From assembly GCF_000348785.1 (NCBI RefSeq), contig NC_020520.1:744001-808000 (forward strand): a stretch of DNA of 64,000 bases, given 5' to 3'. The notes under the pieces were generated by a model. It searched no databases. It worked only from the letters and a program-made list of their open reading frames with translations, and was not told where the DNA came from. Made by a program: the position numbers and the translations under genes. Source of the stretch: Ilumatobacter coccineus YM16-304 (lineage in GTDB: Bacteria; Actinomycetota; Acidimicrobiia; Acidimicrobiales; Ilumatobacteraceae). Shown here in pieces: positions 1 to 64,000 of this stretch; the stretch's first letter is position 1; every line of letters starts with the position of its first letter.

Positions 1-403
1 ACTCGTCGAAGCTCTCCCAACCCCACGACAGTCCTTCGGCGAGTGCGGTGCCGGGGATGTCTTCGACGCCTTCGAGCAGTTCGATGAGCCACTCGTGCTT
101 GTCGGGGCGGGCGGGCGCGAATCCGACGCCGCAGTTGCCCATCACGATCGAGGTGACGCCGTTGATCGATGACGGCGCGAGGTCGGGATCCCACGTGACC
201 TGGCCGTCGTAGTGCGTGTGGATGTCGACCCAACCGGGCGTGACGACGAGCCCGGTGGCGTCGATCTCGCGTGTCGCCGGCTCGTGCGCCGCGACGTCGC
301 CGACCGCGACGATGCGATCGCCGACGACCGCGATGTCGGCGCGTCGCCGCGGCGCGCCGGTGCCGTCGACGAGGGTGCCGTTGCGGATGATGAGGTCAGC
401 CAT
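1..403 (-). CDS. Amidohydrolase, N-acyl-D-amino-acid deacylase type (C-terminus cut by window edge)
   Basis: Only the first 134 residues are present; the rest lies beyond position 1. The protein opens [16 protein letters not shown] and continues with a [15 protein letters not shown] segment, which is the composite-domain strand plus the metal-binding HxH of the amidohydrolase superfamily. The following [19 protein letters not shown] segment is typical of the D-aminoacylase branch (zinc enzymes releasing D-amino acids from N-acyl forms), so I favour that over hydantoinase or dihydroorotase. The ATG at 401-403 sits 7 nt after a TAGCGT hexamer, consistent with a leaderless start. A 36-bp repeat array lies just upstream. 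Substrate cannot be fixed from the fragment. Confidence 0.85.
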
Positions 404-410
404 GTGGGCA

Positions 411-416
411 ACGCTA
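411..416 (-). promoter_or_regulatory. Predicted -10 hexamer TAGCGT of the amidohydrolase gene
   Basis: On the minus strand TAGCGT is followed by 7 nt and then the ATG at 403. This TAnnnT spacing recurs at many genes in the window and fits a leaderless transcript. No convincing -35 is seen; its expected place (about 434-439) lies between this hexamer and the 36-bp array. Confidence 0.45.
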
Positions 417-472
417 CGTCAGACCCGCCGCCCGATCCGGGCCGGAGCCGATCATCCCGCCCGCCGCCCCGA

Positions 473-724
473 GAGGATGATTTCTGCCCAGGCCAAATGT
501 CGTCGCGTGAGGGTGATTCTTGCCCAGGCCAGATGTGGTCGCGTGGGGGTGATTTTTGGCCAGGCCAGATGTGGTCGCGTGGGGGTGATTTTTGGCCAGG
601 CCAGATGTCGTCGCGTGAGGGTGACTTTTGCCCAGGCCAAATGTGGTCGCGTAAGGGTGATTTTTGGCCAGGCTCGATGTGGTCGCGTGGGGGTGATATT
701 TGGCCTGGCTGAAAATCGTCGCGA
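473..724. repeat. 36-bp tandem repeat array A (7 units)
   Basis: Seven head-to-tail units of exactly 36 bp begin at 473, 509, 545, 581, 617, 653 and 689; the last is degenerate. There are no spacers. On the + strand each unit has the order GRGGRTGATTT, then TTG(C/G)CCAGGC, then a variable stretch ending TGT(C/G)GTCGCGT. The core is nearly self-complementary. The array sits between the stop of the minus-strand amidase (737) and the predicted promoter of the minus-strand amidohydrolase (411-416). The same repeat forms array B at 29956-30243. Because 36 is divisible by 3 several frames stay open, but none has a start codon, RBS or coding-type substitution pattern, so I treat it as non-coding. 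Confidence 0.95.
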
Positions 725-736
725 GGGGCGGTCGGG

Positions 737-2131
737 TCAGCGGGGGTCGATCGGGAGGAGGGGTGGCGCGGCGGCTTCGATCTGGGCGGCGATGTCGAGG
801 CAGCGCAGGTCGGTGAAGCGGTCGCCGATCACCTGGACGCCCACCGGGAGGCCGTCGGCCACACCGTGGGGAACGATCGCTGCCGGCAGCCCGAGGAAGT
901 TGACCGGCGTGACCGGACGAAGCGTGTCACGGATGACCTCCTCGCCGTGCGTGAGATCGGCGCCGTGCTCGAACGCGGGCATCGCCCACGTCGGCGTGAG
1001 GAGGATCGGATGGTCGATGAAGAACTCGGTCCAGAGCCGCATCGCCTTGTGGCGCTCGGACTGCAACAGGACCATCGATTCCATCGTCACCTCCGGGCCG
1101 GTCTCGAACAGCGAATCGAGGATGACCTTGGCGTCGTCGCCCAGCACCATGTCGAGCATCGGACGCATCACGGCGATGTCCTGCATCAGCAGCGCCGCCC
1201 AGAAGTCGATCGTCTCCTCGTACATCGGCGGTTCCACCTCGACGACGTCGTGGCCGGCGTCGGCGAGCACGTCGCCGGCCGAGCGCACCGCTGCTGCGAT
1301 CTCCGGATGCGTGTTGCCGCCCGGCGGGTCGGCGAGGATCGCGATCTGCAACCGCTCGCCGTCACCGAGCGCCGTGAGATTCACCGGCAAGCTCGTCGGG
1401 TCGCGGTGATGCGGCCCGGCCACGACCTCGAACGCCGCTCGCACATCGGCGACACGCCGGGCCATCGTGCCCTCGACCGCCATCTGCTGGAACGACAACG
1501 TCGGGTCTTCGGGCGGGAGCGACGACGCTCCCGGCACCACACCGATCGACGGTTTGATCGACGCGATGCCGCAACAGTGCGCCGGGTTGCGGAGCGAACC
1601 GCCGATGTCGTTGCCCAGCCCCAGCGGGCTCATCCCACTCGCGATCGACGACGCTTCACCGCCACTCGAACCACCGGCCGTGCGATCGGGATGCTGCGGG
1701 TTGCGAGTCAGCCCGTGCAGCGACGAATCGGTCGACACCCGCAGCCCGAAGTCGGGCAGGTTGGTGCGCGCGATCGGGATCGCACCCGCCGCCTTCATCC
1801 GCTCGGTCACCGGCGCGTCGACCGGCGGGATCGCCTCGGCGAACGCCGGAACCGCCTGCGTCGTCGGACTGCCCGTGAGGTCGATGTTCTCCTTCACCGT
1901 GATCGGCACGCCGTGGAAACGACCGAGCTGGTCGCCTCGCTCGACTGCGGCGTCGGCAGCGTCGGCCGCCGCCAGCGCGTCGTCGTCGAGTCGACGCACG
2001 ACCGCATTGAGCGAACCGTTCACCGCGTCGATGCGGGCGTAGTGGGCTTCGACCACCGCCCGACTCGTCGTCGCCCCCGAGCGGATCATGTCCGCGAGCT
2101 CCAGTGCCGAGTGTTGCCAGAGTTCCGTCAT
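737..2131 (-). CDS. Amidase (amidase signature family)
   Basis: A 464-residue cytoplasmic amidase of the GatA/FAAH-like signature family, hydrolysing an amide bond with a Ser-cisSer-Lys triad. The catalytic Lys is in VPITVKEN (about residue 80), the glycine/serine motif AGGSSGGEA is at 152-160, and the nucleophile Ser is in NDIGGSLRNPA near residue 179, so the triad looks complete. No signal peptide is present. The start is the ATG at 2131: an in-frame extension to 2185 would run across the divergent promoter into the neighbouring gene. It is not clearly GatA, since no gatB or gatC is nearby; a stand-alone catabolic amidase is more likely. It ends 12 bp right of repeat array A. Confidence 0.92.
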   Translation of the reverse strand: MTELWQHSALELADMIRSGATTSRAVVEAHYARIDAVNGSLNAVVRRLDDDALAAADAADAAVERGDQLGRFHGVPITVKENIDLTGSPTTQAVPAFAEAIPPVDAPVTERMKAAGAIPIARTNLPDFGLRVSTDSSLHGLTRNPQHPDRTAGGSSGGEASSIASGMSPLGLGNDIGGSLRNPAHCCGIASIKPSIGVVPGASSLPPEDPTLSFQQMAVEGTMARRVADVRAAFEVVAGPHHRDPTSLPVNLTALGDGERLQIAILADPPGGNTHPEIAAAVRSAGDVLADAGHDVVEVEPPMYEETIDFWAALLMQDIAVMRPMLDMVLGDDAKVILDSLFETGPEVTMESMVLLQSERHKAMRLWTEFFIDHPILLTPTWAMPAFEHGADLTHGEEVIRDTLRPVTPVNFLGLPAAIVPHGVADGLPVGVQVIGDRFTDLRCLDIAAQIEAAAPPLLPIDPR

Positions 2132-2136
2132 GTCGC

Positions 2137-2170
2137 GAGTCTCGCGCCGACGGACGGCGATGCGAGACTC
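2137..2170. promoter_or_regulatory. Divergent promoter/operator region between amidase and O-methyltransferase
   Basis: The two genes start only 44 bp apart. GAGTCTCGC (2137-2145) and GCGAGACTC (2162-2170) are perfect inverted repeats, and each contributes a GAGACT hexamer lying exactly 6 nt before its gene's ATG. With this geometry the two promoters must overlap face to face, so they may be mutually exclusive or share one regulator. The hexamer differs from TAnnnT at position 1. Confidence 0.45.
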
Positions 2171-2175
2171 ACACC

Positions 2176-2841
2176 ATGTCACCACGCTCCATCGGACTCT
2201 CCACCGACCTCAACGACTACGTCGTCGCCCACACCACGCCCGCCGACGACGTCCAGCAACAGCTCATCGATCTCACCCAGCAGATGACGATGAGCCAGAT
2301 GCAGATCGCCCCCGACCAGGGCGAGTTCTTCACCATCCTCACCAGCCTTCTTCAACCGAAGTTCGTCGTCGAAGTCGGCACCTTCACGGGCTACTCCTCA
2401 CTCGCGATCGCCAAGGGCCTCGGTCCCGACGGGCGGATCCTGTGCTGCGACGTCAGCGAGGAATGGACCGCCATCGCACGCGAACACTGGGAAGCCGCAG
2501 GCGTCGCCGACCGGATCGAACTGAAGATCGCGCCCGCCATCGACACGCTGCGCGCGCTGCCCGACGACACCGTGATCGACATGGCATTCATCGACGCCGA
2601 CAAACGCGGCTACCACGCCTACTACGAAGAGATCCTCGCTCGACTCGCCGACGACGGCGTGATCCTCGTCGACAACACGCTGTGGAGCGGTGCGGTCGTC
2701 GACGACTCCGACACGTCACCCGACACGCTCGCACTCCGCGAATTCAACGACGCCATCGTCGCCGACGACCGTGTGCGCAACGTGGTGCTGCCGATCGGCG
2801 ACGGCGTCACCATGATCCGGCGAGCTGTTACATCGACGTGA
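2176..2841 (+). CDS. Class I SAM-dependent O-methyltransferase (caffeoyl-CoA OMT family)
   Basis: A 221-residue Rossmann methyltransferase of the cation-dependent caffeoyl-CoA/catechol O-methyltransferase family (PF01596). The SAM-binding glycine motif VVEVGTFTGYSSLAIA is at about residues 64-79, the acidic ribose ligand follows in ILCCDVSEEW, and the metal-ligand segments MAFIDADKRGY and ILVDNTLWSG are intact. Length is normal for the family. The ATG at 2176 is preferred because it lies 6 nt after a GAGACT hexamer in the short divergent promoter. The methyl acceptor cannot be deduced; bacterial members act on catechols and various natural products. It converges on the cupin gene. Confidence 0.93.
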   Translation: MSPRSIGLSTDLNDYVVAHTTPADDVQQQLIDLTQQMTMSQMQIAPDQGEFFTILTSLLQPKFVVEVGTFTGYSSLAIAKGLGPDGRILCCDVSEEWTAIAREHWEAAGVADRIELKIAPAIDTLRALPDDTVIDMAFIDADKRGYHAYYEEILARLADDGVILVDNTLWSGAVVDDSDTSPDTLALREFNDAIVADDRVRNVVLPIGDGVTMIRRAVTST

Positions 2842-2934
2842 GGACGGCCACGTCGTCGACACGGAAGGTCTCCAGGGTTCCGTTCGCGTGAGGACGGCCA
2901 CGTCGACGCCGAAAGTCTCACGGGTGGGTTCGTG
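2835..2934. repeat. Imperfect 50-bp tandem duplication in a convergent intergenic region
   Basis: CGTGAGGACGGCCACGTCG occurs at 2837-2855 and again at 2887-2905, followed in both copies by diverged but related sequence. The first copy contains GACGTG...CACGTC, a 6-bp stem with an 8-nt loop that overlaps the methyltransferase stop codon. It lies between convergent genes and may serve as a terminator for either. Confidence 0.6.
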
Positions 2935-2937
2935 GCG

Positions 2938-3348
2938 TCAGCGGTCGCGCATCTCGGTGCCCGCGCCTGCGGTGATGAAGAGCGCCGTCGCCGACGCTCC
3001 GTCGGCGACGTCGGCGGTGTGCCACACCCCCGGTTGGTTCACCACGGCCTGACCATCGGAGAGTTCGACCGTCGTCGTCGACCCGTCGGGATGCTCCTGG
3101 TGCAAGGTGAGCGTGCCGCGCACGCACAGCACCAGTTCGGAACCGGTCGGATGCATCTCCCACGTGTCCCACGGCGTGTCGAAGGTATGCATCGACACGA
3201 GGCGCCCTTCGTTGCCGTCGTCGCCGTGCCGTTCGCCGTAGTCGACGTACCACGAGACGTCACCCGTGTGCGGTGGCTGCGGAACGGTCGTCGCCCCGAG
3301 GCCGAGGTGGACGAACTCGCTCTTGCCGAAGTCGATGATCTCGCTCAT
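2938..3348 (-). CDS. Small cupin-domain protein
   Basis: A 136-residue single-domain cupin. The conserved barrel core is visible: TWEMHPTGSELVLCVRGTLTL contributes a His and Glu of cupin motif 1, and VVNQPGVWHTADV contributes the His of motif 2, so a metal site is plausible though the motif 1 spacing is not canonical. No DNA-binding domain or signal peptide is present. The ATG at 3348 is the first Met that leads straight into conserved sequence. It converges with the O-methyltransferase. Function is unassigned; small cupins include isomerases, dioxygenases and binding proteins. Confidence 0.82.
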   Translation of the reverse strand: MSEIIDFGKSEFVHLGLGATTVPQPPHTGDVSWYVDYGERHGDDGNEGRLVSMHTFDTPWDTWEMHPTGSELVLCVRGTLTLHQEHPDGSTTTVELSDGQAVVNQPGVWHTADVADGASATALFITAGAGTEMRDR

Positions 3349-3620
3349 CACACCATGCTCGCGCACTGCGGCGTGGCCGACGACCAGACCCCGGCCAGCC
3401 GGAACGCCGCAACGCGCCGACGGCGCAAACCCTTGCGGGCACACGCTCTCGCCCTGCTGGGCACGCGCTCACCTCGGTTGATTCGCGCTGAAAGTGACCA
3501 AAACGCCACAGCGCCTCTGTCCCGACTCAAGATCCTGGGAAGGTAGTGCGCGAGCTCTTGCCCGAACATGGTCGATGTTCTTGACTGGACCGTGCCCGGA
3601 CCGGCGGACGGCGCGGGCAG

Positions 3621-3625
3621 AAGGA
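3621..3625 (+). promoter_or_regulatory. Ribosome-binding site of the subtilase gene
   Basis: AAGGA lies 7 nt before the ATG at 3633 and supports this start. The gene is one of the few here with a clear Shine-Dalgarno sequence rather than a leaderless layout. Confidence 0.6.
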
Positions 3626-3632
3626 ACGAACG

Positions 3633-5195
3633 ATGGCGGACATCGCAACTCACAGCAGCAAGCGACCGGGCGGTCGCCGCATTGCACGGCGCAGCCTGTT
3701 CGTCGCGATCGGCGCGTCGCTGGCGGCGACGTCGCTCGCCGCCCCCGCTGATGCGCGTCTGCTCCCGCTCTTCGGCAACGACTCCAAGCCGGCGGCCGAG
3801 CTCGGCTCGATGTACTCCGTCGTCGACCAGATCGGTGCACGGACGCTCTGGGAACGTGGCGTCACCGGCGAGGGTGTCAACGTCGCCGTCATCGACACCG
3901 GCGTCGCCCCGGTCGAAGCGCTGAGCGGCCCCGACAAGGTGATCGCCATGGTCGACCTCTCGGCCGAAGCCGGCGTTCCGGAAGCCGAGTATCTCGACAC
4001 CTACGGGCACGGCACGCACATGACCGGCATCATCGCCGGCCGTACGCCGGGCGCCGACCCGGCCACGTCCGAAGACCACCCCGAATGGTTCCTCGGCGTC
4101 GCACCCGACGCCGGCATCGTGTCGGTGAAGGTCGGTGACAACACGGGCGCCGTCGACGTGTCGCAGGTGATCGCCGGCATCGACTGGGTCGTCGAGTTCC
4201 AGGACGAACTCGACATCAGCGTGCTCAACCTCTCGTTCGGCAGCGACTCCCTGCACACGTACCTGACCGATCCGTTGACGCACGCGGTCGAGCGTGCGTG
4301 GGCCGCAGGCATCGTCGTCGTGGTCGCCGCCGGTAACGACGGTCTCGGCATCGGGCTCAGCTCGCCTGCCACCGACCCCGACGTCATCACCGTCGGCGGG
4401 CTCCGCGCACTCAGCAACACGCGCTACGAGATCCCCGACTGGGCATCCAACGGCAACATCGTCTTGCGCAACCCCGACATCGGCGCTCCCGGCGCGCACA
4501 TCCAGAGCCTCCGCAGCCCGGGCAGTCGCGCCGACGTCGAGCATCCAGAAGGTCGGATCGACGATCAACTCTTCCTCGGTTCGGGATCATCGCAGGCCGC
4601 AGCGGTCACCTCCGGTGCCGCAGCGCTGCTGCTCTCGGAGCGCCCGTGGCTCACCAACGACCAGGTGAAGGATCTGCTCAAGCGCTCGGCCAACTCGCGG
4701 TCGGTTCCGTGGCTCACGCAGATCTACCGCGGCCACGGTGCGCTGCGTGTCGACACGGCGTCACGCCTCTCACCTCGATCCGGACGCCAGTACAATCTGC
4801 CGGCACTGGGCACCGGGACCCTCGATGGCGCACGCGGCACCGCATCGCTCTCGATCGCCGGAATCGAACTGTCGGGCGAGGTGTCGATCGTCGGTGGAGA
4901 CTGGACGGGCGCTCGATGGACCGGCGCACGCTGGACCGCCGGCGAATGGGACGGCGCTCGCTGGACCGGCGGCGAATGGCGCGGTGCCCGATGGACCGAC
5001 GCCACGTGGACCGGCGCTCGTTGGACGGGTGCTCGTTGGACGGGTGCCGACTGGGCCGGCGCACGCTGGACCGGTGAGGAATGGACCGGCTCCTCGTGGT
5101 CGGGTGCTCGTTGGACGGGCGCCCGCTGGACCGGTACCGAGTGGAGCGGTGCTCGCTGGACGGGAACCCGATGGATGTCGACGACCTGGTCCTGA
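3633..5195 (+). CDS. Secreted S8 subtilisin-like serine protease with Trp-pentapeptide tail
   Basis: A 520-residue exported protease. The N-terminus is a probable Tat signal (RRIARRSLFVAIGASLAATS, cleavage after about AAPADA at 41). The catalytic triad is complete: Asp88 in AVIDTG, His126 in YGHGTH, Ser320 in LFLGSGSSQAA, with oxyanion Asn235 in AAGNDG. The usual GTSMA around the Ser is GSSQA. There is no long prodomain. From about residue 423 the chain becomes 20 tryptophans spaced exactly five residues apart (mostly WTGAR, WTGxE, WSGAR), a low-complexity tail likely acting in surface attachment or spacing. Pentad tails of this kind occur on some actinobacterial subtilases, to my recollection. 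Its 3' end overlaps the GGDEF-EAL gene by 25 bp, suggesting translational coupling. Confidence 0.95.
   Translation: MADIATHSSKRPGGRRIARRSLFVAIGASLAATSLAAPADARLLPLFGNDSKPAAELGSMYSVVDQIGARTLWERGVTGEGVNVAVIDTGVAPVEALSGPDKVIAMVDLSAEAGVPEAEYLDTYGHGTHMTGIIAGRTPGADPATSEDHPEWFLGVAPDAGIVSVKVGDNTGAVDVSQVIAGIDWVVEFQDELDISVLNLSFGSDSLHTYLTDPLTHAVERAWAAGIVVVVAAGNDGLGIGLSSPATDPDVITVGGLRALSNTRYEIPDWASNGNIVLRNPDIGAPGAHIQSLRSPGSRADVEHPEGRIDDQLFLGSGSSQAAAVTSGAAALLLSERPWLTNDQVKDLLKRSANSRSVPWLTQIYRGHGALRVDTASRLSPRSGRQYNLPALGTGTLDGARGTASLSIAGIELSGEVSIVGGDWTGARWTGARWTAGEWDGARWTGGEWRGARWTDATWTGARWTGARWTGADWAGARWTGEEWTGSSWSGARWTGARWTGTEWSGARWTGTRWMSTTWS
4900..5192 (+). repeat. 15-bp coding repeat for the WTGAR pentads
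   Basis: Tandem 15-bp units (TGGACCGGCGCTCGC-like) encode the Trp pentads of the subtilase tail. Units vary mostly at wobble positions and at the fourth and fifth residues, so the protein period is kept while the DNA has drifted. Confidence 0.85.
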
Positions 5196-7810
5196 CCGAC
5201 GATTCGGTCGAGCCGTCGCGCGACACGTCCGACCACGCCTCGACGCTCGACGCCTCGATCAGCGGTGCCGTCGACGACGAGACATCGCGCGACGAGACGC
5301 TGGGCGACGAGTCGCCGCGTGACAGCGGCGTGATCGCGGCGCTTCGACGCCCCGTCGTTCGCGTCTGCCTGCTCGCCGTCGGCCTGATCATCGGGTCGAC
5401 ACTGCTCGTCGCGTTCGGCGACTCCGACCCGCACCTCGACGGTGGCACGATCTGGATGGCGGCCCTCGTCGCCGTCGGCTACGCGCTCGCCGAGCGCTTC
5501 GTGTTCCACGTCGAGTACCGACGCGAAGCCGTCTCGTTCTCGATGTCGGAGGTGCCCTCGGCACTCGCGCTCGTCTTTCTCGGCCCGATCCCCGCCATCC
5601 TCATCCGGGTCGTCGTGTGCGTCGTGGTGATCCGGCTCGCGTGGAAGTCGCCGCCGTTCAAGTTGTTCTTCAACGCTGCGCTCTTCGCCTTCGAACTCGC
5701 GTTGGCGTACACGATCGTCGGTGCGATCAACGGAGCGAACGAGACCGATCAGGTTCGTCTGCTGCTCGCCGTGGGCATCGCCCTCACCGTGTCGACGCTC
5801 GTCGGAACCGTGCTCGTCACCCTCGCGATCGCCTGCTTCGAGGGTGAGGTGTTCTCGTTGATCGTCGCCGAGGTCCGCACCGCCGTGGTGGTCAGCCCGC
5901 TCGTCACGATGATCGCGTGTGTGAGCATCGCGCCGACGCTGTTCCGAACCGAACTCGTCGCGCTCGCCGCGCTGCCGGTGGTCACCGGCTGGTTCGTCGT
6001 CGAACGTCACGGCCGTCTCGCGCAGAGCTACCGAGACCTTCGCTCGCTGCACGGATTCTCCCGAGCGGTGTCGCAATCGCTGCAGATCGACGAGATCGCC
6101 GAGTCCGCCGTGGCGGAATCGATGCGGCTGATGCGGGCGAGTGGCGGCATGATCCAGATCTGGGACGAGGCCGGCAACGTCATCGTCGAGCACGGCGACA
6201 TCGGCCACGCACCGAGTTCCCGTCGCGACCCCGTCTGGGCGGCGGTCTTCGACTCCGACCGCGCGACGCCGTTCTCGATCGAGTCCGACGGTTCGGTGTC
6301 GGTCGACCCGAAACGCGCCCACGGATCGATCGCCGTGCTGCTGAGCGACGGCGACGGTGAGATCGGGCTGTTGCTGCTCACCGGGCGCGGCGGTGCCAGC
6401 GAGACCTTCGGCACGGCCGAACTGTCGCAGGCGCGCACGCTCGGCGACCAGGCGGCTGCGAGCTTCCGCCGAGCGCTGCTCCACGCCGAGATGGAGTACG
6501 CAGCACTGCACGATCGGCTCACCGGCGAGTACAACCGTGGAGCGTTCGAGAAGGTGGTGACCGATCGCCTCGCAGAACTCGGCGCACGACGTGCCGCGGT
6601 GCTGATGTTCGACCTCAACCGGTTCAAGGAGGTCAACGACACGCTCGGACATCATGTGGGCGACCGTGTGTTGATCCAGTTCGCCGACCGGCTTCGCAAG
6701 CGTCTCGAACCGGGAGACGTGCTGGGCCGATTCGGCGGCGACGAGTTCGCGATGCTGGTGCGACGCGCCGACGACGACGCCGTCAAGCGGTGCGCCGAGC
6801 AGATCCTCAGCGACTCGTTGGTCGCCATGAAGCTCGACGACCTCGACGTCGTCGTCACCACGAGCGTGGGTGTCGCGTTCGTCGACGCCATCGACGATCC
6901 GGTGGCCGAGGTGATGCGCCGTGCCGACCTCGCGATGTTCACGGCGAAGCGTGAGCGGACCGCGGTGGAGATCTACCGAGAAGAGATCGATCGCCGAACC
7001 CCCGCTCGACTCTCGCTGCTCGGCAGTCTGCGCAAGTCGCTCGAGGCCGAAGAGTTGACGGTGCACTTCCAGCCGAAGGTCGACCTCGTGACGTCGACGG
7101 TGATCGGTGCCGAAGCACTGGCGCGATGGCAGCATCCCGTGCACGGATGGGTGTCGCCAGCCGACTTCATCCAGCTCGCGGAGGAGTCCGGGCTCATCAA
7201 ACAGCTGACCGACCAGATCCTCACGTCGTCGGTGCGCACGCTCAGCGGATGGCACGCAGCGGGTCACCTGCTGTCGGTGGCCGTCAACCTCTCGACGCAC
7301 GACCTGCTCGACGAAGGTCTTCCCAAGCGGATCGCGAACCTGCTCGAGCGCTACGAGGTCGAGGCGAGATTCCTCACCCTCGAGATCACCGAGTCGGCGC
7401 TGCTCGCCGACACGCCTCGCACGAAGGGCACGATCGAACGACTCGATCAACTCGGCGTGCGCATGTCACTCGACGACTTCGGTACCGGCTATTCGTCGCT
7501 CGGGTACCTGCGGCGCCTCCCGGTCGCCGAACTGAAGGTCGACCAGAGCTTCGTGAAGAACCTGCTGCTCGACGAGCAGGACGCAGTGATCGTCAAGTCG
7601 ACGATCGATCTCGGTCACAACCTCGGCCTCCAAGTGGTCGCCGAGGGCATCGAGAACATGCCGATCCTGACCCGTCTGCAGGAGCTCGGGTGCGACATCG
7701 CCCAGGGATACGGCATCTCGCGTCCGCTCGCGCCGGAGCAGTTCGGCACGTGGCTGGCGACCACCGACTACGCCGTCGCCGGTTCGTCGTCGTCGTCGCT
7801 CTGGGCCTGA
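5171..7810 (+). CDS. Membrane-bound GGDEF-EAL cyclic-di-GMP protein with GAF-like sensor
   Basis: An 879-residue protein that makes or breaks cyclic di-GMP. An acidic N-terminus (1-50) is followed by a multi-helix membrane region (about 60-290), a linker and a GAF-like domain (about 300-440), a GGDEF domain with an intact GGDEF motif near 521 and its FDLNRFKEVNDTLGH segment, and an EAL domain with GAEALARWQHP near 645, DDFGTGYSS and VVAEGIEN. Both active sites look complete, so it may be bifunctional. The start at 5171 gives MDVDDLVLTD and lies within the last pentads of the subtilase gene; an upstream ATG at 5081 would only translate the protease repeat in another frame. Coupled expression with the protease is likely. 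Confidence 0.95.
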   Translation: MDVDDLVLTDDSVEPSRDTSDHASTLDASISGAVDDETSRDETLGDESPRDSGVIAALRRPVVRVCLLAVGLIIGSTLLVAFGDSDPHLDGGTIWMAALVAVGYALAERFVFHVEYRREAVSFSMSEVPSALALVFLGPIPAILIRVVVCVVVIRLAWKSPPFKLFFNAALFAFELALAYTIVGAINGANETDQVRLLLAVGIALTVSTLVGTVLVTLAIACFEGEVFSLIVAEVRTAVVVSPLVTMIACVSIAPTLFRTELVALAALPVVTGWFVVERHGRLAQSYRDLRSLHGFSRAVSQSLQIDEIAESAVAESMRLMRASGGMIQIWDEAGNVIVEHGDIGHAPSSRRDPVWAAVFDSDRATPFSIESDGSVSVDPKRAHGSIAVLLSDGDGEIGLLLLTGRGGASETFGTAELSQARTLGDQAAASFRRALLHAEMEYAALHDRLTGEYNRGAFEKVVTDRLAELGARRAAVLMFDLNRFKEVNDTLGHHVGDRVLIQFADRLRKRLEPGDVLGRFGGDEFAMLVRRADDDAVKRCAEQILSDSLVAMKLDDLDVVVTTSVGVAFVDAIDDPVAEVMRRADLAMFTAKRERTAVEIYREEIDRRTPARLSLLGSLRKSLEAEELTVHFQPKVDLVTSTVIGAEALARWQHPVHGWVSPADFIQLAEESGLIKQLTDQILTSSVRTLSGWHAAGHLLSVAVNLSTHDLLDEGLPKRIANLLERYEVEARFLTLEITESALLADTPRTKGTIERLDQLGVRMSLDDFGTGYSSLGYLRRLPVAELKVDQSFVKNLLLDEQDAVIVKSTIDLGHNLGLQVVAEGIENMPILTRLQELGCDIAQGYGISRPLAPEQFGTWLATTDYAVAGSSSSSLWA

Positions 7811-7896
7811 CGACCGAGGCTCGTCTGTCGCCGGCTGCGACCGTCGCGCTGTGAGGGGCCGCTCGTACGGCGACCACCGAGTCGCGAAGCGTCCGC

Positions 7897-9126
7897 TCAG
7901 TTGCGCGGAACCTCGTTCCAGGGCACCGACTTGTCGACTCGCGGTTCGCCCGGCAGGCCGAGCACCTGCTCGCCGACGATGTTGCGCATGATCTCCGACG
8001 TGCCGCCTTCGATCGAGTTGGCACGTACACGCAGGAAGGCGTAGCGCAGGCCGTGCGCCGTGCCCGACACGTCGAGGTCTTCCGGGCGACGGAACGTGTA
8101 GTCGTAGTCGATGAGGGCATCGGCGCCGAGCAGGTTCATGCAGAACTCGTAGAGCCCCTTGTTGAGCTCGGAGTACGCCAGCTTGGCGATCGACATCTCG
8201 GGGCCGGGGTTGCCGGACTTGGCGTTCTGTGCGGCGCGCATGTTGGTGAGGCGGCCGACCTCGGCCTGGACCCACCACTTCATCAACGTGTCCTTGTCGG
8301 CAGCCGTCTGCTTCGACGCGTCCATGGCCTGCCACACCTCGACGGCGTCGTTGGCCGCGGCACCGCGACGCGGGGCTCCGCCGCCGCCACCACCGATTGC
8401 GTTGCGCTCGTTCATCAACGTCGTGAGGCTGGCACGCCAGCCCTCGCCGACGTCGCCGACGCGGTGAGCGTCGGGCACGCGGACGTCGGTCATGTAGACC
8501 TCGTTGAACTCGGCCTCGCCGGTGATCTGGCGCAACGGACGCACCTCGACCCCCTCCGCACGCATGTCGAGCGCGAAGTAGGTCATGCCCTTGTGCTTGG
8601 GTGCCTCGGGGTCGGTGCGGGTGACGAGCATGCCGAAGTCGGCGAGGTGGGCGAGGGTGTTCCACACCTTCTGCCCGTTGACGATCCACTCGTCGCCGTC
8701 ACGCTCGGCGCGCGTGCCGAGCCCGGCGAAGTCGGAACCGGCACCGGGCTCCGAGAACAGCTGGCACCACTTCTCTTCACCGGTGAACATCGGTCGCAGG
8801 AAACGCGCCTTCACCTCTGGCGACCCGTGCGTCGCGATGGTGGGACCGGCCAGTTCCATGAAGAACGTGCTCGGATCGGTCGGCTTGGCGCCGGCTGCCC
8901 GCAGGCGCTTGTCGACCAATCGGTTGAGCTCGGGACGCACGCCCAGGCCACCGTCACCTTCGGCGAAGTGGACCCACGCGAGTCCGGCATCGTACCGATG
9001 CCCGCGGAACTCGATGTTGTCGATCGTGGTCGGGTCGTGCGCGGCGAGCAGGGCGTCGATCGCTTCGTTCACACGGGTGGTCTCCGGATCGCTGGTGGTC
9101 GTCGGAGCGTCATCGAGAGCAGTCAT
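7897..9126 (-). CDS. Acyl-CoA dehydrogenase
   Basis: A 409-residue flavoprotein of the acyl-CoA dehydrogenase family, catalysing FAD-dependent alpha,beta-desaturation of an acyl-CoA. The LFSEPGAGSDFAGLGTRAE segment is the FAD/substrate signature, and the C-terminal SIEGGTSEIMRNIVGEQVLGLPGEPR segment is the second family signature. The C-terminal helical domain resembles actinobacterial FadE proteins for steroid or long branched acyl chains, in which the catalytic base is often not at the canonical Glu. The ATG at 9126 lies 6 nt after GAAACT on the minus strand; longer in-frame extensions run into the divergent gene's promoter. It diverges from an acyl-CoA thioesterase, which suggests one acyl-CoA unit. 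Chain specificity is unknown. Confidence 0.93.
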   Translation of the reverse strand: MTALDDAPTTTSDPETTRVNEAIDALLAAHDPTTIDNIEFRGHRYDAGLAWVHFAEGDGGLGVRPELNRLVDKRLRAAGAKPTDPSTFFMELAGPTIATHGSPEVKARFLRPMFTGEEKWCQLFSEPGAGSDFAGLGTRAERDGDEWIVNGQKVWNTLAHLADFGMLVTRTDPEAPKHKGMTYFALDMRAEGVEVRPLRQITGEAEFNEVYMTDVRVPDAHRVGDVGEGWRASLTTLMNERNAIGGGGGGAPRRGAAANDAVEVWQAMDASKQTAADKDTLMKWWVQAEVGRLTNMRAAQNAKSGNPGPEMSIAKLAYSELNKGLYEFCMNLLGADALIDYDYTFRRPEDLDVSGTAHGLRYAFLRVRANSIEGGTSEIMRNIVGEQVLGLPGEPRVDKSVPWNEVPRN

Positions 9127-9198
9127 CGCGAGAGTTTCGCAGACCACCGCAGAAATGTGTAGTTCGCTCGGGTTCGGTCGGAGCCGACCGGTCGTCGC

Positions 9199-9204
9199 TA
9201 CATT
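9199..9204 (+). promoter_or_regulatory. Predicted -10 hexamer TACATT of the thioesterase gene
   Basis: TACATT is followed by 9 nt and then the ATG at 9214, close to the leaderless spacing seen at other genes of the window. Confidence 0.4.
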
Positions 9205-9213
9205 CCGGAAGCC

Positions 9214-10038
9214 ATGGCACTCATCTCGACGAGCGAATTCCTGGGCATCACCGATGCCGACGACCACGGTGTCCGCCACATGGAGGTCGGCGATCGGGCC
9301 GTCGGCGGTGGGCGCGGGTCACTGTTCGGCGGGGTGGGGCTCGCCGCCGGAATCATCGGGCTCGAGGACACCGCCGCGCAGCCGGCGGTCTGGGCCACCG
9401 GTCAGTACGTGTCGACGGCGTTCCCGCCCGCCACGCTCGACCTCGAGGTGACCCTCTCCGCCGTCGGCCGCACCGTGACGCAGGGACGGGTGATCGGCTC
9501 GAACGACGGTTCCGAGATCATCTCCGTCCTCGGGGCCACCGGTGTGCGACCCGAGCCGGCACGAATGGTCGGCGAGTCGATGCCCGACGCGCCGCCGCCG
9601 GAGGACTGCATCGACAGCGAACGCCCTCACGAGGTCGACTCGATCCACGATCACATCGACGTGCGCATGGCTCGCGGCATGTTCGGCTTCAGCGGGGCCG
9701 GCGAACCGAGCGGTGACAACCGGACGGTGCTCTGGACTCGCTTCCGCGGGGTCCGTCTCGATGCGGCAGCACTCGCGGTGATGGCCGACTACAGCCCATC
9801 GGCGCTCGGCAACAGCCTGGGCCGCGTGACGTTCTTGTCGAGTCTCGACAACACGATCCGATTCGCCGAGATGCCGTCGGCAGACGAGGCCGACGACGAC
9901 TGGGTGCTGCTCGACAACCGCGTCGAATTCGTCGGCAACGGCTTCGGCCACAGCTCGTGCACGATGTGGAGCCGCAGCGGTCGCCTCCTCGCCGTCGCCA
10001 GCCAGTCGATGACCGTCATCGTCCCCGACGTCGTCTGA
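9214..10038 (+). CDS. Acyl-CoA thioesterase-like protein (double hotdog, TesB-like)
   Basis: A 274-residue protein with the layout of thioesterase-family double-hotdog proteins: a first hotdog with LFGGVGLAAGI and WATGQYVSTAFPPATLDLEV, and a second ending GFGHSSCTMWSRSGRLLAVASQS, where the final Ser/Gln-containing strand matches the TesB-type C-terminus. It would hydrolyse acyl-CoA to free acid and CoA. The catalytic Asp/Thr/Gln constellation of TesB is not fully recognisable, so a CoA-thioester binding or uncharacterised activity is possible. It is divergent from the acyl-CoA dehydrogenase with 87 bp between starts. A 37-bp palindrome begins 19 nt after its stop codon. Confidence 0.8.
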   Translation: MALISTSEFLGITDADDHGVRHMEVGDRAVGGGRGSLFGGVGLAAGIIGLEDTAAQPAVWATGQYVSTAFPPATLDLEVTLSAVGRTVTQGRVIGSNDGSEIISVLGATGVRPEPARMVGESMPDAPPPEDCIDSERPHEVDSIHDHIDVRMARGMFGFSGAGEPSGDNRTVLWTRFRGVRLDAAALAVMADYSPSALGNSLGRVTFLSSLDNTIRFAEMPSADEADDDWVLLDNRVEFVGNGFGHSSCTMWSRSGRLLAVASQSMTVIVPDVV

Positions 10039-10056
10039 CCGCACCTCCGACCGTCG

Positions 10057-10093
10057 ACCTGGTTATTTCCATCCGGGATGGAAATAACCAGGT
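10057..10093. repeat. Dispersed palindrome copy 1 (perfect 18-bp arms)
   Basis: ACCTGGTTATTTCCATCC, one G, then its exact reverse complement. It begins 19 nt after the thioesterase stop and ends 44 nt before the regulator start at 10138. Copies occur at 37001-37039 and 59811-59849. It has no T-tract, so it is not a classical intrinsic terminator, but the hairpin would be very stable. Terminator, REP-like element or regulator site are all possible. Confidence 0.9.
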
Positions 10094-10137
10094 GGTGACC
10101 TTCTGGTGGTCTTCGCGATCGTGGGAGAATCGAGCCG

Positions 10138-13100
10138 ATGGCGGTGGACGCGACGGGGAGCGGAGCCCGAAACGACGGCAGATCCGAACTGCCGCGCCCG
10201 CTGTTCGACGAGATCGGACGGGGTCGACTGGTCGAACGGCTCGCTCAGCGTTGGGACGTGCGCCTCACCATCGTCGAAGCCGCAGGGGGATTCGGGAAGT
10301 CGGTCGCCATCGCACAGGCGATCCGTGACAACGACGACGACCCGAGCGGGATCGACGTGTACGCGAGGTTTCGTTCGAGCCACGACTCGTCGTCGGTCGT
10401 GGCGTTCGCGATCGCCGACCACCTCGCCAGTCGAGCCGCGCTCGGCGACGCGAGCCCGTCGTCGGACGACGGCAGCGGACAGCGAGCTCGGCTGTCGCCG
10501 ACCGAGGCAGCGACGCTGGTTGCGACGTCGATCGCCGAGCAGTCACCGGTCGACGTGTGCGTGTGCCTCGACGACGTGCATCTCGCTGGTTCGATCGACG
10601 GCGCCGTCGACTTCGTAACGGTGCTGCTCGACGCGCTCCCGTCCAACGGCCACCTCGTGCTGTCGGGACGCGCGGTCGACCTGGTGAAGCGAGCGCGTCT
10701 GCGCGCCGCCGACGATCTGCTCGAGATCGGAGAAGACCACCTCGCATTCGACGACGCCGAGGTCACTGCGCTCGCAGATCGGCACGACGTGCCCGCCGAC
10801 GACCTCGCTCGAGCGGGCGGTTGGCCGGCCGTCACCAGGTTGGCGGTCAACCCGGGCTTCGATGCGTCGCGCGAGTTCCTGCTCGAAGAGCTCGTCGACG
10901 GGCTCTCCGTCGAGTATCGCCGAGCGATCTTCGTCGCCGTCGAATCCGGCCTCGCCACCCCCGACCTGCTCGCAGCCTGCGACATCGACGTCGACATGAG
11001 TGCGCTGATTCGAGCCGTGCCGCTCCTGGTCGACTACGACGGCGGACTCGGAGCGCACGATCTGTGGCACGAGGTCGCCGACCACCTCGTCGACGGTGTC
11101 GAGGCGCCACGCCTTGCGTCGCGGATCGTCGACACGATGGCTGAGGCAGACCGGCTCACCGACGCCATCGGTGTCGCGATGCGACACGGTCTCGTCGACG
11201 ACGCGCTGGCCAACATCATGCGCTCCTTCGAGCACGGCGACGATCTGGTGACCGCCGACATGGTCGACCGGTGGGTCGACGAGCTGGGCGACCGGTTGGA
11301 TGGACGTCCAGAGGCCCATTTCCTCGCCGGGTTCCAGCGGCGGCTCGCGGGCGACGTCGCCGAGGGCGCAGCGTTGCTCGCGCGTGCCGCCGAGGGGTTC
11401 GAAGCGCGCGGCGACATCGAAGCCGAGACCACGACCGTCAAGGAACTCGCGATGAGCTCGTGGCTCCTCGGGGACTCCTCGGTGTGGCGCGAGGCTTCCG
11501 AACGATCGCAGCGGCTGGTCGATGCCGGATCGGAGCGCATGCGCCGCTCGGTGCTGGGCGGCCGAGCCGCAGCACTCGACCTCCGCGGCGACCTCGACGC
11601 CCTGATGGAGCTCTATCGGGGTGTCGACGAGTTCAACGAACTCGGGCTCCGCCACGCTGCCACCATCGCCGTCCTCGCCGGCGACGTGCCGCAGGCCATC
11701 GAATGGGCCGACCGACTCGTCGCCGAGTTTCCCAAGCCGCTCGTCTTCGGTCAACGCGACGCGACGATGTGGCAGGTCGGTCGGCCCGACATCGAACGGC
11801 TGGTGCGGCAGCGTCGAGGTGTCGAACTCGGCAACGCGCGCAATCAGTTTCTCAGCCACGTGTTCACGTCGATGATGGGCGCGTGCATCGGTCGCGTGCC
11901 CGATGTCGGGGCGGTCGACGCGCTGGCGTGGAGTCGAAGTCGTGAGCGCACGTTCGTGGCGCTCGTGCACGCCGCTCACGACCTTCTCACCCGCACCGAA
12001 GCCGAGGCGCGCGCTGCGTTCGTTGAGCGGCTCGACGAGATCGGTCACGATGACCCGCTGCTGCGCGGTGAGCTGCGACGGTTCCTGCCGTACGCCTACA
12101 TCCTGTCGGCGCCCGACCGTGACTGGCTCGACGAGTCCGAGCTCAGCCCGCTGCACCGTGACCTGCGCGACCTCGCGCAGACCTTCGTCGCCGCTCGTGC
12201 CGACCCGGGTGCCCCCATCGGTCGTCTTCCGTCGCACCAGGCGATCGTGGCCTGGTTGCCATTGCCCTGGTCGATCGAGCTCGCCGTGCTGCTGGCCGAA
12301 TCCGGTGACGAGCGCGGTCTGGAGCTCGCCGCCGCGCTGTCGGGCTGGATCGGTGCTGCGGCGCATCGTGAGTTGCGTCGCGTCCGCGAGCGGGTGCCGG
12401 AGTTGACCCGAGCTGCCGACTCGATTCTGTCGGTGGTGCCTGGTCCGCCCGTCGAGGTGACCGAGGTGCGGGTCTGTGGGCCCGAGACCATGCTGTCGCA
12501 CGGTGGTGTCTCGCACGCGGTGTCTCGACGACGCGTGCGCCAAGCGCTGCAGCTCCTCGCGCTTCGTCCGGCCTGGAGTCGGGCGGCGATCGGGCACGCG
12601 CTCTGGCCCGATCTCGACGAGGCCAAGGCCGCGGCCAACCTCCGCTCGACGCTCCGGCATCTGCGCCTCGCGCTCGAACCGAGTCGCGAGCCGGGGGAGG
12701 CCGATTTCCACCTCCGCCACCGCCACGGCCGTCTCACCCTGCACCGCAGTGACTGGCTCGACGTCGACGTGTGGCAGCTCGACGACCTGCTCGCCGATGG
12801 AAAGCGAGCGGAGTCAGCCGGTCGGGTCGCCGCGGCGATCGAGTGCCGGACCGACGCATTGGCGATGTGGTCGCGCGATGCGTTGTCGGAGGTGCGCGAG
12901 ATTCCCGAGGTCGATGGTGTCGTCGCCGACCTGGAGCACCGAGTACTCGCGGCGGGGAGCTGGGCGGGCGAACGGCAGCTGTCGCTCGGTGATCATGCCG
13001 CAGCGCTCGCCACCGCCGACCGTCTGCTCGAGATCGATTCGCTGTCGGAGCGGGCGCACGACATTCGAGTCGGGGCGCATCTGGCCGCGGGAGACCTCGA

Positions 13101-13248
13101 TGCCGCGGCGAGTTCGGTTCACGAGTTGGTCGAGGCCGCCGAGACGCTGGGCGTGGCACCGTCGTCGGGGAGCGAGATGCTGATCCGACGATACGAACGC
13201 CGTTCGGGCCGGCCGGCGCACCGGTCGCGTGGATCCACCGCCGGATAG
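10138..13248 (+). CDS. Large ATPase transcriptional regulator with C-terminal BTAD (SARP-type) domain
   Basis: A 1,036-residue MalT/STAND-like regulator. The N-terminus has a P-loop ATPase: Walker A EAAGGFGKS near residues 47-55 and Walker B VCVCLDDVHLA near 140-150. A long helical repeat middle (about 370-770) is likely TPR-like. The C-terminus carries an OmpR-type winged helix (RRRVRQALQLLALRPAW and LRSTLRHLRLALEP, about 790-850) followed by a bacterial transcriptional activator domain (BTAD, about 875-1010). Actinobacterial SARPs usually carry the winged helix and BTAD at the N-terminus; here the order is inverted. The target genes are unknown. It begins 44 nt after the palindrome at 10057-10093 and has no obvious RBS. 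Confidence 0.88.
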   Translation: MAVDATGSGARNDGRSELPRPLFDEIGRGRLVERLAQRWDVRLTIVEAAGGFGKSVAIAQAIRDNDDDPSGIDVYARFRSSHDSSSVVAFAIADHLASRAALGDASPSSDDGSGQRARLSPTEAATLVATSIAEQSPVDVCVCLDDVHLAGSIDGAVDFVTVLLDALPSNGHLVLSGRAVDLVKRARLRAADDLLEIGEDHLAFDDAEVTALADRHDVPADDLARAGGWPAVTRLAVNPGFDASREFLLEELVDGLSVEYRRAIFVAVESGLATPDLLAACDIDVDMSALIRAVPLLVDYDGGLGAHDLWHEVADHLVDGVEAPRLASRIVDTMAEADRLTDAIGVAMRHGLVDDALANIMRSFEHGDDLVTADMVDRWVDELGDRLDGRPEAHFLAGFQRRLAGDVAEGAALLARAAEGFEARGDIEAETTTVKELAMSSWLLGDSSVWREASERSQRLVDAGSERMRRSVLGGRAAALDLRGDLDALMELYRGVDEFNELGLRHAATIAVLAGDVPQAIEWADRLVAEFPKPLVFGQRDATMWQVGRPDIERLVRQRRGVELGNARNQFLSHVFTSMMGACIGRVPDVGAVDALAWSRSRERTFVALVHAAHDLLTRTEAEARAAFVERLDEIGHDDPLLRGELRRFLPYAYILSAPDRDWLDESELSPLHRDLRDLAQTFVAARADPGAPIGRLPSHQAIVAWLPLPWSIELAVLLAESGDERGLELAAALSGWIGAAAHRELRRVRERVPELTRAADSILSVVPGPPVEVTEVRVCGPETMLSHGGVSHAVSRRRVRQALQLLALRPAWSRAAIGHALWPDLDEAKAAANLRSTLRHLRLALEPSREPGEADFHLRHRHGRLTLHRSDWLDVDVWQLDDLLADGKRAESAGRVAAAIECRTDALAMWSRDALSEVREIPEVDGVVADLEHRVLAAGSWAGERQLSLGDHAAALATADRLLEIDSLSERAHDIRVGAHLAAGDLDAAASSVHELVEAAETLGVAPSSGSEMLIRRYERRSGRPAHRSRGSTAG

Positions 13249-13305
13249 TCGTCCCGGATCGTCGTCACAGTCGGGTCGGCGTTGCGGTGGTCGATCGGTC
13301 GATTG

Positions 13306-13341
13306 CCGGTGAGCGACGCAGGCGGATACGTCGCTCACCGG
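13306..13341. terminator. Hairpin between convergent regulator and Ser-Pro repeat gene
   Basis: CCGGTGAGCGACG and CGTCGCTCACCGG are perfect 13-bp arms around a 10-nt loop. It lies between two convergent stop codons and has no T-tract on either side. A bidirectional terminator is the simplest reading. Confidence 0.65.
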
Positions 13342-13355
13342 CGGTGCTCGAAACG

Positions 13356-15558
<2,203 letters not shown>

Positions 15559-15570
15559 CCGGCGTCGTCG

Positions 15571-16239
15571 TCAGGCGCGCAGCCGGTACCCCGCGCCGCG
15601 AACCGTCTCGATCGTGTCGTCGGTGAGCTTGTTGCGCAGGTAGCGCACGTACACGTCGACCACGTTCGAGTTCGGATCGAAGTCGTAGCCCCACGCGCTC
15701 GACAGCAGCTCCATGCGCGAAAGCACGCGACCGGGGTTGCGCATGAACGTCTCCATCAACGAGAACTCGCGGGCGGTCAACTCGACCACCCGATCACCGC
15801 TGGAAACCGTCCGTGCTCGCAGGTCGAGGCGCACATCGCCGACCGTCAGCACACTGGGCGCACCCGCGTCGTCGGTCGAGTCGTCTCGGAGACGAAGTCG
15901 GATGCGAGCGAGTAGTTCCTCGAAGCGGAACGGTTTGGCGACGTGGTCGTCGGCCCCGCCCTCGAGCGCGCCGACGGTGTCGTCGACGCCCGAACGAGCG
16001 GTCAGCACGATGATCGGCATCCGCTCACCACGGCCGCGAACCTGCCGCAACACTTCGTGCCCGTCCGCTCCCGGGAGGCCGAGGTCGAGGATCAGCAGGT
16101 CGAAGGTGTCGTCGCGAGCGAGCGCGATCGCATCGGTTCCGGTACCGACCGCGATGGTGGTGTAGCCGTTCGCCTTCAACCCCTTTTCGAGGAAGCTGAC
16201 GATTCGCTCTTCGTCTTCGGCGATCAGGATGCGGGTCAT
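15571..16239 (-). CDS. OmpR/PhoB-family response regulator
   Basis: A 222-residue two-domain response regulator. The receiver (1-120) has the acidic pair EDEE, the phospho-acceptor Asp in LLILDLGLPG (about residue 51), the Thr in VLTARS and the Lys in VAKPFRFEE. The C-terminal winged helix (about 130-222) includes TAREFSLMETFMRNPGRVLSR and VVDVYVRYLRNKL. It is 58 bp downstream of its probable partner histidine kinase and directly upstream of the phosphotransferase gene. The ATG at 16239 gives a standard length. It resembles MprA/TcrA-type regulators of actinobacteria; the signal is not known. Confidence 0.95.
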   Translation of the reverse strand: MTRILIAEDEERIVSFLEKGLKANGYTTIAVGTGTDAIALARDDTFDLLILDLGLPGADGHEVLRQVRGRGERMPIIVLTARSGVDDTVGALEGGADDHVAKPFRFEELLARIRLRLRDDSTDDAGAPSVLTVGDVRLDLRARTVSSGDRVVELTAREFSLMETFMRNPGRVLSRMELLSSAWGYDFDPNSNVVDVYVRYLRNKLTDDTIETVRGAGYRLRA

Positions 16240-16297
16240 GGTGGATCTCGGTGCGTCGCTGCTGGGTCGGTGGAGCGGTTGATGGCTGGTCGAGCGG

Positions 16298-17743
16298 TCA
16301 GTGGCTGGAGGGGCGGACGGAGGCGGGAAACTCGATCGTGAAGGTGGCCCCTTCTCCAGCGGTCGAGTCGACCGACACTCTGCCACCGTGAGCGACCGCG
16401 ATGGCGTCGACGATCGACAATCCGAGTCCGATGCCGCCGTCGCTGCGACTCGTGGCGCTCCGGATGTGACGCTCGAAGAGCGCGTCGACGATCGCCGGGT
16501 CGACGCCGGTTCCCGAATCTGCGACCCACAGGCGGAAACCGTCACGACCGTCACGGCCGTCGCTGGCGTCGGCCTGGTGCAGTTCGGCGATGCCGATGCC
16601 GATGCGGCTTCCGTCCTCGCTGTGGCGAACGGCGTTCTGAGCGAGGTTGAGCACCGCTTGGACGATCCGCTGTTCGTCGAGCATCGCAGAGGAGTGCACG
16701 CGTGATTCGACGACCCACTCGCGGTATCCGAGCCCGGGAACCTTCGCCGTGATCGAGTCGAGCAGGTCGTCGAGGTCGGTGTCGGCGAGCCGGAGGAAAT
16801 CGGGTCGTTCGGCTTGCGCGAGCACGAGCAGGTCGTCGACGTATCGGTTCATCCGGCGGAGTTCGTCGGTGAGCACCGCCGTGGTCTCGGCCCGCTCCAC
16901 CGGGTCGTCGCCGAGCACGTCGAGGTGCCCTTGGATGATCGTGATCGGCGTTCGCAACTCGTGAGCGACGTCGTCGAGGAACGACCGTTGCGCGGCGAAG
17001 CCCGCATCGAGTCGAGCCATCATGGCGTTGAACGTGTTGCTCAACTCGGCGATCTCGTCGCTGCCCTCCACCGGGATCCGTGCGGACAGGTCGGCCTCGG
17101 TGATCGACGTCGTCACGGCGGTGAGTTCGCGAATCGGTCGGACGACGCGTGCGGCGATCGTCAGTGCGATCAGCGCCGAGGCGAGCAGCACGAGTGCGCC
17201 GACCAGCGCGAGTACCCGGAACACGTCGTCGAGATCGGCGCGAGCATCGCGAGTGAACGTCGCCGCGACGAACGTGCCACTGTCGTTCGACAACTCGACC
17301 GGCACGATCAGCAGACGTACCGGGCCGGCCGCGCTGTCGACCGTCTGGAAGGTCGAGGTCTCGACCGCTGCCCACTCCTCGACGAGATCGGTGTCGGCCG
17401 AGAGGTCGAGCGGTGCATCGAAGCTCAGCAGGTACGGGTCGCCGTCGACGAGGGTGTAGAACGCGCCGTCGTCGTCGGGAAGCACGCGCCGGAGATGGAT
17501 GTCGAACAACGATGCGGCGTCGGCGAAGCCGGCACCGGTGTCGGGATTTCCCTCGGCGATGATCACCTCGAGCTGAGCGACCTCGTCGGCCAGTCGAGTG
17601 TCGATGTCGTGATCGAGTCTCGACACGAGCGCGACGCGGGCAACGAGCAGCGTGATGATCAACGCCACGGCGATCAGCGCGACGTAGCCGACGACGATGC
17701 GGTTTCGGATCGACCCGAGACCTGCGCGCCACGTCGTGCTCAT
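16298..17743 (-). CDS. Sensor histidine kinase
   Basis: A 481-residue membrane kinase and first gene of the operon. The order is a first membrane helix (about 15-37), a periplasmic region (about 38-190), a second helix (about 195-218), HAMP (about 219-272), a HisKA domain with the H-box DVAHELRTP near 290, and an HATPase with N-box AVLNLAQNAVRH, G1 box VADSGTGVDP and G2 box GIGLGLSIVD. All catalytic boxes are intact. The ATG at 17743 is 7 nt after CAGACT, an approximate leaderless promoter match. It divergently neighbours a TIM-barrel hydrolase gene with only 46 bp between starts. The ligand sensed by the roughly 150-residue extracytoplasmic part is unknown. Confidence 0.95.
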   Translation of the reverse strand: MSTTWRAGLGSIRNRIVVGYVALIAVALIITLLVARVALVSRLDHDIDTRLADEVAQLEVIIAEGNPDTGAGFADAASLFDIHLRRVLPDDDGAFYTLVDGDPYLLSFDAPLDLSADTDLVEEWAAVETSTFQTVDSAAGPVRLLIVPVELSNDSGTFVAATFTRDARADLDDVFRVLALVGALVLLASALIALTIAARVVRPIRELTAVTTSITEADLSARIPVEGSDEIAELSNTFNAMMARLDAGFAAQRSFLDDVAHELRTPITIIQGHLDVLGDDPVERAETTAVLTDELRRMNRYVDDLLVLAQAERPDFLRLADTDLDDLLDSITAKVPGLGYREWVVESRVHSSAMLDEQRIVQAVLNLAQNAVRHSEDGSRIGIGIAELHQADASDGRDGRDGFRLWVADSGTGVDPAIVDALFERHIRSATSRSDGGIGLGLSIVDAIAVAHGGRVSVDSTAGEGATFTIEFPASVRPSSH

Positions 17744-17789
17744 CGGGTCCAGTCTGCACCGCGGTCGAACGGCGTGCGACACTTCCGAC

Positions 17790-18659
17790 GTGAGCGAGTT
17801 TCCGGACGACCCGCAGGCGATCGACCTGATGATCGCATTTCCGTTCAAGAAGGCCGACGTCTACGCGTTCCTGCGAGAGCAGGCCAACGACGCCGAGTCG
17901 AAGGCGGGGGCGGGTGACCTGGCGATGCCGGCCGGGTACATGTTCAACGACGTCGGCGACGATGCCGACCCCGACGAGGACGTGATCGAGACGTGCATCG
18001 CCGCGATGGACGCCGTCGGCGTGGCCGCCGGATTGTTCAACCTGAACGACCAGTCGATCGAAGCGGCGCGTCGCCATCCGGGCCGAGTGCACTTCTCGCT
18101 CGAGATCGACCCGAACGACGTGATGGGAGCGGTGCGTCAGATCCGCGAGGCCCATGCCGAACACGGGATCAAGGCGGTCACCACCTTTCCGGCCGGTTGC
18201 CAGCCGCAGGTGCCGATCAGCGACGCGAAGTACTACCCGGTGTACGCGACGTGCGTCGACCTCGACATTCCGATCTGTCCGACAGTGGGCGTTCCCGGAC
18301 CGCGGGTGCCGATGGCGTGCCAGACCGTCGACCACGTCGACCGAGTGTGTTTTGACTTCCCCGATCTGAAGATCGTGATGCGCCACGGGTGCGAACCCGA
18401 CGAGGAGTTGGCCGTGAAGCTCATGCTGAAGTGGCCGGGACTGCACTACATGACGTCGGCGTTCGCGCCGAAGTACTACCCGAAGGCCATCGTCGACTTC
18501 GCCAACACCCGCGGGACCGACAAGGTCATGTACGCCGGCTACTACCCGATGGGCCTGTCGCTCGACCGCATCTTCGAGCAGCTTCCGGACGTGCCGTTCC
18601 GCGAGAAGGTGTGGGCACCCTTCCTCCGCGACAACGCCAAGCGCGTCTTCGATCTCTGA
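17790..18659 (+). CDS. Amidohydrolase-2-type TIM-barrel hydrolase
   Basis: A 289-residue protein of the amidohydrolase_2 (PF04909) type, which includes metal-dependent decarboxylases and lactonases. Visible family segments are VHFSLEIDPND, IKAVTTFPAGC, DFPDLKIVMRHGCEP and RGTDKVMYAGYYPMG, the last replacing the usual metal-Asp-containing GSDxP. No N-terminal HxH motif is seen: the protein opens directly with AIDLMIAFPF. It may therefore be an atypical or metal-free member. I use the GTG at 17790, 6 nt after GACACT, because an upstream in-frame start overlaps the histidine kinase gene. An inverted repeat starts 7 nt after the stop. Confidence 0.75.
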   Translation: MSEFPDDPQAIDLMIAFPFKKADVYAFLREQANDAESKAGAGDLAMPAGYMFNDVGDDADPDEDVIETCIAAMDAVGVAAGLFNLNDQSIEAARRHPGRVHFSLEIDPNDVMGAVRQIREAHAEHGIKAVTTFPAGCQPQVPISDAKYYPVYATCVDLDIPICPTVGVPGPRVPMACQTVDHVDRVCFDFPDLKIVMRHGCEPDEELAVKLMLKWPGLHYMTSAFAPKYYPKAIVDFANTRGTDKVMYAGYYPMGLSLDRIFEQLPDVPFREKVWAPFLRDNAKRVFDL

Positions 18660-18665
18660 GCCGCA

Positions 18666-18698
18666 CCCGTCAAACGGTGTCAGACACGGATTGACGGG
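18666..18698. repeat. Imperfect palindrome with GTGTCAGACAC centre
   Basis: CCCGTCAAACGGTGTC, one A, then GACACGGATTGACGGG; the arms match at 14 of 16 positions. It directly follows the TIM-barrel hydrolase stop and precedes the YczE-like gene. It may be the hydrolase terminator. The GTGTCAGACAC centre resembles REP-type palindromes of other bacteria, but I see no second copy here. Confidence 0.6.
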
Positions 18699-18767
18699 GA
18701 TTGCGCGCCGCCATACGGGTGGCGAATGACACGTGGACGCGACCTGTGTCGCGGCCTGAGGTGTGCC

Positions 18768-18773
18768 GATACT
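18768..18773 (+). promoter_or_regulatory. Predicted -10 hexamer GATACT of the YczE-like gene
   Basis: GATACT is followed by 5 nt and the GTG at 18779. It matches TATACT at five of six positions and favours this GTG over the farther upstream TTG. Confidence 0.4.
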
Positions 18774-18778
18774 GGACT

Positions 18779-19600
18779 GTGAAGAATCTTGGACTGCACT
18801 CAGCAGGACGAACCCGCGAACTGGTCGCGGCGATCGGGACGCGCCTTCGGCGCCGGGCATGGTCGCGTGCCGGTGCCGTCGCCTCGGTGGTTCGATCGGG
18901 CGCGCCGCGGCGAGTCCTCACGTTCTCGAGCCGAGTCGCACTGCTCGTCTTCGGCTCGTTCATGATCTCGGCGTCGGTCGCCGTCACCCTCTGGAACGAC
19001 CTGGGTCCTGGCCCGCTCGACGTGTTCATCGGCGCCGTGCGCGTGCGCACCGGCCTCCCGCTCACGATCGCCGTGTGGGCGACCGTCGGATCGCTGATCG
19101 TGGCGGCCTGGGCGCTGGGGCGTCGACCCGGCCTCGGCACCGTTGCGTCACCGTTCATGATCGGCCCGATGATGCAGACGACCCTGGCGGGGTTGGAGCA
19201 GTTCGGTGCGCCGTCGTCGCTCGTGGTGAGCATCGGTGTCCACCTCGTCGCGATCGCGGGGATCGGCATCGGGGCAGGCGCGCTCGTCGTGTCGGGCCTC
19301 GGAGCCGGCTCGGGTGAACTCTTCGCCGGTGCCGCATCGGACCGCGTGCGTCGGCCGGAGTCGCGTGTGCGCCCGTTGATCGAGTCGACGTGGATCGTGG
19401 CCGGTGTGCTGCTCGGCGGCCCGGCCGGGCTGGGCACGGTGCTGGTCGCCGTGTTCATCGCACCGTCGGTGGCGCGTGGACACCGCCTCGTCGACGGCGT
19501 GGCGGCGCGCTCGAAGCACGGCCTCGCCGTCACCCACGACGCGATCATCTCTCGCGAGATGGCCGCCCTCGCCCGAGAGAACGAACTGATCCGCCGCTGA
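18779..19600 (+). CDS. YczE/YitT-like integral membrane protein
   Basis: A 273-residue membrane protein with about five hydrophobic helices between residues 50 and 245, and cytoplasmic-looking charged ends. The segment ITLWNDLGPGP-like (VTLWNDLGPGPLDVFIGAV) followed by GLPLTIAVW is characteristic of the YczE/YyaS/YitT family, whose biochemical role is not established. The start is uncertain: the GTG at 18779 follows a GATACT hexamer by 5 nt, while an upstream TTG at 18701 would add 26 residues of basic sequence. A hairpin follows the stop. Confidence 0.8.
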   Translation: MKNLGLHSAGRTRELVAAIGTRLRRRAWSRAGAVASVVRSGAPRRVLTFSSRVALLVFGSFMISASVAVTLWNDLGPGPLDVFIGAVRVRTGLPLTIAVWATVGSLIVAAWALGRRPGLGTVASPFMIGPMMQTTLAGLEQFGAPSSLVVSIGVHLVAIAGIGIGAGALVVSGLGAGSGELFAGAASDRVRRPESRVRPLIESTWIVAGVLLGGPAGLGTVLVAVFIAPSVARGHRLVDGVAARSKHGLAVTHDAIISREMAALARENELIRR

Positions 19601-19605
19601 CCGAG

Positions 19606-19632
19606 ACACGCGTCGGCCCCGACGAACCGTGT
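19606..19632. terminator. Hairpin between convergent YczE-like and alkylsulfatase genes
   Basis: ACACG-CGTCG and CGACG-AAC-CGTGT pair around GCCC, giving a 10-bp stem with a 3-nt bulge. It lies between convergent stops and has no T-tract. Confidence 0.5.
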
Positions 19633-19660
19633 GAGCCGTGCGCCCCGGGCGCCGGTCGCA

Positions 19661-21589
19661 TCAGGGTTCGACGAGGTTGGCGCTGTCGAAGTTGTCGAGC
19701 GCAGCGAGGAACGACTGGGCCACACCGCCATCGCCCGCGACCACTGCGATCTTCCCGCTGTCGACGTGATCGCTCCAACGCTCGGGGGCGATGACGACGT
19801 CGACCAACGTCGCCCGATCGACCTCGATGACCACATCGGCCGCACCGGCGTCGTGGCCGGTGAGGTCGTCGTGGTGGATCGTCGAGTTCTCGACCCCGAG
19901 TCGGTGCAGCTCGCCGTCTCCGGCGGGGTCGCCGAGGTCGGTGATGTGCCACACGATCGCCGCGGTCTGCGGGAACCGGGACGGGTCGAAGCGCACGCCC
20001 ATCAGCTCGACGAGCTGTTCGCCCGTCATGCCGTTGAGCATCGCCGGCGGGCCGCCGCGCCCGAGTTGGATCGTGCCGTGTCGGAGCTCGAAGGCGCCCA
20101 TGAGATAGGCGTTGCGCCACGTGCTCGACTCCGACTGGTAGCCCAGCTGCTCCATGGCGTCGGCCGAGAGCCGGCGAGCCTCTCGGTGCTCCGCGTCGTC
20201 GAAGATCACGTGCTTCAACACCTCGACGACCCAGCGGTAGTCGCCCTCGTCGAACGCTCGTTGTGCGCCGCGCATCACGTTGTCGGCGCCGCCCATCATC
20301 TCGACGTAGCGGTGAGCGGCTTCGACCGGCGGATGCGGATGCAGATTGGCCGGGTTGCCGTCGTACCAGCCGAGGTAGCGGTTGTAGACCGAGCGGACGT
20401 TGTGCGACACCGTGCCGTAGTAGCCCTGCACGTGCGACTGTTTCGTGAAGTGCTCGGGCAGTTCGGTGAGCGTGGCAGCGATCTCGTCGGGTGTGTAGCC
20501 GTGGTTGGCGAGCCGCAGCGTCTGGTCGTGCATCCAGCGATACACGTCGCGTTGCAGGGTCAAGAACGCGCGAACGTCGTCGCCGCCGAAGCGTGGCCAG
20601 TGATGGCTCGCGAACATCGTGTCGGTGTGCGACCCCCACATCTGCATCGCCTCGTGGATGTACTTGCTCCACGACAGCGGGTCGCGTACCTGAGCGCCAC
20701 GGATCGGGTACAGGTTGTGCAGCGTGTGCGTGCAGTTCTCGGCCATGCACAGCAGTCGATGGTCGGGGAAGAAGAAGTTCATCTCCGACGGTGCTTCGGC
20801 ATCGGGTGTGTTCTGGAAGACGATGCGCACGCCGTCGACGTCGAGTTCGGTGCCGGTCTCGTGGATCAGCTCGGTCGGGGGCACCAGCCCGGAGGTGCCC
20901 ATCGGCACGGTCTTGCCGAGCCCGGCGTCGACCTGCCCTCGGGGTCCGAACGGCAGCAGCGGTCCGAACTGGTACATCGAACGGCGACCCATGATCGGCC
21001 CGCACAGGATGTTCTCGGCCACCGCTTCGTGCATGAACCCCTCGGGCGCGATCACCCGAACATCGCCGTTGTCGACGGCCTCGCGAGTGGTGACGCCCAA
21101 CATGCCACCGAAGTGGTCGAGGTGGCTGTGGGTGTAGATGACCGCGGTGACGGGCCGAGCGCCGAGTGTGCTGTTCGCGAGCTCCAGGCACTCGCGGGCG
21201 CACTCCTCCGACGTGAGCGGGTCGATGATGAGCCACCCGTTGTCGGCGGCGATGAACGTGATGTTGGAGATGTCGTACCCGCGTGCCTGCCACACGCCGT
21301 CGGACACCTCGAAGAGCCCGTGGATCGCGTTGAGTTTGCCCTGGCGCCAGAGCCCGGGGTGCGACGTGTCGGGCGCCGGGTCGTCGGTGCGCAGGAAGTC
21401 GTGGTGAGCGACGTCCCAGACCGGCCGCCCGTTCTTCTCGATGCGGCCCGTCGCGTGCTGCGCGATCAGGCCGCGCGAGGCGGCGGCGAAGTCGGTGTCG
21501 TCGTCGAAGTCGATCACCGCGGCGCTGTTCCGACGCCGAGTGACATCGCTCGCAGGCTTCGGTTCGAGAGTGGGGTCCGCGTCGGTCAT
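19661..21589 (-). CDS. Alkylsulfatase (metallo-beta-lactamase fold, SdsA1/BDS1-like)
   Basis: A 642-residue enzyme of the linear primary alkylsulfatase group, which cleaves alkyl sulfates such as dodecyl sulfate to alcohol plus sulfate with two zinc ions. The metal motif THSHLDHFGG is at about residues 153-162; further ligand regions are seen in APEGFMHEAVAENI and MAENCTHTLHNLYPIRG. The middle alkylsulfatase dimerisation domain (about 400-520) and a C-terminal SCP2-like domain (about 530-642) complete the usual length. Unlike Pseudomonas SdsA1, I see no signal peptide; the N-terminus MTDADPTLEPKPASD is polar, so it may be cytoplasmic. The call fits a lifestyle with organosulfate use. Confidence 0.93.
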   Translation of the reverse strand: MTDADPTLEPKPASDVTRRRNSAAVIDFDDDTDFAAASRGLIAQHATGRIEKNGRPVWDVAHHDFLRTDDPAPDTSHPGLWRQGKLNAIHGLFEVSDGVWQARGYDISNITFIAADNGWLIIDPLTSEECARECLELANSTLGARPVTAVIYTHSHLDHFGGMLGVTTREAVDNGDVRVIAPEGFMHEAVAENILCGPIMGRRSMYQFGPLLPFGPRGQVDAGLGKTVPMGTSGLVPPTELIHETGTELDVDGVRIVFQNTPDAEAPSEMNFFFPDHRLLCMAENCTHTLHNLYPIRGAQVRDPLSWSKYIHEAMQMWGSHTDTMFASHHWPRFGGDDVRAFLTLQRDVYRWMHDQTLRLANHGYTPDEIAATLTELPEHFTKQSHVQGYYGTVSHNVRSVYNRYLGWYDGNPANLHPHPPVEAAHRYVEMMGGADNVMRGAQRAFDEGDYRWVVEVLKHVIFDDAEHREARRLSADAMEQLGYQSESSTWRNAYLMGAFELRHGTIQLGRGGPPAMLNGMTGEQLVELMGVRFDPSRFPQTAAIVWHITDLGDPAGDGELHRLGVENSTIHHDDLTGHDAGAADVVIEVDRATLVDVVIAPERWSDHVDSGKIAVVAGDGGVAQSFLAALDNFDSANLVEP

Positions 21590-21687
21590 GACCCCATTCC
21601 AGCACGTCGGACGCGGCGCGCTCGCAGGCTCACACCGACCCGGTCACCGACGGTGCCGGTGCGGCGGCAGACCGAGGTCGAGGGCAG

Positions 21688-21693
21688 TAGCTT
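21688..21693 (+). promoter_or_regulatory. Predicted -10 hexamer TAGCTT of the RimB-like/AstE-like/RimK operon
   Basis: TAGCTT is followed by 6 nt and the GTG at 21700. It would start a leaderless transcript for the whole operon and favours this GTG over the GTG at 21694, which touches the hexamer. Confidence 0.45.
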
Positions 21694-21699
21694 GTGGCG

Positions 21700-22182
21700 G
21701 TGACAGACGCCGAGAACCCGACCCCCAGGCTTGCCGGTTGGCGCGAATGGGTGTCGTTTCCGGTGTGGGGTTTCGGTCCGATCAAGGCCAAGCTCGACAC
21801 CGGCGCACGCACCTCTGCCATCCACGCCGTCGACCTCGAATCGTTCGATCGCGACGGAGAGCAGTGGATGCGCTTCACCGTCCATCCGTGGCAGAAGAAC
21901 GACGGCGACGAGATGCGCGTCGAAGCACGCGTCATCGACGAACGAGAGGTCACCAGCTCGTCGGGAACCACGTCGCTGCGACCCGTGGTCGAGACCACGA
22001 TCGACCTCGACGGCCGCAGCCACGTCGTCGAACTCACGCTCACCCGGCGAGACGACATGGGCTTTCGCATGCTCCTCGGACGCGAGGCACTGCGCGGTCG
22101 CTACGTGGTCGACCCCGGGCGCTCGTATCTGACCGGTCGCGCCGACCGGGCCACCCGCCGCAAGAACCGCGAGCGCGCATGA
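21700..22182 (+). CDS. RimB-like retropepsin-fold (ATP-dependent zinc protease family) protein
   Basis: A 160-residue single-domain protein of the PF05618 group, annotated historically as ATP-dependent zinc protease and related to RimB. The core is the aspartyl motif KAKLDTGARTSAIHA (about residues 28-42), a retropepsin-like DTGA, followed by a beta-rich domain ending DDMGFRMLLGREALRGRYVVDP. In Pseudomonas RimB is reported to act on RpsF glutamate tails added by RimK. Here the gene starts an operon: its stop overlaps the next ATG in ATGA at 22179-22182. The GTG at 21700 is chosen by its spacing to TAGCTT. The protease activity is inferred from the family. Confidence 0.88.
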   Translation: MTDAENPTPRLAGWREWVSFPVWGFGPIKAKLDTGARTSAIHAVDLESFDRDGEQWMRFTVHPWQKNDGDEMRVEARVIDEREVTSSSGTTSLRPVVETTIDLDGRSHVVELTLTRRDDMGFRMLLGREALRGRYVVDPGRSYLTGRADRATRRKNRERA

Positions 22183-23249
22183 CCGACGACGTCAGCACCT
22201 CACCGCGCCCCGACGATCGGCCGGCGCTTCGACCTCGACGGTTGCTTCGCCGGCCCGCGTTCTCGATCGGCGACCTCGACGTCAAAGCCGGCTCGTCGGC
22301 GATCGGCGAGCTGCCGATCTCGCGGCTGGTCACCGGCACGCGGATCTCGGTGCCGATCAACGTGCTCCACGGACGTGACGACGGCCCCGTCGTCTGGTTG
22401 AGCGCGGCGGTGCACGGCGACGAGATCGGCGGCGTCGAGATCATTCGGCGTGCGCTCGAGACCGTCGATCCCAAGCAGCTCTCGGGCACCATCGTCGCCG
22501 TTCCGATCGTCAACGTGCACGGCTTCCTGAACGGCGATCGCTACCTGCCCGACCGGCGCGACCTCAACCGTTCGTTCCCCGGGTCGGCCACGGGTTCGCT
22601 CGCCGCCCGCGTGGCGAACCTGTTCATGACCGAGATCGTCGACCGGTGCGACGTCGGCATCGACCTGCACACCGGATCCGACCACCGGATCAATCTGCCG
22701 CAGATCCGGGCCGACCTCGACGACCCGGCCACCCGCGATCTCGCCGTCGCCTTCGGCGCGCCGCTGATGATGCACGCCAAACTGCGCGACGGCTCCATGC
22801 GCGCCGCGGCGACCGCCAGCGGATCGACCGTGCTGCTCTACGAAGGCGGCGAAGCGTGGCGCTACGACCGCGCGGCCATCGAAGCCGGGACGCTCGGGGT
22901 CCGCCGTGTGCTGGCCCGCCTCGGGCTGCTCGACGGCGACGCCGTCGTGCCGTCGCCCGAACCGCCCCTCGAGAGCCGATCGAGCAGTTGGGTTCGAGCC
23001 CGACGCAGCGGGATGGCGCTCATCGAGGTCGAACTCGGCCAACTGGTCGAGCGAGGCGAAACGGTCGCCACGATCCGCGACTCGGTCGGCCGTCGCCTCA
23101 GCACGTCCAACGCACCGCGAGCCGGCATGGTGATCGGCCACGTGCAGCAGCCCCTCGTCAACCAGGGCGACGCCATCATCCACATCGCAGACATCGAGTC
23201 CGCGCCGAACTCCCCATCGGACTCGACGTCCGGAATCGAGGCATCATGA
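22179..23249 (+). CDS. Succinylglutamate desuccinylase/aspartoacylase-family metallo-hydrolase
   Basis: A 356-residue M14-like zinc hydrolase (AstE/AspA family). The zinc motif SAAVHGDEIGGVE (His and Glu ligands) is near residues 67-79, the substrate Arg/Asn region RRDLNRSFPGS near 125-135, the third ligand His in VGIDLHTGSDH near 163, and a catalytic-Glu candidate in YEGGEAWRY. A C-terminal beta domain (about 260-340) resembles a biotinyl/lipoyl-like barrel, as in other AstE relatives. It is joined at both ends by 4-bp ATGA overlaps to the RimB-like and RimK genes, so its substrate is probably connected to RimK glutamylation rather than arginine catabolism; no other ast genes are present. 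Confidence 0.9.
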   Translation: MTDDVSTSPRPDDRPALRPRRLLRRPAFSIGDLDVKAGSSAIGELPISRLVTGTRISVPINVLHGRDDGPVVWLSAAVHGDEIGGVEIIRRALETVDPKQLSGTIVAVPIVNVHGFLNGDRYLPDRRDLNRSFPGSATGSLAARVANLFMTEIVDRCDVGIDLHTGSDHRINLPQIRADLDDPATRDLAVAFGAPLMMHAKLRDGSMRAAATASGSTVLLYEGGEAWRYDRAAIEAGTLGVRRVLARLGLLDGDAVVPSPEPPLESRSSSWVRARRSGMALIEVELGQLVERGETVATIRDSVGRRLSTSNAPRAGMVIGHVQQPLVNQGDAIIHIADIESAPNSPSDSTSGIEAS

Positions 23250-24442
23250 AACTGGCCATCCTCTCCCGCTCGCCCGGCGCGTACAGCACGCACCGACTCA
23301 AGTCGGCGGCGCTCGAACGCGGCCACGACTGCAAGGTGCTCAACACGCTGCGCTTTGCGATCGATCTCTCCGGTGACGAGCCCGACCTGCAGTTCCGCGG
23401 TCGGCAGCTCTCCGACTACGACGCGATCCTGCCGCGCATCGGCGCGTCGATCACGTACTTCGGAACCGCGGTCGTGCGCCAGTTCGAGCAGATGGACGTG
23501 TACACGCCGAACACGGCGAACGGCATCGCCAACTCGCGTGACAAGCTGCGCGCCACGCAGATCCTGAGTCGCCACGAGATCGGCATGCCCGCCACGACCT
23601 TCGTGCGCGACAAGGCCGACGTGCTGCCCGCGATCGAGTTGGTCGGCGGCGCACCCGTGGTGATCAAGCTGTTGGAAGGCACGCAAGGAATCGGTGTGAT
23701 CCTGGCGCCCGACAAGAAAGTCGCCGAGGCGATCATCGAGACGTTGCAGTCGACCAAGCAGAACGTGCTGATCCAGCAGTTCATCGCCGAGAGCCGAGGT
23801 CGTGACATCCGCGCGCTCGTCGTCGGCGACCGTGTCGTCGGCGCGATGCGTCGCACCGCGCAGGGCGACGAGTTCCGCTCCAACGTGCACCGCGGCGGCT
23901 CGGTCGAAGCGGTCGAGCTCACCCCGGAGTACGAGCGAACCGCGGTGCGCGCGGCGCAGATCATGGGGTTGCGCGTCGCCGGTGTCGACATGCTCGAAGG
24001 TGCCGACGGGCCCTTGGTGATGGAGGTCAACTCGTCGCCGGGTCTCGAGGGCATCGAGCGAGCCACCGACCTCGACATCGCCGGCGCGATCATCGACCAC
24101 ATCGCGAACCAGGTCGACTTCCCGGAGCTCGACGTGCGTCAGCGCCTCTCGGTCAGCACGGGCTACGGCGTCGCCGAACTCCTGGTCCGAGAGGGAGCCG
24201 ACCTGGTCGGCACGACGATCGCCGAATCGGGCTTGCGTGAGCGCGACATCACCGTGCTCACGCTGCATCGCGACACCGACGTCATCCCCAACCCGAAGAC
24301 GAGTCGAGTGCTCGAGGCGAACGACCGACTGTTGTGCTTCGGCAAGCTCGACGAGATGCGCGACATGATCCCGGCCCGCCGCAAGCGCCGCGCCAAGATC
24401 CGCAAGCTTCCCGCCGACGCGATTCCCGAAGCCACCGACTGA
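23246..24442 (+). CDS. rimK: RimK-like ATP-grasp glutamate ligase fused to a TrkA-C domain
   Basis: A 398-residue protein. Residues 1-300 match RimK: KLAILSRSP start, PRIGASITYFGTAVVRQFE, the ATP-binding PVVIKLLEGTQGIGV loop, and Mg ligands in GVDMLEG and VMEVNSSPGLEGIE. RimK adds glutamate residues to a protein C-terminus, classically ribosomal protein S6. About 75 extra residues (roughly 305-380) form a TrkA-C/RCK-C-like domain (VAELLVREGADLVGTTIAESGLRERDITVLTLHR and NDRLLCFGKLDEM in order), normally a ligand-binding module on K+ channels and transporters. The fusion suggests allosteric control by a small molecule. The ATG overlaps the previous stop. Basic residues at the extreme C-terminus may contact RNA. 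Confidence 0.92.
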   Translation: MKLAILSRSPGAYSTHRLKSAALERGHDCKVLNTLRFAIDLSGDEPDLQFRGRQLSDYDAILPRIGASITYFGTAVVRQFEQMDVYTPNTANGIANSRDKLRATQILSRHEIGMPATTFVRDKADVLPAIELVGGAPVVIKLLEGTQGIGVILAPDKKVAEAIIETLQSTKQNVLIQQFIAESRGRDIRALVVGDRVVGAMRRTAQGDEFRSNVHRGGSVEAVELTPEYERTAVRAAQIMGLRVAGVDMLEGADGPLVMEVNSSPGLEGIERATDLDIAGAIIDHIANQVDFPELDVRQRLSVSTGYGVAELLVREGADLVGTTIAESGLRERDITVLTLHRDTDVIPNPKTSRVLEANDRLLCFGKLDEMRDMIPARRKRRAKIRKLPADAIPEATD

Positions 24443-24467
24443 CTCGGTGGACCGACGATCATCGGCG

Positions 24468-24481
24468 GCCGACGCGTCGGC
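24468..24481. terminator. Short palindrome after the rimK operon
   Basis: GCCGACGCGTCGGC is a perfect 14-bp palindrome in the 44-bp gap between convergent rimK and cupredoxin genes. As RNA it gives only a 5-bp stem with a CGCG loop and has no T-tract, so the terminator call is weak. Confidence 0.3.
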
Positions 24482-24486
24482 GGTGT

Positions 24487-24894
24487 TCAGTCGTTGGCGT
24501 CGAACACGTCGAAGCCCGCCTGTTGACCCTGGATCAGGTGATCGTCGATGTCGCAGACGACCCGGTAGGCGCCGGCGTCGTCGAAGGTGACGGTCACCGA
24601 TCGGACCGCTCCGGGCGGGATCCGTTCGGTCATCCCGAGCACCCGATTGTTCGCGTCCCACACCTCCATCTGGTGTTCGAGGTCGCCTCCGTTGCGGACC
24701 TCGAACTCGATCGTGTCGCCAGCGCGGATCGTGATGGCCTCGTCGGCCTGGAAGCGGTATTCGACGGCTTCCAGCGACACCGTTCGAGGAGGACCCGACG
24801 CGCCGCCGCTCTCCGACCCGCCGCAGCCGGCCGACGCGCCGATGACCGCGATCGGGAGCAGGATCAGGGCGAGGCGATGACCGAGATTGCGCAC
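24487..24894 (-). CDS. Cupredoxin-like lipoprotein
   Basis: A 135-residue exported lipoprotein: a hydrophobic signal (LGHRLALILLPIAVIG) ends in the lipobox SAGC, followed by a Gly/Ser linker and a single cupredoxin beta-barrel. Candidate type 1 copper ligands are the His in GGDLEHQMEVWD and the Cys and His in VVCDIDDHLIQGQ. The spacing is C-x4-H-x4-Q, so the axial position usually held by Met is Gln, as in stellacyanins. The likely role is small-redox electron transfer or copper binding at the cell surface. I take the GTG at 24894 because CACACT lies 6 nt upstream and the signal peptide then starts normally; an ATG at 24918 would add eight residues. Confidence 0.75.
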   Translation of the reverse strand: MRNLGHRLALILLPIAVIGASAGCGGSESGGASGPPRTVSLEAVEYRFQADEAITIRAGDTIEFEVRNGGDLEHQMEVWDANNRVLGMTERIPPGAVRSVTVTFDDAGAYRVVCDIDDHLIQGQQAGFDVFDAND

Positions 24895-25068
24895 CGTGTC
24901 AGTGTGGCAGGCGCCCATGGCCGGTGGGCCTTCACGGCCCGAAACGTGCCACTCTGACAGTGACCATCAGCGACCCGCGGGTGGGTGATGACGGCGACTG
25001 TCGCCGAGCCGTTTCGGCGCGCCGGGTATCCACCTCCCGGCGCCGGACATCTGTGATGATGGGCGGTG

Positions 25069-25686
25069 ATGAACATGGTGGCTGAACATCTTCCCCTGCC
25101 CGTGGGTGCGCGCGTTGCCGCACCTGCGCGTCGGTCGAAGATCGACGTGTGGGCCGCACCCGACCCCGCCGAACTCGTGCTCGACCCCTGGGCGGCTCCC
25201 GTCGGCCTCCCGGTCGCACGCACCCGGGTCTCGCCGTGGTCTGCCCCGGTGGCGTCGGCACGCGTCACGTGGATGCCGGCGCCGGCCGCCCTGCTTCCTG
25301 CGCCCACAGCGCTCCAGACTCCTGCCCTCGATGCGGAGCCTGCACCCGACGCTGCGCTCGCGACCGAACGAGCCATCGCCACCTTGCGCGCCTTCACACG
25401 ATCACCCGAAGCCGTCACCACGCCGCCGACGCTCGGGCGGTTGCAGCCGCCGGTCGGCTCGCCGCTTCCCGCACCTCGGCTCGCCTCGGCTCCCGACGCG
25501 CTTCCCGCGCCCTCCGCGGCCACACGAGCGGCGGACGACGCCCCGCTTCCCGCGTTCGCTCCGCCGCACGCCGGCACGGCCGTCCGCGACCGCAGCTCGG
25601 TTGCTCGTTGGCGCCTGGTCGCACTGGTCAGCGGCGTCGGAGCCGCCACCGTCGCAGTGGTGACGCTGCTCGCCTCGGTGCTCTGA
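25069..25686 (+). CDS. Pro/Ala-rich protein with C-terminal membrane anchor
   Basis: A 205-residue protein I do not recognise. Residues 1-175 are low-complexity and rich in Ala and Pro without a folded-domain signature; the last 25 residues form one hydrophobic helix (WRLVALVSGVGAATVAVVTL), so it would be tail-anchored with its bulk in the cytoplasm. GATGAT lies 8 nt upstream of the ATG at 25069; the overlapping GTG at 25066 and a later ATG at 25075 are also possible. A small lipoprotein gene follows within 30 bp and aroQ is farther downstream. Coding status rests on codon bias and the terminal helix. Confidence 0.55.
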   Translation: MNMVAEHLPLPVGARVAAPARRSKIDVWAAPDPAELVLDPWAAPVGLPVARTRVSPWSAPVASARVTWMPAPAALLPAPTALQTPALDAEPAPDAALATERAIATLRAFTRSPEAVTTPPTLGRLQPPVGSPLPAPRLASAPDALPAPSAATRAADDAPLPAFAPPHAGTAVRDRSSVARWRLVALVSGVGAATVAVVTLLASVL

Positions 25687-25715
25687 CCTTGTCGGCTCCA
25701 GCGTCGACCAGTGCG

Positions 25716-26060
25716 GTGTCGAACGCACACCGCCTCGGCCGCTCGGCCGCCGTCATCGTCCTGTTCCTCGCCGCCGCCTGCTCCGGCAGCGACGACGAAC
25801 CGTCTCCGACCGAACCGTCACCGACCGGCTCGGTCGTCACACCGATCGACGAGCCCGAGGCCACCACGGCCCCCGAGACCAGCACGGCCCCCGATCCCGC
25901 CGACGATGTCGAGTCGGTTCCGCCTGCGACCGACGACGCCGATCCGGCCGACACCGCGACCGACGGCACCGATCCCGCCGGCACCGATCCCGACCGGCCG
26001 TTGGTGATCAACGGGCCGGCCACGGTCGACCCCGACGAAGCCCCCACCACCGACGGCTGA
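25716..26060 (+). CDS. Small Thr/Asp/Pro-rich lipoprotein
   Basis: A 114-residue predicted lipoprotein. The N-terminus VSNAHRLGRSAAVIVLFLAAAC has positive charges, a hydrophobic core and a lipobox LAAAC at about 18-22. The mature part is almost entirely Thr, Pro, Asp, Glu and Ser, with TTAPETSTAPDPADD-like stretches, and ends without a domain. The start is not certain: a TTG at 25689 would add nine residues. It follows the tail-anchored protein gene and may share its transcript. Function unknown; an extended surface linker is one reading. Confidence 0.55.
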   Translation: MSNAHRLGRSAAVIVLFLAAACSGSDDEPSPTEPSPTGSVVTPIDEPEATTAPETSTAPDPADDVESVPPATDDADPADTATDGTDPAGTDPDRPLVINGPATVDPDEAPTTDG

Positions 26061-26112
26061 CCGGCCGCGGCCCGGCCGAGCAATGGAACCAGGAGCACGC
26101 GGCCCGAGCGCC

Positions 26113-26118
26113 TACGCT
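26113..26118 (+). promoter_or_regulatory. Predicted -10 hexamer TACGCT of aroQ
   Basis: TACGCT is followed by 7 nt and the aroQ ATG at 26126, a leaderless arrangement. Confidence 0.5.
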
Positions 26119-26125
26119 CGTCGGC

Positions 26126-26566
26126 ATGTCGCTCGAGATCCTGCTGCTCAACGGGCCGAACCTCAACCTGCTCGGCACGCGTGAGCCCGAGGTCTACGGC
26201 GCCGACACCCTCGACGACATCGTCAGCGAGCTCACGTCGCTCGCAGCCGATCGCGGCCGCACCCTGCGACACGTCCAGTCGAACGTCGAAGGCGAACTCG
26301 TCTCGGCACTGCACGAGGCGCGCACCGTGGCGGCTGGGGTGGTGTTCAACCCGGGGGCCTACACGCACACCTCGATCGCACTGCGCGACGCGATCTCGGC
26401 GATCGAACTCCCGGTGGTCGAGACCCACCTGTCGAACGTCCACGCACGCGAAGAATTTCGCCACACCTCGATGCTGTCGGCGGTGTGTCTCGGAGTGATC
26501 GGCGGCTTCGGTCGCGACAGTTACCGACTCGCTCTCGACGCACTCATCACCCACCTCGACGCCTGA
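26126..26566 (+). CDS. aroQ: Type II 3-dehydroquinate dehydratase
   Basis: A 146-residue type II dehydroquinase, which converts 3-dehydroquinate to 3-dehydroshikimate in the shikimate pathway. The N-terminal NGPNLNLLGTREPEVYG carries the flexible-loop Arg (about residue 18) and catalytic Tyr (about 24). NPGAYTHTSIALRDAI and VETHLSNVHAREEFRH give the conserved substrate Asn/His and catalytic His region. Length and motifs are standard. No other aro gene is in the window, so it appears to stand alone, transcribed from its own TACGCT promoter. Confidence 0.97.
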   Translation: MSLEILLLNGPNLNLLGTREPEVYGADTLDDIVSELTSLAADRGRTLRHVQSNVEGELVSALHEARTVAAGVVFNPGAYTHTSIALRDAISAIELPVVETHLSNVHAREEFRHTSMLSAVCLGVIGGFGRDSYRLALDALITHLDA

Positions 26567-26606
26567 CGGTCGCCGCGACGCGCAGCTCAGCGGTCGGCGC
26601 GTCCGC

Positions 26607-27506
26607 TCAGCGGTGCCACGACCGGCGTGCGGCAGCCTCGACTCGGTCGGCGACCACGTCGAACTCCTCGAGCTCACGCGCGCGGTAGCCGGAGATGTGC
26701 AGGCGCTCGGCGACCGGGGTGCCGAGCAGCGAATCCACGGCCGTGGCGAGCGCGTCGTCGAGCAGTGCTCGATGCTGAGCCAGCTCCCAAGCGACCACGC
26801 AGACCACACCCGGCGTCGGTTCCGTCGTGCCGATCACGGCGAGCTGGTCGGTGGCGTGCGACTCGTGTTCGAGCGCGAGGCGCCACGAGTGCACGTCGAT
26901 CGCAGCGAGGTCGGCAGCTCCCGAGGCCACCGCCTGGATGGAGGCGCGATGAGCGCCGGTGAACAGCACCGGCCCGAACACGGGAGCATCGGCGATCTCG
27001 CGAACGAAGTTCCCCAGACTCCAGTAGCCCGACTGCGAATCGGTGCCGTTGGCGGCGAACGTCGCCCCGGCGAAGGCCAGCACGTCGTCGGTCGCCGATC
27101 CGTGCCCGACGTGGGTGCGTCGCGAATCGTCACGGCGACACACGACGACCGAGTAGTAGCTGCCGGGTTCGGGTTGCGGCAGGTCGAGCGGTGGGTCGTA
27201 GACGAGTGTCCCGAGCACCTCGGTCTCGCCGAGGCCGTCGCGAACCGGATTGAGCGAGCAGACCTGACCGACGATCATGCGCGGGTCGCGCCAGAGGGTC
27301 TCCAGGTGGTCGGTGCGCGTCAGCCCGATCGGGGCATCGAGGCCGCGAACCGTCACCTCGCGTGCGATCCGCGTCCAGAGTGCATCGATGTCGCTCGACA
27401 CCTCCGGCCAGTCGTACATGGGGAGTCCGGCGATCAGCCCGCCGCCGCCATGATCGGTCACCGCGTCACGCCCACCGGGCCCAGCGACGATCGACTGCTC
27501 GGACAC
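26607..27506 (-). CDS. PhnD-like periplasmic-binding-fold protein without signal peptide
   Basis: A 299-residue protein resembling the phosphate/phosphite/phosphonate-binding family (PF12974): GLPMYDWPEVSSDIDALW opening, TRTDHLETLWRDPRMIVGQVCS, GSGSATDDVLAF-like VGHGSATDDVLAFAG, and FVREIADAPVFGPVLFTGAHRASIQAVASGAADLAAIDVHSW. These are the hinge and ligand-binding regions of the fold. No signal peptide, lipobox or ABC permease/ATPase neighbours are present, so a cytoplasmic ligand-binding or catalytic role is more likely than transport. The GTG at 27506 follows TAGGTT at 15 nt; later starts such as the Met of MYDWPEV are possible. It converges with aroQ and diverges from the aldolase gene. 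Confidence 0.75.
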   Translation of the reverse strand: MSEQSIVAGPGGRDAVTDHGGGGLIAGLPMYDWPEVSSDIDALWTRIAREVTVRGLDAPIGLTRTDHLETLWRDPRMIVGQVCSLNPVRDGLGETEVLGTLVYDPPLDLPQPEPGSYYSVVVCRRDDSRRTHVGHGSATDDVLAFAGATFAANGTDSQSGYWSLGNFVREIADAPVFGPVLFTGAHRASIQAVASGAADLAAIDVHSWRLALEHESHATDQLAVIGTTEPTPGVVCVVAWELAQHRALLDDALATAVDSLLGTPVAERLHISGYRARELEEFDVVADRVEAAARRSWHR

Positions 27507-27578
27507 CTGCTCACGGCGGGCAACCTACCGCCCGAGCGCGGCCGAGGAGGTCGACGGCCCACGTGGCAAACTCGGCGC

Positions 27579-28370
27579 ATGAACGACACGCCATCGCTCC
27601 GCCAGCTCTGGGATTCGGGTGCGACCACCCGTGGCGGGTGGCTGTCGATTCCGTCCACGGTCACCGCGGAGGCCGTGGCCCGAGCCGGATTCGACTACGT
27701 GTGCATCGACACGCAGCACGGAGCGATCGAGTACTCCGACTGTGTCGACCTGATCCAAGCGGTGCTCCTTGGCGGGAGCCGGCCGATCGTTCGGGTGCCC
27801 TGGAACGAGCAGGGGATCATCGGCAAGATGCTCGACGCCGGAGCGCAGGGCGCGATCGTGCCGATGGTGAACTCGGTGAAGGAGGCCGAAGCGGTGGTTC
27901 GCTCGTGCCGCTACGCCCCCGACGGAGCTCGCAGCTACGGGCCGGGCCTCGTCGCGCCGCGCACCGACGGCGACTACGTGGACTGGGCACGCAAGAACAT
28001 CGCCGTGATTCCGATGATCGAGACCGTGCACGCGCTCGAGTCGATCGACGAGATCCTGGCCGTGCCGGGCATCGACGCCGTGTACGTCGGCCCCGCCGAC
28101 CTGTCGCTGACGCTCGGACTACCAGCGGGCAACAACGACGACGACGAGTCGTTCGCCGCCGCCCTGACGACCATCGTCGACGCGTGTGAGCGAGCTGGGG
28201 TCGTTGCCGGAATCCACGCCAACGGCGCGCTCACCGCTCGGCGAGTCGCGGCGGGATTCCGCATGGTGACCGTGGCCGCCGACGCCGTCGTGCTGCGGGC
28301 AGGCCTCGCTCGCGAACTCGCCACGTCGCTCGAGAGCGACACCGCGGACGGCGACGGCTCGCTCTACTGA
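27579..28370 (+). CDS. HpcH/HpaI-family class II aldolase
   Basis: A 263-residue TIM-barrel protein of the HpcH/HpaI family, metal-dependent aldolases that split 2-keto-acids such as 4-hydroxy-2-oxoheptanedioate into pyruvate and an aldehyde. The catalytic-base region DYVCIDTQHGAIEYSD, substrate Arg in IVRVPWNE, metal ligands in IPMIETVHALESIDEI (Glu) and IDAVYVGPADLSLTLG (Asp) are all present. The ATG at 27579 gives the standard length. The gene stands between divergent and co-directional unrelated genes, so the catabolic pathway is not shown by context. Confidence 0.93.
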   Translation: MNDTPSLRQLWDSGATTRGGWLSIPSTVTAEAVARAGFDYVCIDTQHGAIEYSDCVDLIQAVLLGGSRPIVRVPWNEQGIIGKMLDAGAQGAIVPMVNSVKEAEAVVRSCRYAPDGARSYGPGLVAPRTDGDYVDWARKNIAVIPMIETVHALESIDEILAVPGIDAVYVGPADLSLTLGLPAGNNDDDESFAAALTTIVDACERAGVVAGIHANGALTARRVAAGFRMVTVAADAVVLRAGLARELATSLESDTADGDGSLY

Positions 28371-28457
28371 TCCGGACGGCCGGCGCCCGGCTCGAACGTG
28401 ACCGATTCGAGCGAGCTCCGGTCGTCACTCACCGCGTTCTCCTGGCAGAATATTGCG

Positions 28458-28991
28458 ATGGCAACTAAATCTGGCTCGCCGCACTTCGGTTCCGACCACG
28501 ACGGAGATCATCCCGATCGCACCGACGAATGGGAAGCGCTGCGCCAGCGATACCTGTTGCCGCCTGGAGATCGGCCCGCGTCCACCGCACGCGGGGTGCA
28601 TCACCAAGCGCTCATCTCATCCGACGTCGCCACGACGATCGACTTCTACCAGGGGCTCCTGGGCTTCCCGCTCACCGAACTCTTCGAGAATCGCGACTAC
28701 GAGGGCTCGACGCACTTCTTCTTCGACATCGGCAACGGCAACGCCCTGGCGTTCTTCGACTTCCCGGGGCTCGGTCTCGACGAGTACACCGAGGTGCTCG
28801 GTGGGCATCATCACCTCGCCATCTCGATCAGTCGTGACAACTGGGAGGAGGCGAAGCGCAAGCTGACCGATGCCGGCGTGGAGACGTACGAGGTCGGCGG
28901 GACGTCGATCTACTTCGCGGGTCCCGACGGAGAACGTCTCGAACTCATCTCCGACCCGCTCGGCGAGATGTACGGCATGACGGTGCTCTGA
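28458..28991 (+). CDS. VOC-superfamily (glyoxalase/dioxygenase-like) protein
   Basis: A 177-residue protein with one vicinal-oxygen-chelate domain from about residue 45. The first metal ligand is expected in GVHHQALISSDVATTIDFYQGLLGF, the second in GGHHHLAIS and the Glu ligand in SIYFAGPDGERLELISDPLG, so the metal triad is plausible. The N-terminal 40 residues are polar and extra to the domain. Function could be a glyoxalase, a dioxygenase or a resistance-type binding protein; the sequence does not decide. A GTG at 28398 is a possible longer start, but the ATG at 28458 leads into the conserved part without a low-complexity extension. Confidence 0.85.
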   Translation: MATKSGSPHFGSDHDGDHPDRTDEWEALRQRYLLPPGDRPASTARGVHHQALISSDVATTIDFYQGLLGFPLTELFENRDYEGSTHFFFDIGNGNALAFFDFPGLGLDEYTEVLGGHHHLAISISRDNWEEAKRKLTDAGVETYEVGGTSIYFAGPDGERLELISDPLGEMYGMTVL

Positions 28992-28997
28992 AGCATC

Positions 28998-29019
28998 GGC
29001 CGGCTCGTCGCCGCCGGCC
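28998..29019. terminator. Hairpin between convergent VOC and SMP-30 genes
   Basis: GGCCGGC and GCCGGCC form a 7-bp GC stem around TCGTCGCC, 6 nt after the VOC stop and before the SMP-30 stop. No T-tract. Confidence 0.5.
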
Positions 29020-29035
29020 CGTCACTGACGACTGA

Positions 29036-29917
29036 TCACGGTCGTCCGGCCCGGGGACGGTCGACTCTGGTGGAGTAGATCGCGCCCGTCGCCGTGCCTG
29101 CGGCGACGCTGGGGTCGGCGTCGTCGCACGTGAGCACGAAGAGCGTCGTGCCGTCGTCGCCGCCGAGCATGCAGGCGTACGTGTTGTTCGGGGTGCCGAG
29201 ACGCACGGTGCCCGGATCGCTCATCGTCATCGATCCACCGATCCGCACGACTTGCCGTCCAGCGGCGTCGGAGAACCAGATGTGATGGTCGGCGTCGAGC
29301 GTGCACCCGTCGGGTGCGGTGCCTTCCACCTCGGCCCAGACGCGCGGTTCGGTGAGCGAGCCGTCGTCGGCGATCGTGAACGCGGTGTACTGCCCGCCGA
29401 ACGTCTCGCCGACGATCAGCGTGTTGCCGCTGTCGGTGATGACCGCGCCATTGGGGAACAGCAACTCGCGTGTGTCGGCGGTGACCGAACCGTCGGGGCG
29501 GACGATGGCGAGGGTGGTGGTCTCGACGGAGTCGCCGGCTTCGAAGTCGAAGCCGAAGTTGCCCACGTATGCCGTGCCGTCGTCGGCGACGACCATGTCG
29601 TTGGTGTGTCCGCCCGCGACGTGGGACAGATCGGCGTGTTCGACGATCGTCCCGTCGGCCTCACGGCGCATCACCTTGCGATCGAGCATCGACACGAACA
29701 GCAGTCGACCGTCGGGCAGCCAACCGAGACCCGACGGGCGACCGTCGTACTCGAGTTCGACGTGGCGCGTGCCCGAGCCGTCGGGGTGGATCTCGACCGA
29801 CGAGATCGTCTGCTGGTAGAAGTCGCTGAACCACAGCCGACCGTCTCGCCAGCGGGGGCCTTCGCCGAAGTCGATTCCGTCGATGACGAGTGTCCAGTCG
29901 GCCTGCGAGTCGCTCAT
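29036..29917 (-). CDS. SMP-30/gluconolactonase-family beta-propeller
   Basis: A 293-residue six-bladed propeller of the SMP-30/gluconolactonase/LRE family, typically Ca- or Zn-dependent lactonases. Family segments are FGEGPRWRDGRLWFSDFYQQ (first metal Glu), LGWLPDGRLLFVSM, GGHTNDMVVADDGTAYVGNFGF (metal Asn), FPNGAVITDSGNTLIVGET (metal Asn/Asp) and PDGCTLDADHHIWFSDA (metal Asp). All positions expected for the metal site appear occupied. There is no signal peptide. The ATG at 29917 is 6 nt after TACGGT on the minus strand. Repeat array B begins 26 bp beyond that hexamer and separates the gene from the haloalkane dehalogenase gene upstream. Confidence 0.93.
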   Translation of the reverse strand: MSDSQADWTLVIDGIDFGEGPRWRDGRLWFSDFYQQTISSVEIHPDGSGTRHVELEYDGRPSGLGWLPDGRLLFVSMLDRKVMRREADGTIVEHADLSHVAGGHTNDMVVADDGTAYVGNFGFDFEAGDSVETTTLAIVRPDGSVTADTRELLFPNGAVITDSGNTLIVGETFGGQYTAFTIADDGSLTEPRVWAEVEGTAPDGCTLDADHHIWFSDAAGRQVVRIGGSMTMSDPGTVRLGTPNNTYACMLGGDDGTTLFVLTCDDADPSVAAGTATGAIYSTRVDRPRAGRP

Positions 29918-29923
29918 GGGTTC

Positions 29924-29929
29924 ACCGTA
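29924..29929 (-). promoter_or_regulatory. Predicted -10 hexamer TACGGT of the SMP-30 gene
   Basis: TACGGT is followed by 6 nt and the ATG at 29917. The expected -35 (about 29947-29952) lies immediately next to the first unit of repeat array B. Confidence 0.5.
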
Positions 29930-29955
29930 CGCCCCACCAACAAGCACCGCCAGCC

Positions 29956-30243
29956 CGAGGCGATTTCTGCCCAGGCAAATTGTCGTCGCGTGAGGGTGAT
30001 TTCTGCCCAGGCCAAATGTCGTCGTGTGAGGGTGATTTTTGCCCAGGCAAATTGTCGTCGCGTGGAGATGATTTTTGGCCAGGCAAATTGTCGTCGCGTG
30101 GAGATGATTTTTGGCCAGGCAAATTGTCGTCGCGTGGGGGTGATTTTTGGCCAGGCTCGTTGTGGTCGCGTGGGGGTGATTTTTGGCCAGGCTCGTTGTG
30201 GTCGCGTGGGGGTGATTTTTGCCCAGGCTCGTTGTGGTCGGGT
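29956..30243. repeat. 36-bp tandem repeat array B (8 units)
   Basis: Eight exact 36-bp units start at 29956 and every 36 bp to 30208. The final base of the last unit is the first base of the TCA stop codon (minus-strand TGA) of the haloalkane dehalogenase gene. Consensus and orientation match array A. Left units carry GCAAATTGTCGTCG or CCAAATGTCGTCG, right units carry GGCTCGTTGTGGTCG; array A shows the same left-to-right change, so the two arrays look like copies of one ancestral array. The core TTTGCCCAGGCAAA is self-complementary apart from its two central bases. The array ends 26 bp before the predicted -10 of the downstream minus-strand gene. Confidence 0.95.
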
Positions 30244-31139
30244 CAGGGGGTGAGCCAGGTGGCGATGGCTTGTCCGATCTCGTCGGGGCAGTCCTCTTGG
30301 ATGAAGTGGAGGCCCGAGACCCGCACCTCGGTCTGGTTCGGCCAGCCGCGGCAGAACTCGCGTTGGCGGCCCACCAGAATCGAGCCGGGATCGGCGTCGA
30401 CGAACAGCTTCGGAATGTCGTTGCTGTCCATCCAGTCGGCATAGCCCTGGACGATCTCGACCACGTCGGCGGGCTCACCGGCGATCGGGATCTGTCGCGG
30501 CCAGGTGAGCGTCGGCCGCCGATCCTCGCCAGCCGCCGCGAACGGAGCCCGATACACCGCGTGCTCCTCGGCGGTGAGTCCGCTGATGATCGCGTTCGGC
30601 AGCACGCCTTCGACGAACAGGTTCTTCTCGAGGCAGAGTTCTTCGCCAGCCTCCGAACGGAAGCCCTGGAAGATGCCGCGAGCGTTGGGCGGCCACTCGT
30701 CCCACGACGGGATCGGCTGGACGATCGCCTCCATGTAGGCGATGCCGGCGACACGGTCGCCATGTCGATGCGCCCAGTCGAAACCGAGTGCCGAACCCCA
30801 ATCGTGCACCACCAGCACCACTTGGTCACCGAGGTCGAGTTCGTCGAGCAGCGCGTCGAGCCAGCGTCGGTGCTCGACGAAGGTGTAGCTGTCGGGTCCG
30901 ACGTCGTCGAGTTTGTCGGAGTCACCTTGACCGATCAGGTCGGGCGCGACGACGCGACCCAGGTTCCAGACGTGGGGGATGATGTTGCGCCACAGATACG
31001 ACGAGGTCGGGTTGCCGTGTAGGAACAGGATCGTCCGGTCGGACCCGTCGAGCGTGCCGGTGTCGAAGTACGCCATCGACTTCGTTGCACCGTCGACGGT
31101 GAGTGAGGCGTGCTTCTTCGGGAGTGGCGCGATCGTCAT
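30243..31139 (-). CDS. Haloalkane dehalogenase (HLD-II, DhaA/LinB-like alpha/beta-hydrolase)
   Basis: A 298-residue alpha/beta-hydrolase that fits subfamily II haloalkane dehalogenases, which hydrolyse carbon-halogen bonds. The nucleophile Asp113 is in [11 protein letters not shown], with halide-binding Trp114; halide-binding Asn43 is in [12 protein letters not shown]; catalytic acid Glu137 is in AYMEAIVQP; and the base His278 is in SGLHFIQED. This full pentad separates it from epoxide hydrolases, which have tyrosines in the lid. The ATG at 31139 gives the normal length. The stop codon abuts repeat array B. A substrate cannot be assigned; marine actinobacteria often carry such enzymes. Confidence 0.95.
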
Positions 31140-31206
31140 GCACAAACGATGACACGTTTTTCGCGAGTCGGAAGAAACAGCGGATCGAGGTGCCGCCTCG
31201 ACCGAC

Positions 31207-31234
31207 CGAGCGAGCGAACGAACGAACGAACGAG
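31207..31234. repeat. CGAA/CGAG tetranucleotide repeat
   Basis: Seven CGAR units in a row in the 128-bp gap between the helicase stop and the dehalogenase start, 68-95 bp upstream of the latter. Slippage here could alter promoter spacing but would not change a reading frame. Confidence 0.7.
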
Positions 31235-31267
31235 GATCGTCCGTCGGGGCCGACCGTGCGGCCGACG

Positions 31268-33277
31268 TCAGTTGTTGGCGCGTCGAACGCGGACGGGCTT
31301 GTTGCGGATCTTCGCCCCGTCCATGCTGCGCAGCACCTTGCCCGCGTGCTTCTCGGGAACCTGCACGAACGCCGACTTGTCGTTGATCTTGATCGCGCCG
31401 ATCTCGTTGCCACGGATGTTCGACTCGTTGGCGATCGCACCGACGAGGTCGCCGGGCCGCACGCCGGCCGAACGACCGAGGTTGAACTGCAGACTGACGA
31501 ACCCGGCTTCGACGTGGTGCGAGCCGTCGCTGTTGCGAACCGCACGATTCTCGAACGACTTGCCCGAACCGCGGTCGTTGCGGTCGCGCTGGCCGCGATG
31601 GCCCTGACCCTTGCCGCGGTCGTCCCACTTCTTGCCCTTGTCGGCGTGGGAGCTGACGTCGGGGATCTCCTGCTCGACGCTCGTGCGACCGGAGGTCTCG
31701 TGCGCCAGACGGACCGCGGCGATGGCGACGTCGATCGGATCGTTGTCGGCGGTGAGGCTCTCGACGATCGAGCGGTAGAGGTCGGCCGACTCGGTGTCGT
31801 TCAGCTTCTCGGCGACTTCGTTGCGCGTGATCTCCATGCGCTTCGCCGTGAGGTCGTTGACCGTCGGGACCTTCTCGATCGCGATCGGCTGGCCCGTGTA
31901 GCGCGCGATGTTGTTGATCTTGCGGTGATCCTTCGGGCCGCCGAGGGTGATGGCGATGCCTTCACGACCGGCTCGACCGACACGGCCGATGCGGTGCGTG
32001 TAGGCCTCGGTGGTCTGCGGGATGTCGTAGTTGACGACGTGACTCAGGTGGTCGACGTCGATGCCGCGGGCGGCGACGTCGGTGGCGATGAGCAACGTGG
32101 CGATGCCGTTCTTCAGACGGCCCATGGCGCGGTCGCGCTGGTCTTGGCTCATGCCGCCGTGGAGGGCTTCGGCGCGGTAGCCGCGGCCGTTCATCACGTC
32201 GACCAACTCGTCGACGTCTCCGCGAGTGCGGCAGAACACGATCGCGGCTTCGGGCGACTCCATGTCGAGAATGCGGGCCAGCGCCGACGCGCGGTGTGTG
32301 CGATGGCTGAGGTAGGCGGTCTGGCGGACCTTGGGCGGCGTGCCGTCGGTCTCGGTGGCCCGCTTGATGCTGATGCGCACCGGATCGGAGAGCTGACGCG
32401 ACGCGATCGAGTCGATGCGGTTCGGCATGGTGGCCGAGAACAGCACCGTCTGGCGCTCGGGCGGAGCGGCGTCGAGGATCGCCTCGAGGTCTTCGGCGAA
32501 GCCCATGTCGAGCATCTCGTCGGCTTCGTCGAGGACGACCATCGCGCAGCGCGACAGGTCGAGCGAGCCGCGCTTGAGGTGGTCGAGCACTCGGCCCGGG
32601 GTGCCGATCACGATGTCGACGCCCGACTTCAGCAAGCTGAACTGCGGGCCGATGTTGGTGCCGCCGAAGAGCGCGGCGATGCGCACGCCGCGGTTGGCGC
32701 CGTACTGCTTGGTGGCTTCGGCGACCTGGTTGGCGAGCTCGCGGGTCGGGACGAGCACGAGGCCGAAGGGGATCTTCGACTTACCCGCGCCGGCCACACG
32801 GTCGAGCATCGGGAGCGCGAACGCGGCGGTCTTGCCGGTGCCCGTCGCAGCCTGGCCGAGCAGGTCGAAGCCGTCGAGCAGTGGCGGAATCGACTCGGCC
32901 TGGATCGGCGTCGGGATCTCGTAGCCGAGGTCGGTCAGCGAGCTGAGCAGCTCGTCCGACAGGCCGAGATCGCTGAAGCGAACCGTGTCGTCACCGTCAT
33001 CATCGCCGTCGTCATCGTCGCCGCTGGCATCGTCGCTGTCGTCAGCATCGCTCGCGTCGTCGTTCGATGCGGGGGCTGGAGCGGATTCGGCTGCCGGCTC
33101 CTCGGTGGCGGTCGGCGGGGTGAGGTCGGCCGGGCCGGCATCGTCGATCGTCGGAGCCGGAAGATCGTTCGACGGATCGACGGCGTCGATGGCGACCGTG
33201 TCGTCGTTCTCGGTCGACGCTGGTCCGTCGACGAATTCGTTGTGTTGTTGTGAGTCAGGCGTGTCGCTCTGAGGCAT
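31268..33277 (-). CDS. deaD: DEAD-box ATP-dependent RNA helicase with DbpA-type RNA-binding domain
   Basis: A 669-residue RNA helicase. An acidic, disordered N-terminus (1-110, long Asp runs) precedes the helicase core: Q-motif [19 protein letters not shown], motif I AATGTGKT, Ia [28 protein letters not shown], and C-terminal motifs [12 protein letters not shown] and [10 protein letters not shown]. An Arg/Gly/Asp-rich linker follows (about 560-590), then a DbpA/CsdA RNA-binding domain ([19 protein letters not shown] region to the end). It likely remodels structured RNA in ribosome assembly or cold response. The ATG at 33277 lacks a -10 at leaderless distance and is probably preceded by a leader within the 89-bp gap. 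Confidence 0.96.
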
Positions 33278-33366
33278 GTGCTTCGGATCCCTTGGGTTTG
33301 TTGCCCCGTGGTTTCGAAGCACTCCAAGGTTACGGGGCCTCGCTGCGATCGGCTCGCGCTGTGGCC

Positions 33367-33843
33367 TCAGGCACCGACACTCGCGCCGGCGATGCGGTCT
33401 CCGGTGAGGTTGAGGATGAGCTCGACGCGACCATGGCCTCGTTCGATCGAAGTCCAGCCGAAACGCTCGCTGAGGCGCGACACCGGCCGACTGCGGCGGC
33501 TCGTCTCCATGACCAGACGCGGAAACGACAGCTTCGTGGCGGTCTGGATGACGTGGCTCAGCAGCAGTGTGCCGTGGCCCTGGCCGCGATGATCGTGATC
33601 GAGCACCACGGCCACTTCGCCGTCGCGCGACAGCGAGCACATGCCGACGAGACGCCCGTCGAGCATCGCTCCGAAGCGGAGCCGCTGCGGGTCGCTGACC
33701 TTGCGCACGAGCGACGGGAACGGTTTCGGGTTGCAGCGGTCTGCTGCACCGAATCGCCGTGATTCGGCGCGCAGGCCGTCGACGAACGGTTGGATCTGGC
33801 CGTAGAGGCTCGGATGGTCGATGGCTGCGATGTACGAAGTCAC
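33367..33843 (-). CDS. GNAT-family N-acetyltransferase-like protein
   Basis: A 158-residue GNAT domain. The acetyl-CoA pyrophosphate loop is in VLDHDHRGQGHGTLLLSHVI (consensus R/Q-x-x-G-x-G), preceded by the beta-strand LVGMCSLSRDGEVAVV and followed by LVMETSRRSRPVSRLSERFGW, the usual strand-helix ending. The start is the GTG at 33843. The substrate is not deducible. It lies upstream of the helicase gene on the same strand with an 89-bp gap, so co-transcription is possible. Confidence 0.8.
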   Translation of the reverse strand: MTSYIAAIDHPSLYGQIQPFVDGLRAESRRFGAADRCNPKPFPSLVRKVSDPQRLRFGAMLDGRLVGMCSLSRDGEVAVVLDHDHRGQGHGTLLLSHVIQTATKLSFPRLVMETSRRSRPVSRLSERFGWTSIERGHGRVELILNLTGDRIAGASVGA

Positions 33844-33947
33844 GAGGTCATCTTCGCCACCGTCGGTGTCGGCAGTGTTTCGAGAAGTTGGACACCGCGT
33901 GAGCGGTCGGAGCGCCGCTCCGAGCCGCCCCGAGGGTCTGGTTCGGG

Positions 33948-34805
33948 TCAGGCGTCGGCGACGGCTGCGACCAGTGGAGCGAACTCGTCGAGCTTCGCCA
34001 TCACTTCGTCACGCGGGCCCTGCGGCAGCACCATCACCACACGAGACATGCCGGACTCGGCGAGCGCAGTCAGCTTCTCGACCGACGGCGCGGCGCCGAA
34101 CAGGCCGCGTTCGACCGTTTCGGGGTCGCGCCCGATCTGCTCGCAGGCCTCGACGACGAGGTCCCACTTCTCGAGTGGGTGGCGGCCGCCGATCGGCATC
34201 CACCCGTCGCAGAACTCGGCGATGTCGGCGGCGGTCTTCGGGCCGGCATTGCCGCCGAGGATGATCGGTGGGCCACCCTCCTGCGTCGGCTTCGGCCATG
34301 CCCAGCTCGACGAGAAGGTCACGTGGTCACCCGAGAACGAGGCTTCGTCGTGGGTCCACAGCTCCTGCATCGCGTAGATGCGCTCGCGCAGCAGGGCGCG
34401 CCGTTCGCCGTAGGCCGTGCCGTGGTGCGCCATCTCCTCCTTGTTCCAGCCGTACCCGATACCGAAGAGGAAGCGACCCTTCGAGATCCGGTCGAGGCTC
34501 GCGACCTCCTTGGCCGTGTGGATCGGGTCGCGTTGCGCGACGAGGCAGATGCCGGTGGCGAGCTTGATCTCGGAGGTCACCGCCGCGCACGCGCCGAGCG
34601 CGACGAACGGATCGTGCGTGCGCCAGTAGTGCTCGGGGAGTGGCGGTGCCGCCGGGTTGCCGCCCCACGGCGTCGCTCGGCTGGTCGGGATGTGCGAATG
34701 CTCGGGGAACCAGAGCGATTCGAAGCCGCGGGCTTCGGCTGCGCGGGCGAGTTCGACCGGATCGATGGTCTGGTCGGTCGGGAAGATCGTGAGGCCGAGG
34801 TGCAT
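33948..34805 (-). CDS. LLM-class F420-dependent oxidoreductase
   Basis: A 285-residue TIM-barrel flavin/F420-type oxidoreductase of the luciferase-like monooxygenase family. It opens MHLGLTIFPTDQTIDPVELARAAEARGFESLWFPEH, and has IKLATGICLVAQRDPIHTAKEVASLDRISKGRFLFGIGYGWN, the characteristic actinobacterial F420-dependent signature, then PIILGGNAGPKTAADIAEFCDGWMPI. F420 use is inferred from the subfamily; the reaction is unknown. The ATG at 34805 lies 6 nt after TACGTT on the minus strand, a clear leaderless promoter. Length is typical. Confidence 0.92.
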   Translation of the reverse strand: MHLGLTIFPTDQTIDPVELARAAEARGFESLWFPEHSHIPTSRATPWGGNPAAPPLPEHYWRTHDPFVALGACAAVTSEIKLATGICLVAQRDPIHTAKEVASLDRISKGRFLFGIGYGWNKEEMAHHGTAYGERRALLRERIYAMQELWTHDEASFSGDHVTFSSSWAWPKPTQEGGPPIILGGNAGPKTAADIAEFCDGWMPIGGRHPLEKWDLVVEACEQIGRDPETVERGLFGAAPSVEKLTALAESGMSRVVMVLPQGPRDEVMAKLDEFAPLVAAVADA

Positions 34806-34811
34806 GGCGCG

Positions 34812-34817
34812 AACGTA
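34812..34817 (-). promoter_or_regulatory. Predicted -10 hexamer TACGTT of the LLM oxidoreductase gene
   Basis: TACGTT is followed by 6 nt and the ATG at 34805 on the minus strand. Confidence 0.5.
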
Positions 34818-34899
34818 GCCAAGGCATCGGTCGGCGTCGGCAGCGTGCTGCGCCGGGCCAGCCTCGTCGTCGCGTCCGAAACCGATGTACCCGACCGGG

Positions 34900-35808
34900 T
34901 CAGACGGTCGTGTCGTCGAGGCCGGTGTCGGCGTCGTCGTCGGTCGCGTCGTCCGCGTCGGTCGCCGCGGCGACGGCGGCGAGGGTCTCGTCGAGTTCGC
35001 GGAGGTCGTCGAGTTCTTCTTCGTCGAGGTCGTCACCCGCGCCCGGCGCGGCGTACCCGGCCGCGAACGCGACGGCGGTCGGGATGATCAGCAACGGCCA
35101 CCACGCCACCGACGGCAGTGGGAAGATGCGCAACACCGAGAACGCGACGGTGAGCAACATGCCCACGCCGAGCCCGGAGATGGCGAAGCGCAGACCGCGC
35201 CGGAACCGGTTGGGCGGCAGCGTTCGCCGAGCGAGCCCCTGCAGGTTGAGGAAGATCGACCCGGCGGTCACGAAGAACAGGAGCAACGCGAACAGCGCCA
35301 TGGTGGAGGTGACGCTGCCGCGAACATCGACGGCGAAGTCGGTGGTGGCCAACAGTTGCCGGTCGTCGCCGGGCGCGTACAGGGCGAGTTTCGACCGGAG
35401 GTAGCCGTGGGCCTGGCTGTCGATGTCGAAGAAGTCGAGCGGTACCCGCACCTCCCGGGTCTCGCCGGGGCCGAGCTCGACAGCGATGCGCGTGGTGTAG
35501 GTGAGGAACGTGAGACCGAGCATCTCGCCTTCGAGACGCAGGTAGCGGACGGCCTGGGTCGTGTCGCTCGTGTTCGTCATCGTCATCGACAGTTGCGATT
35601 CTTCGGTCGACAGCGGAAGTGGGTTCGAGGCGTCGGCGTCGTCGAGGTGGATGTCGTCGATCGTCGCGTCGATCTCGAGGACTTCGTCGGTCGAGCCTCC
35701 GCACGCCGACATGACGAGTGCGGCGCAGACGGCGAGCGCGCCCATCAGTCGCGTGCCCCCGCCTGATCGGAGGCGGGACGCAGATGCGGTGGCGGAGGAA
35801 GGGTGCAT
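34900..35808 (-). CDS. Membrane lipoprotein with extracytoplasmic beta domain and acidic tail
   Basis: A 302-residue protein of unknown function. A signal peptide ends in the lipobox LVMSAC (about residue 36). Residues about 45-160 form a beta-rich extracytoplasmic domain (QLSMTMTNTSDTTQAVRYL, VELGPGETREVRVPLDFF) of the kind that stabilises conserved 'late embryogenesis/LEA-like' or Ig-like folds. Three or four membrane helices follow (about 168-255), and the C-terminus is a highly acidic Asp/Glu tail of about 45 residues. Lipid anchor plus membrane helices is unusual. It is divergent from the FHA-cyclase gene, which might suggest a link in signalling, but this is only positional. Confidence 0.75.
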   Translation of the reverse strand: MHPSSATASASRLRSGGGTRLMGALAVCAALVMSACGGSTDEVLEIDATIDDIHLDDADASNPLPLSTEESQLSMTMTNTSDTTQAVRYLRLEGEMLGLTFLTYTTRIAVELGPGETREVRVPLDFFDIDSQAHGYLRSKLALYAPGDDRQLLATTDFAVDVRGSVTSTMALFALLLFFVTAGSIFLNLQGLARRTLPPNRFRRGLRFAISGLGVGMLLTVAFSVLRIFPLPSVAWWPLLIIPTAVAFAAGYAAPGAGDDLDEEELDDLRELDETLAAVAAATDADDATDDDADTGLDDTTV

Positions 35809-35941
35809 GTTCGATCTCGAGGTGAGGGCGGTGGTCGTACATTACGGCCACCGCGCCACAGCATGCACGACAACGCGTCGCCCGGCATTAACGAGTCGGC
35901 CCGCCTGCGCGTCGCAGGCGACAGACAGCACCACGACCTTC

Positions 35942-35947
35942 TACGCT
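35942..35947 (+). promoter_or_regulatory. Predicted -10 hexamer TACGCT of the FHA-cyclase gene
   Basis: TACGCT is followed by 6 nt and the GTG at 35954; the same hexamer precedes aroQ. It determines the start of the cyclase. Confidence 0.5.
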
Positions 35948-35953
35948 GAGACG

Positions 35954-36994
35954 GTGCACCCCGTCGTCGAAATCCGTCAGCCGAACCAGCCGACGCTGTT
36001 CATCTCGATCCGCGGTCCGCTCGAGGTCGGGCGGGAGTGCAACGGCGTGTTGCTCGCCGATCCGCAGGTGTCACGCCGGCATCTGTCGATCGACGTCGAC
36101 GCCGGCCGAGTGATCGTGAGCGACCTGGGCAGCACCAACGGCTCGACGCTCGACGGCAACCGGTTGGTCGCCCCGTCGGTGCTCGGTCCCGGCAGCGAGG
36201 TGAAGTGCGGGGAGACCACGATTCGCCTCGACGCTCCGGTTGCGGCGGTGAAGCCGGTCGACGACGCCAAGGGAACCGTCGTGTCGGGCGCCGACCTCGA
36301 CCCGACCGGCACGATCGTCGCGACGCCTCCGACGGTGACTCCGAACGCTCCCGATCCGCTCCTCGTCGCGCAGCGCCCGATCGCCGGTGGAGACGAGGCC
36401 GTGTATCGCACGTCGATCGACATGGTCGCCGAGAGCGCGCAGAGCGATGGTGTCGACGTGAGGGCGCTGCCCGCCGATCAGGGCACCGTGACGATCGTGT
36501 TCAGCGACATCGAGTCGTCGACCGAGCGCAACGTGCAACTCGGCGACCAGGTGTGGATGCAGGTGCTCGGCGACCACAACCGCATCGTCACCGACCGCGT
36601 CAACCAGTACGGCGGCACGATCATCAAGAATCAGGGCGACGGTTACATGCTCTCGTTCTCGGGTGCCCGCGTGGCGCTCGACTGCATGATGGCCGTGCAG
36701 CGCGACCTCACGGCACACGCCAGCGCCAACCCCGACCGATCGGTGCGAATCCGCATCGGCATGCACACCGGCGAAGTGCTCGCCGACCAAGACGGCGACC
36801 TGTTCGGCACGCACGTCGTGGTGGCCGCTCGCGTCGCCAACCTCGCGCAGGGCGGCGAGATTCTGGTGTCGTCGTTGACGAAGGAGATCATCGCCTCACG
36901 CGGCGACATCACCTTCGACCCGCCTCGCAACGTGCATCTCAAGGGCATCGGCGACGCAGTGGTGTACCCGATGGACTGGGCCCGCCACGGCTGA
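35954..36994 (+). CDS. FHA domain-class III adenylate/guanylate cyclase
   Basis: A 346-residue soluble signalling protein. The N-terminal FHA domain (about 15-90) has the phosphothreonine-binding set GRECN, VSRRHLSI and LGSTNGSTLDG. A 75-residue linker leads to a class III cyclase domain (about 175-340): metal Asp in VFSDIESST, second Asp in NQGDGYMLSFSG, and IRIGMHTGEVLADQDGDLFGTHVVVAARV with the transition-state Asn replaced by His/Val-type residues, so activity or base choice is uncertain. The GTG at 35954 is set by TACGCT 6 nt upstream. It converges on a Ser/Thr kinase gene with only a 39-bp palindrome between them; the kinase could phosphorylate a partner read by the FHA domain. Confidence 0.93.
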   Translation: MHPVVEIRQPNQPTLFISIRGPLEVGRECNGVLLADPQVSRRHLSIDVDAGRVIVSDLGSTNGSTLDGNRLVAPSVLGPGSEVKCGETTIRLDAPVAAVKPVDDAKGTVVSGADLDPTGTIVATPPTVTPNAPDPLLVAQRPIAGGDEAVYRTSIDMVAESAQSDGVDVRALPADQGTVTIVFSDIESSTERNVQLGDQVWMQVLGDHNRIVTDRVNQYGGTIIKNQGDGYMLSFSGARVALDCMMAVQRDLTAHASANPDRSVRIRIGMHTGEVLADQDGDLFGTHVVVAARVANLAQGGEILVSSLTKEIIASRGDITFDPPRNVHLKGIGDAVVYPMDWARHG

Positions 36995-37000
36995 GTGACC

Positions 37001-37039
37001 AACCTGGTTATTTCCATCCCGGATGGAAATAACCAGGTT
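37001..37039. repeat. Dispersed palindrome copy 2 (perfect 19-bp arms)
   Basis: AACCTGGTTATTTCCATCC, one C, then the exact reverse complement. It occupies nearly the whole gap between the convergent FHA-cyclase stop (36994) and kinase stop (37044), where it probably ends both transcripts. Arms are the same as in copies at 10057 and 59811. Confidence 0.9.
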
Positions 37040-37043
37040 CGTG

Positions 37044-39158
37044 TCAGCGTGAGGCGAGGGCTTTGATGGCCGTGTGGCGCAGCGCTTGTTTCGCGGCGCG
37101 TCGGCGCTGACGATTCGCTCGCGTTGCGAGGCCGAGTGCTGCCGCACCCAGCGCGCACAGCGCAGCCGGACCGACGAGGGCGACGAGACCCCGTTCGGTG
37201 CCGACGATGATCGTCAACGCGGCCGACACGCCGGCGCCGAGCAGCCCGCCGGTCACGACGAGACCGACGAACGACGTGAACCCGCCTCGGCCTCGGCGGA
37301 ACGCGCGGAGGTTCGACTCGACACCGGCCACCGCGAACAGGATCAGCAGGATCGAGATCACACCCGCGGCGGTGAGGAACCAGGCATTGGTGGCAGTCAC
37401 TGCGAACTCGGAGCTCGTCACGACGTCGCCGGTCGGGTCGGCGAACTCGACGGTCGCGGTCATCGATCCCGCCGAGACGTTGCCGATGAAGCCGGTGTTC
37501 AACGTTCGGAACGAGCCACTCGTGTTGCCCGGAATCGAGTCGGTCGCACCGACCGGGATGCCGAATTGCTCGAAGCTCATCGAGACCTCGACCTCGTCGG
37601 GCACGGCGAGACCGTCGACGACGAGGGGCTCGCCGAGGTCGATCTCGATCGGGCCGGACGCGTCGACGCGCTCCCCGTTGACGGTCATCTGGGCGATGGC
37701 CGGATCGGTGTCGAGGTCTCCCGAGCCGCCACCGACGAGCGCCCAAGCGAGACCGGCGATGAAGAGGATCGCGGCGATGGCGTACTGCGCAACTGGCCGA
37801 GCGGGCGGTGCCAAGACCTCGGAGATGTCGATGAGTTGGTCGATCTGATCGGCCTTGGCCCGCCCGAGGTCGCGATCGGTCGCCTGCGGCTTCACCGGAG
37901 TCAGCGCCGCCGGCGCCCGTGATGGTGTCGGTGAAGGTGTCGTTGATGCCGTCGGTGATGGTGTCGGCGAACCGGCGTCGGAGCCACCGGTGTCGCCCGT
38001 GTCGGCCGTGCGGCCGTCGTCCGGTGCGACCTCGACATCGCTCGGGGTCGCTGAGGCGGTCGATGACGCGGTCGATAGGGGGTCGATGTCGCTCGGCGTC
38101 GTCGGCACGACGGTCGAGGTGGCTTCCGACGGCGCCGCGTCACCGGGCGCGGCGCCCGCCACGACGGTGCCACGCGCGCCGCTGCTCGGCTCGGCGGTCG
38201 GCCGCTGCGGCACTTCCCCCGGGCGGAGGGTGCGAGCGGCACGGCCGATGCGTTCGGAACCGAGGACCGCGACCCCGGCGGCGTCGAGCCAGGCGGGGCC
38301 CCATGCCTCGACGGCCGCCTCGGCGAGCAGCGTGCCGAACAGCTCGGCCGATGCGATGCGTTCCGACGTGGAGCGAGCGAGCCCGCTCATCGTGACGTCG
38401 GCGATCGGGGTCGGGACGTGTGGCGCTGCCGTGGTGACCGGCATCGGATTGGAGGTGATCCGCTGCGTCAACATCGCGACGAGCGAGTCGGACGAGTCGA
38501 ACGGCAAGCGGCCCGACAGCATCTCGTAGAACATCGTCGCCGTGGCGTACACATCGGCGGCAGGCCCGACGTGCTTGCCCTCGGCCTGCTCGGGCGCCAT
38601 GTAGGCGGGCGTGCCGAGCACCGACCCGGCGACCGTGGCCTTCGTGCTCGCACCGTTGACCATACGCGCGATGCCGAAATCGGTGACCTTCAGCACGCCG
38701 TCGGCGTCGAACATCAGATTCTCCGGCTTGATGTCTCGATGGAGCACGCCCTGGTCGTGAGCGTGCTGCATCGCGGAGCAGGTCGCCAGCGTGAGCGCGG
38801 TCGCTCGCGGCATCGTGAGCCCGGCGCTGACGAACTGGTCCCAGACGGTTCCGCCGGGAAGCTGTTCCATGACGAGCACACAGTGGTCGTCACGCTCGAT
38901 GTAGTCGTAGACGGGGACCACGTGCGGGTGATTCAGCGCGGCGAGTGCCTTGGCCTCGACGACGAAACGCTCACGCGTGGCGGCATCGGCGGCCAGGGCC
39001 CCCTGCAGTTCCTTCACCGCGACCAGACGGTCGAGGCGCTGGTGGCGGGCGAGGTGCACCACGCCCATCGCACCTCGGCCCAGCTCCCGTTCGATCGAGT
39101 ACTCGGGAAGCAGCGCTGCCAGATGATGTCGGCCGGATGTCGGCTGCCCGCTCGTCAC
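37044..39158 (-). CDS. Membrane-anchored Ser/Thr protein kinase (PknB-like catalytic domain)
   Basis: A 704-residue Hanks-type kinase. The catalytic domain (about 20-285) is complete: GRGAMG loop near 27-32, ATP Lys49 in VAVKE, HRDIKPEN at 140-147, DFG at 160-162, and APE in YMAPEQAEG. A Thr/Ser/Pro-rich linker (about 330-430) leads to a membrane helix near 465-480, an extracytoplasmic beta domain (about 490-590) and three more hydrophobic segments to the C-terminus. It lacks PASTA repeats. The GTG at 39158 is 7 nt after TACTGT on the minus strand, favouring it over the GTG at 39167. It is divergent from the giant surface protein gene and convergent with the FHA-cyclase, both possible functional partners. 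Confidence 0.93.
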   Translation of the reverse strand: MTSGQPTSGRHHLAALLPEYSIERELGRGAMGVVHLARHQRLDRLVAVKELQGALAADAATRERFVVEAKALAALNHPHVVPVYDYIERDDHCVLVMEQLPGGTVWDQFVSAGLTMPRATALTLATCSAMQHAHDQGVLHRDIKPENLMFDADGVLKVTDFGIARMVNGASTKATVAGSVLGTPAYMAPEQAEGKHVGPAADVYATATMFYEMLSGRLPFDSSDSLVAMLTQRITSNPMPVTTAAPHVPTPIADVTMSGLARSTSERIASAELFGTLLAEAAVEAWGPAWLDAAGVAVLGSERIGRAARTLRPGEVPQRPTAEPSSGARGTVVAGAAPGDAAPSEATSTVVPTTPSDIDPLSTASSTASATPSDVEVAPDDGRTADTGDTGGSDAGSPTPSPTASTTPSPTPSRAPAALTPVKPQATDRDLGRAKADQIDQLIDISEVLAPPARPVAQYAIAAILFIAGLAWALVGGGSGDLDTDPAIAQMTVNGERVDASGPIEIDLGEPLVVDGLAVPDEVEVSMSFEQFGIPVGATDSIPGNTSGSFRTLNTGFIGNVSAGSMTATVEFADPTGDVVTSSEFAVTATNAWFLTAAGVISILLILFAVAGVESNLRAFRRGRGGFTSFVGLVVTGGLLGAGVSAALTIIVGTERGLVALVGPAALCALGAAALGLATRANRQRRRAAKQALRHTAIKALASR

Positions 39159-39165
39159 TCGCAGC

Positions 39166-39171
39166 ACAGTA
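39166..39171 (-). promoter_or_regulatory. Predicted -10 hexamer TACTGT of the kinase gene
   Basis: TACTGT is followed by 7 nt and the GTG at 39158 on the minus strand; it overlaps the alternative GTG at 39167, which is therefore unlikely to be transcribed as a start. Confidence 0.45.
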
Positions 39172-39253
39172 CCGAAGCGACGTCAGCGGGGCGTGAACGA
39201 TGCGGAACCAGCCGCGACCAGCGGCGATTAACGCTCGGTTCACGTGCCATCCG

Positions 39254-39259
39254 TAGTCT
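39254..39259 (+). promoter_or_regulatory. Predicted -10 hexamer TAGTCT of the giant surface protein gene
   Basis: TAGTCT is followed by 6 nt and the ATG at 39266. Confidence 0.45.
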
Positions 39260-39265
39260 TGTGTG

Positions 39266-42200
39266 ATGGCTGGTGCGAGCACGATGCGCAGAACGCGCTC
39301 TCGACGCTTCGCCGCGCTACGACTGATGTCGTGCCTGGCCGTGGTCCCGATCGGCCTCGGACCGACCGTGGTGGCGTTCGCCGACTCGGCAACGCCCAGC
39401 ACGACGGAACCCACGGCGACCACCGAGCCGGCCCCCACACCGACCGTTCCGACGACCCAGAGCACGACGGTCGCGCCCGACACGACCGCGCCGACGACTC
39501 CCGTGCCGACGACTCCGCCCGTGACGACCGCCGTCGCCACATCGACCACGGTCGCTCCCGCCGAGCCGCCGACCGCGACGTCGACCAGCGAACCCTCGCC
39601 CGACACCACCACTCCAGGCACCAGCACTCCAGACACCAGCACCCCGGAGAACACGACGCCGGGCACCAGCACCCCGGTGAGTACGACGATCGACCCGGCC
39701 TCGACCGTCACACCGTCGACCTCGGTGCCGACCGAGGCCTCCTCGACCACGGTCGATCAGCAAGCGGCCACGACCGACCTCGGTGCCACGCCTGCAGCCT
39801 CGAGCACCGTCGTTCCCACCAGCGTCGCGACGGGTTCCGCGGGCCCGGAGAGCACCACGACGATCCCGACCAGCACGAGTACGACGAGCACCACGCCGGG
39901 TCCGCTTCGTGCGCCGGCACCGCCATCGGCCGCGCCGCCGAACACGATGTGGACGCTCGGACTCCGCTACCTCGGCGGCACCACCTACACCGGTACGTTC
40001 GACCTGTACCTACGCGCGCAGTTCGGCGGCACGACCGTCGAGCTCACCGACGGCCAGGTGTCGCTGCCGCTCGCCCGCCGAACCGGTTTCGACGAGTACG
40101 TCCGCGTCGAGATGGGTTCGAGCTACGTCGCCGCGTTCCCGTTCACCTGGGAGTGCACGGGCGATGTGTCGGGCACACAGATCGGAACCACGCAACAGTT
40201 CACGCCGGCCGTCGACGCGATGGACGCCACGATGGACTGCGTCTTCATCATCGACAACACCAACCCACCCGTCGTCGACGTCGTCTCCGAAGTCGTCGGT
40301 GACGACACCGGCACCGTCAGCTTCGACTACAGCATCGACTACGCGTCGTACGACCGGGTCAACGTCACCTCCTTCGGTGGCGGCGACGGCACCACCGGAT
40401 CCGCGGCCGGTCTCGCCGGATTCTCGCTCGGGGTCACCGCCACCGATGCAGCGACCAACCCACCCAACGTGCAGTCGACCGCTCGCTGCGTCGACGCCGG
40501 CGGTGGGTACGTCTCGAACGGATACTCGGGCTCGGTCTCGACGCCTCGAGACCACATGACCAGCGGAGCGCGGATCACCTGCACCTTCACACACGTCGTG
40601 CCGTCGACGCTGACGATCATCGAGGACGTCGTGCCCGACGACTCGACCGCACCAGCCGCCGACTACTCGATCACTCGATTCCGAACAATCGAGAATCTGA
40701 GCGCCTGGCAGTTGAGCGACGGCCAGACACAGACCTTCACGCTGCGGCCCGACTACAGTGGCAACGCCACGATCACGCGCACCGAGGTGCCGGGGTGGGA
40801 CCTCGACCGGGTCGACTGCGTTCACGACGTCGGCGGATCGGTGCAGCCGTACACCGACTACGACGTGACCCTCGGATCCACGAGCGGGCGAGCGGCGTTC
40901 CCCTCACCGCCTCCCGGCACCGACATCGTCTGCACGTTCGTCGCCGTCCCGGCCGGCGCGCCGTCGGTGTTGGTGAAGGTCGAGCCGAACGTGATCGACG
41001 AGTCGGCGTACGACGACTTCGTGGTCGAGGTACGCGATGACGGAGGAAGCCTCCTGCAGACGATCACGGCGGCGCCCAGCGGTGGGACTCAGACCGAGCC
41101 GCTCCCGTCGGGCGGGACGTACGCCGTCACCATCACCAACCCGCAGGGGCTCGACATCACCTGGACCTGCGACGGAGTCGTCACCACCGACCCGACCGCA
41201 TCGTTCCCGACGATCCTCGGCGAGACCGCCGACTGCACACTCGCCCTCGTCGAGCCGATCCCGACCGGCACGACCACCTTGAGCCTTCGCAAGAACGAAG
41301 ACCCCGACTACTTCTACTTCCAGAACTACGGCGTCGAGGTGAACAACGGCGACTACCGCATCGCCTCCGGAGTCATCGCCGAAGACGAGCCGGCGCTGGT
41401 CATCACCGGCCTCGCCGCGCAGACGTTGACGATCACCGAGACGAGTCGCAACTCGGAGTACGAACTCGCCTCGGTGGTGTGCACCAACGTCGATTCGACG
41501 TCGCCGATCACGCGACGCGCCTACATCGATGGTCCGACGGACGGCAACCTCATCCGAGAAGGGGTGTTCTCGATCGACTTCGTCGACGGCGTCGACATCG
41601 ACTGTCTGCTCACCAACTCGCCGAGCACGGCCACGTCGATCCTGCGGGTCGAGACCATCACCGACCCCGCCGGCTCGTCGCAACAGTTCGACTACTCGAT
41701 CGATCCGGCCGCCCTCGTTCCGGTCGACCCGACGTTCGCACAGGGCGACGGCGACGAAGCGAGCCGGGAGGTCGCGGGCGGCGAGTTCTACACCGTCACC
41801 CAGAGCCCGGTCGCCGGATTCGCCACCGAGTCGGCCTGCTTCCCCACGTCGGGCATCCCCTTCTACTCCGACGACCTCGAAGCGGGGACGTACGTCGAGA
41901 ACGACGTCGACTACACCTGTCGGTTCATCAACACGTTCGCACCTGCCTCGCTGACCGTCGGGGTCGACGTCGAACCCGACGACCCGGCGATCGACACCCA
42001 GGTGTCGATCGATCGGGCGGGCACCTACGTCGCAACCGACGACACCATGATCAGCGGCGACGGATCGGTCGTGGCGTCCACGCTCGTCGATGGCACGTAC
42101 ACGATCTCTCTCGAGTACCCGTACGCCCAGCACGTCACCGGTGTGGTCGGCGCCGGGTGCACCCAAGGGGTCACGACGGTGCAGACGGTCGGCGGCGTGC

Positions 42201-45055
42201 CAACGACGCGCACCACCATCATCACCGCCGAGATCTCGGGCGGCGCCGACGTCTCCTGTACGGCCACGCTCGAAGTGGCGCCGCAGCTCGCCCAGATCAC
42301 GGTCGTCACCGACGTGCCACACGGTCTCGCCCCGACGGCCGGCTATGACGTGGCGCCATCGGCCGACGTCATCGGCGCAGCGACCTTCGCACACATCGGA
42401 TCCGACTCGTCGACGTTCGACGTCGACATCGGTCCTGCGTTCACCATCACGCAGAGCTTGCCTGCGGGGTACACGGTGAGTGCCGAGTGCGTCGACGCAC
42501 TGTCGGTCGACGTCGCAACGGGCACCTCTGCGGTCACCTTCACGCCGGCAGACGCCGACGACATCACGTGCACGTTCACGCTGACGCCCGAGTCTCCGAC
42601 GGTCACGGTCCGAACCGTCACCGTGCCGGCCACCACGGGCGGAACCCCGGCGTTCGACTACGCCGTGTCGCCCGACGGTGGCTTCAGCGGAGCGTCCTCG
42701 CCGTTCAGCCAGTCTCACGACGACGAGACCACGCTCGTCCTCGACCCGCACGCCGTGTTCGACCCCGCCGACTTCTTCGGCGTCTCGCCGTACCCCGGCC
42801 CCGGCGTTCCGACGATCACCCAGGACCCGCACGCCGACCACACCACCCGCGTCGGTTGCTACGACGCCGACACGGCCACCGAACCGGCGAGCTACGCCGA
42901 CGCGCTCGTCGTCTCGCCCGCACTCGTGCCGGGCCTGAACGTCGTGTGCATCTTCGAGAACCGTCTCGATGTGCCGAGCACCTACAGCGTCACCATCGAC
43001 GCGATCGTCAGCACCGGCCTCGTCGACGTCGCCGATCGATTCTCGTTCGTGGCCTTGCTCTCCGGACCAGGTCTGCGCGGTCCGATCGCCACCGGCGCCC
43101 CGCAGACCCCGTCGTTCGCCGACGGCGACAGCACCTCGGTGTTGATCGACGCCGGCACCGCGATCACCATCGACGCCACCGACGCGCTCGCCGGCGCCGA
43201 CGGTTTCGAGTACTCGATCGACTGCGGCGTCCCCGTCGTCGTCAACGCTCCCGTCACCGTCACTCCGGTCGGTGACCTCGACTGCACGCTCACCTTCGAA
43301 GCCCGCACGGTGACGGTCGAGAAGTTCGTCGACCCCGTCGTCGTCGGTGGATTCGACGAGTTCGAGATCGGCCTGGCCCCATCGGTCGACCCGTCGACGT
43401 CGTTCGTCCTCCAGGACGGCGACAGCGAGATCGTCGTCGTCTCGCTCACCGGCACGCCCGACCTCACCGAACTCGATGCCGGCCCGTACGAGCCGTCGAT
43501 CCGGTGCACACAGGTCGGCTTCGGCGGGCCGGTCGCGCCGCCGACCGGCCCCTTCGGCGGAGACACCGTTCAACTGCCGGACGATCGCATTTCGTACGAC
43601 TGCGACGTGATCAACAGCGTGCCGGTCACCCCGGCCTTCGAGATCACCCTCGAATCCGAACTCGACTTGGGCGACGTTGCGATCCCTCGCGATTTCCCGG
43701 GTGTCGAGGTCGAGTTCGACGGCGACCTCGCCGACGGCGCGGTGCCGCAGTTCGGCCAGGTGCCACAGTTCGGTCCAACCGATCTCACGGGCCGACGGAA
43801 CGTTCACCAGCCGACGCTCGGGGCGCCCCTCGGCAACCTGCTCGACACGGTGACGGTGAGTCCGAACGGCACCGTGTCGGTCTTCGTCGTCGACGGCGGC
43901 GACGTCACGATTCGACCATCGACCGGCTCCGAGCAGTTCGCCACGTCGATCAGTTGTCCCGCGGGCATCGTAGGAGTCGACGGCTCCGTCACGCTGCAGA
44001 ACGTCGGCGCGGCGACCACGTGCGTGATGCGCAACGCCGCCGGCAACGTCACGCTCACCCACACCGTCGTCGGCCCGACCAGTGAAACGTCGTGGCCGTT
44101 CACGATCAGCAACGTGGTCGCCGGCCCGTCGGCCACGTCGCTCGGCAACGGTGGGTCGGTCACCGTCGCGGTCGGCGTCGACGCCCCGACGACAATGACC
44201 CAGACCGATGCACTCGGCGCGACATCGGTGGCGAGTTCGTGCGGCGCGGTCAGCCTCACCTCGCTCAGCGGCTACCGGTCGTTGATCGACTCGCTGATCG
44301 ACAGTTCCGAAAGCGTCGCCGTCGGCGGCGGACAGAGCGTCACCTGTCGCTTCGTGACCGAGTACGCCACCACGAGCCCGCCGACCGTGCCGCCGACGAC
44401 CGTTCCTCCGACGACGGCACCGCCGACCACGACGCCGGGCACGACGCCCGTGGTTCCGACCAGCACCGTGGTGCCGACGACCACCGTGCCGTCGTTGCCG
44501 GGTCCGACCGTGGCTCCACCCGGTACGACCCCGCAGATCCCGTTCGCCCCACCCGGCGCGACCATCCCGACGATCCCAGCATCGACCACACCGGTGGACA
44601 CGACCACGACCACGCCCGACGAGCCGGCGGCGCCGTCGACGACCATGCCACCGGCCGACGAGTCGACACCGACCGATACGCCATCGACCACCGTGCCCGA
44701 CGAGCCGGCGGTCGTCATCACCGACGACCCCGACACTCCCGACGTGTTCGTCGACATCGGCGACCCCATCCCCGTCGACATCGACTGCGATGGCACCACC
44801 ACCATCTTCGTCAACGGTGTCGAGCAGTCACGCGTCGACCAGATCGAGCCGTCGGCGTTGGGCCTCGGCGACCACGTGATCGAAGTGCGCTGTGACGACG
44901 AGACGATCACCGAAGTGCGCGCCGTCGTGTTCGAACAAGACGAGGGCGCACCCGCCGGAAGCAACATGACCGTCATCGTCATGTTCGTCGTCATGGCCGT
45001 CGGGGCCTTCGTGTTCGCTCCGAGCGCCGCCGGTCGCAAACGCCTCGCTCTCTGA
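39266..45055 (+). CDS. Giant surface protein with repeated Cys-pair beta modules and Thr/Pro stalks
   Basis: A 1,929-residue exported protein. A basic signal peptide (about 1-40) is followed by a Thr/Pro/Ser-rich stalk (about 42-225). Residues about 226-1710 contain roughly 13 beta-rich modules of 70-130 residues, each with a Cys pair: one in a WxC, RC or GC position and one near the end in (D/I/V)(D/T/V)C-T-(F/L/V). They resemble prealbumin-like or SpaA-like surface modules. A second Pro/Thr-rich stalk (about 1710-1810) and a last Cys-pair domain precede a membrane helix (MTVIVMFVVMAVGAFVFAPS) and basic tail. No LPxTG motif is present. Likely role: adhesion or a cell-wall layer. It is divergent from the Ser/Thr kinase. 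Confidence 0.88.
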   Translation: MAGASTMRRTRSRRFAALRLMSCLAVVPIGLGPTVVAFADSATPSTTEPTATTEPAPTPTVPTTQSTTVAPDTTAPTTPVPTTPPVTTAVATSTTVAPAEPPTATSTSEPSPDTTTPGTSTPDTSTPENTTPGTSTPVSTTIDPASTVTPSTSVPTEASSTTVDQQAATTDLGATPAASSTVVPTSVATGSAGPESTTTIPTSTSTTSTTPGPLRAPAPPSAAPPNTMWTLGLRYLGGTTYTGTFDLYLRAQFGGTTVELTDGQVSLPLARRTGFDEYVRVEMGSSYVAAFPFTWECTGDVSGTQIGTTQQFTPAVDAMDATMDCVFIIDNTNPPVVDVVSEVVGDDTGTVSFDYSIDYASYDRVNVTSFGGGDGTTGSAAGLAGFSLGVTATDAATNPPNVQSTARCVDAGGGYVSNGYSGSVSTPRDHMTSGARITCTFTHVVPSTLTIIEDVVPDDSTAPAADYSITRFRTIENLSAWQLSDGQTQTFTLRPDYSGNATITRTEVPGWDLDRVDCVHDVGGSVQPYTDYDVTLGSTSGRAAFPSPPPGTDIVCTFVAVPAGAPSVLVKVEPNVIDESAYDDFVVEVRDDGGSLLQTITAAPSGGTQTEPLPSGGTYAVTITNPQGLDITWTCDGVVTTDPTASFPTILGETADCTLALVEPIPTGTTTLSLRKNEDPDYFYFQNYGVEVNNGDYRIASGVIAEDEPALVITGLAAQTLTITETSRNSEYELASVVCTNVDSTSPITRRAYIDGPTDGNLIREGVFSIDFVDGVDIDCLLTNSPSTATSILRVETITDPAGSSQQFDYSIDPAALVPVDPTFAQGDGDEASREVAGGEFYTVTQSPVAGFATESACFPTSGIPFYSDDLEAGTYVENDVDYTCRFINTFAPASLTVGVDVEPDDPAIDTQVSIDRAGTYVATDDTMISGDGSVVASTLVDGTYTISLEYPYAQHVTGVVGAGCTQGVTTVQTVGGVPTTRTTIITAEISGGADVSCTATLEVAPQLAQITVVTDVPHGLAPTAGYDVAPSADVIGAATFAHIGSDSSTFDVDIGPAFTITQSLPAGYTVSAECVDALSVDVATGTSAVTFTPADADDITCTFTLTPESPTVTVRTVTVPATTGGTPAFDYAVSPDGGFSGASSPFSQSHDDETTLVLDPHAVFDPADFFGVSPYPGPGVPTITQDPHADHTTRVGCYDADTATEPASYADALVVSPALVPGLNVVCIFENRLDVPSTYSVTIDAIVSTGLVDVADRFSFVALLSGPGLRGPIATGAPQTPSFADGDSTSVLIDAGTAITIDATDALAGADGFEYSIDCGVPVVVNAPVTVTPVGDLDCTLTFEARTVTVEKFVDPVVVGGFDEFEIGLAPSVDPSTSFVLQDGDSEIVVVSLTGTPDLTELDAGPYEPSIRCTQVGFGGPVAPPTGPFGGDTVQLPDDRISYDCDVINSVPVTPAFEITLESELDLGDVAIPRDFPGVEVEFDGDLADGAVPQFGQVPQFGPTDLTGRRNVHQPTLGAPLGNLLDTVTVSPNGTVSVFVVDGGDVTIRPSTGSEQFATSISCPAGIVGVDGSVTLQNVGAATTCVMRNAAGNVTLTHTVVGPTSETSWPFTISNVVAGPSATSLGNGGSVTVAVGVDAPTTMTQTDALGATSVASSCGAVSLTSLSGYRSLIDSLIDSSESVAVGGGQSVTCRFVTEYATTSPPTVPPTTVPPTTAPPTTTPGTTPVVPTSTVVPTTTVPSLPGPTVAPPGTTPQIPFAPPGATIPTIPASTTPVDTTTTTPDEPAAPSTTMPPADESTPTDTPSTTVPDEPAVVITDDPDTPDVFVDIGDPIPVDIDCDGTTTIFVNGVEQSRVDQIEPSALGLGDHVIEVRCDDETITEVRAVVFEQDEGAPAGSNMTVIVMFVVMAVGAFVFAPSAAGRKRLAL

Positions 45056-45443
45056 ACCCGCGGGCCCGTCACGGCGAGTCCGGCGCGCCGGCGTCATCGC
45101 AGCGTCGCCACCCGTACGAGCCTGACGCGCCAGCGTGATGACGCACGCTGCATCGACGCGCTGCGTTCGCGGTCTGCGCGGGCGGGGTCGGACGCACACG
45201 TCGCTCGCCGCATTCGCCCACGACCAAGCGCGGCGTGCCACTCCGGCCCGGTCACGCTGGAACCGGCGCACGACCGTGAGCCGGACTCGCGGTCGTACGT
45301 GCCCGACGAAGACCAGCCGTCGACCTCGGGTGAAAACAGCGAACGACCCGATCGGACGGATCCGATCGGGTCGTTCAGGGTTCCCGTCGAGCTCGTGCGG
45401 CAGGTGCCGCAGTTCGCCCGCTCTCCGCGTCAGCGGAGCGACA
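45056..45443. other. 388-bp convergent intergenic region
   Basis: Apart from the terminator hairpin at 45341-45376 I see no gene, RBS or promoter here. Open frames in it lack starts with upstream signals and continue into the antisense of the neighbouring genes. Confidence 0.6.
45341..45376. terminator. Strong hairpin downstream of the giant surface protein
   Basis: GAACGACCCGATCGGA and TCCGATCGGGTCGTTC are perfect 16-bp arms with a 4-nt CGGA loop, preceded by GAAAAC on the + strand. It lies between convergent genes and is the strongest terminator-like hairpin in the window, again without a T-tract. Confidence 0.75.
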
Positions 45444-45944
45444 TCACTGCGCCGGAGGAGGGGGCGGCGGGGTGCTGTCGTCGCCGTCGAAGGCGTCTTT
45501 CAACTTGTTCATGTCGGTGAGGTCGGACAGCTCGCCGCCGCCGGCCTGGAAGTTCATGAACGCACCGGCTGCGGCGATGGCCGACCAGACGAGTGCGCCG
45601 AACATGCCGATGCCACGGTCGAGGTCGATGCCCAGCTCGGAACGGCCACCGAGGATGACCTGGATGAGCATGAGGAGCGTGGCGAGGCCCGCCATGCCGA
45701 GGAAGATGATGCCCCACGGTTGCGTCTCGGGAAGCTTGCCCATCGCCTTGAGGCCAGCGAGCACGCCGACCGCGACGACGAGGAGCCAGGCGATACCGCC
45801 CGTGATGAAGTAGTTGAACGGCCCGTCCCCGCTCTCCGAGAAGCCGCCGATGCTGATCGTCGACCACGGCAGTGCGAAGCCGAGAATCAGCATCGCTGCA
45901 CCGCCTCCAACCATCAACCAGTCCGATGTTTTGAAATTGCTCAC
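45444..45944 (-). CDS. Four-helix membrane protein with proline-rich tail
   Basis: A 166-residue membrane protein I do not recognise. Four hydrophobic segments lie at about 10-27, 41-62, 77-96 and 106-124; a polar linker with LTDMNKLKDAFDGDD follows and the chain ends in a run of prolines (STPPPPPPAQ). A conserved tryptophan pair occurs in GFALPWSTISIGG. The GTG at 45944 is fixed by the strongest Shine-Dalgarno in the window (AGGAGGG, 7 nt upstream). It is divergent from purH. The cytoplasmic Pro tail could bind another protein. Confidence 0.82.
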   Translation of the reverse strand: MSNFKTSDWLMVGGGAAMLILGFALPWSTISIGGFSESGDGPFNYFITGGIAWLLVVAVGVLAGLKAMGKLPETQPWGIIFLGMAGLATLLMLIQVILGGRSELGIDLDRGIGMFGALVWSAIAAAGAFMNFQAGGGELSDLTDMNKLKDAFDGDDSTPPPPPPAQ

Positions 45945-45951
45945 TTGATTG

Positions 45952-45958
45952 CCCTCCT
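45952..45958 (-). promoter_or_regulatory. Ribosome-binding site AGGAGGG of the four-helix membrane protein
   Basis: AGGAGGG on the minus strand, 7 nt before the GTG at 45944; near-perfect anti-Shine-Dalgarno match that decides this non-ATG start. Confidence 0.8.
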
Positions 45959-46070
45959 GAGGGTGTTGTGCGTCACTGAGACTGGTCACGACCGTAGACG
46001 ATCGTGCGATCGTGCTGGTGGAAATTACCCAGCGTGTTGCATTCCTGTGACGTTGCCGGGCCCGTCGCAC

Positions 46071-46076
46071 TAGGTT
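46071..46076 (+). promoter_or_regulatory. Predicted -10 hexamer TAGGTT of purH
   Basis: TAGGTT is followed by 7 nt and the GTG at 46084, a leaderless arrangement. Confidence 0.5.
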
Positions 46077-46083
46077 CGGATTC

Positions 46084-47631
46084 GTGCCTACCGCATTGCT
46101 GTCCGTGTACGACAAGACCGGGATCGCAGATCTCGCAAAATCATTGAGTGAGCTGGGGTGGTCGCTGGTCTCGTCCGGCGGAACGGCCAAGGCCATCGCC
46201 GACGCCGGGGTCGACGTGACCGACGTCGTCGAGTGGACCGGCGTGCCCGCGATCCTCGGCCACCGAGTGGTCACACTGCACCCCAAGGTCCACGGCGGAA
46301 TCCTCGCCGATCCGACCGATGCCGAGCATCAGGCCGACATGGCCGCCTACGGCATCACCCCGATCGATCTGGTCGTCGGCAACCTCTATCCGTTCGGTGC
46401 CGACCTCGACTCGTTCGATCACGGCAGCGGGTCGGCCATCGACATGATCGACATCGGCGGACCTGCGATGGTCCGCGCCGCGGCCAAGAACCACGCGTTC
46501 GTCGGCGTGGTCGTCGACCCGGCCGCCTACGACGGCGTGGTCGAGGAGTTGCGCGCCGACGGCGAACTCAGCGCGGCCACACGTCGTCGCCTCGCACGTG
46601 ACGCGTTCGCCCACACCGCTGAGTACGACGCGGCGATCGTCACGTGGTTCGACCAGTCCGACGACGCCGAACTCGCCGCCAACGGCAGCCCGGTGCTGCC
46701 CGCGTCGATCCACCTCGCGCTCGAGCAGGCACAGCCACTCCGCTACGGCGAGAACCCGCACCAAGACGGCGCTCGCTACCGCCAGGTCGGCGCCACCAGT
46801 TGGTGGGACTCGATGACCCAACACGGTGGCAAGGAACTCAGCTACCTCAACGTGTTCGACACCGAGGCCGCGTGGCGACTCGTCAACCGTTTCGACGACC
46901 CGGCCGTGGTCGTCGTGAAACACGCGAACCCGTGCGGTGTCGCGCTCGCCGACGACATCGGCGCCGCGTACGTCGCGGCCAACGCCTGCGACCCGGTGAG
47001 TGCCTTCGGTGGCATCGTCGCCGCGAACCGCACCGTGACCAAGGAGATGGCCGAACCGTTGTCGAGCGTGTTCACCGAAGTCGTCGTCGCCCCCGGCTTC
47101 GACGACGACGCGCTCGAGATCCTCACCGCGAAGAAGAACCTGCGCGTGATGAGCGCCAACGCACCTTCGCCGCTCCCGTTCGACATGCGACCCGTCGACG
47201 GCGGTCTGCTCGTGCAGCACCCCGACGTGGTCGGCGGTCGCACCGACGCCTGGACCGTCGTGACCGATGCGCAACCGTCCGATCAACAGTGGATCGACCT
47301 CGAGTTCGCCTGGCAGGTGTGCGCCGCAGTGAGCAGCAACGCCATCGTCTACGCGAAGGACGGCCAGGCGTTCGGCATCGGCGCCGGCCAGCAGAACCGA
47401 CTCGACTCGGCGCGCATCGCCGCCGACCGAAGCGACGGCCGAGCCGTCGGTGGCGCCTGCGCGAGCGACGCGTTCTTCCCGTTCCGAGACGGCCTCGACG
47501 CCGCGGCCGCTGCGGGCATCACCGCCGTGATCCAGCCCGGCGGCTCGGTCCGCGACGAAGAAGTGATCGCCGCCGCCAACGAACACGGCATCACCATGGT
47601 CTTCACCTCCACCCGCCACTTCCGCCACTGA
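46084..47631 (+). CDS. purH: Bifunctional AICAR transformylase/IMP cyclohydrolase
   Basis: A 515-residue enzyme for the last two steps of IMP synthesis. The N-terminal IMP cyclohydrolase (about 1-190) has [33 protein letters not shown] and VGNLYPFGA. The transformylase (about 195-515) has [12 protein letters not shown], the Lys-His of [10 protein letters not shown] (about 278-287), [14 protein letters not shown], and [12 protein letters not shown] near the end. All expected motifs are present and the length is standard. The GTG at 46084 follows TAGGTT by 7 nt. No purN is adjacent; metF, which feeds the folate pool, lies 447 bp downstream in the same direction. Confidence 0.97.
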
Positions 47632-48078
47632 CTCCAGGCGGGCCAGCTTTCCGTCTGACTGCGTTCCGTGAGCTCGTCACTGACGCCCGGTCAGCTTCCT
47701 CGCCACGCGCCTTGTCAGACGAAAACCGTGATCCCGCCTGGAGACGGATTGTCGAACGACAGGAGCCCACGTCGCCGCGGCGGCCTGGCGGCGCCTTGGT
47801 CTCGAACGATCTGCCGGCGCCTCAGCAAGCTGATTCGAAGCGGGAGGTACCGGACTCGTTGCGGCGACCCGGGCCTGTGGAATCGAGGCGGAAGATCATC
47901 GAGTGGCGGAGGCGGAGCAGGGGGAGTGCGGAGACGATGTGAAGGTGACGTCGACCGAGGAACGAGGGAGGTCACCAAGCATCGGTCGCAGTGCTCCCCC
48001 TGCGCAGCCGGACAGAAACTCGGAATAGTTCCGCACCGTGGAACCGTTTCGCGTCAATCTGTCGTAAATTCGACGGTC
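47632..48078. other. 447-bp non-coding region upstream of metF
   Basis: No credible gene is seen. CTCCAGGCGGG (47632-47642) and CCCGCCTGGAG (47733-47743) are perfect 11-bp inverted repeats, with a nested GTCTGAC (47653-47659) and GTCAGAC (47714-47720), forming a two-helix structure right after the purH stop. From about 47750 to 48060 the sequence is purine-rich on the + strand, with less ordinary coding bias. I could not match SAM, SAH, cobalamin or T-box consensus sequences with confidence. Confidence 0.5.
48065..48070 (+). promoter_or_regulatory. Predicted -10 hexamer TAAATT of metF
   Basis: TAAATT is followed by 8 nt and the ATG at 48079. If used, metF is leaderless and the upstream region is not its 5' UTR. 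Confidence 0.5.
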
Positions 48079-48936
48079 ATGGCTCGTATCGGTGATCTGC
48101 TCGCCGCCAAGCGCACGTTGTCGTTCGAATTCTTCCCGCCCAAGACCAACCAGGCGCGCCTCACGCTCGGCAAGACGGTCGGCGACCTCGAAGCACTCGA
48201 ACCCGACTTCGTCTCCATCACCTACGGCGCCGGCGGGTCCGATCGTCACCGCACCGGCGACGTCGTCGGCTGGATGCGCGACGAGACCACACTCGAACCC
48301 ATGGCCCACCTCACGTGCCAGGGGCACACGCGCACCGAGGTCGCGAGCCTGCTCGTCGACTACCGCAAACGCGGGGTCGCCAACATCCTCGCCCTCGGCG
48401 GCGACGCACCCGCCGACGGCACGGCCGGCAAGAGCGACTACACCTACGCACTCGACCTCCTTCACGACGTCGCCGCGTCACAGAGTTTCTCGATCGGCGT
48501 CGCCGCGCACCCCGAGGTGCACCCGCGCAGCGAATCGCGCGCCGCGGATCGTCGACATCTCGCCGACAAGATGCGTCTCGCCGATTTCGCGATCACGCAG
48601 TTCTTCTTCGAGGTCGAGCACTATGAGCGACTCGTCGACGAGATGGCCGCGCTCGGCATCGACAAGCCCATCGTCCCGGGCATCATGCCGATCACCAACA
48701 AGGCACAGATCAGTCGCATGGCCGAGATGTCGGGCGCGGCGCTCCCGACGTGGCTGGTCGACCGGCTCGGGTACGTCGACGACCCGGTCCACGTTCGCCG
48801 TCTCGGCATCGAACTCGCCAGCAAACTCTGCAACGATCTCATCGCGGCGGGCGCCCCGGGCCTGCACATCTACACGCTGAATCGTTCGGCGACCGCGAAA
48901 GAAATCGTCGCAAACCTCGAACTCGCCACCGTCTGA
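48079..48936 (+). CDS. metF: 5,10-Methylenetetrahydrofolate reductase
   Basis: A 285-residue FAD-dependent methylenetetrahydrofolate reductase that makes 5-methyl-THF for methionine synthesis. The catalytic Glu17 is in LSFEFFPPK, DFVSITYGAGGS and HLTCQGHTRTEVASLL carry folate/FAD contacts, followed by ILALGGDAPADG, IGVAAHPEVHP, DFAITQFFFEVEHY and PIVPGIMPITN. All family blocks are present. The ATG at 48079 has TAAATT 8 nt upstream and no Shine-Dalgarno. The acyltransferase gene begins 25 bp after its stop, so co-transcription is possible but not obviously functional. Confidence 0.97.
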   Translation: MARIGDLLAAKRTLSFEFFPPKTNQARLTLGKTVGDLEALEPDFVSITYGAGGSDRHRTGDVVGWMRDETTLEPMAHLTCQGHTRTEVASLLVDYRKRGVANILALGGDAPADGTAGKSDYTYALDLLHDVAASQSFSIGVAAHPEVHPRSESRAADRRHLADKMRLADFAITQFFFEVEHYERLVDEMAALGIDKPIVPGIMPITNKAQISRMAEMSGAALPTWLVDRLGYVDDPVHVRRLGIELASKLCNDLIAAGAPGLHIYTLNRSATAKEIVANLELATV

Positions 48937-48961
48937 GCGATAATGGCGCCGTGATGGGCCG

Positions 48962-51046
48962 ATGACCGGGACACTTGATGCCAACGTGCGCGGCCCCGGA
49001 TCCGGCGGTGATGCCACCGATGCCGACGTGAGCGTCGGTACACGACGGGCCCGAGACCGCCAGATCAGCCAGGTGCCATACCTGCCCGGGCTCGACGGGC
49101 TGCGCGCCGTGGCCGTGGTCGCGGTGATGATCTACCACGCCAACTCCGACTGGCTGCTGGGCGGCTACATCGGCGTCGAGGTGTTCTTCGTCATCTCCGG
49201 CTACCTCATCACGCTCCTGCTCATCGCCGAGCACGAGCGCACCGGTGCGATCGACCTGAAGAGTTTCTGGATCCGCCGATTCCGACGGCTCCTGCCAGCG
49301 CTGTTCCTGATGATGCTGCTGCTGTCGGTGTGGGTGTCGCTGTTCGAACGTGATGCGCTCGGCAAGCTGCGCGGTGACGTGATCGCCGGTGCCTCGTACT
49401 TCTCGAACTGGTATCAGATCTTCATCGGGGCCGGCTACAGCGCCGGCAACGACTTCGCCCCGCTGCGCCACCTGTGGAGCCTCGCGGTCGAAGAGCAGTT
49501 CTACGTCGTGTGGCCCATCATCATGCTGGCGTTCGTCCGCTTCGGCGCCCGCCGCATCGCCGGCGTGGCGCGGTGGTTGTTCCTCGGAGCGATCGTGGTC
49601 ACCGTCGTCGTCGCACTGCTCGACTACACCGGAGCGCAGCAGACGCCCGAGCTCACGCCCGACGCCTACTGGATGCTCGGCGACCGCCCGATCTCGAAGC
49701 CCGACGCGCTCTACCTCTCCACCCTCAGCCGCTCCGGCGGCCTGATGCTCGGCGCCGCGTTCGCCATGGTGTGGCGTCCCACGGCGGTCATGCGCGGCCC
49801 GCTACGCAACAAGGCGAAGATGTTCGACGTCGGTGCCGGCGTCGGTTTCGGCATCCTGCTCGTGCTGGCCTGGGTGATGAGCTTCGACCCGTCGCAGGGT
49901 GTGCACGGCTTCCTGTTCAAGGGCGGGCTGTTCCTCACCGGGTTGGCGACGTTGGCGATCATCGCCGCGATCACCCACCGCGGGGCGAAGACGGGGCACC
50001 TGCTCTCGAACCCGGTGCTGCTCTGGATCGGCACCCGGTCGTATGGCCTGTACCTGTACCACTGGCCGATCTACCAGATCATCCGCAACATCGCCGCCAA
50101 CAAGCTGCAGTTCCACGAGTTCGTGCTGGCGATGGTGGCGACGGCGATCATCACCGAAGCCTCGTATCGCTTCGTCGAGACCCCGATCCGCAAGGGGAAG
50201 CTCGGCGAACTGTGGCGTCGCCGCGGCGAGCTCGGTCGGTCTGGCGGTGCGGGGGGCCAGCAGCGCCCCGTGCTGATCGGCGGAGCGATCGCGCTCGTAC
50301 TGAGCTTGTTCGCGGTGGGCAGCATGGCCACCGCCGAACTGAAGCAGAACAGCGTGCAGACGCAACTCGATGCCAATGCCGAGTTGGCGTGCAATCTCGC
50401 CACCGGTGAGAACTGCGACACCGAGCCCGACGAGGCCGCAGAGTCCGAGCCGGACCCCGATCCCGACCCCGCTGAGGACATCGACGGCGAACTGCCGGTC
50501 GAGGAGACCCCGGTCGATGACCCAGCCGAAGGTGAGGTTCCGGTCGAGTCCGAGACCACGACGGTCACCACGGTGCCCGCCGGGCCCACTCGCTTCGCCG
50601 TCGGCGACTCGGTGATGTTGGGTGCGCTGATCCCGCTGCAGACCCTCGGCTTCCAGGTCGACGCGCTCGAGAGTCGTGCGTTCGTCAACGGACTGGATCT
50701 CGTCGAGACGCTTGCTCGTGAAGGTCGTCTGCCCGACCAGATGGTGATCCACCTCGGCACCAACGGCCGGATCTCCGAATCGCAGATGGAGCGCATGGTC
50801 GCCGCAGTCGCCGAGGTGCCCGAGGTGGTGCTGGTCACCAACGACGTCGACCGCGACTACACCGCCGGCAACAACGAACTCATGTATTCGACCGCTGCGG
50901 CGAACGACAACATCAGCGTGCTCGACTGGCAAGGTCTGGTGAAGGCGTGCGAAGGCGACTGCCTGGAGAACGACGGCTTCCACCTGAAGCCCGACGGCCA
51001 GCAGTACTACGCCGACGTCATCGCCTTCCAACTCGGCATCGAGTGA
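48962..51046 (+). CDS. Acyltransferase-3 (OafA-like) fused to a C-terminal SGNH domain, copy 1
   Basis: A 694-residue membrane enzyme for acylating surface glycans or lipids. The acyltransferase-3 domain (about 36-425) has about ten helices and its conserved motifs: YLPGLDGLRAVAVVAVMIYH with the catalytic His, GVEVFFVISGYLIT, FWIRRFRRLLPAL and LRHLWSLAVEEQFYVVWP. An Asp/Glu/Pro/Thr linker precedes an SGNH domain (about 540-694) with Ser in VGDSVML (about 547), Gly/Asn in HLGTNGR and Asp/His in DGFHLKPDGQQYY, so its catalytic set is complete. The architecture matches OafA/peptidoglycan O-acetyltransferase-like fusions. A close paralog follows 99 bp downstream, indicating tandem duplication. 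Confidence 0.94.
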   Translation: MTGTLDANVRGPGSGGDATDADVSVGTRRARDRQISQVPYLPGLDGLRAVAVVAVMIYHANSDWLLGGYIGVEVFFVISGYLITLLLIAEHERTGAIDLKSFWIRRFRRLLPALFLMMLLLSVWVSLFERDALGKLRGDVIAGASYFSNWYQIFIGAGYSAGNDFAPLRHLWSLAVEEQFYVVWPIIMLAFVRFGARRIAGVARWLFLGAIVVTVVVALLDYTGAQQTPELTPDAYWMLGDRPISKPDALYLSTLSRSGGLMLGAAFAMVWRPTAVMRGPLRNKAKMFDVGAGVGFGILLVLAWVMSFDPSQGVHGFLFKGGLFLTGLATLAIIAAITHRGAKTGHLLSNPVLLWIGTRSYGLYLYHWPIYQIIRNIAANKLQFHEFVLAMVATAIITEASYRFVETPIRKGKLGELWRRRGELGRSGGAGGQQRPVLIGGAIALVLSLFAVGSMATAELKQNSVQTQLDANAELACNLATGENCDTEPDEAAESEPDPDPDPAEDIDGELPVEETPVDDPAEGEVPVESETTTVTTVPAGPTRFAVGDSVMLGALIPLQTLGFQVDALESRAFVNGLDLVETLAREGRLPDQMVIHLGTNGRISESQMERMVAAVAEVPEVVLVTNDVDRDYTAGNNELMYSTAAANDNISVLDWQGLVKACEGDCLENDGFHLKPDGQQYYADVIAFQLGIE

Positions 51047-51145
51047 ACCGGTTGCAGGTGGTGCCGATCGCATCGGGCGCTTGATGAGATCGTGAATCGC
51101 TGGTGACGCGACATCGCGGCGCCGCTCGGTGATACTGGGACGTTC

Positions 51146-53371
51146 ATGACGACGTTCGCGGCGCCGCCTGCGTCCCCCAAGGTCGACTTGCGGGACTTCA
51201 ATGCTCACATCAGTCGCGTCCCGTACCTGCCCGGGCTCGACGGCATGCGAGCGCTCGCCGTCGTCGCGGTGATGATCTATCACGCCAACTCCACGTGGTT
51301 GCCCGGTGGCTTTCTCGGTGTCGAGATGTTCTTCGTCATTTCGGGCTACCTCATCACGCTGCTGATCATCGCCGAACGCGAACGCACCTACCGGGTGTCG
51401 CTGGTCGACTTCTGGAAACGTCGAGCCCGCCGTCTGTTGCCCGCGCTGGGCGTCCTGCTGCTGCTCGTCACCGTGTACACCGCGATCTTCGAACGAGAAG
51501 CGCTCGGACAGTTGCGCGGCGACGTGATCGCCGGCGGGGTCTACGGATCGAACTGGTATCAACTGTTCGTCGGCCTCGGATACACCGCGGCGTTCGACTT
51601 CGCGCCGCTGCGGCACCTGTGGAGCCTGGCGGTCGAAGAGCAGTTCTACGTCGTGTGGCCCGTCGTGATGGTCGTGCTGCTCGGGCGACGCAGCACCCGC
51701 AAGATCGCCAACGTCAGCCGGTGGCTGTTCCTCGCGGCGATCGTCATCGCGATCATCACCGCCCTGCTCTACCACCCGGGCGTGATCGGCGAGCCGGAGC
51801 AGACGCCGGAGGCGTACTGGTGGATCGGCGACCGGGCGATCTCGAAGCTCGACTTCCTCTACATCGGTTCGTTCTCGCGAGCGGCCGGGATCCTGCTCGG
51901 CGCCGCGTTCGCGATGATCTGGCGGCCCTACGCCGTTGCTCGCGGTCCGCTCGGCCGCAAGGGTCCGCTGTTCGACGTGGTGGCGCTGCTGGCGCTCGCC
52001 GGGTTCGCGTGGATGTGCTGGAACATCTACCTCGTCACTCCCGAAGGCGTCGCCGACGGGCGGCTGTTCAAGGGCGGCCTGTTCCTGTCGTCGGTGCTCA
52101 CGATCTTCGTGATCGCCGCCGTCAGCCATCCGGGTGCCCGCTCGAACCGGGTCCTCGGCAACCGCGTCCTCGTGTGGATCGGCGTGCGCTCGTACGGGCT
52201 GTACCTGTTCCACTGGCCGATCTATCAGGCGATCCGTGGGTTGGCGGGCAACAAGCTGACGGTCAACGAGTTCGTCGTCGCGATGATCCTGACGGTGATC
52301 GTGACCGAGCTGTCGTTCCGGTTCGTCGAGACACCGATCCGTACGGGCAAGTTCATGGAGATGGTGCGCTCGGCACGACGGAGCCCGAACCCGGGTCGCC
52401 GCCGAGTACTCGTCGGGGCGCTGGCGGGTGGCACCGCGATGACGTTGTTCGCCGGGGCGACGTTGGCGACCGCGGATCTGAACCAGAGCGAGATCACCGA
52501 AGACCTCGACACGGCGCAGGAAGCGACCGTCGACCTCGCCTCCGGCGGCGCAGGTCTCGGCGACGGACCGCGACTCGAGCCGACGGTCGACCTGCCGACG
52601 ACGCCGACCACGCTGGCCGACATGGACGGGCGCGTCGTCGACTTCGTGCCGGTCACGACGCTGGTTCCGGTGCCGACCACCGTGCCGGAGAACGCCGAGA
52701 CCGGTGGCGAGGAAGGTGCTGGCGAGGAGCCGGCGCCAGCGACGACCGTGCCGACCGAAACCGATCCGGCCGACGAAGCCCCGGTGGTTCCGGCGACCAC
52801 CGAACCGCCGGCTCCGCCGTCGACGGGGCCGGTGCAGGTGGGCGTCATCACCGATCTGTCGGCCGTCACTCCGACCGGTATCCCGGCCCCGGCCAACACC
52901 GCCGCCACCGCCATCTCGGTCATCGCGCTCGGCGACTCGGTGATGCTCGGCGCCGCCGAAGAACTCCAGGCGCGTGGCGTCGTCGTCGATGCGGTCAAGA
53001 GCCGCCAGTTCTCCGCGTTCCTCCCCGAACTCGAGGTGATTCGCCAGAACCAACTGCTCGGCTCGGTCGTGGTCGTCCACCTCGGCACCAACGGCCCGTT
53101 CCCGCAGACCTCGCTCGACCGGATGATGGAACTGCTGTGGGACGTGCCCGCCGTGATCTTCATCACCAGCAAGGCCGACCGCGACTGGGTCGCAGGCAAC
53201 AACGAGAAGGTTCGAGCGCTCCCGCAGGACTGGCAGAACGTGAGTGTCATCGACTGGGAAGTCCTCGGCGCCACGTGCCCGGGCGACTGCTTCTACGACG
53301 ACGACATCCACCTCAACCAGGCCGGGCAGAACTACTACGCCGACATGGTCGGCACCGTCATCGGCATCTGA
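51146..53371 (+). CDS. Acyltransferase-3 fused to SGNH domain, copy 2
   Basis: A 741-residue paralog of the preceding gene with the same order. The membrane domain opens YLPGLDGMRALAVVAVMIYHANSTW and has GVEMFFVISGYLIT, FWKRRARRLLPAL and LRHLWSLAVEEQFYVVWP. The linker is longer and Thr/Pro-rich. The SGNH block has Ser in LGDSVMLGAAEE (about 596), HLGTNGP, and Asp/His in DDDIHLNQAGQNYY. GATACT lies 9 nt before the ATG at 51146, so it may have its own promoter. Strong similarity in the transmembrane part and divergence in the linkers suggest duplication followed by specialisation for different acceptors. Confidence 0.94.
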   Translation: MTTFAAPPASPKVDLRDFNAHISRVPYLPGLDGMRALAVVAVMIYHANSTWLPGGFLGVEMFFVISGYLITLLIIAERERTYRVSLVDFWKRRARRLLPALGVLLLLVTVYTAIFEREALGQLRGDVIAGGVYGSNWYQLFVGLGYTAAFDFAPLRHLWSLAVEEQFYVVWPVVMVVLLGRRSTRKIANVSRWLFLAAIVIAIITALLYHPGVIGEPEQTPEAYWWIGDRAISKLDFLYIGSFSRAAGILLGAAFAMIWRPYAVARGPLGRKGPLFDVVALLALAGFAWMCWNIYLVTPEGVADGRLFKGGLFLSSVLTIFVIAAVSHPGARSNRVLGNRVLVWIGVRSYGLYLFHWPIYQAIRGLAGNKLTVNEFVVAMILTVIVTELSFRFVETPIRTGKFMEMVRSARRSPNPGRRRVLVGALAGGTAMTLFAGATLATADLNQSEITEDLDTAQEATVDLASGGAGLGDGPRLEPTVDLPTTPTTLADMDGRVVDFVPVTTLVPVPTTVPENAETGGEEGAGEEPAPATTVPTETDPADEAPVVPATTEPPAPPSTGPVQVGVITDLSAVTPTGIPAPANTAATAISVIALGDSVMLGAAEELQARGVVVDAVKSRQFSAFLPELEVIRQNQLLGSVVVVHLGTNGPFPQTSLDRMMELLWDVPAVIFITSKADRDWVAGNNEKVRALPQDWQNVSVIDWEVLGATCPGDCFYDDDIHLNQAGQNYYADMVGTVIGI

Positions 53372-53470
53372 CCCCCCGAGTTGATGACGTTGCTCCCGGA
53401 GCGATGTCACCAACTTCGTCGCTGACGACCGTCACGTCCGTCGCATTGGTGGCGCTTCCGATTGCTCGCC

Positions 53471-53476
53471 TAGCCT
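53471..53476 (+). promoter_or_regulatory. Predicted -10 hexamer TAGCCT of mdh
   Basis: TAGCCT is followed by 7 nt and the mdh ATG at 53484. Confidence 0.5.
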
Positions 53477-53483
53477 CTCCACC

Positions 53484-54485
53484 ATGACTACTCCAGTGCG
53501 TGTTGCTGTCACCGGGGCCGCTGGCCAGATCGGCTACAGCCTCCTTTTCCGTATCGCTTCGGGCACGATGCTCGGCCCCGACACCCCGGTCGACCTGCAG
53601 CTCCTCGAGATCACGCCGGCGCTCGGCGCGCTCGAAGGTGTGCGCATGGAGCTCGACGACGGTGCCTTCCCGCTGCTCAACTCGATCACCTGCACCGACG
53701 ACGCCGATGTGGCGTTCGGCGACGCCGATGTGGCGATCCTCGTCGGCTCGATGCCGCGCAAGGCGGGCATGGAGCGCGCCGACCTGCTCTCGGCGAACGG
53801 TGGCATCTTCAAGCCGCAGGGCGAAGCGCTCAGCCGCTCGGCCAAGAAGGACGTCAAGGTCCTCGTCGTCGGCAACCCGGCCAACACCAACGCCCTCATC
53901 GCGATGAACAACGCGGCCGATCTCGACCCGGGCCGCTTCACCGCGATGACCCGCCTCGACCACAACCGGGCGATCAGCCAGCTCGCCACCCGCCTCAACA
54001 GCCAGGGCGAGTCGGTGTCGGTCAACGACATCAAGAAGATGACGGTGTGGGGCAACCACTCGGTCACGCAGTACCCCGACCTCTCGCACTGCGAGGTCGC
54101 CGGGAAGAACGCCCTCGAACTGGTGGGCGATCAGGAGTGGTACGCCAACGAGTACATCCCCACCGTCGCCAAGCGTGGCGCCGCCATCATCGACGCTCGC
54201 GGGTCGTCGTCGGCAGCCTCGGCTGCGTCGGCTGCGGTCGACCACATCCGTGACTGGACGCTCGGCACCCCCGACGGCGACTGGGTCTCGATGTCGGTGC
54301 CGAGCGACGGCAGCTACGGCGTGCCCGAGGGCATCATCAGCTCGTTCCCGTGCGTCTGCAAGGACGGCAACTACGAGATCGTCCAGGGCCTCGACATCAA
54401 CGACTTCAGCCGCGAGAAGATCGACGCCTCGGCCGCCGAGCTCGTCGGCGAGCGTGACGCGGTGACCGAGCTCGGCTTGATCTGA
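53484..54485 (+). CDS. mdh: Malate dehydrogenase (NAD-dependent, cytosolic-type)
   Basis: A 333-residue malate dehydrogenase of the TCA cycle. The NAD-binding [13 protein letters not shown] is at residues 9-21, the substrate-specificity loop [14 protein letters not shown] near 89-102, [10 protein letters not shown] near 132-141, catalytic Asp/Arg in MTRLDHNRA, and catalytic His in [13 protein letters not shown] (about 191). The length and motifs match the group of long actinobacterial/eukaryotic cytosolic-type enzymes rather than the 312-residue E. coli type. A leaderless TAGCCT promoter precedes it and a strong hairpin follows. Confidence 0.97.
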
Positions 54486-54496
54486 GCCTTCGTTCG

Positions 54497-54539
54497 CAGC
54501 GCGACGGCGCCGGTACTCGGTACTCGGCGCCGTCGCTGC
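54497..54539. terminator. Hairpin between convergent mdh and SGNH lipoprotein genes
   Basis: CAGCG-CG-ACGGCGCCG pairs with CGGCGCCGT-CGCTG around a GTACTCGGTACT loop: a 14-bp stem interrupted by a 2-nt bulge. No T-tract. Confidence 0.65.
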
Positions 54540-54552
54540 GGCGAATCTCCCG

Positions 54553-55542
54553 CTAGGAGGCGCAGCCGTCGGCCGGCTGCGTTCGCTCGACGTACGACGC
54601 GAGCACGTCGAGCACCGCGTCCGCCTTGCGTCGCTGCCCTTCCTGATCGGGATGGAATCCGTCGGGCCCGGTGAAGGTCCCGTCCTCGGCCCGTCCGGGG
54701 AACTCGTCGTACAGGGCCGGGTCGCCTCCGACCGCATCGTCGGCGCGGAGTGGCGAGTCGAGCAGCGGAACGGCCATCAGGCCGATCGCCCGCAGCTCCT
54801 CGTTGAATGCGTCGATGTCCGGGTTGAGCTCAGGGAGGCGATCGTCGATGGCCGTGCTCACGTAGTTCATCGGCAGTACCAGAGCGTCGAGTCCGTACGA
54901 GCCGATGGTGTCGAGGATGCTCTGGAGGTCGGCGATCGCCCGCGCGACGTCGCCGTCGCTCTCCTGCAGGTCGATGAAGCTCGGTGCGAGCAGCACGAGT
55001 GTGCGGTCGAGCACGGCCGGGTCGATGCCGTCGAGCACTGTCACGGAGTAGCCGTTGAGGCGCAGCCGGGGGTCGGGCCCCCAGGCGTCCCAGGTGCCCA
55101 TCGTCTGTCCGCGCTGCGCCTCGTTGACGACGCTGACCCCCGCCGTCGTGTCGGTGCGGTCCCGGTCGGCGAGCAGCTCGGGCCAGGCGACCAGATCGAT
55201 GCCGTCGTCGGGTCGGAACGTGAAGTCGGTCGAATTGCCGAACACCAGGAGTTGGTCGACGCCGACGTCGGTCAGCGTGCACGGGCGAGGCGCGGTGCTC
55301 GTCGGGGCCGGGAGTGTCGTCGTCGAGGTCGTCGTGCTGCTGGCCGTGGTCGCGGTCGTGCTGGCGGTCGTGCTGGTCGTCGGAGCGGCCGTGACGCTGC
55401 TGGCTACGGAGTCTGCCGGCGACGATGACTCACTCGAACCCTGGGCGCCGCACGCCGCAGTCGCGAGCAGCAGCGCCGTCGTCGCGACGACCCCGATCGA
55501 CGTCGGCCCGTGTTTCCTGTGGACCTGGACCGAAGGCAACAT
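54553..55542 (-). CDS. SGNH-hydrolase-like lipoprotein
   Basis: A 329-residue predicted lipoprotein. The signal VVATTALLLATAAC ends in a lipobox (about residue 32); a long Thr/Ser-rich linker (about 35-85) follows. The folded part begins VDQLLVFGNSTDFTF and ends DGFHPDQEGQRRKADAVL. The layout is that of an SGNH/GDSL esterase, with Asp/His in DGFHPD, but block I is GNST instead of GDS, and the block III Gly/Asn motif is not evident. It may be a weak, altered or inactive hydrolase. It is 14 bp after the MFS stop, so it shares that operon, and faces the two acyltransferase-SGNH proteins across mdh. Confidence 0.78.
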   Translation of the reverse strand: MLPSVQVHRKHGPTSIGVVATTALLLATAACGAQGSSESSSPADSVASSVTAAPTTSTTASTTATTASSTTTSTTTLPAPTSTAPRPCTLTDVGVDQLLVFGNSTDFTFRPDDGIDLVAWPELLADRDRTDTTAGVSVVNEAQRGQTMGTWDAWGPDPRLRLNGYSVTVLDGIDPAVLDRTLVLLAPSFIDLQESDGDVARAIADLQSILDTIGSYGLDALVLPMNYVSTAIDDRLPELNPDIDAFNEELRAIGLMAVPLLDSPLRADDAVGGDPALYDEFPGRAEDGTFTGPDGFHPDQEGQRRKADAVLDVLASYVERTQPADGCAS

Positions 55543-55556
55543 GGTCGAGCGACGGG

Positions 55557-56801
55557 TCAGAGGGAGAGACCGGGGGAGCGGCGGCGGACGACGAGCACCG
55601 ACACCCACGACAGCGTGCACAGGATCGCGACGCCGATCGCGAACGGGGTCGTGGAGTCGCTCACCTGAGCGCTGACGATCGTTCCGAGCACGGCGCCGCC
55701 ACCCATACGAGCTGCGCCACCGAACGCCGAGGCGGTGCCGGCGATGTGGCCGACGGGATCGAGCGCCGCGGTGTTGAGGTTGGGCATCAGGAACATGAAC
55801 GACGACAGCGTGAGACCGAGGAGCGGAATGTAGATCCAGAAGCTCGGGTGCCCGTCGGCCATCACCGACACGATCACCGAGATGATCGTGAGCCCGACCG
55901 TGATGAAGTAGACCTTGCTGATCAGACCGTGGACGCCGAAGCGAGCGACCACGCGACCGTTGACGAGCGCACCGCCGGCGAACAGCACGGCGATCAGGCC
56001 GAAGATGATCGGGAACTGCGCTTCGCGATCGAACACCTCCGAGATGATCAGTTCGCTGCTGGCGAGGTACGTGGTGAACACGCCCTGCAGGAAGATGCTG
56101 GCCATCGTGTAGCCAGCCGTGACTCGTGTGCGGGCGACCTCGGCGTAGCCGGTCCACGACTCACCGAAGCTCAGGGGGCGCTGGTCTTCGACGGCGAGTG
56201 ACTCGCGAAGCCGCAGGCTCCACAGCGCGATCAGCACGCCCCAGACGGCACAGAACCAGAAGACGAAGCGCCACGGAAACACGGCGATGATGCCGGTGCC
56301 GACGCTGGGCGCCAGCACGGGGACGAGCATGAACACGGCCATGATCTGCGACATGGCCTTGGCCATCGCCAAGCCCTCGAAACGGTCGCGGATGATCGCG
56401 GTCGACACGACTCTCGACCCAGCGGCGCCGAGGCCCCACACGAATCGCGACACGAGCAGGAGCGTGAACGACGGCGCCAGCGCAGAGCCGATCGCTCCGA
56501 CGAGGTAGATGCCGATGCTGATGTAGAGCACCGGCTTGCGACCGAAGCGGTCGGCCACCGGCCCCCAGACGACCTGGGCGAACGCGAGTCCGAGGAAGAA
56601 GACCGTGATGACCTTGCCGGTCTCGGGTGACCCTTCGCCGAGGTCGAATGCTTCGCGGATGTCGTCGAACGCGGGCAGCATCAGATCGATGCCGAGCGCC
56701 ATCAGCGCCATGATCGCCGAGAGCAGCGTGAGCAACTCTCGGGGCTTCATCCGGTACTCCCGCGCCGGCCGCGAAGGGGCCACTGGAGGAGACAGAGTCA
56801 T
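55557..56801 (-). CDS. MFS drug-resistance-type transporter (Bcr/CflA family)
   Basis: A 414-residue, 12-helix major facilitator of the Bcr/CflA proton-driven drug exporter type. The first helix has ALGIDLMLPAFDDI, characteristic of Bcr/CflA; motif A is WGPVADRFGRKPVL (loop 2-3), and FVWGLGAAGSRVVSTAIIRD is the family motif C/D1 region. No periplasmic or fused domain is seen. The ATG at 56801 lies 6 nt after TAGGTT. The SGNH lipoprotein gene follows 14 bp after its stop, so the exporter and lipoprotein are probably co-expressed. The substrate is unknown. Confidence 0.93.
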   Translation of the reverse strand: MTLSPPVAPSRPAREYRMKPRELLTLLSAIMALMALGIDLMLPAFDDIREAFDLGEGSPETGKVITVFFLGLAFAQVVWGPVADRFGRKPVLYISIGIYLVGAIGSALAPSFTLLLVSRFVWGLGAAGSRVVSTAIIRDRFEGLAMAKAMSQIMAVFMLVPVLAPSVGTGIIAVFPWRFVFWFCAVWGVLIALWSLRLRESLAVEDQRPLSFGESWTGYAEVARTRVTAGYTMASIFLQGVFTTYLASSELIISEVFDREAQFPIIFGLIAVLFAGGALVNGRVVARFGVHGLISKVYFITVGLTIISVIVSVMADGHPSFWIYIPLLGLTLSSFMFLMPNLNTAALDPVGHIAGTASAFGGAARMGGGAVLGTIVSAQVSDSTTPFAIGVAILCTLSWVSVLVVRRRSPGLSL

Positions 56802-56807
56802 TCGGCG

Positions 56808-56813
56808 AACCTA
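56808..56813 (-). promoter_or_regulatory. Predicted -10 hexamer TAGGTT of the MFS gene
   Basis: TAGGTT is followed by 6 nt and the ATG at 56801 on the minus strand; the same hexamer precedes purH. Confidence 0.5.
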
Positions 56814-56933
56814 ACGAGACGAATCGCTCGGTTCGATGGCGGAGAGCACACGTCACATCGATCTGGAGACACAATCGTCGCCACCAGTTCGCGACGGCCA
56901 GCGTCGCAGTGTGCCGTCATGGGCAGTCGCGGA

Positions 56934-57656
56934 TCAGCCCGAGACCGCGACGCGGCAACCGATCTCCATCATCTGGTCGACGCCGCGCTTCATGTCCTCG
57001 TCGGAGATGCGAACGGTGTCGCCGTCGCCTTCGCCGATCATGTCGCTCACGGTCATGAGGGCGAGTGCCTCCATACCCTTCATCGCTCCGACGACGTACA
57101 TCATCGCGGCTTCCATCTCGACCGCGAGATGGCCGAGCGCCTTCCAGGTGTTGAACTTCTCCCAGTTGGGTTCGTAGAAGAGCCCGGACGTGACGATCGG
57201 GCCGATGTGGACCTTGCCCATCGAACCCTCGCGAGTCAGGCGGGCGGCTTCCTCGACGAGCGAGAAGGTGGCGGTCGGCACGATGCCGTCCATCTGGCTG
57301 AGCTGTCGGGGTGCGTGATCGTCGGCGGCGGCGGTGAGTGCGATGACGGTGTCGCCCATCGACATGTCGTCGGCGAGGCCGCCGCAGGTGCCGACGCGCA
57401 CGAGGCGTTTGGCGCCGAGTTGGGCGAGTTCGTCGAAGACGATGCCCGCAGACGGCGCGCCCATGCCGGTGGTCTGGACGCTCAGCGGCTTGCCTTCGAA
57501 GGTGCCGGTGAATCCGAGCATGCCGCGCACTTCGTTGACCTGCTTGAAGCCGGGGTCGAAGAAGGTCTCGGCGATGTACTGCGCTCGGACGGGGTCGCCG
57601 GGGCACAGGACGTTGGGGGCGTAGTCACCGGGCTCGGCACGAAGATGAATCGGCAT
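56934..57656 (-). CDS. deoD: Purine nucleoside phosphorylase (DeoD/uridine phosphorylase superfamily)
   Basis: A 240-residue hexameric-type nucleoside phosphorylase that splits (deoxy)nucleosides with phosphate in purine salvage. Phosphate contacts are in VLCPGDPVRAQYIAE (Gly/Arg) and VRVGTCGGL (Arg, Gly, Ser-equivalent); AVEMEAAMMYVVGAMKG carries the ribose-binding Glu-Met-Glu. The catalytic Asp usually in SDH near the C-terminus is SDMIGE here, which fits DeoD relatives of low-GC or actinobacterial type. A uridine phosphorylase cannot be excluded. TAACCT lies 6 nt before the ATG. Confidence 0.93.
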   Translation of the reverse strand: MPIHLRAEPGDYAPNVLCPGDPVRAQYIAETFFDPGFKQVNEVRGMLGFTGTFEGKPLSVQTTGMGAPSAGIVFDELAQLGAKRLVRVGTCGGLADDMSMGDTVIALTAAADDHAPRQLSQMDGIVPTATFSLVEEAARLTREGSMGKVHIGPIVTSGLFYEPNWEKFNTWKALGHLAVEMEAAMMYVVGAMKGMEALALMTVSDMIGEGDGDTVRISDEDMKRGVDQMMEIGCRVAVSG

Positions 57657-57662
57657 ACGAGA

Positions 57663-57668
57663 AGGTTA
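57663..57668 (-). promoter_or_regulatory. Predicted -10 hexamer TAACCT of deoD
   Basis: TAACCT is followed by 6 nt and the ATG at 57656 on the minus strand. It lies only 39 nt after the Fpg/Nei stop, so deoD may also be read from upstream. Confidence 0.5.
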
Positions 57669-57701
57669 CGCGGCTCCGGGAGCGTCGTAACCAACTTCTC
57701 G

Positions 57702-58556
57702 CTACTTCAGGAATTTGCTGGTCGTGTTGTCGGCGAGGATCTTGCCGTTGGTCTGGCAGGTCGGGCAGTAGTTGACCGTGTAACCGGAGTACTCGACGGC
57801 GCGGATCGCGTCGGGCCCGTGCTCGTCGGATCGTGGACAGGGCTCACCCGTCTGGCCGTGGGCGTTGCTCGGGCGGTCCTTCGACTTGCTCATGTCGCTC
57901 CGCCCGCGCTCGTACTCCAACCCTTCAGCGGCGCACACGGCAATGGCCTCGGCGACCTTCGTCGCACCCTCGAGGCCCAGCTTCTTCGTGGTGGCGAACG
58001 GCGAGATCCGCGCCTGCCAGCAGACCTCGTTCGCGAGACGCCGACCGATCCCGGCGACCGATCGCTGGTCGCGGAGGAAGCCGTGCACTCGCATCGACTG
58101 TCGGGCGAACAACTCGGCGAGTGCTTCCGCCGGCAACCCGACGGCCTCGGGTCCGAGTTTGTCGATCGGCGGCGACGTGTCGAGTTCGCCTGCGGCAACG
58201 CACCAGATCCCGGCGCGCCGTTCGGTGCCTTGCTCGGTGAGGAGGAGCGGCGGGACGTCGTCGCCGAACGTGAGTCGTGCCTGACCGCCGCGTGGCTTCT
58301 TCGACATCTTCTCGTCGGGGAGGAGACGACCACCTTGCATGAGATGGATCACCATCGTCAGCGGTTCGAACTCGATCAGCAGGTACTTGCCGCGGCGACC
58401 GATCGACACGACCGGATGGCCGTACGCGGCGTCGGGTGGCGGCACGGCGGTCTTGAGCGCGGTGAAGTTGAACGGGTGCAGCTTGGTGAGCACCTCACCG
58501 ACGTAGTCGGCGGCGAGTCGTTCGGCGTGTGCTTCGATCTCCGGCATCTCCGGCAT
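57702..58556 (-). CDS. Fpg/Nei-family DNA glycosylase
   Basis: A 284-residue bifunctional DNA glycosylase/AP lyase for oxidised bases. The N-terminus MPEMPEIEAHAERL has the catalytic Pro2-Glu3 once Met is removed, and the conserved Lys is in SIGRRGKYLLIEF. The H2TH region is about 130-215 (LGPEAVGLP, SVAGIGRRLANEVCWQARISP). The C-terminal zinc finger is modified: GEPCPRSDEHG has one Cys and a possible His in place of the second Cys, followed by VNYCPTCQTNGK. An extra about 12 residues follow the usual end. ATG 58556 is used because a later Met would lose Pro2-Glu3; TAGTTT lies 6 nt upstream. Confidence 0.93.
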   Translation of the reverse strand: MPEMPEIEAHAERLAADYVGEVLTKLHPFNFTALKTAVPPPDAAYGHPVVSIGRRGKYLLIEFEPLTMVIHLMQGGRLLPDEKMSKKPRGGQARLTFGDDVPPLLLTEQGTERRAGIWCVAAGELDTSPPIDKLGPEAVGLPAEALAELFARQSMRVHGFLRDQRSVAGIGRRLANEVCWQARISPFATTKKLGLEGATKVAEAIAVCAAEGLEYERGRSDMSKSKDRPSNAHGQTGEPCPRSDEHGPDAIRAVEYSGYTVNYCPTCQTNGKILADNTTSKFLK

Positions 58557-58562
58557 GACGAG

Positions 58563-58568
58563 AAACTA
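58563..58568 (-). promoter_or_regulatory. Predicted -10 hexamer TAGTTT of the Fpg/Nei gene
   Basis: TAGTTT is followed by 6 nt and the ATG at 58556 on the minus strand. A tandem 37-bp repeat pair starts 29 bp upstream of it. Confidence 0.5.
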
Positions 58569-58597
58569 CCCCCACGCCACACACCCGCCGTCGTCCC

Positions 58598-58671
58598 GAT
58601 GTTTCCCCTGGACCAGGTCGAAAAGAAACAAGCGGATGTTTCCCTCGGACCGGGTCGAAAAGAAACAAGCG
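58598..58671. repeat. 37-bp tandem repeat pair upstream of the Fpg/Nei promoter
   Basis: Two adjacent 37-bp copies (58598-58634 and 58635-58671) differ at three positions. Each contains TGTTTC and GAAACA as outer arms and an inner CCTGG-A-CCAGG stem; copy 2 has CTCGG-A-CCGGG, where a T-A pair became C-G and a C-G pair became T-G, so pairing is retained. The pair lies between the SCP2-like gene stop and the Fpg/Nei promoter, both minus strand, the same setting as the two 36-bp arrays, but the sequence is unrelated. Confidence 0.85.
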
Positions 58672-58686
58672 GTCGAGGGTGGCCGG

Positions 58687-59088
58687 CTATTCGTAGACCG
58701 TGCGGTCGCGAACCGATGCGAACACCGCATCGAGCGCACCGAACACCGGCTGCGAGTCGAGCAGCTTCTGTTGGTCGCCGAACAGGCGGATGTGCCCGTT
58801 GATGAACGCTTCTTGCGCGTTGAGTTCGCCGGTGGCGACGTCGACAGCGGTCTTCCACGACTGCTCCATCTTGACGTGCTCGGGGTCGGCAGGCCCGGCG
58901 CCGAACGCTGCCTCCCCGTCGCCGACGACCAGGTGGTAGGTCACGTCCCCCTCCGGACCGTCGCTCACGATCTGCGTGACGCCGATCGAATGGTGCTCGG
59001 CCACGTCGCGCATGTGCTCGCTCGCGGCGACCTCGGCGGTCAACGCGTTGATCCAGTCGAGGCTCAGATAGCGGATTTCGTTCGACAC
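58687..59088 (-). CDS. SCP2-like sterol-carrier-fold protein
   Basis: A 133-residue single-domain protein that fits the SCP-2 fold: an opening YLSLDWINALTAEVAA helix, a beta-sheet with DVTYHLVVGDGEAAFGAG, then QSWKTAVDVATGELNAQEAFINGHIRLFGDQQKLL, the family's hydrophobic-pocket-lining end. SCP2 domains bind fatty acyl or sterol ligands; the specific ligand is unknown. The start is the GTG at 59088, with CAGACT 7 nt upstream on the minus strand, giving a standard-length domain. It shares a very short divergent promoter region with the next gene. Confidence 0.8.
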   Translation of the reverse strand: MSNEIRYLSLDWINALTAEVAASEHMRDVAEHHSIGVTQIVSDGPEGDVTYHLVVGDGEAAFGAGPADPEHVKMEQSWKTAVDVATGELNAQEAFINGHIRLFGDQQKLLDSQPVFGALDAVFASVRDRTVYE

Positions 59089-59095
59089 GTCACAC

Positions 59096-59101
59096 AGTCT
59101 G
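59096..59101 (-). promoter_or_regulatory. Possible -10 hexamer CAGACT of the SCP2-like gene
   Basis: CAGACT is followed by 7 nt and the GTG at 59088. It departs from TAnnnT at position 1, like those of the amidase and histidine kinase genes. Confidence 0.3.
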
Positions 59102-59126
59102 CCTGATCGGTGGGCCGACGGATACG

Positions 59127-59132
59127 TAGCCT
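59127..59132 (+). promoter_or_regulatory. Predicted -10 hexamer TAGCCT of the gene at 59140
   Basis: TAGCCT is followed by 7 nt and an in-frame GTG at 59140; identical to the mdh hexamer and spacing. It argues against the upstream GTG at 59110. Confidence 0.45.
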
Positions 59133-59139
59133 GCTCGTC

Positions 59140-59811
59140 GTGGCCGAGTGGACCGATGGACGACATGCGGATGCATCGGTCGAGGAGTGGGTGTTCGCGG
59201 CGTGGACCGACGACGCGTCGCTGGGTGTCGTGTCGGGGCATCGGCTGGTCGGTGTGACGTCGTGGTATTGGGCGGCGTTGGCCCGTCCCGGTCGGCCCCT
59301 GCTCCACATCACCGACTTCGAGGTGCCGGTGCGCGCCGACCCGTTCATCTTGAAGGGTGAGGCGATGTGGGCCGAGCACTTTCGTGACGCACCGATGGAG
59401 CAGTGGTCGGTCGGCAACGAGACGTACGCTGCCTCGCTCGACGACCCGATCGAGGCCCTGGGACGGGCGTACGGCGATCCGACGCCGATCGCGTTCGACC
59501 TCGAGTGGTACGCCACGTCGCGGCCAACGGCGATCGACGACCTCGCCGGTGCCGACGACGGCTACGAGCAGGTCGGCGTGGTGCACGGCGTGATCGAGAT
59601 CATCGGCGAACCGAAGATCGAACTCGCCGAGGTGCCCGCGCGCCGGTGGCATCGGTGGTCGCTCACCGAGTCGTTCGGCGTGATCGCCCACCCGATCGCC
59701 GCCGCCCACTCAGGCGCCCGCGCCCCGTTCGTGTTCCCCGACGGCACGCGCACCGACATGGTGCTCACCGCGACCGGATGGGCCGAACGCCGACCCGCCC
59801 GCACCGACTGA
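59140..59811 (+). CDS. Hypothetical protein, possible beta-barrel (unassigned)
   Basis: A 223-residue protein I cannot place with confidence. It is rich in Trp and acidic residues, with EEWVFAAWTDDASLGVVSGHRLVG, FDLEWYATSRPTAID and YEQVGVVHGVIEIIGEP segments that look like alternating beta strands, similar in feel to lipocalin or AttH-like barrels. No signal peptide or membrane helix is present. The GTG at 59140 is preferred over one at 59110 because TAGCCT lies 7 nt upstream. Codon bias is strong, so it is very likely real. Its stop codon shares a base with a palindrome copy, and the DUF3097 gene follows. Confidence 0.75.
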   Translation: MAEWTDGRHADASVEEWVFAAWTDDASLGVVSGHRLVGVTSWYWAALARPGRPLLHITDFEVPVRADPFILKGEAMWAEHFRDAPMEQWSVGNETYAASLDDPIEALGRAYGDPTPIAFDLEWYATSRPTAIDDLAGADDGYEQVGVVHGVIEIIGEPKIELAEVPARRWHRWSLTESFGVIAHPIAAAHSGARAPFVFPDGTRTDMVLTATGWAERRPARTD

Positions 59812-59849
59812 ACCTGGTTACAACCATCCGGGATGGAAATAACCAGGTT
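59811..59849. repeat. Dispersed palindrome copy 3 (three mismatches in the left arm)
   Basis: AACCTGGTTACAACCATCC, one G, then GGATGGAAATAACCAGGTT. The right arm is identical to that of copy 2; the left arm has ACAA in place of ATTT, breaking three base pairs. Its first base is the last base of the upstream gene's TGA. It ends 52 nt before the DUF3097 start. Confidence 0.9.
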
Positions 59850-59901
59850 GGTGTGCCGCGGCGGGGGTGGGTGGTCGTGGCATGCTCGACGCTCGACTTC
59901 T

Positions 59902-60711
59902 ATGGGATACAGCAATGACGTGCTCGACGACTTCGAGCAGCAGAAACGAGCGCCGCGCTACCCGGACGTGACGGTGGAGATGGGCATGCTCGTCGAAGAC
60001 CGATCGAGTCACTTCACCGGTGACGTCGTGCGGTGGAGCGCCGAAGGTGTGACCCTGCAGGATCGCCACGACTACGTCCGCCACTTCGGTTGGAAGCCCG
60101 GCGGCTTCCTGATCGAGGGCAAGCCGGTCACGCTCGTCCGCCCGCCCAAGGTGAAGACGGTGACGCAACGCATCACCGCGTCGGGCTCGGTGGCCGGCGA
60201 CGGCCGTGCCAAGGTCGCCAAGGCCAGCCGTATCTGGGTCGAAGGCAAACACGACGCCGAACTGCTCGAACACGTGTGGGGCGACGACCTGCGCGAGCTC
60301 GGCATCGTCGTCGAACCGCTTCACGGCGCCGACGATCTGGCCGCGGCCGTCGCCGACTTCCAACCGTCAGAGCAGCGGCGACTCGGGGTGTTGCTCGACC
60401 ACCTCGTGCCAGGTTCGAAGGAGACGCGCATCGCAGAGACCGTCCGCGACGCGAACGTGCTCATCACCGGGCACCCGTTCGTCGACGTGTGGGCCGGAAT
60501 CCGGCCGAAGGTCGTCGGACTCGAGGCCTGGCCCGACATCCCCTTCGACCCCGACGTTCCGTGGAAGGAAGGCATGTGCCGGGCGCTCGGGGTGCAGTTC
60601 GAGGGCTTCTGGCCCAAGCTGCGCAACCAGGTCAAGACGTTCGCCGACCTCACTCCCGAACTGATCGGTGCGGTCGAGCAACTCATCGACTTCGTCGCCG
60701 AAGCCGGCTGA
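59902..60711 (+). CDS. DUF3097-family protein
   Basis: A 269-residue protein of the DUF3097 family, to my knowledge a mainly actinobacterial family of unknown function. Visible conserved parts are YPDVTVEMGMLVEDRSSHFTGDVV, RWSAEGVTLQDRHDYVRHFGWKPGGFLIEGKPVTL, IWVEGKHDAELLEHVWGDDLRELG, and VLLDHLVPGSKETRIAETV and VLITGHPFVDVWAGIRP. The VEGKHDAE segment resembles the TOPRIM acidic start, followed by DHLVPGSKE where TOPRIM domains have DxD, so a nucleic-acid function is possible. The ATG at 59902 gives full length. It converges with the sigma factor gene. Confidence 0.85.
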   Translation: MGYSNDVLDDFEQQKRAPRYPDVTVEMGMLVEDRSSHFTGDVVRWSAEGVTLQDRHDYVRHFGWKPGGFLIEGKPVTLVRPPKVKTVTQRITASGSVAGDGRAKVAKASRIWVEGKHDAELLEHVWGDDLRELGIVVEPLHGADDLAAAVADFQPSEQRRLGVLLDHLVPGSKETRIAETVRDANVLITGHPFVDVWAGIRPKVVGLEAWPDIPFDPDVPWKEGMCRALGVQFEGFWPKLRNQVKTFADLTPELIGAVEQLIDFVAEAG

Positions 60712-60824
60712 ACCGCAACGCGGCGCGGCGGAGTCGCCCGCGCTCTCAGCCCCGGCGGCGGACGTGCCGGACGTTCCCCCGTCGCCACGTCCCGACGTGA
60801 GCAGGCGGTAGCCCATCACCGAGG

Positions 60825-61379
60825 TCATGCGACGGAAGCGAGGCGCTCGCGGATGCTGCTCATCGCCCGGCTGTTGTGCGTCTTCACCGAACCGGGACTG
60901 ATCGACAACGCGATCGCGGTCTCGCGTTCACTGAAGCCGGCGAGATGGCGCAGCGTGAACACCTGGCGTTGTCGCAACGGCAGGTCGCCGAGGCATCGGT
61001 GGAGCGTCCGCGCGTCGTCGCTGCGGACCGCTGCGTCGGCGGTCTCGTCGTCGGCTGCCACATCGACGCTGACGTACCAGTAGCGACGGGCGACGACGCG
61101 CCGGCGCAGTGTCGATCGGGCCTCGTTGAGCACGATCGAGCGAAGGTAGGAGAGTTCCCGGCCCGGTCGGGGTCGCACGGTGAGCATGGCGAAACGAACG
61201 AACGCTTCTTGCACGACCTCCTCGGATGCGTGTTGCGTGTCGACCAGACGGCGTGCGGCTCGACACATCGCATCGAACTGCGTGCGATACAGCGCCTCGA
61301 CCATCGCCGGCCAGTCGGTCGGTTCGCCCGAACCGAGATCCATCGTTGCCCCCACTGCGGTGTCCCCCATCTGTTGCAT
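60825..61379 (-). CDS. ECF-family RNA polymerase sigma factor
   Basis: A 184-residue extracytoplasmic-function sigma factor. Region 2 (about 25-95) has ALYRTQFDAMCRAARRLVDT and EEVVQEAFVRFAM; region 4 (about 130-180) has LGDLPLRQRQVFTLRHLAGFSERETAIALSISPGSVKTH, the helix-turn-helix for the -35. No anti-sigma gene is next to it: a GDPD-like gene lies upstream and DUF3097 converges downstream, so the control is unknown. GACAGT lies 7 nt before the ATG at 61379; Met codons at 61370 and 61343 are alternatives and would only trim the N-terminus. Confidence 0.92.
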   Translation of the reverse strand: MQQMGDTAVGATMDLGSGEPTDWPAMVEALYRTQFDAMCRAARRLVDTQHASEEVVQEAFVRFAMLTVRPRPGRELSYLRSIVLNEARSTLRRRVVARRYWYVSVDVAADDETADAAVRSDDARTLHRCLGDLPLRQRQVFTLRHLAGFSERETAIALSISPGSVKTHNSRAMSSIRERLASVA

Positions 61380-61473
61380 GGGGACCACTGTCCGAGGTGG
61401 CGGTTTCCATCGAGTTTCCGTCGCCTGGACAGGCGTGTAGGCGTCGATGCTCCACCCAGCACGCGCTGGTGGT

Positions 61474-62190
61474 TCAGGGGGACTCGCGCAGGGCGGGAGC
61501 GACCGCGGCGTAGTCGTCGACCACCAAGCCGGTTGCCCCAGCGGCACGAAAGGCGCGGGCGGCGGCGGCGTCGTTCACCGTCCAGACGTGCACGGCGACG
61601 CCGCGCTGCACGTTGCGGCGGATCACCCAGCCCCGAGCGATGGGGGCGAAGAGTTGTACGCCCTGCGCCGCCCGCCGTCGCCAGAAGACGAGGTCGAAGC
61701 CGATGAGCGCGCCTTCGAGCAGCGAGGCGTTGGTGGCCAGATCGGGGAATCGCCGGCGGAGACGGCGGAGCACCCGAGTGTGGAACGGCGCGCTCACGCA
61801 CAACCGCTCGCGATGCGGATATCGCTCGATCAGGGCGACGAGTGCGTCTTCGCACTGCACGCTCTTGAGTTCGATGTTCCAGCGCGCCTCGGGGAACTCG
61901 GCGAACAGTTCGCTCAGCGTCGGAACGTCGGCGCCCGCGAGCTCACGCGTGTCGGCGAGCGTTCCGCTGAGAAACCCGCGTTTGCGGCCGAACACCGCAT
62001 GCATCGAGAGGAGCGTGTCGTCGGGAGCTGCCACGACGTCGACTTGAAACGCCCGGAAGCCGAGCTCGGCGGCGCGACGGTATGCGGTCATCGACCCAGA
62101 CGACGCTCCCGACGCCGTGTCGCCCGCGTGACTGACGAGCATGAGCGGCTCGGCGCACTCGAAGAACGGGTGCGCGTCATCCACTGTCAC
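61474..62190 (-). CDS. Glycerophosphodiester-phosphodiesterase-like protein with altered active site
   Basis: A 238-residue TIM barrel resembling GDPD enzymes, which release glycerol-3-phosphate from glycerophosphodiesters. The family's HRGGxxxxPENT is VSHAGDTASGASSGSMTAY here, and the metal Glu-x-Asp and His-Asp motifs are FRAFQVDVVAAPDDTLLSMHAVF, with Gln for Glu and Ala for Asp. VPTLSELFAEFPEARWNIELKS and VAVHVWTVNDAAAARAFRAAGATGLVVDD are well conserved. The changed ligands suggest weak, altered or lost activity. The GTG at 62190 begins 26 bp from the divergent BTAD regulator, which is the obvious candidate to control it. Confidence 0.85.
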   Translation of the reverse strand: MTVDDAHPFFECAEPLMLVSHAGDTASGASSGSMTAYRRAAELGFRAFQVDVVAAPDDTLLSMHAVFGRKRGFLSGTLADTRELAGADVPTLSELFAEFPEARWNIELKSVQCEDALVALIERYPHRERLCVSAPFHTRVLRRLRRRFPDLATNASLLEGALIGFDLVFWRRRAAQGVQLFAPIARGWVIRRNVQRGVAVHVWTVNDAAAARAFRAAGATGLVVDDYAAVAPALRESP

Positions 62191-62200
62191 GCCTTCTGAC

Positions 62201-62206
62201 TACTCT
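62201..62206 (+). promoter_or_regulatory. Predicted -10 hexamer TACTCT of the BTAD regulator
   Basis: TACTCT is followed by 10 nt and the ATG at 62217. On the other strand TAGTCA (62197-62202) precedes the GDPD-like GTG by 6 nt, so the two promoters overlap in a 26-bp divergent gap. Confidence 0.4.
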
Positions 62207-62216
62207 CGTTCTTCGG

Positions 62217-64000
62217 ATGGCGCAAGTAGCGGGGGTGAGCGAGAGCGATCTCGATGGCAACCGTCTCGTCGTCGATGTCTTCGGGCCGACGGTCGTGCGA
62301 GTCGATGGTCGGCCCGTCGAGCTCGGTCGCAAGCAGGTTCGTCAGCTGGTCGCCGCGTTCGCTGTTCGGCGTGACTGGGTCTCGGCTGATGCGCTGATCG
62401 ATCATCTCTGGGCCGACGCTCTGCCGGCCCACCCGCGCAAGGCGCTGAACGTCGCGCTCTCTCGTCTTCGGTCTGCACTGGGCGGTCTCGGCGAACGTCT
62501 CGAAGTGGCGGGCAACGACTATCGACTCCGCACGGATTCGGTCGACGTCGAGCGGTTCACCGAACTCATCGAATCGGCGCGAGGGCTCGATCGACGGGCA
62601 GCGGTCGAGGCGTACGAGGAGGCACTCGCACTCTGGACGGCCCCGCCGTTCTCCGACGAGTTCGAGTCTCCGGCGGTGGTCGCTCGACGGCTCAGCCTCG
62701 AAGAACTCCGCTGGTTCGCGACCGTTCGTCTCGCTGAGCTGTGTAACGAGCTCGGCGAACCCGAGCGGGCCGTCGAAGTCTCCGCCCGCCTCGTCGACGA
62801 CAGCACGGTCCGCGAGCGAGCGGTCATCGCGCATGCGACGGGGCTCGCGATGCTCGGCCGGAAATCGGAGGCGCTCTCGATGGTCGCCGCTGCGGTCAGC
62901 GGGCTCCGTGACCAGCTGGGCCTCGAACCGTCGCCAGGGTTGCTCGCCACCGAGCAGGCGCTGCTCGCCGAGAGCTTCGAACTCGAGGCAGGCTCGGTGA
63001 AGCGGGTCAGGCCCGACACCGGTGTGTTCGTGGGGAGAGCCGGTGAGCTCGAGACGTTGAAGGCGGTCGAGCCTGGGCGAAGCATCTCGGTGATCGCCGA
63101 GGCGGGCACCGGAAAGACGGCGCTCCTCGACCGTTTCGGTGAGCTGGTGGTGGACGCTGGTGGCGTGGTGGCTCGGGTCGACGTCGTGGCGACTCCGGAG
63201 CGCCCGCTCGACACGATCGCCCACCTGTGCCTCGCTCTGTGCGAGTTGCCGCCGCCATCGGGCGAGCTCGACACCACGGGTGAGTTCGCTGCGGCACTCG
63301 CGAGGATCTGCCCCGAACTCGGGATCCCACGGTCGGGTTCGCTGACTCGCGACGCACTCTTCGACGACCTCACCCGATTCGTCGAACGGCGCGGCCGTCA
63401 AGCCGTGATCATCGTCGATGACGCGCATTGGATCGACAGCGGATCGGCCGAGGTGCTGTCTCGGCTCATCCATCGAGGTCGGCTCGCCATCGTGGTCGGC
63501 TTGCGTCCGGTTGACGACCACCGCTTCGACTTCCTGCAGGTCGCCGACGAGTCGCCGGTGGAGCGCGCTGACGACGCACCGGCCGGTCGTTGCGAACCGC
63601 TGCATCTGCAGCCCGTGGAGCGGAGCGATGTGGTGGCGCTCGTGGCCAGCCGCTCCACGCGAGCGGTCGACGACGCGTTCATCGATGATCTCATTCGTGC
63701 GTCGGGCGGCAACACGCTGTTTCTGCGGTTGCTGATCGACCGCTGGGTCGAAGGACGGGCGTCCGACGACGAGTTGCCGTCGTCGATCCTGGTCACCGTC
63801 AGCGAACGCCTCGATCTGTTGGCGAAGTCGGTCGTCGACACGCTGCAGGTCGCTGCCGCACTCGGCTCGACCTTCGAACTGCACACGATCCGCCAACTCC
63901 GGCCGAACGTCGACGCCGACCTCCCGGCCGCAGTGGCTGCCGGCATCATCCGCGTCGACGCGGCGTCCGAATCGGCATCGTTCGTCCACGCGGTGGTCGC
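62217..64000 (+). CDS. SARP-type transcriptional regulator with BTAD and ATPase domains (C-terminus cut by window edge)
   Basis: The first 594 residues of a large regulator; the rest lies beyond 64000. The N-terminal winged helix (about 18-105: VVDVFGPTVVRVDGRPVELG, ALIDHLWADALPAHPRKALN, LRSALGG) is followed by a BTAD (about 110-255, ending LGLEPSPGLLATEQALLA) and an AAA/STAND ATPase with Walker A IAEAGTGKTALL (about 300) and Walker B AVIIVDDAHWIDSG (about 400). This is the AfsR-like order: DNA-binding, BTAD, ATPase. The start may alternatively be the GTG at 62235. It differs from the gene at 10138, where the DNA-binding and BTAD parts are C-terminal. Confidence 0.92.
   Translation, partial: MAQVAGVSESDLDGNRLVVDVFGPTVVRVDGRPVELGRKQVRQLVAAFAVRRDWVSADALIDHLWADALPAHPRKALNVALSRLRSALGGLGERLEVAGNDYRLRTDSVDVERFTELIESARGLDRRAAVEAYEEALALWTAPPFSDEFESPAVVARRLSLEELRWFATVRLAELCNELGEPERAVEVSARLVDDSTVRERAVIAHATGLAMLGRKSEALSMVAAAVSGLRDQLGLEPSPGLLATEQALLAESFELEAGSVKRVRPDTGVFVGRAGELETLKAVEPGRSISVIAEAGTGKTALLDRFGELVVDAGGVVARVDVVATPERPLDTIAHLCLALCELPPPSGELDTTGEFAAALARICPELGIPRSGSLTRDALFDDLTRFVERRGRQAVIIVDDAHWIDSGSAEVLSRLIHRGRLAIVVGLRPVDDHRFDFLQVADESPVERADDAPAGRCEPLHLQPVERSDVVALVASRSTRAVDDAFIDDLIRASGGNTLFLRLLIDRWVEGRASDDELPSSILVTVSERLDLLAKSVVDTLQVAAALGSTFELHTIRQLRPNVDADLPAAVAAGIIRVDAASESASFVHAVV

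Follow-up and report, generated by a model that had tools for sequence, protein, structure and literature searches.

In Pseudomonas, RimK is controlled by separate partners and c-di-GMP, and one such partner, the EAL phosphodiesterase encoded by rimA, is present in only some Pseudomonas. The E. coli enzyme (b0852) is a protein of 300 aa that has no RCK_C domain and whose annotated neighbours are nfsA and ybjN, without RimB or AstE. Gene neighbourhoods of RimK are reportedly discussed by Iyer et al. (2009) in the context of ATP-grasp amidoligases. No paper on a fusion of RimK with RCK_C was found among those listed by searches of an open-licence library, and the fused branch of the RimK family is apparently unstudied. 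Here we describe such a fusion in a window of 64,000 nucleotides from Ilumatobacter coccineus YM16-304 (contig NC_020520.1, positions 744,001 to 808,000), where it shares an ATP-grasp core with E. coli RimK (47% identical over 286 residues) and is encoded with two putative hydrolases. We see about an even chance that these genes form a write/erase module for polyglutamate with a built-in allosteric RCK_C domain, the acceptor of which is probably not ribosomal protein S6 in most hosts.

The three genes lie on the forward strand of the window and, as the preliminary description had it, are joined by ATGA overlaps at both junctions, RimB-like/AstE-like and AstE-like/RimK; the open reading frames and Pfam bear out its naming of the products. 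The first gene encodes a RimB-like retropepsin-fold protease (21694..22182, GTG start, 162 aa; PF05618 2.5e-35), with the start of the set corrected from 21700 to 21694, the second an AstE/AspA-type zinc hydrolase (22179..23249, ATG start, 356 aa; PF24827 3.9e-39) and the third a RimK-type alpha-L-glutamate ligase with a C-terminal RCK_C domain (23246..24442, ATG start, 398 aa). An alkyl-sulfatase-like gene (19661-21589, divergent) and a cupredoxin-like gene (24487-24918, convergent) flank the set, and because both are on the opposite strand the operon is delimited to these three genes; rimA is found neither in it nor as a flanking gene. The RimB-like protein carries a DTGA motif (D35, T36, G37, A38) that is invariant in all 10 aligned sequences, the window's included, and this motif together with the PF05618 domain places it in the RimB family; it scored 118.5 bits against the NCBIfam RimB equivalog NF052261, below the cut-off of 200, and its closest solved chain is 9g59 (2.4e-17). 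In the AstE-like protein, H79, E82, H164, E222 and D128-L-N-R131 are invariant in 9/9 aligned sequences, again including that of the window. Its catalytic domain and its signature of catalytic residues, H-x2-E, a later His and Glu, assign it to the AstE/AspA superfamily. The closest solved chain is DoeB (6twl, 4.6e-23). Identification as AstE proper (succinylglutamate desuccinylase) or DoeB proper is not supported by the NCBIfam equivalogs, with scores of 17.3 bits against a cut-off of 305.65 and 98.5 against 402.7, respectively.

Residues 1-286 of the ligase (23246..24103) comprise the pre-ATP-grasp and ATP-grasp domains of the RimK core (Pfam Rimk_N 4.1e-34, RimK 6.3e-60), and these domains and the fold identify it as a RimK alpha-L-glutamate ligase, the model matching P. 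aeruginosa RimK (7qyr) with Z 36.9 and rmsd 1.8 over 291 aligned residues at 52% identity. The score against NCBIfam TIGR00768 is 253.2 bits, above the cut-off of 143.4, and that against the S6-glutamate ligase equivalog PRK10446 is 326 bits, slightly below the cut-off of 331. Among the ADP-contact positions of Pseudomonas RimK, K141, F210, S212 and N213 are retained, I180 is Ile or Val and position 178 is variable. The residues that contact the glutamate chain in the P. aeruginosa enzyme are retained throughout the 99 aligned fused cores at S7, S14, R64, S68, R189 and N262, and in 93/99 at R8 (counts made on the alignment; fixed numbering had given 97/99 in place of 99/99). The RCK_C domain claimed at the outset is confirmed at residues 309-373 (24170..24364) by profile score (Pfam TrkA_C PF02080, 5.5e-10, 39.4 bits, cut-off 27) and by fold. 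Fold matches listed for the whole RimK model did not extend to this domain, which was modelled separately with a mean pLDDT of 82.3 (ten-residue blocks 11 to 70 all at least 90) and matched the RCK domains of MthK, KhtT, KtrA and BusR with Z 9.0-11.3 among the 50 matches listed. No TrkA_N domain was detected in the protein by Pfam. Domains of the RCK_C kind act as sensors of ions or nucleotides in potassium transport. The RCK_C domain is followed by an Arg/Lys-rich tail (residues ~377-396, 24374..24433) with partly low pLDDT; in 102 of the 103 fused proteins, those in which an anchor motif at the RCK_C end was found, the 12 residues after this motif bear a median net charge of +7 (range +2 to +8).

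The fusion is not peculiar to this genome: RimK-RCK is a widespread subfamily and not a local fusion. Our scan returned at least 593 stretches, of which at least 566 were confirmed (one gene may count twice), and the fusion held from residue 1 in 77 of the best 80 loci, a set skewed toward close relatives. Fused loci belong to Actinomycetota and to contigs labelled Spirochaetota, Planctomycetota and Acidobacteriota, though the phylum of metagenome-assembled contigs may be mislabelled. Since the fused protein is conserved both in Acidimicrobiia (68-91% identity in eight other proteins, first alignment) and in nine loci with one of the other three phylum labels (73-81%), the fusion is not a product of chance. 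The preliminary description would, on its own terms, be refuted if the class had this fusion as its usual RimK and the function were known; half of this applies, in that the fusion is common there, in 24 of the 86 RimK-bearing genomes, and no known function was found for it. In a ligase-core tree from a quick search, with several long terminal branches flagged, the fused proteins form one clade (SH-aLRT 100) on a long stem of 1.3 changes per column; L134 and L270 were removed first, and a 95% identity filter then reduced 118 cores to 96. Fused and unfused RimK occur together in eight genomes (six in the class sample and two in another sample), which suggests separate jobs for the two forms, and the fused copy in one of them, G565, has an in-frame stop. 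Several of these eight genomes are drafts. Among plasmids, 37 records matched at E 1e-60 and none covered 80% of the query, and thus no full-length fused copy was found.

The association with RimB extends well beyond the window. A RimB-family gene above the cut-off is present somewhere in the genome in 44/47 fused, 15/16 unfused-only and 0/17 RimK-less genomes, and this co-occurrence, together with the intact catalytic signatures, supports the early idea of a write/erase set. At well-covered named fused loci (both flanks at least 1.5 kb; 12 of 80 short-flank loci omitted), RimB lies near RimK in 61/68 and AstE in 35/68, all within 1.5 kb, and of 27 well-covered sampled fused loci (both flanks at least 1.47 kb, hand-counted; 8 omitted) 18 have RimB nearby, 17 have AstE and 5 have neither. 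RimB and AstE thus need not adjoin RimK, a point that counts against the module reading, and AstE also accompanies RimK without the RCK_C fusion, lying near it in 9/16 well-covered unfused loci (2 of 18 omitted). RimK, RimB and AstE fall in the two largest neighbour clusters of the 80 loci, and beyond their clusters none of the 45 clusters listed reaches more than 11/80 loci, in a rough clustering of frames of at least 60 codons that included antisense frames and merged several families in cluster 0. For the three-gene module we infer an enzyme activity, a division of labour, an oligomer, a mode of regulation and an acceptor as follows. RimK would join L-glutamate in alpha linkage to a carboxylate of the acceptor or to a polyglutamate chain already under construction, the RimB-like retropepsin would make internal cuts in the glutamate chain, and the AstE-like zinc hydrolase, from a superfamily whose substrates are amides of free-carboxylate amino acids, would trim terminal residues. 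The RCK_C domain would pair with the copy of another subunit in a RimK tetramer and serve as a built-in allosteric input, in place of a distinct regulator of the kind that RimA and c-di-GMP provide in Pseudomonas, though an RCK_C domain without the RCK_N half may only oligomerise. The acceptor in most hosts, including this one, would be free polyglutamate or another protein, and probably not the S6 C-terminus. More tentatively, at perhaps one chance in four, RimK-RCK could be a ligand-gated polyglutamate synthetase of at least four phyla, in which a potassium or osmotic signal, sensed through an ion or nucleotide bound by the RCK_C dimer, would direct alpha-polyglutamate storage or the tagging of a non-S6 target.

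The alternative that the protein performs ordinary S6 (RpsF) glutamylation as in E. coli and Pseudomonas, with the RCK_C domain and basic tail used only for ribosome docking or oligomeric state, draws on a core ~47-54% identical to the RimK of those organisms, on the retained glutamate-chain site and on the strongly basic tail. We nevertheless consider it unlikely, at about one chance in five. The E. coli S6 C-terminus reads ...GDSEE, whereas that of our host reads ...RRGMAVETA and has no acidic end, and the last S6 residue is Asp or Glu in 12 and non-acidic in 39 of 51 fused-RimK genomes. This count leaves out G507 (where the contig stops within S6), G602 (which matches G418 in the place and tail of its S6), G032, G381 and G596 (no S6 match) and G103 and G293 (no match in the first search), and the both-form genomes G498 and G565 were tallied separately. 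In a published study, two RimK enzymes no longer modified P. fluorescens RpsF once its last residue but one had been changed by a D139K substitution (PMC4741518). D139K introduces a positive charge, which a neutral S6 end does not. Because S6 mostly lacks an acidic end in fused hosts, and given the D139K effect, the available sequences make S6 a doubtful target of RimK-RCK, and the RpsF glutamylation envisaged in the preliminary description is weakened accordingly. It keeps some ground in other phyla: S6 ends in Asp in all 4 spirochaete hosts read and in Asp or Glu in both planctomycetes and in one of the two acidobacteriotes with an S6 match, and in such hosts S6 may be the RimK target. As a marker of the fused group, the S6 C-terminus was rejected, with unfused-only genomes also often lacking an acidic end (acidic in 11/31).

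That the RCK_C domain is a c-di-AMP receptor linking polyglutamate synthesis to potassium and osmotic state we regard as improbable. Among its fold matches are KhtT, KtrA and BusR in complex with c-di-AMP, as well as two RCK entries, presumably CpaA, that have 'with cda' in their titles, but the top ranks belong to calcium-gated MthK and a Pyrococcus protein, and therefore the fold singles out no one ligand. In a hand alignment to BusR and KhtT the hydrophobic pocket positions look similar, whereas the polar rim of BusR (N157, H160) is apparently replaced by Gly and mostly Glu/Asp in fused RimK. One strong match to the DAC family is present in the host genome; across the host's class, however, a DAC gene was read by hand in 21/24 fused, 58/62 unfused-only and 156/210 RimK-less genomes, and two fused genomes, 97% and 95% complete, have none. 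DAC is thus not enriched with the fusion, and gene distribution does not favour c-di-AMP as the RCK_C ligand. Mammalian RIMKL enzymes couple glutamate with small acids or peptides, and a small-molecule pathway, in which RimK-RCK would make such a product, AstE hydrolyse it and RimB process a peptide form, is likewise improbable, for the intact AstE-like signature, its frequency near RimK and the nearest solved relative DoeB, which deacetylates a small N-acetyl amino acid, are set against the near-constant presence of RimB, a peptide-cutting family, the retained polyglutamate contacts and the scarcity of further conserved neighbours in the rough clustering.

A whole subfamily with RCK_C fused to RimK would imply that glutamate-chain synthesis is directly coupled to the signal of an ion or nucleotide, in hosts whose S6, the known target, mostly has no acidic end. 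It raises the question of what RimK modifies when S6 is not its target, and of the RCK_C ligand. The Rlo operon of P. aeruginosa (RloABC) also pairs a retropepsin with an ATP-grasp protein; it encodes a secreted protein, RloA, and a membrane protein, RloB (PMC12239564), and the Ilumatobacter operon differs in having no RloB-type membrane gene. KtrA, KhtT, BusR and MthK have RCK_C domains of the same family and fold, but these are proteins of K+ transport or transcription, whereas in Ilumatobacter the partner of RCK_C is an ATP-grasp ligase without TrkA_N by Pfam. Closest is the Pseudomonas RimK/RimB operon, which has a RimK core ~52-54% identical, an adjoining RimB-family protease gene and the same polyglutamate site, and from which the Ilumatobacter operon is set apart by the RCK_C domain and basic tail of its RimK, by its AstE-like hydrolase, by the lack of rimA and by a host S6 without an acidic end.

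The fused RimK, a RimK ligase with a C-terminal RCK_C (TrkA_C) domain, is a real and widespread RimK variant and is apparently uncharacterised. In Ilumatobacter coccineus it is encoded by the last of three ATGA-coupled genes on the + strand: the RimB-like gene (21694-22182) overlaps the AstE-like gene (22179-23249) by ATGA, and the latter overlaps the fused RimK gene (23246-24442) in the same way. Both flanking genes lie on the - strand, a divergent upstream alkyl-sulfatase-like gene (19661-21589; metallo-beta-lactamase, dimerisation and C-terminal domains) and a downstream cupredoxin-like gene, and the operon is therefore complete with three genes. The host genome (G000), a single contig of 4,830,181 bases with the window at C1:744001-808000, has a single match each to the RimK ATP-grasp domain and the RimB family, and its closest named relatives among the matches listed in the scan and in the tree are Ilumatobacter and other Acidimicrobiia. 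Elsewhere in the window, two 36-base tandem repeat arrays with similar consensus units (478-709, 6.4 copies, 88% matches; 29962-30228, 7.4 copies, 92% matches) are spaced about 29 kb apart, and further short arrays lie at 4902-5175 and 14884-15025 (periods 15/45 and 9).

The extra domain proposed in the preliminary description is recovered by Pfam as TrkA_C (5.5e-10), alongside Rimk_N (4.1e-34) and RimK (6.3e-60), while the partner proteins match Zn_protease (RimB-like, 2.5e-35) and AstE_AspA_cat (AstE-like, 3.9e-39). Against NCBIfam models, the ligase scores above the RimK family cut-off and 5 bits below the S6 ligase cut-off, the RimB-like protein well below the RimB cut-off, and the AstE-like protein well below the DoeB and AstE cut-offs. 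The AlphaFold2 model of the full fused RimK (42 aligned sequences) has a mean pLDDT of 81.7, with low confidence in the linker (292-302) and in stretches 376-381 and 395-398, and the modelled core matches P. aeruginosa RimK with Z 36.9 and rmsd 1.8 (291 aligned). A basic tail follows RCK_C, with a median net charge of +7 for a 12-residue stretch (102/103 proteins). Residues contacting ADP and the Glu chain in Pseudomonas RimK are reported in PMC10092738; of these contacts, S7, S14, R64, S68, R189 and N262 are present in 99/99 fused cores, K141, F210, S212 and N213 each in at least 98/99, and R8 in 93/99, with I or V at position 180 in 98/99 and position 178 variable. D35-T-G-A38 of the RimB-like protein is identical in 10/10 sequences, as are H79, E82, H164, E222 and D128-L-N-R131 of the AstE-like protein in 9/9.

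When named genomes were scanned with the RCK_C part as query, at least 566 stretches were confirmed. In 77 of the best 80 loci, which include Nocardioides, Agromyces, Microbacterium, Leifsonia, Knoellia, Agrococcus and Ilumatobacter, the fused RimK is present from residue 1, the other three being cut by a contig end; contigs labelled as other phyla among these 80 comprise four spirochaete, three planctomycete and two acidobacteriote. Within the class Acidimicrobiia, hand-reading of matches at 1e-30 placed RimK in 86/296 genomes, 24 with the fused form (six of them with both forms) and 62 with the unfused form only; in G204, a sampled genome, the fused gene is divided between two contigs. A second sample of 296 Actinomycetota genomes (completeness at least 90%, RimK match at 1e-40) gave 36 with RimK, of which 19 carry the fused form and two of those 19 both. 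Genomes with both forms (G099, G103, G197, G270, G293, G306, G498 and G565, the last with an in-frame stop in its fused copy) are useful for telling the jobs of the two forms apart. A quick maximum-likelihood analysis restricted to the ligase core, with 96 rows and E. coli RimK as the root, gave a tree whose 79 fused rows form one side of a single branch with support of 100 and a stem of 1.3 changes per column, the fused/unfused label changing once. Together with 14 core positions fixed differently between fused and unfused proteins, this single-branch clade looks like the product of one old fusion that gave rise to a distinct RimK subfamily. No paper pointing to the fusion was found among the matches listed in searches of the open-licence literature; 'TrkA' occurs 0 times in PMC10092738 and in PMC11957791, and no model for the fused form is among the listed Pfam or NCBIfam hits. 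Public domain databases presumably already show the pairing of RimK with TrkA_C, and the fusion is therefore probably unstudied rather than unseen.

Counted across whole genomes above the Pfam cut-off, a RimB-family gene occurs in 44/47 fused genomes (none in G050 or G316; G032, not counted among the 44, has a weak fragment where a contig ends) and in 15/16 unfused-only genomes versus 0/17 without RimK. Of the named loci, 68 have 1.5 kb or more on each side of the fused RimK; RimB was found nearby in 61 of these and AstE in 35, all within 1.5 kb, in a set biased to close relatives. Hand counts gave RimB at 18, AstE at 17 and neither at 5 of 27 fused sample loci (1.47 kb or more on each side), and RimB at 8 and AstE at 9 of 16 unfused loci. 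RimB accompanies RimK in general and AstE about half of the time, and from these counts neither link hinges on the fusion. Where RimB does not adjoin the fused RimK it is usually elsewhere in the genome (e.g., G472, G454 and G498), and gene order and strand vary, RimB being divergent from RimK in Nocardioides and Agromyces loci. These partner counts make the link with RimB firmer and speak less well for the idea that the operon genes adjoin in every case.

Ribosomal protein S6 (RpsF) is the known RimK acceptor. Changing its penultimate residue in P. fluorescens (D139K) left no modification by SBW25 or E. coli RimK (PMC4741518), and a 2025 RimB paper (PMC11957791) notes that some S6 proteins have no Glu end and that other RimK functions are possible. 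Across 51 fused-form genomes, four of which also carry an unfused copy (G099, G197, G270 and G306), S6 ends in Glu in 3 and in Glu or Asp in 12, and 18 have either residue within the last two positions; the end is Glu or Asp in 11/31 unfused-only genomes versus 2/20 without RimK, and in 0/2 both-form genomes tallied separately. The host S6 ends in VETA and that of E. coli in SEE. These counts and the host terminus make S6 improbable as the acceptor in this genome, which need not apply to every host with the fused form.

In Pseudomonas, c-di-GMP stimulates the RimK ATPase and c-di-AMP does not (PMC10092738). Among the matches of the RCK_C part modelled by itself (mean pLDDT 82.3) are the RCK domains of MthK, BusR and a Pyrococcus channel-related protein, and also those of KtrA and KhtT, both with c-di-AMP. 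A gene of the c-di-AMP-making DAC family was found by hand-reading in 21/24 fused, 58/62 unfused-only and 156/210 RimK-free class genomes, with no match in fused genomes G227 (97% complete), G305 (95%) and G316 (84%). The host has four DAC-family profile matches (L276-L279, at C1:4202739, 2017657, 632099 and 3252727), of which one is strong (8.5e-26) and the other three are weak (6e-10 to 3e-8), all above the cut-off, versus one each in most genomes listed. Elsewhere, RCK_C domains bind c-di-AMP at a dimer cleft, as described in a BusR study (PMC8517857) and a review (PMC10243994). Given the DAC distribution and a hand alignment with that cleft, c-di-AMP would be a possible, though not favoured, RCK_C ligand, the fused RimK domain appearing to share the hydrophobic positions of the cleft and to differ in its polar rim.
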